A DNA stretch of 27,727 bases, taken from IMG/VR virus record IMGVR_UViG_3300034378_000246, positions 1-27,727 of that record; one strand, 5' to 3'. Under the pieces are notes generated by a model. The model was given only the letters and a program-made list of their open reading frames with translations. It had not been told where the DNA came from and did no database searches. The position numbers were made by a program, and so were the translations under genes. This document shows, piece after piece, positions 1-27,727 of this stretch. Positions within the stretch are counted from its first letter, which is position 1. Each line of letters begins with the position of its first letter. Source of the stretch: a virus.

Positions 1-58
1 CCCGCCGCTTCCGCCCGACGTCGTGGAGTTCGTCGACCGCATGGCCGTGGAGGGTTGA
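1..58 (+). CDS. C-terminal tail of an upstream paralogue of the next gene (partial)
   Basis: Reading from base 2, the window opens with 18 sense codons and a TGA stop at 56-58. The final residues, PDVVEFVDRMAVEG, closely match the last residues of the next protein (PDVVEFARRMMREG). This suggests the cut-off gene is a tandem paralogue of the GT2-like gene at 63. The two genes are separated by only 4 bases. The fragment carries no domain, so its function rests on this tail similarity. Confidence 0.6.
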   Translation, partial: PPLPPDVVEFVDRMAVEG

Positions 59-62
59 GTCG

Positions 63-875
63 ATGGCCGACGACCGCGTCTGCGCCGTCATGCTCTGCTA
101 CCGGGACGCCGAGTGGGTGCTCGAGCAGGTCGAGCGTTGGTCCGCGTTCGTCGACGTCTTCGCCATAGCCGTCGGCCCGTACGAGGGCGCGGCCGACATG
201 ACGCCGGACGTCGAGTCGGTCGCCCGTCTGGAGGCGTCCGAGCACTCGGCGAGCATGATCGTCGCGTCCGGCGTCTGGGCCGGCGGCGAACCCGCGGAGC
301 TCCGCGATCTGATGGAGGGCGAGGCGTTGGCCGCCGCAGGCTATCCACCGAAGGTGGTGGAGTTAGGGCCGGACGAGCTGTGGCCGGACGAGCTGATGCT
401 CGGCGTCGCGACCGTGCTTCGCAACGCGCCGGCGTGCGAGCCGCTGCACGTGGTCGTTCCGCAGCGGCTCTACGGCGGGGTTGGGAGCAGGCCGCTCCTG
501 GAGTTGCGGAGCGCGGCCGACGTGGGCAGGGCATCGCTGCCGCCCCTCGTGCGGGCCGGCGTAGCCCCGGTTGGTCGGCGTTGGCATCACGACGTCGGGC
601 TCCGGCGCCACGGCAGGCTCAGGACCGTTCGCGTGACGGGCCCGCCTCTCCGGCACCTCGCGTGGGTCGGCGAGCGCAGGGTTAGGCGGAAGCTCGCCCA
701 GCGGGCCCGGGCGTTCCCGACGCGGCGTCACGCGCCGGTCGAGGACGTGCTGGCGCTGCTGCGGGGTGAGCGCGGCTGGGCGCGCGTGGCCGGCGTCGGC
801 CTCTGGCAGTCCCCCGCTTGCGGGGTCGAGCCCGACGTCGTAGAATTCGCGCGCCGAATGATGAGGGAGGGCTGA
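63..875 (+). CDS. GT2-like glycosyltransferase, divergent
   Basis: 270 residues, function unproven. The N-terminus (VCAVMLCYRDAEWVLEQVE, then VDVFAIAVG) has the beta-alpha-beta opening of a GT-A glycosyltransferase. It resembles the third domain of the large glycosyltransferase at 20631, which reads VVCCMIACNEREWVRAALES then VDEYMIAVGG. A second shared stretch is LAWVGERRVRRKLAQRA here against YSWVGPLEKLRRKAAWYAEK there. A clear DxD metal-binding motif is not visible where that domain has VDGDEVF, so the enzyme may be degenerate or use another metal ligand. It starts the visible glycan operon, and the next gene begins 3 bases after its stop. Inference: it transfers a sugar, and acceptor and donor are unknown. 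Confidence 0.55.
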   Translation: MADDRVCAVMLCYRDAEWVLEQVERWSAFVDVFAIAVGPYEGAADMTPDVESVARLEASEHSASMIVASGVWAGGEPAELRDLMEGEALAAAGYPPKVVELGPDELWPDELMLGVATVLRNAPACEPLHVVVPQRLYGGVGSRPLLELRSAADVGRASLPPLVRAGVAPVGRRWHHDVGLRRHGRLRTVRVTGPPLRHLAWVGERRVRRKLAQRARAFPTRRHAPVEDVLALLRGERGWARVAGVGLWQSPACGVEPDVVEFARRMMREG

Positions 876-878
876 GGC

Positions 879-1472
879 GTGCGGGCACTCGTCACGGGCG
901 GCGCGGGCTTCGTCGGCTCGAACCTCGTGTTGGCGCTCTGCGCGCGCGGCTGGGACGTCGCGGTTCTCGACAACCTGCTAACGGGTCAGAAGGAGAACCT
1001 GGACGGCCTGCCCGTGGAGTTCGTGGAAGGGGACGTCTCCGTCGACAGCGACCCGTGCATCCGTTCGCTCTGTGAGGGGCGAGACGTGGTCTTCCACCTC
1101 GCGGCCGTCCCGCTCCTGATGTCCGAGACCTCTCTGGCGCTCAGCACGAACGTCCGTGGGACGTGCAACGTTCTGGAGGCGGCGTGTCTGGCGAAGGTCC
1201 CGCGCGTCGTCCTGGCCTCCAGCGTCTGCGTGTACGGGGACGGCTTCGAGGTGTACCCGCTGAAAGAGGGCGCGCCGCTGCAGCCCACGAACTTCTACGC
1301 GGCGTCCAAGTGCGCTGCGGAGGCCTACGCTCGGGCGTTCTGGGAGCGGCGCGATCTCCACGTCGTGACCCTCCGCTACTCGAACATCTACGGCCCCCGG
1401 CAGCTGCCCGAGAAGGCAAAGCGGTCCCGAACCTTTGGCCGAGTAGTTAACGGAGGGTGTGAATGTGGGTAA
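879..1472 (+). pseudogene. NAD-dependent sugar epimerase/dehydratase, N-terminal half (gene split by insert)
   Basis: Extended short-chain dehydrogenase with a GTG start. It shows the nucleotide-binding TGGAGFVG (residues 6-13), acidic D31 at the end of beta-2, and the catalytic pair Y140/K144 in YAASK, followed by LRYSNIYGPRQ, where the substrate-binding half normally begins. The homologous sequence then stops. The reading frame runs on for a few foreign codons to a TAA at 1470-1472. The missing half (GVVARFVDQALL, then DFTYVDD) resumes near 2279. Joining codon 182 (ending at 1424) to the ATG at 2279 gives a continuous 316-residue protein, normal for UDP-glucose 4-epimerase-like enzymes. As written, the product lacks the substrate-binding domain and is probably inactive unless the insert is removed or the halves reassemble. 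Confidence 0.8.
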
Positions 1473-1912
1473 TGGCACAGGATGGCGAACCGGAGTTACG
1501 GGCGATCTACAATCGCCATTATTCCTGTTACCATTACGCCGACGGCAGGACGCCGAAGAAATTTACGGGGCCAGGAGAGATTGTTGTTTTGACCACTCCG
1601 CAACGATCAGCATTGTGGGTGTGGCGAAAATTCAAGGACAAGTGCATTGATGAGCGCACGGGGCGACCACAGCAGGGGGTTAATTGCGCAGTATTTCGGA
1701 ATGAAGGCGCGGGCCTCTCATCTGACCTTATCCGAAAAGCGGACGCCATTGCTGATTTCTGCTGGTCTGATAAACGGCACTACACCTACGTTTCGGCGAA
1801 GGATGTCACGTCTCGGAATCCAGGGTATTGCTTCATATGCGCCGGATGGGTCCGTTGTGGAACCACAAAATCAGGCCTACTTATTTTCGAGAGGATCAGA
1901 AATGGCGGATGA
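1463..1912 (+). CDS. GNAT-fold protein resembling phage Mom-type DNA modifiers
   Basis: 149 residues. The ATG is preceded by GGAGGG at 1452-1457. The N-terminal RHYSCYHYADGR (residues 18-29) recalls the His-Tyr pair near the active site of Mu Mom-like proteins. Next come GPGEIVVLTT, WVWRKF and GVNCAVFRNEG. The C-terminal half, YTYVSAKDVTSRNPGYCFIC followed by AGWVRCGTTKSGLLIFER (residues 107-144), has the order N, GY, AGW, CG that ends many acetyltransferase-like folds. Mu Mom is known to convert adenine to a carbamoylmethyl derivative that blocks restriction. Whether this protein does so is inference from remembered family pattern. The gene lies in the foreign insert and overlaps the next gene by 11 bases, suggesting coupled translation. 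A plain N-acetyltransferase-like protein is the alternative. Confidence 0.55.
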   Translation: MWVMAQDGEPELRAIYNRHYSCYHYADGRTPKKFTGPGEIVVLTTPQRSALWVWRKFKDKCIDERTGRPQQGVNCAVFRNEGAGLSSDLIRKADAIADFCWSDKRHYTYVSAKDVTSRNPGYCFICAGWVRCGTTKSGLLIFERIRNGG

Positions 1913-2249
1913 TGTTTTCGATTGGGAACTTGCCAGGTGCATCCAGGATCATCAGGCCGAGGGCAAGGCCATCACCGACCGCCTGAAAGAGCAAGGACCG
2001 CTCGTGATTGACCGGCTGCTGAATTTCTACGGCCACGAAACGAGCCTGCGCCAGTTGGCCCGAGACGCCGGATGCTCGGCCACGTACCTGAGCCGGATTC
2101 ATCGAGGCCACCTTGTCATCTCTCCGGGCCTGTTCGCCCTGTTGAGTGACTTTTTACAGGATCGAACCCAGCACGAGCGGTTAACAGCCCGCCCCAAAGA
2201 TAGAATGAAAGCGGGTAGATGCCGAAGCAGAAAGGACTTACGCAAATGA
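1902..2249 (+). CDS. Helix-turn-helix (XRE-like) DNA-binding protein
   Basis: 115 residues from the ATG at 1902, which follows GAGAGGATCAGAA. An upstream in-frame ATG at 1647 would overlap the preceding gene almost wholly and is less likely. Residues 46-82 (ETSLRQLARDAGCSATYLSR, then IHRGHLVISPGLFALL) fit a Cro/C1-type helix-turn-helix: a first helix, a G-C-S turn and a recognition helix with TYLSRI. The N-terminal 40 residues are helical and charged, and the C-terminal tail is basic. It is the second gene of the insert in the epimerase. Its TGA (2247-2249) overlaps an ATG at 2246 that is in frame with the epimerase C-terminal half. A role as local repressor or element regulator is inference. 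Confidence 0.65.
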   Translation: MADDVFDWELARCIQDHQAEGKAITDRLKEQGPLVIDRLLNFYGHETSLRQLARDAGCSATYLSRIHRGHLVISPGLFALLSDFLQDRTQHERLTARPKDRMKAGRCRSRKDLRK

Positions 2250-2683
2250 CCATCTGCGCAGATGGCGAAAGTTCGAGAATGGATTCAGGGGACGGGGGCG
2301 TCGTCGCGCGGTTCGTCGACCAGGCGTTGCTCGACGCGCCGCTGACCGTCGTAAAGGGCCAGGCGCGGGACTTCACGTACGTGGACGACGCCTGCCGGGC
2401 GACGTTGGCCGCGGCCTACTTCGGTGGGCCGGGAGCGGTCTACAACGTGGGGACGGGGGCGGCGACGGCGATCTCCGAGCTCGCCGACGCCGTGTCATGT
2501 GCGGTTCGAGGCTCCGCGTTCGCAGCATGTCGGGAGTACGTGGAACCTCGATGGTGCGACGACGTCGTCGGGCGCTGTGTTGACATCAACAGGGCGAGGA
2601 CGGATCTCGATTACATCCCGGCCTGGTCGCTCCGTGCGGGGTTGGCCGAGACCGTCCGGTGGCAACGGGAGAGGCTCAGATGA
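2246..2683 (+). pseudogene. NAD-dependent sugar epimerase, C-terminal half (gene split by insert)
   Basis: The homologous part runs from about 2279 to the TGA at 2681-2683 (134 codons). It contains GGVVARFVDQALL, the RDFTYVDD motif typical of the substrate-binding lobe, YNVGTGAATAISELADAV, and a C-terminal LDYIPAWSLRAGLAETVRW. All of these are the expected continuation of the fragment at 879. It lacks the Rossmann nucleotide-binding half. The ATG at 2246 overlaps the stop of the helix-turn-helix gene as ATGA and could let this half be translated by coupling; another in-frame ATG lies at 2219. The stop overlaps the ATG of the next gene. Either this is a disrupted gene or the two halves assemble as a split enzyme. 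Confidence 0.75.
2251..2264. repeat. 14-bp perfect palindrome near the right end of the insert
   Basis: CATCTGCGCAGATG is fully self-complementary. It lies immediately before the right inverted-repeat arm of the insert and just after the ATGA junction at 2246. It could be a binding site for the helix-turn-helix protein encoded upstream or a recombination-related structure. Both are inference. Confidence 0.5.
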
Positions 2684-3294
2684 AGGTCGAGACGCCGCGC
2701 CAGCTCCTGGACTTCTGCCCGAAGATCGTGTTCGAGGACGGGACGACGAACGGCGGGCCTGTGCTGTCCATGCTCGAGACGATCTGGGGCCGGGAGTTCC
2801 GGGAGCTCGGGCCGAGGACGCTGGAGATTGGGGCGGGCGTCACGACGCTCGCGCTCCTGATCCGGGGCGTGGACGTTGACTCCGTGGACCCCGACCCGCG
2901 CGTCTGGTCGAAGATCTACGGGCTCGCGCGTGAGCTGGAGCTGCCCGGGCTCCGGCGGCTCCGCCCGATCTGCCTGCCCTCGCACCTCGCCCTGCCCGCC
3001 CTGCGCGGGCCGTACGGGTTCGCGTTGATGGACGGCGACTCGGCGTTCCCGGAGGCGGCCCTCGAGTGGGGGTACGTCGACCAAGCGTTGCGCGAGGGCG
3101 GGCTGCTGATGCTCGACGACGTGAAGTTCTGGACGAACCGGCAGCTGGCGCTCTTCCTCGAGGCGTCGGAGCACTACGAGCTCGAGCGGGACCTCGGGCG
3201 GGCCCGCCTCTACCGGAAGCTCGAGCACGGCCTGTCTGCCATGTACCACGCGCGGCAGCCGCGGCTCGTCGTCGACCCGGCGAAGGGGGGTTGA
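2680..3294 (+). CDS. Class I SAM-dependent methyltransferase
   Basis: 204 residues. The ATG at 2680 overlaps the preceding TGA as ATGA, which decides the start. Motif I is LEIGAGVTTLALL (residues 48-60), followed by the acidic strand end VDSVDPD (residues 66-72, D70 or D72 likely contacting SAM ribose). A motif near FALMDGDSAFPEAAL and then REGGLLMLDDV is like small-molecule methyltransferases of the Methyltransf_24 type. The last 25 residues are basic and not recognised. Context between sugar epimerases, a formyltransferase and glycosyltransferases suggests methylation of a sugar or glycan. No substrate can be read from the sequence. Confidence 0.75.
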   Translation: MKVETPRQLLDFCPKIVFEDGTTNGGPVLSMLETIWGREFRELGPRTLEIGAGVTTLALLIRGVDVDSVDPDPRVWSKIYGLARELELPGLRRLRPICLPSHLALPALRGPYGFALMDGDSAFPEAALEWGYVDQALREGGLLMLDDVKFWTNRQLALFLEASEHYELERDLGRARLYRKLEHGLSAMYHARQPRLVVDPAKGG

Positions 3295-3731
3295 GCGTAG
3301 ACACGTTCGGCCAGCTCGTGGACAAGCTGAGCATCGTGACCATGAAGCTCGGCCACACGCCGGACTCCGACCCGGTCACGCGCAAGGAGCTCTGGCGGCA
3401 GTGGGGCCTGCTGCTGACGGAGATGTTGGACTTGTCCGAGCGAGTGGTGCGGGGCGGCGAGCTGACGCGGCAGGAGCTCGTGCGCCCCGCCTGCAAGGTG
3501 GACCCCCCGCCCGAGGCGGCCGTGCAGGAGGCGAAGAGCCTCGCGCATGGCGCGGAACTCCTCGGGCGGAAGAACGACGAGATGTGGCACGACACGGAGA
3601 TGTTCCGCCGCGCGCGCGACGCCGACTGCGACGAGCTGCGCGAGCGCTGCTACTCGAACGTGGTGCGGAACCAGGAGCGGACGCTGCTCGTCGACCGGCT
3701 CGACGAGCTGTTCGTGGAGCAGCCGTTATAA
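3291..3731 (+). CDS. Small helical 'LVDKLSI' protein of the glycan block, function unknown
   Basis: 146 residues if the TTG at 3291, overlapping the previous stop as TTGA, is the start. The run of G at 3285-3290 is too close to be an ideal ribosome site, so a later start is possible. The N-terminal TFGQLVDKLSIVTMKLGH resembles the 'LIDKLSI...KLWH' opening of small helical families (DUF4254/DUF6165-like) found in polysaccharide gene clusters. I assign it by that motif only. The rest is charged and helical, with KNDEMWHDTEMFRRARDADC near the middle-to-end. The TAA stop lies inside the first copy of the 18-bp repeat. Confidence 0.55.
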   Translation: MSVDTFGQLVDKLSIVTMKLGHTPDSDPVTRKELWRQWGLLLTEMLDLSERVVRGGELTRQELVRPACKVDPPPEAAVQEAKSLAHGAELLGRKNDEMWHDTEMFRRARDADCDELRERCYSNVVRNQERTLLVDRLDELFVEQPL

Positions 3732-3743
3732 CAAATGTGATAA
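3726..3743. promoter_or_regulatory. 18-bp operator-like dyad, copy 1
   Basis: TTATAACAAATGTGATAA. It is an imperfect palindrome of form TTATnACA-nn-TGTnATAA (14 of 18 positions symmetric), identical to copies at 13170 (inverted) and 23674. It is AT-rich in a GC-rich genome and spans the stop of the preceding gene, just before the ribosome site of the next. The following bases GGTGGG are shared with copy 2 after one extra A. It is most like a dimeric-repressor operator; function is inferred. Confidence 0.65.
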
Positions 3744-3754
3744 GGTGGGCGTGG

Positions 3755-4645
3755 GTGAGGCGGGTCGCCATAGTCTGCGCGTCGGCGTCCGGCGACGTGG
3801 CCAACTGCACGGCCGTCGTCCGCCACCGCGCCCGGCTGTTTCCGGGCGCGGAGCTCCACTTCTACGTCCTGCGCCCGTTCGCCGACGCCGTGCGCCACAA
3901 CCCGTTTCTGACCGTGCACGAGCACGAGCCGTCGGCGACCTTCTACGGCGATCCCCAGGATCCGAAGCGGGACGGCCGGGACGGGCGGGGGGAGACGCGG
4001 CGGCTGATGATGCTGGCGAACGGGGAGGGCGCCGACGACGTGCACGCGCCCGTCAACTACATGAACGAGAAGATACGGGACAAGCCGGGCAACCGGACGC
4101 CGGGCGCGATCGTGCGCATGCCTGCCCTCTACTTCGGGCTCGGGCCGGCCGACGACTGGCGGCCTATGATCTTCCTGACGCCGGGGGAGGTCGAGGGCGT
4201 GGACGCCTTCTTCCGCGACCTGCCGGCCGGGCGCCCGCGCGTCATGCTCGAGACGGGGGAGGGCTACCAGTCGCCGACCTGGACGCCGGAGCTGACGGGG
4301 CGGATCGCGGACCGGCTTGCGCGCTGGGACCCGGTCTTCCTCTGCCCGTCGAAGCCCCGGCTCTGGCGGCCGGACGGGCGGCGATTCTTCTCCCTGGCCG
4401 CGCTCGGCTTCCGCCAGCTGACGGAGGCGTACAACCGGTGCAGGATGTTCGTCGGCTGCTCGTCCGGGCCCGCGTGCGTCACGTGCGCCGACCGCTGCGA
4501 CGCGCGTATCCCGCGCGTCGAGCACTACCCGGAGACCTACTTCTGGCGGGGGACGAAGGGCAACGCGCCGCACACGGAGCAGTTCGCCGGCGAAGACGAG
4601 TTGCTCGACCGGTTGGAGACGTTGGGCGAGGAGGTGTTGGGATGA
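3755..4645 (+). CDS. GT9-like glycosyltransferase (heptosyltransferase fold)
   Basis: 296 residues. The start is chosen at GTG 3755, 6 bases after AAGGTGGG, although the frame is open further upstream. The N-terminus RRVAIVCASASGDVANCTAVVR followed by FPGAELHFYVLRPFADAVRHNPFL follows the pattern of ADP-heptose:LPS heptosyltransferases: a GD start loop, an fPgAel strand, then NPfl. The C-terminal lobe has FVGCSSGPACVTCA, where the family has a Ser-Gly-x-x-H-type donor-binding loop. The usual His is replaced here, so donor use may differ. It ends with an ATGA overlap to the formyltransferase gene. It probably builds the glycan whose sugars are made by its neighbours. Confidence 0.6.
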   Translation: MRRVAIVCASASGDVANCTAVVRHRARLFPGAELHFYVLRPFADAVRHNPFLTVHEHEPSATFYGDPQDPKRDGRDGRGETRRLMMLANGEGADDVHAPVNYMNEKIRDKPGNRTPGAIVRMPALYFGLGPADDWRPMIFLTPGEVEGVDAFFRDLPAGRPRVMLETGEGYQSPTWTPELTGRIADRLARWDPVFLCPSKPRLWRPDGRRFFSLAALGFRQLTEAYNRCRMFVGCSSGPACVTCADRCDARIPRVEHYPETYFWRGTKGNAPHTEQFAGEDELLDRLETLGEEVLG

Positions 4646-5472
4646 GTGAAGTGAACACGTCCATCAGCGTCTTGTGGCCAGAGCAGTGGTGGAAGAGGAC
4701 CGTCACGTCGTTCCCGGACCTGGAGCGGCGGCAGCGCGTCGCCCTGCTCGGCTTCGGCCGGGCCGGGATCGGCGTCCTCCGCTGGCTCTACGCGCAGCGC
4801 GACCGGTTCGAGGTCGAGCTGTGGACGCACGGGCCGACGCCCGACCAGCCGGACATCCGGGACGTGGCGAGCCTGCTCGGGATCGAGTGTCACGAGGTGT
4901 CGGTCAACGATGTCCAGGACCCCGACGGCCTCGACGCCTTCCGCTGGCTCTGCCCGGACGTCGTGGCCAGCGTCTGCTACCGCGAGCGCGTCCTGCCCCG
5001 CGTGCTCGACTACGTGGCGGGCCGGGCGTTCAACGTCCATCCTTCGCTCCTGCCTCTCCACCGCGGATGTTCTGCCGTTCCGTGGCAGATTATCGAGGGC
5101 GACCAGCACGCGGGCGTCACCTTCCACTACATGACGGAGCGGTTCGACGACGGCGACGTGATCCTGCAGCTGGCCGAGCAGGTGGCCGACGACGAGACAG
5201 CGGCGTCGTTGTTCACCAAGCTCGAGGAGCGGATGGTCCAGTACTGGCCGGCCGCCCTCGAGCTCGTGCTCGCCGGCTTCCCGGGCGCGGCCCAGCGCGG
5301 GCGGTCGTCGTACCACGGGCGAGGATGTCCGTATGACGGCAAGCTGGAGTATGTGCCGCTTGATTCCCGTGCTCGATTTGTGCGCGCCATGCATTACCCG
5401 CCGATGCCGCCTGCAACGTATGATGGAAAACCGGTGTGCGAAGAAGACTATTTGAAGGGAAGGAATAGCTGA
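4642..5472 (+). CDS. Sugar N-formyltransferase (methionyl-tRNA formyltransferase fold)
   Basis: 276 residues, with ATG at 4642 overlapping the previous stop. A 30-residue N-terminal extension precedes the core RVALLGFGRAGIGVLRWLY. The catalytic signature of N10-formyltetrahydrofolate-dependent formyltransferases is complete: N131 and H133 in NVHPSLLP, and D169 in RFDDGDVILQ. The conserved HRGCSAVPWQIIEGD and GVTFHYM also match the fold. The C-terminus (FVRAMHYPPMPPATYDGKPV) lacks a tRNA-binding domain and resembles dTDP/UDP-4-amino-sugar formyltransferases. The likely reaction is formyl transfer from N10-formyl-THF to an amino sugar nucleotide. No sugar aminotransferase is present in the window, so the amino sugar must come from elsewhere. 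The stop overlaps the next start (TGATG). Confidence 0.85.
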   Translation: MSEVNTSISVLWPEQWWKRTVTSFPDLERRQRVALLGFGRAGIGVLRWLYAQRDRFEVELWTHGPTPDQPDIRDVASLLGIECHEVSVNDVQDPDGLDAFRWLCPDVVASVCYRERVLPRVLDYVAGRAFNVHPSLLPLHRGCSAVPWQIIEGDQHAGVTFHYMTERFDDGDVILQLAEQVADDETAASLFTKLEERMVQYWPAALELVLAGFPGAAQRGRSSYHGRGCPYDGKLEYVPLDSRARFVRAMHYPPMPPATYDGKPVCEEDYLKGRNS

Positions 5473-6401
5473 TGAAGAAAATCTTCGTCACAGGCGGCGC
5501 GGGCTACATCGGGACGACGCTCGTGCCCATGCTGCTCGAGCGCCGCGACTACGTGCGCGTCTTCGACTCCCTGCTCTTTGGCGGCGACGGCCTCGTCGCG
5601 TGTTTCAGGAACCCGCGCTTCTCCTTCGTGTGTGGCGACGTGACGGACGCGCATGCGCTGAGGCGGGGGCTCGACGGCTTCCGGCCGGACGCGGTCGTCC
5701 ACCTGGCGGCCATCGTCGGCTACCCCCAGTGCAAGAAGGTCGGCGAGCGGCGGACGCACGAGGTCAACGTGGGGGGCACGCGGAACGTGCGGCGGGCGAC
5801 CGGCCGGGCCCCGCTCGTCTTCGCCTCGACGACGAGCGTGTACGGCAAGCTGGAGGACGTGTGCGAGGAAGGGGGGCCGAAGAGGCCGCTCACGACCTAC
5901 GGCCGGTCAAAGCTCGAGGCCGAGGAGTTGCTGGACGACGCCGTGCGCCTGCGGCTGGCCACGAACTTCGGCGTCTCGCCCCGCATGCGCCTCGACCTGC
6001 TGCTGAACGACTTCGTGTACCGGGCGGTGAAGGAGCGGAACCTCGTGGTCTACGAGCGGGGGCACAGGCGCGGGTTCGTCTGCGTCCGGGACTCGGCGCG
6101 CGCCATCATGCACGCGCTTGACAACTTTGCGGCCATGTGCGGCCAGCCGTTCAACGTCGGCCACGAGTCGCTGGACACGACGAAGGGCGAGCTCGCGGAG
6201 ATGGTGGCCGCGCGTACGGACGCCTACCTGCACTTCGCCGACTACGCTGCGGACGAGGATCAGCGGGACTACCATGTCTGCTACGAGCGGCTGGCTGCCG
6301 CCGAGGGCTGGCGGCCGACTGTCTCGCTCGAGGACGGGATTGAGGAGGTCCGCCGCGCCTGTTCCGTGCTTGACAGGGGTGGCCGGATGAGTAACGTGTA
6401 G
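5472..6401 (+). CDS. NAD-dependent sugar epimerase/dehydratase, intact
   Basis: 309 residues. It carries TGGAGYIG (residues 7-14) for NAD binding, D32 at the end of beta-2 (VFDSLL), GDVTD (55-59), VVHLAA (75-80), a Ser/Thr-rich ASTTSVYG (118-125) and the catalytic Y143/K147 in YGRSK. The second lobe has RRGFVCVRDSARAI and FNVGHE. The sequence IVGYPQCKK is like dTDP/UDP-sugar epimerases of surface-polysaccharide clusters. Substrate is not determinable. It is a functional counterpart of the broken epimerase at 879 but not a close copy. It is separated from the next gene by 48 bases that carry a GGAGG at 6411-6415. Confidence 0.85.
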   Translation: MKKIFVTGGAGYIGTTLVPMLLERRDYVRVFDSLLFGGDGLVACFRNPRFSFVCGDVTDAHALRRGLDGFRPDAVVHLAAIVGYPQCKKVGERRTHEVNVGGTRNVRRATGRAPLVFASTTSVYGKLEDVCEEGGPKRPLTTYGRSKLEAEELLDDAVRLRLATNFGVSPRMRLDLLLNDFVYRAVKERNLVVYERGHRRGFVCVRDSARAIMHALDNFAAMCGQPFNVGHESLDTTKGELAEMVAARTDAYLHFADYAADEDQRDYHVCYERLAAAEGWRPTVSLEDGIEEVRRACSVLDRGGRMSNV

Positions 6402-6449
6402 GGCTCGGCAGGAGGTGCGCGGACGGTAGGCTACTGGCGCGGCAGGCGC

Positions 6450-7403
6450 GTGCTCGTCACGGGCGGGACGGGCTTTCTCGGCCACCACCTCGTTCCCAGA
6501 TTGAGAACGTTGGGCGCGGAGGTCGTCGCGCCCGCATCGGGCGACTGCGATCTGACCAAGTTGTCGGAGACGCGCGGGTACTTCGCCAAGATCAACGCAC
6601 AGATCGTGATCCATGCGGCGGCCTACTACGGCGGGATCGGCGTCAATGAGCGGGAGCCGGCCGAGCTCTTCCACGAGAACGCGGTGATGGGCGCGAACGT
6701 CTTTGAGGCCTGCGCCCGCATGCCGAACGTGGGCGCGGAGATGCCGGAGAAGCTCGTCGTCGTCGGCACGGCCTGCGCGTATCCGGGCGCGGCCGCGCAC
6801 CGCCCGGCCTTGCGCGAGGACGAGCTCTGGGACGGCCCGCCCCATCCGTCCGTCGAAGGCTACGCCGCGGTCAAACGGCTGTTGGACGTCGCCGGCCGCT
6901 GCTACCTCCGGCAGCACGGCCTGCGGTCGTGCCACCTGCTGCTGACGAACTTGTACGGCGAGCACGACTGCTTCGACGCCCGCCGCAGCCACGTCGTGGC
7001 CGCCCTCGTCCGCAAGTTCGTGGAGGCCGCCGACTCCCGCGCCCCCCGCGTCGAGGTCTGGGGCACCGGAAGGCCGGTGCGGGAGTTCATGTACGCGGGC
7101 GACGCTGCTGACGGCGTCGTGCGGGCGGCCGAGCGTGCGTTGCCCGCCGAGCGGATCAACATCGGGACGGGCGTGGGCACGCGCATACGCAAGCTCGTCG
7201 ACCTCGTCGTCGAGCTCACGGGCTACGAGGGCGAGGTCTTCTGGAACGACGAGCATCCTGACGGCGCGCCGCACAAGGTCTTGGACGTGCGGCACATGTG
7301 GGCAACGCTCGACTGGGAGCCGCAGACGACGTTGCAGGACGGGCTCGGGCGAACGATAGCCTGGTACAGGGAGAACAAGGCCGAGGCTGACGCCCGGCCG
7401 TGA
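6450..7403 (+). CDS. fcl: GDP-L-fucose synthase-like epimerase/reductase
   Basis: 317 residues from the GTG at 6450. TGGTGFLG (residues 4-11) binds NADP. YYGGIGVNEREPAELFHEN (59-77) and a GTACAYP (107-112) replace the usual SSCIYP. The catalytic Y138/K142 lie in GYAAVKR, followed by LLLTNLYGEHDCFD and a late VWGTGRPVREFMYAGDAADG. This is the motif order of GDP-4-keto-6-deoxymannose epimerase/reductases. The start is uncertain: homologues usually have about seven residues before VLVTG, and the in-frame codons upstream (YWRGRR) have no ATG/GTG/TTG, while GGAGG at 6411 would best fit a start near the ACG at 6423. It ends the first glycan block. The GDP-mannose dehydratase partner is not in the window. 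Confidence 0.75.
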   Translation: MLVTGGTGFLGHHLVPRLRTLGAEVVAPASGDCDLTKLSETRGYFAKINAQIVIHAAAYYGGIGVNEREPAELFHENAVMGANVFEACARMPNVGAEMPEKLVVVGTACAYPGAAAHRPALREDELWDGPPHPSVEGYAAVKRLLDVAGRCYLRQHGLRSCHLLLTNLYGEHDCFDARRSHVVAALVRKFVEAADSRAPRVEVWGTGRPVREFMYAGDAADGVVRAAERALPAERINIGTGVGTRIRKLVDLVVELTGYEGEVFWNDEHPDGAPHKVLDVRHMWATLDWEPQTTLQDGLGRTIAWYRENKAEADARP

Positions 7404-7425
7404 GCGTGGAGAAAGGGGTTGGGGA

Positions 7426-7860
7426 ATGGCGAGGAAGAAGATGGGGCGGCGGAAGGGCGCCGGGGCGGCCAAGCTCGAGGACCTGCCGCCGGAGGTCCGG
7501 CGGACGATCACGCGCCTGGTCTCGGAGAACAGGATATTGAAGGCCGAGCGCGACGAGCTGCGCGAGCGCCTGGACCGGGCGGCGGACGGCGGCGCGACGG
7601 CCCTCGACTCGCCGGGTGCGGGCAAGGACGACGCGCGCCACATCGTGTTCGTCGGCCACGGGGAGCACGACCAGAACCGGCTCGTGAACGAGGGTGGGCG
7701 GCGCTGCCGGGCGAACCGGGACGTGGTGGCCGTCCTGCCCGCGCGCGCGCTCGCGCTCGTGGAGGAGACGGGCGAGGCGCGGTATGCGACGGACGAGGAG
7801 GTCGAGCGCGGCCTCGCCGGGCCGGTCGATGACGACGACGAGGACGGAGAGGAGCCCTAG
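7426..7860 (+). CDS. Small acidic-tailed protein upstream of the terminase, function unknown
   Basis: 144 residues. The ATG lies behind a G-rich ribosome site (GGGGTTGGGG). The N-terminus is basic (RKKMGRRKG). Residues 20-55 form a predicted coiled coil (LPPEVRRTITRLVSENRILK, then ERDELRERLDRA). Then comes HIVFVGHGEHDQNRLVNEGG, and the tail is very acidic (DDDDEDGEEP). Its place directly before the large terminase and its coiled coil allow a small-terminase or DNA-packaging role, but no terminase-small motif is recognisable. No function is assigned. Confidence 0.6.
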   Translation: MARKKMGRRKGAGAAKLEDLPPEVRRTITRLVSENRILKAERDELRERLDRAADGGATALDSPGAGKDDARHIVFVGHGEHDQNRLVNEGGRRCRANRDVVAVLPARALALVEETGEARYATDEEVERGLAGPVDDDDEDGEEP

Positions 7861-7897
7861 TAGCCTCCGCTGCCGTGTGGGGTCGGGGGCCCGATGA

Positions 7898-9592
7898 GTG
7901 GGGGGGCTGCGGAGGAACCCCGCCCGGGCCCCTCCCCCGTTTGACGAGAGAGTGCGCCGGATGGCCATCGACTCTTCCGACACGCCCTGGCCCGTCCTGG
8001 CCTCCGCCCTCGGCTGCAGGTTGACGGCCTTCCAGTGCCGGATGCTGCTCGCCCTCCAGCGCGGCCCGCGCGTGGCCGTCAAGACCGGGCACGGGATCGG
8101 CAAGGGGTACGCGGCGTCCGTCGCCATCCTCCTCTTCGAGCTCGCGAATGTAGAGGAGGGCGCGCTGACCGTGGTCACGGCGCCGACCGGCCGGCAGGCG
8201 GGCGCCATCATCTGGTCGGAGCTCATGTCGCGCACGCGCGAGCTGTGCGAGGGCCGGACCTCGCCCGGCCTCCCGCGCTCGCCCGACCTGGAGATCAACG
8301 AGCACGTGCTGAAGATCGGGGGCCGGCGGGCGGCCATGCACTACACGGCGCCGCCCGCGCAGGCCACGGCCTTCCAGGGCATCCACGCGCCCTGCATCCT
8401 GGTCGTGGTGGACGAGGCGGCGGGCGTCGACCGCCGGATATTCGAGGCCGCGTCCACGCTCGGGACCGGCGCGGGGTCCAAGCAGCTCGTGCTCGGCAAC
8501 CCGACGAACCCGGGCGAGTTCGAGCGCATGTTCGAGCGCGGCTCGGGCTGGGAGGCGCTCAGCTGCTCGTGCTTCGAGCACCCGAACGTCCGCCTCGACC
8601 GGAACGTCGTGCCCGGCGCCGTGTCCCGCGAGTGGATAGACTCCAGGTGGGCGAGGCACGGCGACCGATCGGGGCCAGTCCAATGGCCGCCGGGCGAGCT
8701 GCCGCGCGACCTCCGCCGGTGGCCCGACTGGGCGAGGCTGTCGGCGCACGACGACCCGTTCTGGCAAGGGCGCGTCCTCTCCGTGTTCCCAACCGAGGGC
8801 CCGGACACGCTGGTGACGGCCGCCGTCTTCCGGGCCGTGGCCAGCCTCTCGTTCCCGGCCGACTCTGGCAGGCGGACGACGCTGGGCGTGGACATCGCGC
8901 GCTTCGGCCGCGACCTGACCGTTCTGTGCGCGTGCCGGGGCCGGGACGTCGTGCACATGGAGGACCACGCGCGGACGTCCGGGCCCCAGGTCGTCAGGCT
9001 CGTGGTCGCCGCCGCCCGGCGGCTGGGCGTCGACCCGCGAGACGTCCGCATAGACGCGACGGGCATCGGCGGCATGGGCGTCGGCGACTGGTTGCCCGGC
9101 GCGCCCGGCCTGACGGAGGCCGAACGCGAGCTCTGGGCGCAGTGCGAGGCCGTGGAGTTCGGGGGCCGGGCGCGGGAGCCCGACCGGTTCGTGGACAGGC
9201 GGGCGGAGATCCTGTACGGCCTCCGCCAGCGGTTCGAGGACCGCTCGATGGGCCTCGGCTCGCTCGACGCCCGGTGGACGGACGTCCTGGACGGCGAGCT
9301 GCGCGGCCTCTCGTACGGCTACCGCGGGTCGCGCATCGCCATAGAGGCGAAGGAGCAGTATCGGAAGCGGACCGGGCACTCGCCGGACCACGCGGAGGCC
9401 CTGGCGCTGGCCGCCGAGCCCTCCCGGCTCGGGTCGACGGCGGCGGCCGACGTGCGGCCGGACGAGCTGCTTGCGGACGCCGGGATAGGCGTGGTAGGAT
9501 GCCGGCCTAGTCGCGGTGGTTGGCGGACGGACGACGAGGACCTGCTGGAGGAGGAGGCGGAGCGCCGGCTGAGCGAGGCCGGGTGGGGATAG
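7898..9592 (+). CDS. terL: Terminase large subunit (ATPase plus RuvC-like nuclease)
   Basis: 564 residues from GTG 7898; an alternative ATG at 7961 removes 21 residues. It packages DNA into the prohead and cuts concatemers. The ATPase half has a Walker A-like VKTGHGIGKG (61-70), TVVTAPTGRQ (91-100) after beta-2, and Walker B CILVVVDEAAG (166-176; D172/E173). A coupling-type LVLGNPTNPGEF follows at 197-208. The nuclease half has the three acidic positions of the RNase H-like fold: D332 in LGVDIARFGRD, D386 in RIDATGIGGMG and D497 in SPDHAEALALA. Both halves are complete. It is followed after 67 bases by the sliding clamp. Confidence 0.92.
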   Translation: MGGLRRNPARAPPPFDERVRRMAIDSSDTPWPVLASALGCRLTAFQCRMLLALQRGPRVAVKTGHGIGKGYAASVAILLFELANVEEGALTVVTAPTGRQAGAIIWSELMSRTRELCEGRTSPGLPRSPDLEINEHVLKIGGRRAAMHYTAPPAQATAFQGIHAPCILVVVDEAAGVDRRIFEAASTLGTGAGSKQLVLGNPTNPGEFERMFERGSGWEALSCSCFEHPNVRLDRNVVPGAVSREWIDSRWARHGDRSGPVQWPPGELPRDLRRWPDWARLSAHDDPFWQGRVLSVFPTEGPDTLVTAAVFRAVASLSFPADSGRRTTLGVDIARFGRDLTVLCACRGRDVVHMEDHARTSGPQVVRLVVAAARRLGVDPRDVRIDATGIGGMGVGDWLPGAPGLTEAERELWAQCEAVEFGGRAREPDRFVDRRAEILYGLRQRFEDRSMGLGSLDARWTDVLDGELRGLSYGYRGSRIAIEAKEQYRKRTGHSPDHAEALALAAEPSRLGSTAAADVRPDELLADAGIGVVGCRPSRGGWRTDDEDLLEEEAERRLSEAGWG

Positions 9593-9659
9593 GAGCTTCT
9601 TGCTTCCGGTCTGAGACCCGAGGTGGTGGAGACGTTGACGGGAAGGAGGGGTTGAACTG

Positions 9660-10892
9660 ATGCTCAGGGCGAAGATCGACGGGGAGTCACTGAGGCGGGC
9701 GGCCCGGCTGCTTGAGCGCGTGACGTCGCGCGCCACGCCCCGCCCGGTCCTGAAGGCCGTGCACCTGGAGGCGGACGGCGGGACGACGGTCGTGGCGTCG
9801 GCCACCGATCTGGCGACGACCGTGCGCGTGCGCGTCGACTGCGAGGGCGTGGAGGCCGACGGGCCGGCGCTCGTCGACGGCCGGCTCCTGCGCGTGGCGC
9901 TCACGAGCCGGGCCGAGACGCTGGCGCTCAGGGCGTCGGAGAAGCGGGCGGAGATCAGGGCGGGCGAGTCCCGCTTCCGCCTCGCCCTCCTCGACCCGGC
10001 TGAGTACCCGGAGTTGCCGAAGCTCGAGTCCGGGGGGAAGGCGCTCGAGCTGGACGCCGCGGAGTTCTCGGCCGCCGTCGGCCGGGCGGCGTCGTCCGTG
10101 GCTACGGAGAACGGGCGGTACGTGCTGGCCGCCGTCCACATGGTCGTCGAGTCGAAGGCCCGGAAGGGCGGGAAAGCGAAGAAGGCGAAGAAGGGGGCGG
10201 TGCAGGACGGGGATCGGCAGCTGGCGCTCGTGGGCTTCGACGGTCGGCGGCTGACGGTCGCCGAGTGCGCGGTCGCCGGCGGCCGTCTCGACGACCTTAC
10301 GTTCCTGGCCCGACCCGCCGCGCTCTCCCTCCTGGCCCGCCTGCCGGGCGAGGTCGAGGACGAGTGGCTTAGGCTGTCCGTGGACGGCGACGATGGCCGG
10401 CTGCGGGCGTCGAGGGGCGGCGCATGCGTCTGGACGCTGGCCGTCGAGGGCCGGTTCCCGGCCTGGCGCGACCTGATACCGACGCGCGAGCATCGGACGC
10501 TGTGCGTGGACTCCGCGGCCTTCCAAGACGCGCTCAAGCAGCTCGACTGCTTCCGGTCGCTCGACAGCAACGCCGTCCGCCTGACCGTGGGCAAGAACGG
10601 TCTGGCGCTGAAGGCGAGGTCGGCCGAGGCCGGCGAGGGTGAGGTCGGCGTGCCCGTCCTGGGCGGGTCGGACGCCGAACCGGGGTGGCGCGACTTCTTC
10701 CAGCCCCAGTTCCTGGCCGACGCGGCGACCGCCTGCCCGGCCGACGCCCTGACCCTGGAGCTGCGAGAGCCTGTCGAGCTAGAGGAGGGCGTGCGGCAGG
10801 ACGCCCCCGTCGTGTTCAGGGACGAGCGGACGACGGTCGTCATCGCGCCCTTCGCCGTCGCGGGCGGGAGCTGGGATGACGAGCAGGAGTAG
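9660..10892 (+). CDS. dnaN: DNA polymerase III beta sliding clamp homologue
   Basis: 410 residues, with ATG 9660 ten bases after GGAGG (9645-9649). Three-domain clamp pattern: domain 1 has AVHLEADGG, ASATDLATTVRVRV, GPALVDGRLL and RFRLALLDPAEYPELP; domain 2 has ENGRYVLAAVHMVVES and LALVGFDGRRLTVAE; domain 3 begins near RFPAWRDLIPTREH and ends with TVVIAPFAV. A Lys-rich insertion (about residues 163-180) in domain 2 is unusual. The C-terminus runs past the usual end as a short acidic tail. It should ring DNA and tether a polymerase or other DNA enzymes. It overlaps the methyltransferase start by 17 bases. No polymerase gene is seen in the window. Confidence 0.85.
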   Translation: MLRAKIDGESLRRAARLLERVTSRATPRPVLKAVHLEADGGTTVVASATDLATTVRVRVDCEGVEADGPALVDGRLLRVALTSRAETLALRASEKRAEIRAGESRFRLALLDPAEYPELPKLESGGKALELDAAEFSAAVGRAASSVATENGRYVLAAVHMVVESKARKGGKAKKAKKGAVQDGDRQLALVGFDGRRLTVAECAVAGGRLDDLTFLARPAALSLLARLPGEVEDEWLRLSVDGDDGRLRASRGGACVWTLAVEGRFPAWRDLIPTREHRTLCVDSAAFQDALKQLDCFRSLDSNAVRLTVGKNGLALKARSAEAGEGEVGVPVLGGSDAEPGWRDFFQPQFLADAATACPADALTLELREPVELEEGVRQDAPVVFRDERTTVVIAPFAVAGGSWDDEQE

Positions 10893-12702
10893 GCGCTCGA
10901 CGCCCCGCGTCCGCATCCTGGTCGGCGACGTCTTCGACCGTCTGTCGGAGTTGCCCGAGGAGTCTGTCCACCTCTGTGTCACTTCACCACCCTACTGGGG
11001 CCTCCGCGACTACTCGGTCGAGCCGCGGGCCTACGGCGGCGATCCGGGCTGCGAGCACGAGTGGGGGGTCGAAGAGAGGGGGAAGCGGAAGGACCTGCTG
11101 CCGTCGAGCGAGACGCGCTCGACCTGTCGGACGGGGACGGACGAACGCCAGGGCCGGGCGTCCGTGACCGGCGGTCGCCGTTGTGGCCGGTGCGGTGCTT
11201 GGCTCGGCTGTCTGGGGAAGGAGCCGATGCCCGCCGAGTGGTGCGCCCGCCAAGTCGAGGTCTTCCGCCTCGTCCGCCGCCTTCTGCGCCCGGACGGCTC
11301 GCTGTTCGTGAACGTCGGCGACTGCTACTCGCGCGGCAAGCTGAAGATGGTCGAGGACTGTGTTCGTGGCGGGAAACAGAATAGTAGTATGCGGAGTGAA
11401 CGTCGAGCGCCTGGTTATAAGGATGGCGACCGCGTCCTCCTCGGCCCGATGTTCGCCGAGGCCATGCGCGTCGACGGCTGGCACCTCTGCCAGCAGATAG
11501 TGTGGGCGAAGGCCGTGGCCTTTGCTGAGTCGGGCGACGTCGGCTCCTGCATGCCCGAGTCCGTCGACGGCTGGCGTTGGGTTCGCTGCAGGCGAAAGCT
11601 CGCGTCGGCGAGGAGTTGCAGAGACGAGTCACTGAAGCAGGACGGACATGGGCCGAGGCGTGCGGGGTTCAACGCGCGGTGGAAAGAATCTCAACGCAAA
11701 CCCTCCGGCTGGAACGTTGGCCACGACGCGCCGGACGACGTCGGCCGCTATCTTGACAACCGGCACGAGGCGGTGTACGAGGACTGCCCCGGCTGCGACC
11801 GCTGCCGGCCGAACGACGGGCTGGTCCTGCGCAGGGGTAGGCTTCGCCCGGTCAACAGCTACGAGTACTTGTACCAGTTCTCGAAAGGTCCCCGCCCGTT
11901 CGGGGACCGGGAGGCCGTTCGGGAGCCGGCGTCGGCCTCCTCGCTCGCCCGCATAGCGCAGCCGACGTTCGACCTCCAGACGGGCGGACCGAAAGACTAC
12001 CGGAAGACGGGCGTCAACCCGTCACAGAGCTGTCGGAAGGCGCTGGAGAACTTCAGGCGGAACCCGGGCCGGACGCCGCGCGCGGTCTGGCGGATCAACC
12101 CGGAGCCGACCCGCCTCTGTCACTTCGCCACCTATCCTCAGAAGCTCGTCGAGCCGTGCGTCGCCGGCTGGACGTCCGAGGCCGGCTGCTGCGCGGCGTG
12201 CGGCGCGCCGTGGGCGAGGGTCGTGGAGCGCACGCCGGAGTACCAGGAGCTCGCGGACAAGTTCAGCGGATGGTCTGCGAATCCCGAGACGGAGGCGGTG
12301 AGACTGAGGACTGGCGTTGGAATGGGCCATCCCGCGAGTCTTCCGCCCGCGAACCGCACGCTCGGCTTCCGCCCGACCTGCGGTTGCCCGCCCGCCGACC
12401 CCGTGCCGTGCACGGTCCTCGACCCGTACCTCGGGACCGGGACCACGCTGCTCGTCGCCTCTCGCATGGGCCGGGACGGCGTGGGCGTGGAACTGAACCC
12501 GGAGTACGCGGAGATGGCGAGGCAGCGGATCGCCGACGACGCTCCGCTGCTGGGCGTGGTCGTCGATTCAATTCCGGAGGGGACGTCCGAGGATGGGTCG
12601 CCCGCGCAAGCCCCCGCTGCTCTCCGTCCGGCCCGCCGCCCTGCGCGCGGCCGTCGACCACGCGGCGGCCGTCGCCGAGCGCGTGCCGACGGCCGAGGCT
12701 GA
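10876..12702 (+). CDS. Beta-class DNA methyltransferase (m4C or m6A) with cysteine clusters
   Basis: 608 residues. Motif IV TSPPYWGLRDY (36-46) stands near the N-terminus, preceded by ILVGDVFDRLSELPEESV. Motif I (LDPYLGTGTTLLVASRMGRD, then GVGVELNPEYAEMA) is near the C-terminus. Motif IV before I is the beta-class order. SPPY is common in N4-cytosine enzymes and also seen in some N6-adenine ones. Between them lie the target-recognition region and several Cys pairs (RRCGRCGAWLGC, CPGCDRCRP, CCAACGAPW) that look like zinc sites. The start overlaps the clamp gene, suggesting coupling. The last ~35 residues are a Pro/Arg-rich run lying out of frame over the next gene. It probably modifies phage DNA; no matching restriction enzyme is seen. 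Confidence 0.88.
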   Translation: MTSRSRRSTPRVRILVGDVFDRLSELPEESVHLCVTSPPYWGLRDYSVEPRAYGGDPGCEHEWGVEERGKRKDLLPSSETRSTCRTGTDERQGRASVTGGRRCGRCGAWLGCLGKEPMPAEWCARQVEVFRLVRRLLRPDGSLFVNVGDCYSRGKLKMVEDCVRGGKQNSSMRSERRAPGYKDGDRVLLGPMFAEAMRVDGWHLCQQIVWAKAVAFAESGDVGSCMPESVDGWRWVRCRRKLASARSCRDESLKQDGHGPRRAGFNARWKESQRKPSGWNVGHDAPDDVGRYLDNRHEAVYEDCPGCDRCRPNDGLVLRRGRLRPVNSYEYLYQFSKGPRPFGDREAVREPASASSLARIAQPTFDLQTGGPKDYRKTGVNPSQSCRKALENFRRNPGRTPRAVWRINPEPTRLCHFATYPQKLVEPCVAGWTSEAGCCAACGAPWARVVERTPEYQELADKFSGWSANPETEAVRLRTGVGMGHPASLPPANRTLGFRPTCGCPPADPVPCTVLDPYLGTGTTLLVASRMGRDGVGVELNPEYAEMARQRIADDAPLLGVVVDSIPEGTSEDGSPAQAPAALRPARRPARGRRPRGGRRRARADGRG

Positions 12703-13153
12703 GGTCTACGGCTACCTCGTCGGCCGACGGACCGTGCGCGGGGCCCAGGTCCACTGCACGGCCGCGGAGCCGAACGCGACGGCGGACGACCACGCGCTGT
12801 ACCTGGACGAGGAGGACCGCGAGCGCCGGATGCACGCCCTCTGCCGCCGGCATGCGCCGCTCGAGATCGTGGGTGACTACCACTCGCACGTCTACGACGA
12901 GTTTTGCACGCCCGCCTTCCTCTCCCAGCTGTCGGAGGACGACGACAGCGGGACGGGCGAGGGCCAGTTCGAGATCGTGCTCGCCGTCCTCCCGGCCGAG
13001 ATCCCGCCCGGCTTCCGCCGGCTGTTTGTCGAGCTCCGCCGGCGCTCGCCCGACCTGTGGGCGTTCCGCCGCCACCGCTCCCGCCTCGTCCGCGCAGAGG
13101 CCTACCTGAAGCGGCGGGGCTGGTGTGAGCCCGCCGCCCTCCGCGTCCGCTGA
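12593..13153 (+). CDS. JAMM/MPN-like metalloprotein
   Basis: 186 residues, with ATG 12593 behind GTCCGAGG. It shows the Zn-site order of JAB1/MPN peptidases: E37 in EVYGYLVG and the H97-S-H99 pair in GDYHSHVYDEF. A possible S114...D117 in SQLSEDD follows. The canonical spacing after HxH is 7 residues to Ser, but here position 107 is Pro and the Ser lies further on, so the loop is longer than normal. Known JAMM proteins cut isopeptide bonds or C-terminal tags, and phage members often occur in tail assembly genes. Here it sits between the methyltransferase and the portal. It overlaps the methyltransferase tail by 110 bases in another frame. A role in head maturation is inference. Confidence 0.7.
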   Translation: MGRPRKPPLLSVRPAALRAAVDHAAAVAERVPTAEAEVYGYLVGRRTVRGAQVHCTAAEPNATADDHALYLDEEDRERRMHALCRRHAPLEIVGDYHSHVYDEFCTPAFLSQLSEDDDSGTGEGQFEIVLAVLPAEIPPGFRRLFVELRRRSPDLWAFRRHRSRLVRAEAYLKRRGWCEPAALRVR

Positions 13154-13169
13154 GCTGAGGTTCCCACCT

Positions 13170-13187
13170 TTATCACATTTGTTATAA
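13170..13187. promoter_or_regulatory. 18-bp operator-like dyad, copy 2 (inverted)
   Basis: TTATCACATTTGTTATAA, the exact reverse complement of copies 1 and 3. On the minus strand it continues A-GGTGGG, as copy 1 continues GGTGGG. It lies in the 16-213 bases after the JAMM gene and before the bS21-like gene. Being nearly palindromic, its orientation may not matter to a dimeric regulator. Confidence 0.65.
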
Positions 13188-13366
13188 GACGGCCGGTGCG
13201 GGCGGCCCGCGGCCGGTGCCCGGGTAGACGATTCAGGGCCCCGAAAGGTGCGGCCTTGGACGCGGCGCGGGACGCCGAAGGTGCGGGCGAGGATCGGCCG
13301 AAGTTTCGCCGGCCGGTCAGGGCCCGTGCGCGCGGGGACGCGAGGCGGCGCGCGCGCTGGGCCCGG

Positions 13367-13558
13367 ATGCGCGAGCGGGGGCAGGGCGACCGGGCGGTCG
13401 CCGAGCTCCTGCGCGCTCTCGACTGGCGGCTGAAGATTGAAGGCGTGCAGGTCGTCGAGCGCCGGTCCCGGGCGTACGAGAAGCCGTCGGACAGGCGGAG
13501 GCGCAAGGCTAGGGAGTCGGAGCGGCGGTTGAGGCGCGCCCGGGTCAGGCGAGGGTGA
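13367..13558 (+). CDS. rpsU: bS21-like small ribosomal subunit protein
   Basis: 63 residues from the in-frame ATG at 13367, close to the usual 58-71 of bS21. The frame is open back to a GTG at 13196, which would add 57 basic residues; no good ribosome site decides between them. The hallmark is RAYEKPSDRRRRKARESERR, matching the bS21 pattern YEKPSxxRRRK followed by a basic helix. It is preceded by AVAELLRALDWRLKIEGVQVVE, comparable to ALRRFKR...G in bS21. bS21 binds the 30S platform near the anti-Shine-Dalgarno and helps initiation; virus-encoded copies are known. Located just before the head genes, it could favour phage mRNAs. The alternative is an unrelated Arg-rich DNA- or RNA-binding peptide. 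Confidence 0.6.
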   Translation: MRERGQGDRAVAELLRALDWRLKIEGVQVVERRSRAYEKPSDRRRRKARESERRLRRARVRRG

Positions 13559-13572
13559 GGGGGGCGGGGCGG

Positions 13573-13863
13573 GTGACGGTCGACCTCACGGTCCTGCTCC
13601 TGCTCGAGCTCGGCCTCGGCCTCCAGAACCTGGAGGAGCTGCGGGCGCGGTTCGACGCCGAGGTCGACCGGATGGTCGAGGAGGTGCTGGCAGATGACGA
13701 CCAGGAAGAGGGCGCGTGTGGCGAGCGGCTCGGGCGGCGTCGAGCGCAAGGCCATAGGTGCCCGGGGGCGGAGGGTTCGGCGGAGGACGTCCGAGACTCA
13801 GACTCAGAAGGCGGGCTCCTCGCGCTCCTCCGTGGCCGGGCCTCGGGGGCCGAGCGCAACTGA
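13573..13863 (+). CDS. Small protein with hydrophobic N-terminus, function unknown
   Basis: 96 residues from GTG 13573 behind GGGGGGCGGGGCGG; a GTG at 13555 overlapping the previous stop as GTGA is the alternative start. It begins MTVDLTVLLLLELGLGLQN, then a helical LEELRARFDAEVDRMVEEVL. The second half overlaps the portal gene by 170 bases in another frame and reads as low-complexity sequence. The ribosome site of the portal gene lies inside it. I cannot name a function. The first 40 codons are the convincing part. Confidence 0.4.
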   Translation: MTVDLTVLLLLELGLGLQNLEELRARFDAEVDRMVEEVLADDDQEEGACGERLGRRRAQGHRCPGAEGSAEDVRDSDSEGGLLALLRGRASGAERN

Positions 13864-16800
13864 GCGGGCGACGCTCGACGAATACGTCGGTGCCCTCGTC
13901 AGCTCGTGGCAGGTGTCGCAGGGCATCTCCAGGCCGGCCGACTTCGAGAACCTGGTCAGCCACGCCCGCGGCTGGGTCTACGCCGCCATACGCGCCATCG
14001 CCCAGGGCTGCGCCGGCCAGGCGCTCGAGGGCTGGAAGAAGGGTGGGCGTAATCGCCGCGACTGGAAGCCGCTGAAGGAGGACGACCCCCTCGCTCAGCT
14101 CCTCGCCCGCCCGAACCCGTTGTATGCGATGCCGCAGCTGGTCGAGGACACGACGTTCTTCCTGGAGACGACGGGCAACGCCTACTGGTACCTCGTGTTC
14201 GGCAAGCGGCTGAAGGACCGGCCGCGGGAGATCTGGCCGCTGCCGGCCCAGCACGTGAAGGTCATGCCGGACACGAAGGAGATGGTGCGCGGCTACGTCT
14301 TCCAGCCGGGGTCGAAGAAGACGGCCGTGAGCTTCGAGCCGCACGAGATCGTCCACTTCCGGCACGCGGCCGTCGAGAACCGGTGGTACGGGAGCGGGCC
14401 GCTGCTGGCCGCGGCCGAGGCCGTGAACTCCGACGAGGCTATATCCGAGGCCCAGGACTACATGTTCAGGAACGCGCCGCACCCGTCCGGGTTCCTGATG
14501 AACAAGAGCGGGCGGAAGTGGACGGCCGAGCAGCGGCGGACCATCAACGCCCTCCTCCGCCGGTTCGTCGGCGGCAAGCAGCACGGGCGCGTGATGTTCC
14601 TGGACATGGACGTGGCGTGGCAGGCGGCCGACCGGGCGCCGCGCGAGATGGGCTACCGCGAGTCGGGCGTCTACGTGCGGGAGAAGATACTCAGCATCTT
14701 CGGCGTGCCGTCGGCCATCGTCGGCAAGGTGGCGGACGCGAACCGCAGCAACATGGAGGCGCAGCAGTACGGGTTCGCGAAGTGGACGCTCCTGCCCCTG
14801 CTCCAGATGATGGCGACGAAGATAAACGAGGGCATCATCCGGCCGTTCTTCGACGACTCGGGGAAGACGGTGGTCGAATTCGAGGACCCGGTGCCGCAGG
14901 ATTGGCAGCGGCTGCTCGAGGAGTGGCGGGTCGGCCTCGAGCGCGCGGCCGTGGCCCCGAACGAGTTCCGGTCCGAGATCCTGGGCCTCGAGCCGCTGAC
15001 GGCCGACAAGCCGGTGAAGTCCGTCATGGACTCCCCGATCGTGCTGACGCCCGAGGGGCCGAAGACGCTGCTGCCCGTCGAGGGCCAGGAGGAGGAAGAG
15101 CCTCCGCCGCCTGCGGAGGACGAAGAGGAGGAGCCGACGCCGGAGGAGGAGGCCGACGAGTTCTTCGGCGGCGACGACGAGGACGACGAGGGGGAGACGG
15201 CGCGGGCGCGGAAGAGGAAGCGCCCGCTCTCGTCGTTCACGGCCTCCGAGCTCGCCCGTCTGCTGGCCGCCGAGTCCGAGGAGGCGCGGCGGTTCGACGC
15301 CGTGGCCGGCGAGGCCGTGCGCGACGAGGTTCGCCGGGGTGTCATGACGGAGGCCGCCCTCATGGGCGTGGAGCCAGACGAGGTGGTGATGGACGCCGCC
15401 CCGATCAGGAAGGCGCTGGAGGAGCGGGCGGAGAAGCACTGGCGGCGGACGATCTCGCGCACGAACCGGAGGGAGCTCCGGCGGCTGCTCGCCGACGGCA
15501 TATCGGAGCGCCTGCCGGTCAAGGAGATAGCGGAGCAGGTCGAGCGGGGCCTGCGCGGGATGTCGGCCGCGCGCGCCACGCGCATCGCGCGCACGGAGGT
15601 CGTCGGGGCGGCGAACGCGGGCGCCGACGCCCTGCACGAGCAGGTCGGGCTCCGGTACAAGCGGTGGCTCGCGACGGGCGACGACCGCACGCGCACCACG
15701 CATCGGGTCGCGCACTGGCAGCTCCGCCGCCAGGGCTCGAAGTTCAGGGTCGGGGCCGCGCACCTCCGATACCCTGGCGATCCTGCGGCCGGCCACCCGG
15801 AGGAGACCGTGCAGTGTTTCATTTCCTATCGCGTACCGGTTTTCACGGACAAGGGGTGGAGATATATCGGGAAGATCACTCCTGGTGACCGCGTGCTCAC
15901 TCACGAGGGAAGATTCAGGAAGGTTCACAGCGTGCTCCAGGGCCAGACGTACGGAGGTCAGGTCATAGACGTAGCCTTCGAGGAGTTGCCTGGAAGGCAC
16001 GGTCGAGGTCGAAGGCGGCTGACGATCACGCCAGAGCATCGGATTTTGACGGCGAAGGGGTGGACCCCGGCGTCTCGGGTGTCCGTCGGCGACACGCTCG
16101 TGTTCGGCGCGCTCCCTTGTGTTGTTTGCGGCGAACCTGCCGCGCTATACCCGAACAACAAGACGGGAACCTGTTCTCGTCACTGCGCTGCCGTGCGCGC
16201 TGGTCGTGAGACAGGTAATCGGCCCGAGGAGAAGGAGAGGCGGCGTGCGCAGGCACTCAAGCAGTGGCAAGACCCTGCCCACAGAGCGAACGTGTCTCGT
16301 AAGGCGCGTGAGCAGATGTTGCGTGAATACGCTGGCGGTTCCCGTGATGGGCATGAGATCACGAAGAAGGCGAGGGATGCTTATTTCAGCAAGTACGGTC
16401 CTGGGGGCTATGTCGGCACGCATCAGGAAGAGCTGCGGCCGAAGATAGCCGCAGGGGTTGTCCGAAAGTACGGATCCTATCTGGAGTTCATGAAGCAGGT
16501 CGTCTTCGTCGGCCTAGGCAAGTCCGCGTGGAAAGGCTCGGTGTTGGAGAGCTCAATGCGACGTTTCCTGAGCAAGTGCGGTCGACGCTATGAAGAGCAG
16601 TTCTGGGTCGGCCGTCGGCGCGTGGACTTCTATTTGCCCGACGAGAAGTTGTTCGTCGAGTGCGACGGTACTACGTTTCATCAGGACCGCGACGCGGAGG
16701 TGAGGCGAGACATAGAGATACTGTCCGCCCATCCAGATCACGAGATCGCGCACGTGCGTTATGGCCAAGGTGACAATGGCGTGCCTGAATGGGAGTATCG

Positions 16801-17197
16801 GAACTTGGTGACGTTGAACCATGAAGGGCAGTACGGGCACGCTTTCGTCAAGGTGACCTCGGTCGAGATCCGTAAGCTGACACGACCAAAGCGGCTCTAC
16901 AACTTGGGCATAGAAGAGGATGAGAGCTACGTTGCCAAGGGACTGTGCGTTCACAACTGCCGGTGCACGACCGTGCCTGAGATGGCCGACGAGCCGGACC
17001 CGGACGAGAAGCCGCCCATCGAGATGAACCCGGAGACGGGCAAGGAGCAGATGCCGGGACAGCTGCGCGAGCGGCTCACTGCTTGGCGCGCTGTATACGA
17101 GGACGGGGAGGAGAAGGTCGAGCGCCTCTCCAGAGGCTATCTCGACGGGTTCGCTGAGCGGGCACGCGCCCGCCTGCTGGCGGCCGTGAGGGACTGA
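13694..17197 (+). CDS. HK97-type portal protein fused to a MuF-like domain, intein-containing
   Basis: 1167 residues before splicing, 786 after. The ATG is 8 bases after GGAGG (13681-13685). Residues 1-60 are basic and low-complexity. The portal domain (about 70-450) includes ARGWVYAAIRAIAQGCAGQ, ARPNPLYAMPQLVEDTTFFL, GNAYWYL, PHEIVHFRH, YGSGPLLAAAEAV and the C-terminal FGVPSAIVGKVADANRSNME. An acidic linker (EEEEPPPPAEDEEEE, about residues 462-500) leads to a helical MuF/SPP1 gp7-like region with TSARTEVVGAANAG-type sequence (ARTEVVGAANAGADALHEQV). This region ends at the conserved CRCTTVPEM, where the intein sits. The portal forms the dodecameric DNA channel, and MuF proteins act in head morphogenesis. 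The two are usually separate genes. The acidic stretch may orient scaffold or DNA. Confidence 0.9.
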   Translation: MTTRKRARVASGSGGVERKAIGARGRRVRRRTSETQTQKAGSSRSSVAGPRGPSATERATLDEYVGALVSSWQVSQGISRPADFENLVSHARGWVYAAIRAIAQGCAGQALEGWKKGGRNRRDWKPLKEDDPLAQLLARPNPLYAMPQLVEDTTFFLETTGNAYWYLVFGKRLKDRPREIWPLPAQHVKVMPDTKEMVRGYVFQPGSKKTAVSFEPHEIVHFRHAAVENRWYGSGPLLAAAEAVNSDEAISEAQDYMFRNAPHPSGFLMNKSGRKWTAEQRRTINALLRRFVGGKQHGRVMFLDMDVAWQAADRAPREMGYRESGVYVREKILSIFGVPSAIVGKVADANRSNMEAQQYGFAKWTLLPLLQMMATKINEGIIRPFFDDSGKTVVEFEDPVPQDWQRLLEEWRVGLERAAVAPNEFRSEILGLEPLTADKPVKSVMDSPIVLTPEGPKTLLPVEGQEEEEPPPPAEDEEEEPTPEEEADEFFGGDDEDDEGETARARKRKRPLSSFTASELARLLAAESEEARRFDAVAGEAVRDEVRRGVMTEAALMGVEPDEVVMDAAPIRKALEERAEKHWRRTISRTNRRELRRLLADGISERLPVKEIAEQVERGLRGMSAARATRIARTEVVGAANAGADALHEQVGLRYKRWLATGDDRTRTTHRVAHWQLRRQGSKFRVGAAHLRYPGDPAAGHPEETVQCFISYRVPVFTDKGWRYIGKITPGDRVLTHEGRFRKVHSVLQGQTYGGQVIDVAFEELPGRHGRGRRRLTITPEHRILTAKGWTPASRVSVGDTLVFGALPCVVCGEPAALYPNNKTGTCSRHCAAVRAGRETGNRPEEKERRRAQALKQWQDPAHRANVSRKAREQMLREYAGGSRDGHEITKKARDAYFSKYGPGGYVGTHQEELRPKIAAGVVRKYGSYLEFMKQVVFVGLGKSAWKGSVLESSMRRFLSKCGRRYEEQFWVGRRRVDFYLPDEKLFVECDGTTFHQDRDAEVRRDIEILSAHPDHEIAHVRYGQGDNGVPEWEYRNLVTLNHEGQYGHAFVKVTSVEIRKLTRPKRLYNLGIEEDESYVAKGLCVHNCRCTTVPEMADEPDPDEKPPIEMNPETGKEQMPGQLRERLTAWRAVYEDGEEKVERLSRGYLDGFAERARARLLAAVRD
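15815..16957 (+). other. Intein with a Vsr/EDxHD-like homing endonuclease domain
   Basis: 381 residues inserted between Q707 and C1089 of the portal-MuF protein. The splicing N-block is C708-F-I-S-Y-R-V-P-V-F-T-D-K-G-W followed by ITPGDRVLTHEG; the 'TPEHRILT' block B is at about 16030. The C-end is LYNLGIEEDESYVAKGLCVHN then Cys. C1, block-B His, the terminal HN and Cys+1 are all present, so splicing should work, leaving ETVQ-CRCTTVPEM. Between them are a Cys4-like finger (CVVCGEP...CSRHC), NUMOD-like helical repeats, and ESSMRRFLSKCG, EEQFWVGRRRVDFYLPDEKL, FVECDGTTFHQ. The last three suggest a Vsr/DUF559-type nuclease rather than LAGLIDADG or HNH. Two sampled lines have 35 of 60 G+C, lower than the host gene, fitting recent transfer. 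Confidence 0.88.
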
Positions 17198-17230
17198 GCA
17201 TGTCGCCGACCGGTGGCCGACGCCGGCGGT

Positions 17231-17260
17231 CCCCGGGCCCTCGCGGGCCCGGGCTTTCTT
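17231..17260 (+). terminator. Rho-independent terminator after the portal gene
   Basis: CCCGGGCCC (17232-17240), loop TCGC, GGGCCCGGG (17245-17253), then CTTTCTT. The 9-bp all-GC stem with a U-rich tail lies 34 bases after the portal stop. It would separate portal from protease and capsid transcription, or attenuate it. Confidence 0.8.
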
Positions 17261-17275
17261 GGAAGGCTATGACCC

Positions 17276-17656
17276 GTGTGGCTGTGGAACGCGCTGGCCG
17301 GGGCGCTCGAACTGTCCGGTGACTGGCTGGTCGGCAGCAGGCGCAGGATCGGCTTCCTGCTGCGCATCGCGGGCTCCGTCTTCTGGAGCTGGGTCGCCCT
17401 GACATCGCTCTCGCCCGACGGCAACCGGCTCTGGGGCCTGTTGGTCGTGGCCTGCGCCATGTTCGCCGTGAACGCCCGCAACTTCCGCCGCTGGGGACGG
17501 GCGGACGATTCAGGCCCCCGACCGAGCGTGGACGACGCGCGGGAGTCTTTCGGATGGCCGATTCTCAAACGCAGGTACCCGAGGTGCTCAAGACGGACCT
17601 CGTGGGCGACGCCGCCCGGTCCGAGCTCGCGGCCTTCGGCGGGGCCTCGGAGATAG
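17276..17656 (+). CDS. Small two-helix membrane protein, function unknown
   Basis: 126 residues from GTG 17276, nine bases after GGAAGG (17261-17266). Two hydrophobic segments are visible: IGFLLRIAGSVFWSWVALTSL (about 25-45) and LWGLLVVACAMFAVNARNF (about 51-70). They are followed by a basic RRWGRADD. The part over the protease start (from 17554) is out of frame and low-complexity. Small two-helix proteins in phages can be holins, but here it lies between terminator and head protease with no lysin nearby. Its job is left open. Confidence 0.55.
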   Translation: MWLWNALAGALELSGDWLVGSRRRIGFLLRIAGSVFWSWVALTSLSPDGNRLWGLLVVACAMFAVNARNFRRWGRADDSGPRPSVDDARESFGWPILKRRYPRCSRRTSWATPPGPSSRPSAGPRR

Positions 17657-18960
17657 ACGCGCCGGACGGTGCGGCCCTCGCCCTCTACCCCGACACCGAG
17701 ATCCGGGACGTGGCGGAGGACGGCGGCAAGGGCACGTTCGTCGCCGTCGTAGCCACGAACGTCTACTCCCGGGACGGCTGCGTGCTCGAACCGCGCGGGG
17801 GCGACCTGCGCCAGTACGCCCGGAACCCCGTCGTGCTCTGGGCGCACGACTACCGCGGGCTGCCGATCGGGCGCTCGCGCAAGCTCGGGTTTGCGGACGA
17901 GGGGAAGACCGTCCGCCTCGTCTCCCGCGGCGAGCTCCACCGGGAGACCGAGCTGTCGCGCGAGGTCTGGGCCCTGCTCAGCCGCGGCTACCTGAACGCG
18001 ACGTCCGTCGGCTTCCAGGTCTACCGCGTGCGGAAGCTGACGCCGAAGGAGGTCGGGATCAAGCCGAAGGACAAGGAGGCGGACGAGGAGGCGGGCGAGA
18101 TCAACTTCCGGCCCTCGGACGTCCGGTATCGCATCCTGGAGTGGGAGTTCCTGGAGTACAGCATAGTGCCGGTCCCGGCCGACCCGGCGGCGCTCGTCAT
18201 GGGCATCCGCAGCCTGCATGAGGCGGGCGTCTCGCTGCCGGAGCTCGAGGCGAGGCTGCGCGCGGGTGGCATCGAGGTCCCTGAGCTCGTCCCGCGCGAG
18301 GTCCGGGCGGACATGGGTGGGACGTACGAGGTGCGGGCCGAGGACGCCCCGCCCGAGTCGAGGCCGGAGGAGACCGAGGACTTCGTCCACATACCGGTCC
18401 GGGCGAAGGGCCAGTTCGTGCCCGAGTCGTTCAGGACCATCGCCATATCGAAGGACCAGGGCATCTCGGCCGTGATCGGCAAGCTGAAGACGGCTCCGCA
18501 GGGCTCGACGAAGATCCAGAAGTACCTGTTTGCCAAGGCCAAGGGCTGGACGATGGCGAAGGCCAAGGACTGGGTGAAGAAGCATAGGAAGAGCGTCAAC
18601 CTCTGCCTCGACGCCTGGCAGGAGGTTGAGGGGCGGGAGCCGGCGGACGGCGAGCAGTTCGGCTGGTGCGAGACGCCGGCCGACGCCACGGGCGTGCTCG
18701 TGCCCCTGGAGGTCGAGCAGGAGTCGAGGGTCGGCGCGACCCTGAGCCGGAAGACGAAGCAGGCGCTGCTCGGGATCGCGCAGGGCATGAACAAGAGTGC
18801 GCAGTACCTCGTCCGGTTCGTGGAGGCGAACGGGAAGCCGGAGCAGGAGAAGCCGAAGGATGGGCCGAAGGACGAGCCGAAGAAGGGCGTCGCGCTCCTG
18901 ACGGGCGAGTCTCTGCGTACCCTCGTCCGCGACGCCGCCGCGCGCGAGCAGGGGCGGTAA
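17554..18960 (+). CDS. Prohead protease (HK97 gp4-like, U35) with long C-terminal extension
   Basis: 468 residues. The catalytic His is H98 in VVLWAHDYRGLPIGRS and the catalytic Ser is S151 in YLNATSVGFQ. The later EFLEYSIVPVPADPAAL is the typical end of the protease core (about residue 210). The core should cleave scaffold and capsid precursors inside the prohead. About 230 further residues follow. One block (DFVHIPVRAKGQFVPESFRT, IAISKDQGISAVIGKLK, KYLFAKAKGWTMAKAKDWVK) looks like a separate conserved phage domain, and another is helical with a Lys/Pro-rich linker. Such extensions may serve as scaffold. It overlaps the membrane-protein ORF. The capsid gene follows after 123 bases. Confidence 0.88.
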   Translation: MADSQTQVPEVLKTDLVGDAARSELAAFGGASEIDAPDGAALALYPDTEIRDVAEDGGKGTFVAVVATNVYSRDGCVLEPRGGDLRQYARNPVVLWAHDYRGLPIGRSRKLGFADEGKTVRLVSRGELHRETELSREVWALLSRGYLNATSVGFQVYRVRKLTPKEVGIKPKDKEADEEAGEINFRPSDVRYRILEWEFLEYSIVPVPADPAALVMGIRSLHEAGVSLPELEARLRAGGIEVPELVPREVRADMGGTYEVRAEDAPPESRPEETEDFVHIPVRAKGQFVPESFRTIAISKDQGISAVIGKLKTAPQGSTKIQKYLFAKAKGWTMAKAKDWVKKHRKSVNLCLDAWQEVEGREPADGEQFGWCETPADATGVLVPLEVEQESRVGATLSRKTKQALLGIAQGMNKSAQYLVRFVEANGKPEQEKPKDGPKDEPKKGVALLTGESLRTLVRDAAAREQGR

Positions 18961-19083
18961 GACTCGCGCGCGGCTCCTCGCAGCGTCCGCCCGAATCACG
19001 CTCCTCTCCACCGTCGACGCCCGTGACCGGACGATAGAAACGGCGAATGCGGGCCCCGTCCAGCGGGCCGCGGAGGTCTGGAG

Positions 19084-20397
19084 ATGGCCGACGAGAAGCA
19101 GGCGCAGGAGGAGAAGGTCGAGCAGACGGCCGACGAGCAGGCCGAGCCTGAGTCGAAGCCGGAGCCGACCACGGTCACCGTCGACCGCCGGGAGCTCAAC
19201 CGGTCGATAGCCGACGCGGTGGCCGACCTCCTGAAGGCCGAGCGGGCGGAGATCGAGAAGGCGGCGGCCGACAGGGCGCGCGAGGAGACACTGGCCGAGA
19301 TACGGAGGACCGACCGCCCGGACCGCAAGGACGTGTTCGACGACGGCGAGCGCCGGGTCCCGGCCGGGCCGAAGACGCACGCGGACCTCATGGTCGAGCG
19401 GTACGGCGCGCGCGAGGCCCGGAAGATGTACAGCTTCGCCAGGGGCCTGTTCAACAAGGAGGACTGGATCAGGTACGTGGCCGGCTTCGCCATGGACCGC
19501 GACGAGCGGGCGGCCATCGTGGGCACGGCCTCCGACAGCTCGGGCGGCGAGCACCTGCTGCCCGAGGGCTTCCAGGCCGAGATCGTGGTTGCGCGCGGCG
19601 CCATCGTCAGGCTGGCCAAGCGGGTCAAGACCGTGAACGTCAAGACGCGCACGGGCAAGATCCCGAAGATGACCCGCCCGTCCGTCAGCTGGGGCTCGCA
19701 GGAGGGCACGGCGTTCACCGAGTCCACGCCGACGATCAGCCGCGAGACCTGGAGCCTCTTCCGCGTCAACGCCTTCTCCAAGATCAGCCGCGACGTGATC
19801 GAGGACGAGGGCGTCGACATCGTCGACCGCCTCACCCAGGAGTTCGGCAGGGTGCTGGCCGAGGAGCGCGACAAGGTGATCGCCGTCGGCACGAACTCGA
19901 ACCAGCCGTACGGCATCTACTACAACGTGGCGAATGGCGACATGACGACCTACGCCATGGGCGGGGCCATCACGTTCCGCGGCCTGCTCGGCCTGTACTT
20001 CACGCTCCCGGAGCAGTACCGCAAGGACGCCGTGTGGGCCGGCTCGGACACGAACGCGGAGCGCATCCGCGGCCTCGTCGACAACAACAACCAGCCCATC
20101 TGGAAGTACGGCGCCTTCGGCTCCGCGTCCGGCGAGGTCGCGGACAACATGGTGCTCGGCAAGCCGTACATCACGCAGGACGACATCCCGAACAACTACC
20201 TGATCTTCGGCTCGCTCGCCTCCTACTACCTCTGGGACCGCAACGCGGTCACGGTCGAGATGTCGACGGACGCGACGGACGAGAGCGGGGCCTCGGCGTT
20301 CCTCCGGAACGAGACGTGGCTGAAGGTGTGCGAGCGGTACGACGGCGTGGCCGTCGACACCGCGTACTTCACGGGCGGAACGGGAATCACTGGTTAG
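19084..20397 (+). CDS. Major capsid protein (HK97 fold)
   Basis: 437 residues, ATG 19084 after GGAGGTCTGGAG. The N-terminal ~140 residues are acidic and coiled-coil (EEKVEQTADEQAEPESKPEP, LLKAERAEIEKAAADRAREE), as in scaffolding delta-domains removed by the prohead protease. The shell domain starts near TASDSSGGEHLLPEGFQAEI. It continues with GKIPKMTRPSVSWGSQEGTA, WSLFRVNAFSKISRDVIEDE, AVGTNSNQPYGIYY, VWAGSDTNAERI and the C-terminal FLRNETWLKVCERYDGVAV. This order matches phage_capsid proteins. A strong terminator follows 17 bases after the stop. Context with protease and portal makes the call firm. Confidence 0.93.
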   Translation: MADEKQAQEEKVEQTADEQAEPESKPEPTTVTVDRRELNRSIADAVADLLKAERAEIEKAAADRAREETLAEIRRTDRPDRKDVFDDGERRVPAGPKTHADLMVERYGAREARKMYSFARGLFNKEDWIRYVAGFAMDRDERAAIVGTASDSSGGEHLLPEGFQAEIVVARGAIVRLAKRVKTVNVKTRTGKIPKMTRPSVSWGSQEGTAFTESTPTISRETWSLFRVNAFSKISRDVIEDEGVDIVDRLTQEFGRVLAEERDKVIAVGTNSNQPYGIYYNVANGDMTTYAMGGAITFRGLLGLYFTLPEQYRKDAVWAGSDTNAERIRGLVDNNNQPIWKYGAFGSASGEVADNMVLGKPYITQDDIPNNYLIFGSLASYYLWDRNAVTVEMSTDATDESGASAFLRNETWLKVCERYDGVAVDTAYFTGGTGITG

Positions 20398-20414
20398 GTA
20401 TAGCCTGGGAAGGT

Positions 20415-20449
20415 AAGCAACCCCCGCCGCGAGACGGGGGTTGCTTTAT
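20415..20449 (+). terminator. Rho-independent terminator after the capsid gene
   Basis: AAGCAACCCCCG (20415-20426), loop CCGCGAGA, CGGGGGTTGCTT (20435-20446), then TAT. The 12-bp perfect stem with a U tract in its 3' arm ends the head operon and isolates the tRNA and glycosyltransferase block. Confidence 0.88.
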
Positions 20450-20477
20450 GCCCCGACGTATGCGAGGCAGGGATAAG

Positions 20478-20551
20478 TCCCCGGTAGCTCAAACGGTAGA
20501 GCGGCCGGCTGTTGACCGGCTACGTTGCAGGTTCGACCCCTGCCCGGGGAG
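20478..20551 (+). tRNA. tRNA-Asn (GTT)
   Basis: A 74-nt cloverleaf. The acceptor pairs TCCCCGG with CCGGGGA (20478-20484 and 20544-20550), with discriminator G at 20551. D stem is GCTC/GAGC with GG in the loop. Anticodon stem is GCCGG/CCGGC, with loop CTGTTGA and anticodon GTT at 20511-20513. T stem is GCAGG/CCTGC with loop TTCGACC. The variable loop is TACGTT, six bases where five is usual. The 3' CCA is not encoded. It lies between the capsid terminator and the glycosyltransferase promoter. Confidence 0.93.
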
Positions 20552-20566
20552 CCGCCCGCCCGCCCG

Positions 20567-20594
20567 TTGACGGCCCGCCTCCTCGTCGTAGAAT
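20567..20594 (+). promoter_or_regulatory. Sigma70-like promoter of the second glycan block
   Basis: TTGACG (20567-20572), 16 bases, TAGAAT (20589-20594). Each hexamer differs from consensus by one base. It lies after the tRNA and 37 bases before the ATG at 20631, with GGAGG (20620-20625 region) between them. Confidence 0.7.
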
Positions 20595-20630
20595 GGCGCG
20601 GCTGGCCGATACACGGGAGGACTCTCCGAC

Positions 20631-23111
20631 ATGAGCGAGAACGCCTCAGGAAGCCCGCCGCTCCTCTGGGTCGTCGTGCCGACCCAGGACAGGCCGGGGC
20701 AGTGCGCGGAGCAGGTGCAGAGGCTGCTGGCCGAGGAGCCGCGGGAGCGCGTCAGGGTCTGCGTGATCGACGACGGGAGCCGGGAGCCGCCGGAGCTCGT
20801 GCGCGACGCCCGCTTGCGCCAGGTGTGGCGAGGCGCGTCTGGCGGGCCGAACGCGGCCCGCCATGACGGCGTGTCGCTCGCGCCCGTCGACGCCGTGATC
20901 GTGGAGGCGGACGACGACGACCCGATAGAGCCTGGGGCCTTGCGCCACGTGGCCGAGGCGTTCGCCGACCCCGGGGTGAAGGTCATCTACGGCGACTACT
21001 GGCAGGCGAACAGTGCGGGCGAGCGGTTCACGGGCTCGGGCGGGTACGTGGAGAAGGGGGAGTACAGGCCCGGCGAGTTCCAGCGCAGGGGCGCGATCCA
21101 CGTCGGCCTGCGGGCGTACAGGCGCGAGCTCTACGACGAGGTTGGCGGCTACCGGATGGACGAGACGCCGGCCGGCGACCTCGGGTTGATGCTGCGCTTC
21201 GAGTGCTTGCTCAAGGGTCGTGGGATAGTCCACCTAGCCCGGCCGCTCTGCACCCACGTCGTGGACATGACGGGCGTGTCGCGCGCGCGCGGGGCGGAGC
21301 AGGCGCGGATGGCCAGCCACCTCTGCTACCTCGCCAGGCTCGGGGCCCTGCTGCGTACGGAGGGGCCGAAGACGGATGCCCGCGCGGGCTTCGCCCGCCT
21401 GCCGGAGCCGGAGCCGGCCGATTTCTCGGACGTGCGCGTGGAGCGCGCGCGGGAGCTGGACGGCCTACGATCATGCGACAGAACTGTGGCCATCGTCCCG
21501 ACGTACCGGACGGGCGCGCAGCTGGCGTCATGCCTTGACCGGCTGGCGGAGCTCGACGTGCCGGCCGTGGTGGTCGACGACGGATGCCCCAAGCGGTCGG
21601 GCGAGGCGGCGGAGGTCCACGACGGTTGCCGGTGCGCCGTCCTCCGCCTGTCCCGCAACTGCGGCTACCCGCGCGCGGTGAACGTGGGGGCGGAGGCCGC
21701 GCTCGGCCTGCAGCCGGAGTTCCTGCTCATGCTGAACGCTGACTGCTATGTCTCGGGTGAGGCGCTGGAGGCGATGGAGCTCCATCTGGACACGTTCCCG
21801 GACTGCGCGGTCGCCGGCTGCACGCACGTCCGTCCCGACGGCCGCCTGGACTCGAAGGGGTCGGAGTGGGACTGGGCGAAGCAACGGTACGCCCACGTCG
21901 GGCGGGACTTGCCCGACGATACGAGGCTCGGGGACGGGCGCGAGACGGTGTCCGAGTGGCGTGACGTCACGACGTTTGCCTGCGCCCTCGTCCGGGCCTC
22001 GGTCTGGCACGAGCTCGGCGGGCTCGACGAGCGGTACGAGGTCGGGTACTGGGAGGACGCGGACTTCTGCTTGCGGGCGCGCGAGGCGGGCTATGACGTG
22101 GCGTGGGTGCGGTCGGACAGACCGGCCGTCCACGAACTCGGCGCGAGCGGGGGCCTCGACCGGGCGGCGCACGGGCGGAACGCCGTCCTGTTCCGCAACC
22201 GGTGGGCGGACACTGGGCTCGTGGACAAGCATAGGCGGGCGCGCGGCCGCCGCGTCCACGACGGCCGGGTCGTCTGCTGCATGATCGCGTGCAACGAGCG
22301 AGAGTGGGTGCGGGCGGCGCTCGAGTCCGTGGCCCCGCTCGTCGACGAGTACATGATCGCCGTGGGCGGAACGCGGGAGGCGCGTGAGGTCGGGATGTGC
22401 GACGAGCGCGGGTATCCGACGGACGGCACGCTGGAGATCGTGCGGGAGTCCTTGCAGGACTGCGGAAAGCGCGCCCTCGTCCACCACCCTCCTGACCGGC
22501 CGTGGCGGGACAAGCGGGAGATGCGGCAGGCGTGCGCCGCCCACCTCGAGGCCGGCGACTGGATGCTGCTCGTGGACGGCGACGAGGTGTTCACGGAGGA
22601 GGGGCTGTGGCGGCTCAGCCGACACATGCAGTTCGCCGACGTCGTCTGCCCCGGCTACTGGCTGGCGTGGAACGATCTGGACACGGTCGGCACGGGCGTC
22701 TGGGACGGCTTTCCGCAGCAGAAGGCCGTGCGCTGGCGTGAGGGCATGACGTACGAGCGGGACGACAACGTGCCGCACGTCGACGGCATGCCCCTGCCGT
22801 CCGTCCCCGGCCTGCGCGTGCTGCGGTGCGCCGACGAGCGCCTGTACTGGCACTACTCCTGGGTCGGCCCGCTGGAGAAGCTCCGGCGGAAGGCCGCATG
22901 GTACGCGGAGAAGAAGGCGACACGCGGTCGAGTCCGTCCCGACTACTTCGACCGCGTGTTCATGGCCTGGCGCGCCGATCCCGGCCGGGTTGAGGCCGAG
23001 CTCGGAACTCACCCGTTCGGGGGCGGGGGGGCGGCGGCGCGGGAGGCCCCGCACCCGCCCGGCGTCCGGCGGATGATTGAGCGCCCCGAGATCGGGGGCG
23101 ACGGCTGGTGA
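20631..23111 (+). CDS. Three-domain GT2 glycosyltransferase
   Basis: 826 residues with three GT-A domains in tandem. Domain 1 (about 10-240) has WVVVPTQDRP, CVIDDGS (44-50) and VEADDDDPIE. Domain 2 (about 283-530) has VAIVPTYRTG, VVVDDGCP, NADC as the metal motif (369-372) and WEDADFCLRAREAGYDVAWV, as in rhamnosyl- or galactofuranosyl-type transferases. Domain 3 (about 546-790) has VVCCMIACNEREWVRAALES and LLVDGDEVF (646-654), then YWHYSWVGPLEKLRRKAAWY, shared with the gene at 63. All three have acidic metal-binding motifs, so up to three linkages could be made by one chain. It is first in the operon driven from 20567. The stop overlaps the next start as GTGA. Confidence 0.85.
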   Translation: MSENASGSPPLLWVVVPTQDRPGQCAEQVQRLLAEEPRERVRVCVIDDGSREPPELVRDARLRQVWRGASGGPNAARHDGVSLAPVDAVIVEADDDDPIEPGALRHVAEAFADPGVKVIYGDYWQANSAGERFTGSGGYVEKGEYRPGEFQRRGAIHVGLRAYRRELYDEVGGYRMDETPAGDLGLMLRFECLLKGRGIVHLARPLCTHVVDMTGVSRARGAEQARMASHLCYLARLGALLRTEGPKTDARAGFARLPEPEPADFSDVRVERARELDGLRSCDRTVAIVPTYRTGAQLASCLDRLAELDVPAVVVDDGCPKRSGEAAEVHDGCRCAVLRLSRNCGYPRAVNVGAEAALGLQPEFLLMLNADCYVSGEALEAMELHLDTFPDCAVAGCTHVRPDGRLDSKGSEWDWAKQRYAHVGRDLPDDTRLGDGRETVSEWRDVTTFACALVRASVWHELGGLDERYEVGYWEDADFCLRAREAGYDVAWVRSDRPAVHELGASGGLDRAAHGRNAVLFRNRWADTGLVDKHRRARGRRVHDGRVVCCMIACNEREWVRAALESVAPLVDEYMIAVGGTREAREVGMCDERGYPTDGTLEIVRESLQDCGKRALVHHPPDRPWRDKREMRQACAAHLEAGDWMLLVDGDEVFTEEGLWRLSRHMQFADVVCPGYWLAWNDLDTVGTGVWDGFPQQKAVRWREGMTYERDDNVPHVDGMPLPSVPGLRVLRCADERLYWHYSWVGPLEKLRRKAAWYAEKKATRGRVRPDYFDRVFMAWRADPGRVEAELGTHPFGGGGAAAREAPHPPGVRRMIERPEIGGDGW

Positions 23112-23716
23112 GGCGCGCCCTCCGCCGAGACCCGCTGCTCACCTTCCTGTCCGGCACCGTGTCCGGCACCATGTCCGGCACCATGTCCGGCACCATGTCC
23201 GGCATGGTGTTGGCCGTCTGCGTGGCCGTCGCCGCGCTGGCCGTCGGTAGCCGCGCGCGGCCGCCGGCGACCACGCGCTACGTCGAGGGCGTGGCGTCGA
23301 GCACGGCCCCGGACACGAACGACGTGATGCACACCGTCAAGTCCCTGCGCTCGGCGCCGGCCTGGTTCTGCTTCTACCGCACGGTGCTCCTGAACCACGA
23401 CGAGTCGCGCCCCGTCGGCGTCGTGGAGCACGCGCGCGTCGCCGGGAACAAGCTGCGCGTCGTCCTCCGCATAGAGGACGACGAGGCGTGGCGCATGGTC
23501 GTCGACGGTCGGCTGCGCGGCCTGAGCTGCGGTGTGCTGGCCGTCGATCCGACGCCCGTGTTCTTCGACGGCCGGGAGATCAAGCGCGTGGAGACCGCGG
23601 TGTGGACGGACGTGAGCCTGGCCACGATGCCGGCCAACCCGGACGCCTGGATCGAGCGCTTCTGGGAGGCTGCTTATAACAAATGTGATAAATGCCCGGA
23701 CGGCGGGCGGAGGTAG
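23108..23716 (+). CDS. Prohead-protease-like protein with N-terminal membrane segment
   Basis: 202 residues from GTG 23108, overlapping the previous stop. Residues 14-33 are SGT(V/M) repeats, followed by a hydrophobic stretch MVLAVCVAVAALAVG (33-47). This looks like a signal anchor after a basic start (MRRALRRD). The rest matches an HK97-type protease core: H97 in TVLLNHDESRPVGVVEHAR, S140 in GRLRGLSCGVLAV, and the closing VETAVWTDVSLATMPANPDA. It differs from the canonical prohead protease at 17554 and is not beside capsid genes. The end runs through the third copy of the 18-bp repeat. It may be a membrane-bound peptidase taken from the head-protease family. Activity and topology are inference. 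Confidence 0.65.
   Translation: MRRALRRDPLLTFLSGTVSGTMSGTMSGTMSGMVLAVCVAVAALAVGSRARPPATTRYVEGVASSTAPDTNDVMHTVKSLRSAPAWFCFYRTVLLNHDESRPVGVVEHARVAGNKLRVVLRIEDDEAWRMVVDGRLRGLSCGVLAVDPTPVFFDGREIKRVETAVWTDVSLATMPANPDAWIERFWEAAYNKCDKCPDGGRR
23150..23209 (+). repeat. 12-bp tandem repeat, five units, in coding sequence
   Basis: Units TCCGGCACCGTG, three exact TCCGGCACCATG, then TCCGGCATGGTG. They encode SGTV-SGTM-SGTM-SGTM-SGMV just before the hydrophobic segment of the protease-like protein. In-frame units can expand or contract by slippage without shifting the frame. Confidence 0.9.
23674..23691. promoter_or_regulatory. 18-bp operator-like dyad, copy 3
   Basis: TTATAACAAATGTGATAA, identical to copy 1 and to the reverse complement of copy 2. 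It lies within the last codons of the protease-like gene (encoding YNKCDK), 30 bases before the GTG of the zinc-ribbon gene. An operator controlling the genes to the right is the simplest reading. Confidence 0.65.
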
Positions 23717-23720
23717 GGGT

Positions 23721-23939
23721 GTGGCCGAGCGACGGGGCAAGAGGAGCCGGAGAAGCGCGCCTAGCGCGCGGATCGAGGTGCCGGAGGCGCGACGCTGCCC
23801 GAGCTGCGGCCGGGACGGGCTGTGGCGGACGGGCGACCGCTGCTGCCTCTGCGGCAGGCTGGAGGGCGAGGCGCGGGACGACGGCCGACCGCGGGGGGCG
23901 GGGCATCGGATGATGGGCCGGGCGCCGCGCTCGAGGTAA
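23721..23939 (+). CDS. Small zinc-ribbon protein
   Basis: 72 residues from GTG 23721, seven bases after GGAGG (23709-23713). This site favours it over the upstream ATG 23685 inside the operator region. The N-terminus is basic (MAERRGKRSRRS). RRCPSCGRDGLWRTGDRCCL followed by CGRLEGEA gives two knuckles, CPSC and CCLC, spaced like a compact zinc ribbon. The tail is basic. Such proteins may bind DNA or RNA or act as small regulators. No specific function is recognised. Confidence 0.6.
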   Translation: MAERRGKRSRRSAPSARIEVPEARRCPSCGRDGLWRTGDRCCLCGRLEGEARDDGRPRGAGHRMMGRAPRSR

Positions 23940-23952
23940 GTGGGGGCGGACC

Positions 23953-24834
23953 GTGGAGCTCCTGGTCTTGGCCGGCGGCGGCCTGGGGAACGTGGTGATG
24001 ACGATGCCGCTGCTGAGCGCGCTGCGCGATTCCGGGCACGTCGTCGACCTGGCGCTCGCGCCCGAGGCCCACCGCTGGGAGCCTGTGCTCGACGGCTTCC
24101 CGGCCGTGCGCCGCGTCTGGCGGCAGGGGGGCCGGAACGCGCCGCCCGCCGTCCGGCCCCGCCACAGGCTCGCCCTGCAGACCGTCCTCGGCCGGCCGGG
24201 CGGGCTGGGCCGGCGCTTCCCCTGGCCGCGAGCGGTCGGCCCGAGCCGGGGCCTGGCGTTCGAGAGGCATGAAGCGCGCGTCAACCTGGAGATGGCGGAG
24301 CGGCTCGGCTGGGCCGGCCCGCCGCCTCCCGCCTGGGGCGGGGGGCCGGCCGACGGGCCGGGCGGCGGCCGTTTCGCCGCCCTCCTCACCGGCTGCAATC
24401 CGGCCGAGCGTTGGGAGCGGAAGCGGCTGTCCGGCGCGTTCTGGCGCCTGCTCGCCCGGTCTCTCACCTTACCCTGCGTGTGGCTCGGGGGCCCGGCCGA
24501 CGCCAGGCCGTGGATGGGCGGCGCGGGCGAGAACCTGTGCGGCAGGCTGTCGCTCAGGGGGTCGCTCGACCTCCTGACCCGGGCCGACCTGGCCGTGGGC
24601 GTCGACTGCGGGCTCGCGCACTGCGCCGCGGCCCTCGGCGTGCCGACCGTCGTCCTGTTCACGGCGACGAGCGAGGCGAAGAACCGGCCGTGGGGGCCGC
24701 GCGTGCGGCTCCTGGCCCGGCGTGACCTCGGCTGCCGCCCGTGCCAGGGCGCGGCGCGCTGGGCGTCGTGCGTCGACTGGCGGTGCCGGGAACTGTCGGT
24801 CGAGCGCGTGGCCGAGGCCGCGCGGGAGGGGTAA
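23953..24834 (+). CDS. GT9 glycosyltransferase (ADP-heptose:LPS heptosyltransferase family)
   Basis: 293 residues from GTG 23953. The N-terminal GGGLGNVVMTMPLLSALR is the family's acceptor-side loop. The donor-side lobe has CVWLGGPADA, LCGRLSLRGSLDLLTRADLA, VGVDCGLAHCAAALGVPTVV, LFTATSEAKNRPWGP and a Cys-rich end (CRPCQGAARWASC), all typical of GT9. Here the DxGLxHxAA donor motif is intact, unlike in the gene at 3755. It should move a heptose or related sugar onto a glycan. The next ATG is 5 bases after its TAA. GC-rich codons, no sign of recent transfer. Confidence 0.85.
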   Translation: MELLVLAGGGLGNVVMTMPLLSALRDSGHVVDLALAPEAHRWEPVLDGFPAVRRVWRQGGRNAPPAVRPRHRLALQTVLGRPGGLGRRFPWPRAVGPSRGLAFERHEARVNLEMAERLGWAGPPPPAWGGGPADGPGGGRFAALLTGCNPAERWERKRLSGAFWRLLARSLTLPCVWLGGPADARPWMGGAGENLCGRLSLRGSLDLLTRADLAVGVDCGLAHCAAALGVPTVVLFTATSEAKNRPWGPRVRLLARRDLGCRPCQGAARWASCVDWRCRELSVERVAEAAREG

Positions 24835-24839
24835 GTGAG

Positions 24840-25895
24840 ATGCGCGTCGCCTGGCCCAGCGCCTACCGCCGAGAAGCCAACAGCTACGGCTTCTCCCTCC
24901 ACTGCTCGGACGGCATGCGGGCCGCGCAGGCCGCAGGCCTCCGCATAGACGCCGACGCCCCGATAGTCGTCCACGTCGGCACGCCCTACACGTGGGTCTA
25001 CGAGGAGGGGCGGACGAACATTCTGTGGCTGGCGTATGAGTGCCACGAGATGCCGGCGCATACGGCCGAATGGGCGAACCGCGCCGACGGCTTCCTCGTC
25101 AGTTCACCCTTCCTCGTCGAGACCGTCAACAGGGCCTGCCCGGGCAAGCCCGTGGAGCTCGCGTGGCAGGGCATCGAGCCCGCGGACTTCCCGTACGTCC
25201 GCCGCCGGGACCCGGTGGCGCGCGGCGGCCCGTTCACGTTCCTGTGGGTCGGGGCGAGCTCGACGCGCAAGGGCTGGCAGATCGTGGCCCACGCCTGGGA
25301 CGCCTTCCGCGCGACCTGGCCCGCTGTTCTGGGCGCGCTGCACGAACGGCTGCCGCGCGTGCCCGCAGACCTCCGGCCGCAGCTCTACCTCAAAACGACG
25401 TGCGCGGCTTGGCGGGGGGCTGAGGGCAGCAGGCGCGCGCAGGGCCCGGACGCGGTGTTCGACGACCGCCGGGTCTCGACCGAAGAGCTGTGCGCGATCT
25501 ACCACTACGCGCACTGCTTCCTGTTCCCGTCGTACGGCGAGGGATTCGCGCGGACGTTGGCCGAGGCTTGCTCTACGGGCCTGCCGTCCATCTACGTGCC
25601 GAAGACGAGTCCGGGCGACTGGATGGACACCCAGTACGGCTATCCCGTCGAGTGGCACTGGACGGATCAGAGCTATGATCTCGACCAGCCGGTGCGGATG
25701 CCGGAGGCGATCGTGCCGTCCGTCGTCGGCCGCATGGCCCAGGTCGTGCTCGACTACGGGGACGCCACGCGCAGGGCGGAGCGGGCGGCACGGATGGTGC
25801 GCCGCCGGTTCAGCTGGGACCGATGCGGGCCCCAGCTCGTGGGGGCGATTCAACGGCTGTGCGCGCGACTCGGAGTTGCCCGGCTCCTCGAATGA
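24840..25895 (+). CDS. GT4 glycosyltransferase
   Basis: 351 residues from ATG 24840, behind GGGAGGGG. The frame is open 99 bases upstream, but that part overlaps the GT9 gene. The first Rossmann lobe holds PIVVHVGTPYTWVYEEGRTN and ILWLAYECHEMP; the linker has VELAWQGIEPADF. The donor lobe begins TFLWVGASSTRKGWQIVAHA, and LFPSYGEGFARTLAEACSTG (228-247) gives the GT4 E-x7-E pair E234/E242. The C-terminus is helical. It probably adds a hexose in a retaining reaction. Stop and next start overlap as ATGA. Confidence 0.88.
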   Translation: MRVAWPSAYRREANSYGFSLHCSDGMRAAQAAGLRIDADAPIVVHVGTPYTWVYEEGRTNILWLAYECHEMPAHTAEWANRADGFLVSSPFLVETVNRACPGKPVELAWQGIEPADFPYVRRRDPVARGGPFTFLWVGASSTRKGWQIVAHAWDAFRATWPAVLGALHERLPRVPADLRPQLYLKTTCAAWRGAEGSRRAQGPDAVFDDRRVSTEELCAIYHYAHCFLFPSYGEGFARTLAEACSTGLPSIYVPKTSPGDWMDTQYGYPVEWHWTDQSYDLDQPVRMPEAIVPSVVGRMAQVVLDYGDATRRAERAARMVRRRFSWDRCGPQLVGAIQRLCARLGVARLLE

Positions 25896-27052
25896 GCGTT
25901 GACCCTCCGCTCGTCGTCTTCCTGACCCGCGACCGCGGGCCTCTTCTGCGCCTGACGCTGCCCGCGGTCCGGCGCGCGTGCGCAGAGGCCGGGGCGCGCC
26001 TGCTCGTGGTCGACGATGGCTCGCGCGACCCTCTCGCCCGCCGCCTGCTCGCCGAGTTCGGCGCAGACCTGGTGGTGAACGATCCGCCGCTCACCATGCA
26101 CGGCCCGCGCGCCGGCCTCTGGGGCCCGCGCTGGCGGGCGGCCTGGATCGCGCGCCAGCAGTTCGGCGCCGACGAGCTGCTGCGCGTGGACGGCGACGTC
26201 CTGCTCGGCCCGCGGGCGGTCGCGGACCTGGCGGAGGCGGCGGCCGACGCGCCGGGCGAGTGGGCGGGCCTCTACTGCCTCGGCCGGCGGCGGGCGACGC
26301 TCGACGGCCCGTGCGCGGACGCCCTCGTGATCGGCCCCGGCCGGTGGAGCTACGTCCGGCGCTGGCACGACCTGGAGACGGGCCGGCGGCGCGGCATGTT
26401 CCACGACTCCCTCGAGTTCCTCCGCCTCTGGCGGGTCGACTACTCGGACGTCCCCGGCCGGCTCCTCCGCTACGGCCTCGGCCTCGGCCGGCAGCTCGGC
26501 GTCTACTCGCCGCAGATAGAGGCCCAGCACCTCGGGTTCGGCGAGCATGGGATAGACCGGGGGACGTGGGGAGCGGACGCTCCGCTGTCCGCTTACCAGC
26601 GGGGCCCCTGCGTGTCTATGGAGACGGGCGAGCCGCTGGGCGTGCGCGGCCTGGACCTCGAGCTCTGGCGGCTGCTCGTCCGCTCCCGCCCCGACCTCCT
26701 CGCCCGCTACTGCGCTGGCGAGCGCGCGCCCGTCTACCAGGACTCGGAGATCTGGCGGGATCTGCCTGCGCGGATCTTCGACTATCGGGGGCCGTCAGAC
26801 GACGCGGAGCTCGCCCGGCTGCGGGCCGAGGGCCGGCGGCTGCTCGTCCGCTACCACGGGCGGTGGCAAGGTGACCGCACGCGCGCGGCCCTCGGCGTCT
26901 CCCCGCGCGACCCCCGGACCCGCGTCTGCCCGGCCGGCCATGACCACCCCTGGCTCGGCTCCCGCTACAGGCGGCGGTGGGTCGAGAGCCGGCCGGCGGG
27001 CGGCGGCTACCGCACGACGGGCTACGGCCTGCCCGCGGAGCCCGCCGGATAG
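25892..27052 (+). CDS. GT2-like glycosyltransferase with C-terminal extension
   Basis: 386 residues from ATG 25892. The GT-A domain (about 1-230) has LVVFLTRDRGPLLRLTLPAV, LLVVDDGSRDPLARRLLAEF and the DxD-type LLRVDGDVLLGPRA. GMFHDSLEFLRLWRVDYSDV and EAQHLGFGEHGID may form the acceptor side. About 100 further residues are Arg-rich and unassigned (WQGDRTRAALGVSPRDPRTR). It ends the second glycan operon. The next 120 bases are an AT-rich regulatory region. Confidence 0.8.
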   Translation: MSVDPPLVVFLTRDRGPLLRLTLPAVRRACAEAGARLLVVDDGSRDPLARRLLAEFGADLVVNDPPLTMHGPRAGLWGPRWRAAWIARQQFGADELLRVDGDVLLGPRAVADLAEAAADAPGEWAGLYCLGRRRATLDGPCADALVIGPGRWSYVRRWHDLETGRRRGMFHDSLEFLRLWRVDYSDVPGRLLRYGLGLGRQLGVYSPQIEAQHLGFGEHGIDRGTWGADAPLSAYQRGPCVSMETGEPLGVRGLDLELWRLLVRSRPDLLARYCAGERAPVYQDSEIWRDLPARIFDYRGPSDDAELARLRAEGRRLLVRYHGRWQGDRTRAALGVSPRDPRTRVCPAGHDHPWLGSRYRRRWVESRPAGGGYRTTGYGLPAEPAG

Positions 27053-27066
27053 GCTGTCCGAGCGCG

Positions 27067-27116
27067 TTTTCGGCCTCGAAAAAATCTGCAGAAATCTGAC
27101 GAAAAATCCGATTTTT
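27067..27116. promoter_or_regulatory. Cluster of inverted and direct repeats upstream of a promoter
   Basis: TTTTCG-GCCT-CGAAAA (27067-27082) and AAAAATC-C-GATTTTT (27102-27116) are inverted repeats. AAATCTG occurs at 27082-27088 and 27092-27098, and AAATCCG at 27104-27110, starts 10 and 12 bases apart. The near-helical spacing directly before a -35 element suggests operators or an activator site. It is not followed by a T run on the + strand, so it is not a convincing terminator. Confidence 0.5.
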
Positions 27117-27119
27117 AGG

Positions 27120-27148
27120 TTGACGGCAATGGTGTTCGCCGATAATAT
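27120..27148 (+). promoter_or_regulatory. Sigma70-like promoter before the small gene at 27176
   Basis: TTGACG (27120-27125). The -10 is either GATAAT (27141-27146, spacing 15) or TAATAT (27143-27148, spacing 17). AGAGAGGAGG lies between it and the ATG at 27176. Confidence 0.65.
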
Positions 27149-27175
27149 GCGCGTGGACAGAGAGAGGAGGGTGAG

Positions 27176-27571
27176 ATGAGCGAGTACGGAAGACTAGAGC
27201 GAATCCGGCGGGCGAGAATGTGCGAGGCGAAACGCTACCTCGGTGAGTACCGCCGCGGTGAGCGATCACGCCGCTCTATCGCTGCACTGCTCCGGCCGGA
27301 GGGTCGGCTCTCTCGCGTCCCGGACTGGATCGAGGACGAGGAGGGCTATGCGGTGTGTGCCGCTGCGGGTGATTGGCTGCGCGAACAGCTCGACGCTCCC
27401 GACGAGAGACCCGAGCCCACGCTGACGGACGCTATGGAGCGCCACGGAGCGGTCTCGCCAGAGGAAGCCGCCCGGCGGCGCGAAATGGCCAGGCATCGAC
27501 ATGAGGACACCGAATACGATGATCTGCTGCGTCGAGGCATAGACCGGGATACGGCCCGCATTATGATCTGA
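27176..27571 (+). CDS. Small charged protein, function unknown
   Basis: 131 residues, ATG behind GGAGGGTGAG. It is highly charged, with a basic N-terminus (RLERIRRARMCEAKRYLGEY), an acidic middle (DWIEDEEGYAVCAAAGDWLR) and a C-terminal EEAARRREMARHRHEDTEYD. It is mainly helical; no domain recognised. It has its own promoter with upstream repeats, in contrast to the long operons to its left, which suggests separate, perhaps early, expression. Confidence 0.65.
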   Translation: MSEYGRLERIRRARMCEAKRYLGEYRRGERSRRSIAALLRPEGRLSRVPDWIEDEEGYAVCAAAGDWLREQLDAPDERPEPTLTDAMERHGAVSPEEAARRREMARHRHEDTEYDDLLRRGIDRDTARIMI

Positions 27572-27615
27572 AGCTGTCAGTGGCGTATGGGGCGGAAACG
27601 AAGGGAGGCGCAGCG

Positions 27616-27727
27616 ATGACGGGGACGCAGAGGAAGGCGCGCGACGGGAAGACGAGAGCGCGCGAGCGGCCGGTCGCATGCTACGGGGTCGTGCGTGGCT
27701 GGGACTGGCAGCAGGAGCACTATGAGA
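27616..27727 (+). CDS. Start of a gene cut by the window edge
   Basis: ATG 27616 follows GGGAGG (27604-27608 region), a strong ribosome site. 37 codons are open to the edge: a basic start (TGTQRKARDGKTRARERP), then VACYGVVRGWDWQQEHYE. Too short to assign. Confidence 0.55.
   Translation, partial: MTGTQRKARDGKTRARERPVACYGVVRGWDWQQEHYE

Follow-up and report, generated by a model that had tools for sequence, protein, structure and literature searches.

A gene for an NAD-dependent sugar epimerase in an uncultured high-GC phage is divided by a segment of foreign base composition that encodes a GNAT-fold protein and a small helix-turn-helix (HTH) protein. Our preferred explanation, to which we give a probability of roughly 0.6, is that this two-gene segment was acquired horizontally and placed in the loop between the epimerase domains, giving a gene in pieces that can be read in series. 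The phage is represented by the linear IMG/VR virus record IMGVR_UViG_3300034378_000246, all 27,727 bases of which were analysed and are referred to here as the window. Terminase, portal, protease, and capsid genes are present in the window. We found no DNA similar to window bases 1-4000 among named phages. With exact peptide patterns, which detect close relatives only, we searched for related phages through the capsid, the terminase, and the gene at 2680 and obtained no more than two matches, both to the capsid at 26% identity.

The two halves of the epimerase are encoded on the plus strand. The N-terminal half, at 879..1472, matches positions 1-179 of the 240-position Pfam Epimerase profile (E 7e-39), and the C-terminal half, at 2246..2683 (145 codons), matches positions 177-240 (E 1e-6). 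Together these two ORFs tile about 60 uninterrupted viral epimerases end to end, almost without gap or overlap, confirming an earlier preliminary description of this DNA in which they were read as separated parts of one enzyme. Codons 1-182 of the N-terminal ORF are homologous to epimerases, and approximately 15 further codons read into the insert up to the stop. The C-terminal ORF starts with an ATG at 2246 and contains a second ATG at 2279. Neither a stop nor a frameshift occurs in the homologous part of either half. The glycine motif GGAGFVG and the YxxxK and GPRQ motifs are kept in the N-terminal half, and the RDFxYVDD motif, read directly, is kept in the C-terminal half. The break position corresponds to the loop between the NAD-binding and substrate-binding domains. 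Our searches revealed neither an intact allele nor a close relative of the phage, so we deduced the empty site from uninterrupted epimerases that are about 30% identical. Two further epimerase-family genes, both uninterrupted, lie downstream of the split gene (5472-6401 and 6450-7403).

The segment separating the halves differs in composition from its surroundings, as the preliminary description had claimed. The insert has nominal ends at 1425..2278 on the plus strand (854 nt, ~0.85 kb) and is supported by the GC change point, GC content at third codon positions (GC3), and the epimerase tiling; it has 54.4% GC compared with 70.3% for the window, and both GC and GC3 shift sharply where it begins and recover beyond it. 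The 854-nt stretch of lowest GC in the window begins at 1434, and stretches of the same length away from the insert have a mean GC content of 70.9% (sd 3.3%) and a minimum of 58.2%, from 16117, which overlaps the portal intein. GC3 is 0.56 for the GNAT gene and 0.67 for the HTH gene, against 0.91 and 0.84 for the N- and C-terminal epimerase parts and 0.84-0.98 for other genes, in a comparison of correctly framed genes that left out rows 3296, 4640, and 25890, the intein, and the C-portal part. The second low-GC stretch of the window is the portal intein itself, an in-frame element of 381 residues and 58.7% GC at 15815-16957, located between ETVQ and CRCTT in a portal/Mu-F-like ORF (13694-17197) and weakly matching a restriction-endonuclease-like domain (MTES_1575, DUF559).

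The ends of the insert are defined less sharply than its composition. A two-break likelihood model put the start at ~1411-1430 (support 1352-1458) and the end at ~2285-2287 (support 2278-2297), leaving a slack of about 20 nt or more. It had been proposed that deletion of exactly 1425-2278 restores a normal 316-residue enzyme. The open frame of 316 codons holds, but the exact ends are not fixed, and in the join of 1424 to 2279 the stretch from GPRQ to GVV is approximately 6-7 residues longer than in solved relatives. Due to these extra loop residues, the insert may be about 20 nt longer than its nominal length, or the insertion may have brought small sequence changes. Removal in frame is in itself a 1 in 3 event, since any length of the form 3n+2 allows it. 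The imperfect inverted repeat described as edging the insert proved to be at chance level; its score of 16 was reached by 4.6-6.3% of shuffled 60-nt ends and, elsewhere in the window, by 752 of 1941 pairs with the same spacing. Both ends also have a copy of the 6-bp direct repeat CGAGAA close by (1409 and 2274), a chance-level coincidence given the spans compared, and with CGAGAA as the insertion repeat, the gene would not stay in frame.

The first gene of the insert (1463..1912, plus strand) encodes a protein of 149 amino acids that is a clear member of the phrog_24928 family, with a profile match over residues 2-143 (E 8e-23). The AlphaFold2 model of this protein has a pLDDT of 94.6, and its best PDB matches are GNAT acyltransferases at a probability near 1, with TM scores of ~0.5-0.6 and a best E value of only 0.004. 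Relatives are encoded in 190 viral stretches and 28 species genomes from Proteobacteria, Chloroflexota, Planctomycetota, and others, and we compared 80 of the 190 viral loci together with the 28 species-genome loci. The insert's protein is up to ~70% identical to the fetched relatives, and the GC and GC3 of its nearest relatives are mostly similar to those of the insert. An alignment of 53 family sequences contains 29 invariant residues, including H19-Y20-S21 and a core of N74-C75-A76-V77-F78-R79-N80-E81. In four fetched relatives (L172:2882-4855, L177:6001-8046, L180:39-2228, and L190:5974-7962), the GNAT domain is joined to a large C-terminal part containing an N6/N4 DNA methylase domain; the L177 fusion has a further match to a PHROG annotated as DNA helicase. 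These fusions to DNA methyltransferases, along with the modeled fold, support a role of the insert's first gene in DNA modification, which we consider probable and which agrees with the DNA-protection cargo suggested previously. The family phrog_24928 has no assigned function and makes a good candidate for a DNA-modification enzyme so far unrecognised, a prediction that is directly testable. The window also encodes a DNA methyltransferase of 608 aa (10876-12702), whose gene overlaps the end of a sliding-clamp-like gene (9660-10892); DNA modification independent of the insert may therefore already occur in this phage.

The flanks of phrog_24928 genes are unrelated across the many phages and prophages that carry them, a pattern in keeping with a moron. 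The same pairing of GNAT and HTH genes was looked for elsewhere, and none of the approximately 107 other GNAT-family loci fetched shares the insert's flanks or its HTH gene. No other locus in the fetched set was seen to split a gene, in a test that detects only genes with an intact form in the set. At L001:2777-4354, the closest GNAT relative is preceded by a DUF488-like ORF and followed by a DUF5131-like (radical-SAM-type) ORF, both named by eye.

The second gene (1902..2249, plus strand) encodes an orphan protein of 115 amino acids with a weak match to HTH_31 (E 1.6e-4, below the gathering score) and a predicted all-helical structure of low confidence. With exact peptide patterns, which find close relatives only, we detected no relatives in viral contigs, species genomes, phages, or plasmids. 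A phmmer search against ORFs of an initial set of fetched GNAT loci gave one weak match (E 0.03), which lay ~2.6 kb from the locus's GNAT gene. A perfect 16-bp palindrome, CCATCTGCGCAGATGG, lies at 2250..2265, close to the 3' end of the insert; it occurs once in the window and is its sole perfect loopless palindrome of at least 16 bp. About 1% of shuffled inserts contain such a palindrome, a figure to be taken loosely because CCATCTGCGCAGATGG came to light after repeated inspection of the segment. At the RNA level, folding of the region does not surpass that of shuffled sequences. The simplest idea is that CCATCTGCGCAGATGG is a candidate operator of the HTH protein, which is possible. In a separate observation, ACAAATGTGATAA (extended form, TTATAACAAATGTGATAA) has three copies within or close to intergenic gaps of the window, at 3731-3743, 13170-13182 (minus strand), and 23679-23691. 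Three matches were reached in none of 100 shuffles, and these sites are possibly a shared promoter or operator.

Each of the three gene junctions across the insert consists of overlapping ORFs. The GNAT start at 1463, which has a strong ribosome-binding site, overlaps the stop of the N-terminal epimerase half (1470-1472); the HTH start at 1902 overlaps the GNAT stop (1910-1912); and the HTH stop, TGA at 2247-2249, overlaps the in-frame ATG of the C-terminal half at 2246 as ATGA. By our own estimate, the ATGA overlap by itself has a random chance of about 1 in 12. Because all four ORFs overlap, one transcript could serve them all, and the epimerase halves may still be made and assemble. A scan of 1300-2400 detected no sigma-70 promoter, a finding of little weight because the model may not suit the phage's host.

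We considered which kind of element the insert might represent. Profile searches agreed with the preliminary description in finding no transposase, integrase, or homing nuclease among the insert's proteins. We rejected a homing endonuclease element, as neither protein matches a nuclease; an integron cassette, given a single GTTRRRY at 2141 and no RYYYAAC in 1350-2400; and a transposon with terminal inverted repeats (p ~0.05-0.06 for the repeat by shuffling, with 39% of same-spaced window pairs reaching its score). A group I or II intron was likewise rejected, since a permissively filtered Rfam search of 1200-2600 gave no match up to E 5. The two insert ORFs fill ~92% of the nominal insert, leaving ~67 of 854 nt outside them, and the insert folds no better than shuffles (z -0.31). 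One 20-base pattern from the 5' end of the insert revealed no second copy in viral contigs.

Several explanations compete with a functional gene in pieces. The same insertion may have left the epimerase dead, with the open halves indicating only a recent event. Gene interruptions are mostly inactivating, and the two intact epimerase-family genes downstream could make the split one dispensable. Against this stand the open halves with their conserved motifs, the position of the break in the interdomain loop, and the overlap of the C-terminal start with the HTH stop, and we consider a dead epimerase unlikely. The preliminary description had proposed, among other readings, a non-autonomous mobile cassette; such an element would have defined ends and be moved in trans by another element's enzyme. 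The compact two-gene size, the inverted repeat at the nominal ends, the palindrome CCATCTGCGCAGATGG near the 3' end, and the presence in the same window of an intein with an endonuclease-like domain are compatible with such a cassette. However, the inverted repeat scores no better than chance, no significant target duplication was seen, and CGAGAA in that role would not keep the frame. Neither the DNA pattern in viral contigs nor the HTH protein in the collections searched revealed a second copy, and neither the flanks nor the HTH partner of the insert recurred in any fetched relative. We therefore regard a mobile cassette with defined ends as decidedly improbable.

The record is metagenomic and comes without read data, composition changes sharply at the insert, and no relatives were found that confirm the arrangement, all of which would fit an assembly chimera in which a fragment of another phage was joined in at both junctions. 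Such an artifact would require two independent misjoins that return exactly to the continuing half of the same gene, and the longest word common to both junction regions is 6 nt, which is short for a k-mer-driven misjoin; a chimera is thus very improbable. The segment might also be an intervening RNA element that carries ORFs, such as a self-splicing intron, as was raised previously; the epimerase mRNA would then be rejoined, in keeping with the open frame left by removal of the segment. The intron-model search, the small space left by the ORFs, and the folding at shuffle level disfavor this explanation, and the in-frame removal is a 1 in 3 chance outcome whose join carries extra loop residues. 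We consider an RNA element extremely unlikely.

Our findings are best accommodated by a model in which a GNAT-fold DNA-modification gene and a small HTH gene would have arrived by horizontal transfer from a source with a GC content below that of the phage. The two-gene piece would have been inserted in the same orientation as the epimerase gene, in the loop between its NAD-binding and substrate-binding domains. With overlapping ORFs, one transcript could yield four proteins, of which the HTH protein would regulate the cargo and the two epimerase halves could assemble by analogy with known phage genes in pieces. Entry would have been by one-off illegitimate recombination rather than self-mobility, and we consider such an event likelier than movement in trans because no second copy was found. 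A bolder proposal, which we hold to be highly doubtful, is that a nuclease-free modification-plus-HTH element invades phage genes at interdomain loops, with stop/start overlaps keeping the host gene translatable and the 3' palindrome serving as its recognition site.

Comparison with known systems helps to place the insert. The preliminary description called the GNAT protein Mom-like, and this holds at the level of fold. As in Mu Mom (phrog_1384) and its GNAT relatives, the insert encodes a small phage GNAT-fold protein whose context points to DNA modification, and by eye both Mom and the insert's protein contain an HYS tripeptide. In contrast to Mom, the insert's protein shows no sequence or profile similarity to it, belongs to a separate PHROG, and has no adjoining Com gene; hhalign against the Mu Mom profile, a profile of little diversity, gave a probability of 0.4%. 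Because these sequence and profile comparisons were negative, we do not claim membership in the Mom family, and we suggest from fold and context that the protein may work like Mom. Relative to its own phrog_24928 family, the insert's gene differs in lying inside a split gene and in having this HTH neighbor, neither of which was seen for other fetched members.

Homing endonucleases, which account for their own insertion, are the main known source of phage genes in pieces. Examples include nrdA of Aeh1 with mobE, the T4 topoisomerase gene split by mobA, and gene 43 of Aeromonas phage 25, and the split NrdA of Aeh1 remains active (PMC2988022). Similarly, the epimerase gene contains a foreign insertion within coding sequence, retains two open, co-oriented halves, and is split where the halves could reassemble. 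The overlapping stop and start codons at this insert also resemble those of T4 mobE and other free-standing endonucleases (PMC2988022). Unlike in these systems, the cargo consists of GNAT-fold and HTH proteins, and because an endonuclease is lacking, there is no self-evident mechanism of insertion.

In its foreign GC content, patchy distribution, and probable benefit to the phage, the insert resembles phage morons. Morons classically sit between genes and have their own promoter and terminator, whereas this insert lies inside a gene and showed no sigma-70-like promoter in the region scanned. On our best reading, it is a horizontally acquired two-gene moron at the epimerase interdomain loop. 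If a likely DNA-protection gene did split the epimerase without a nuclease, then ordinary acquired cargo, and not only homing endonucleases, can land inside an enzyme gene that is still read in series.
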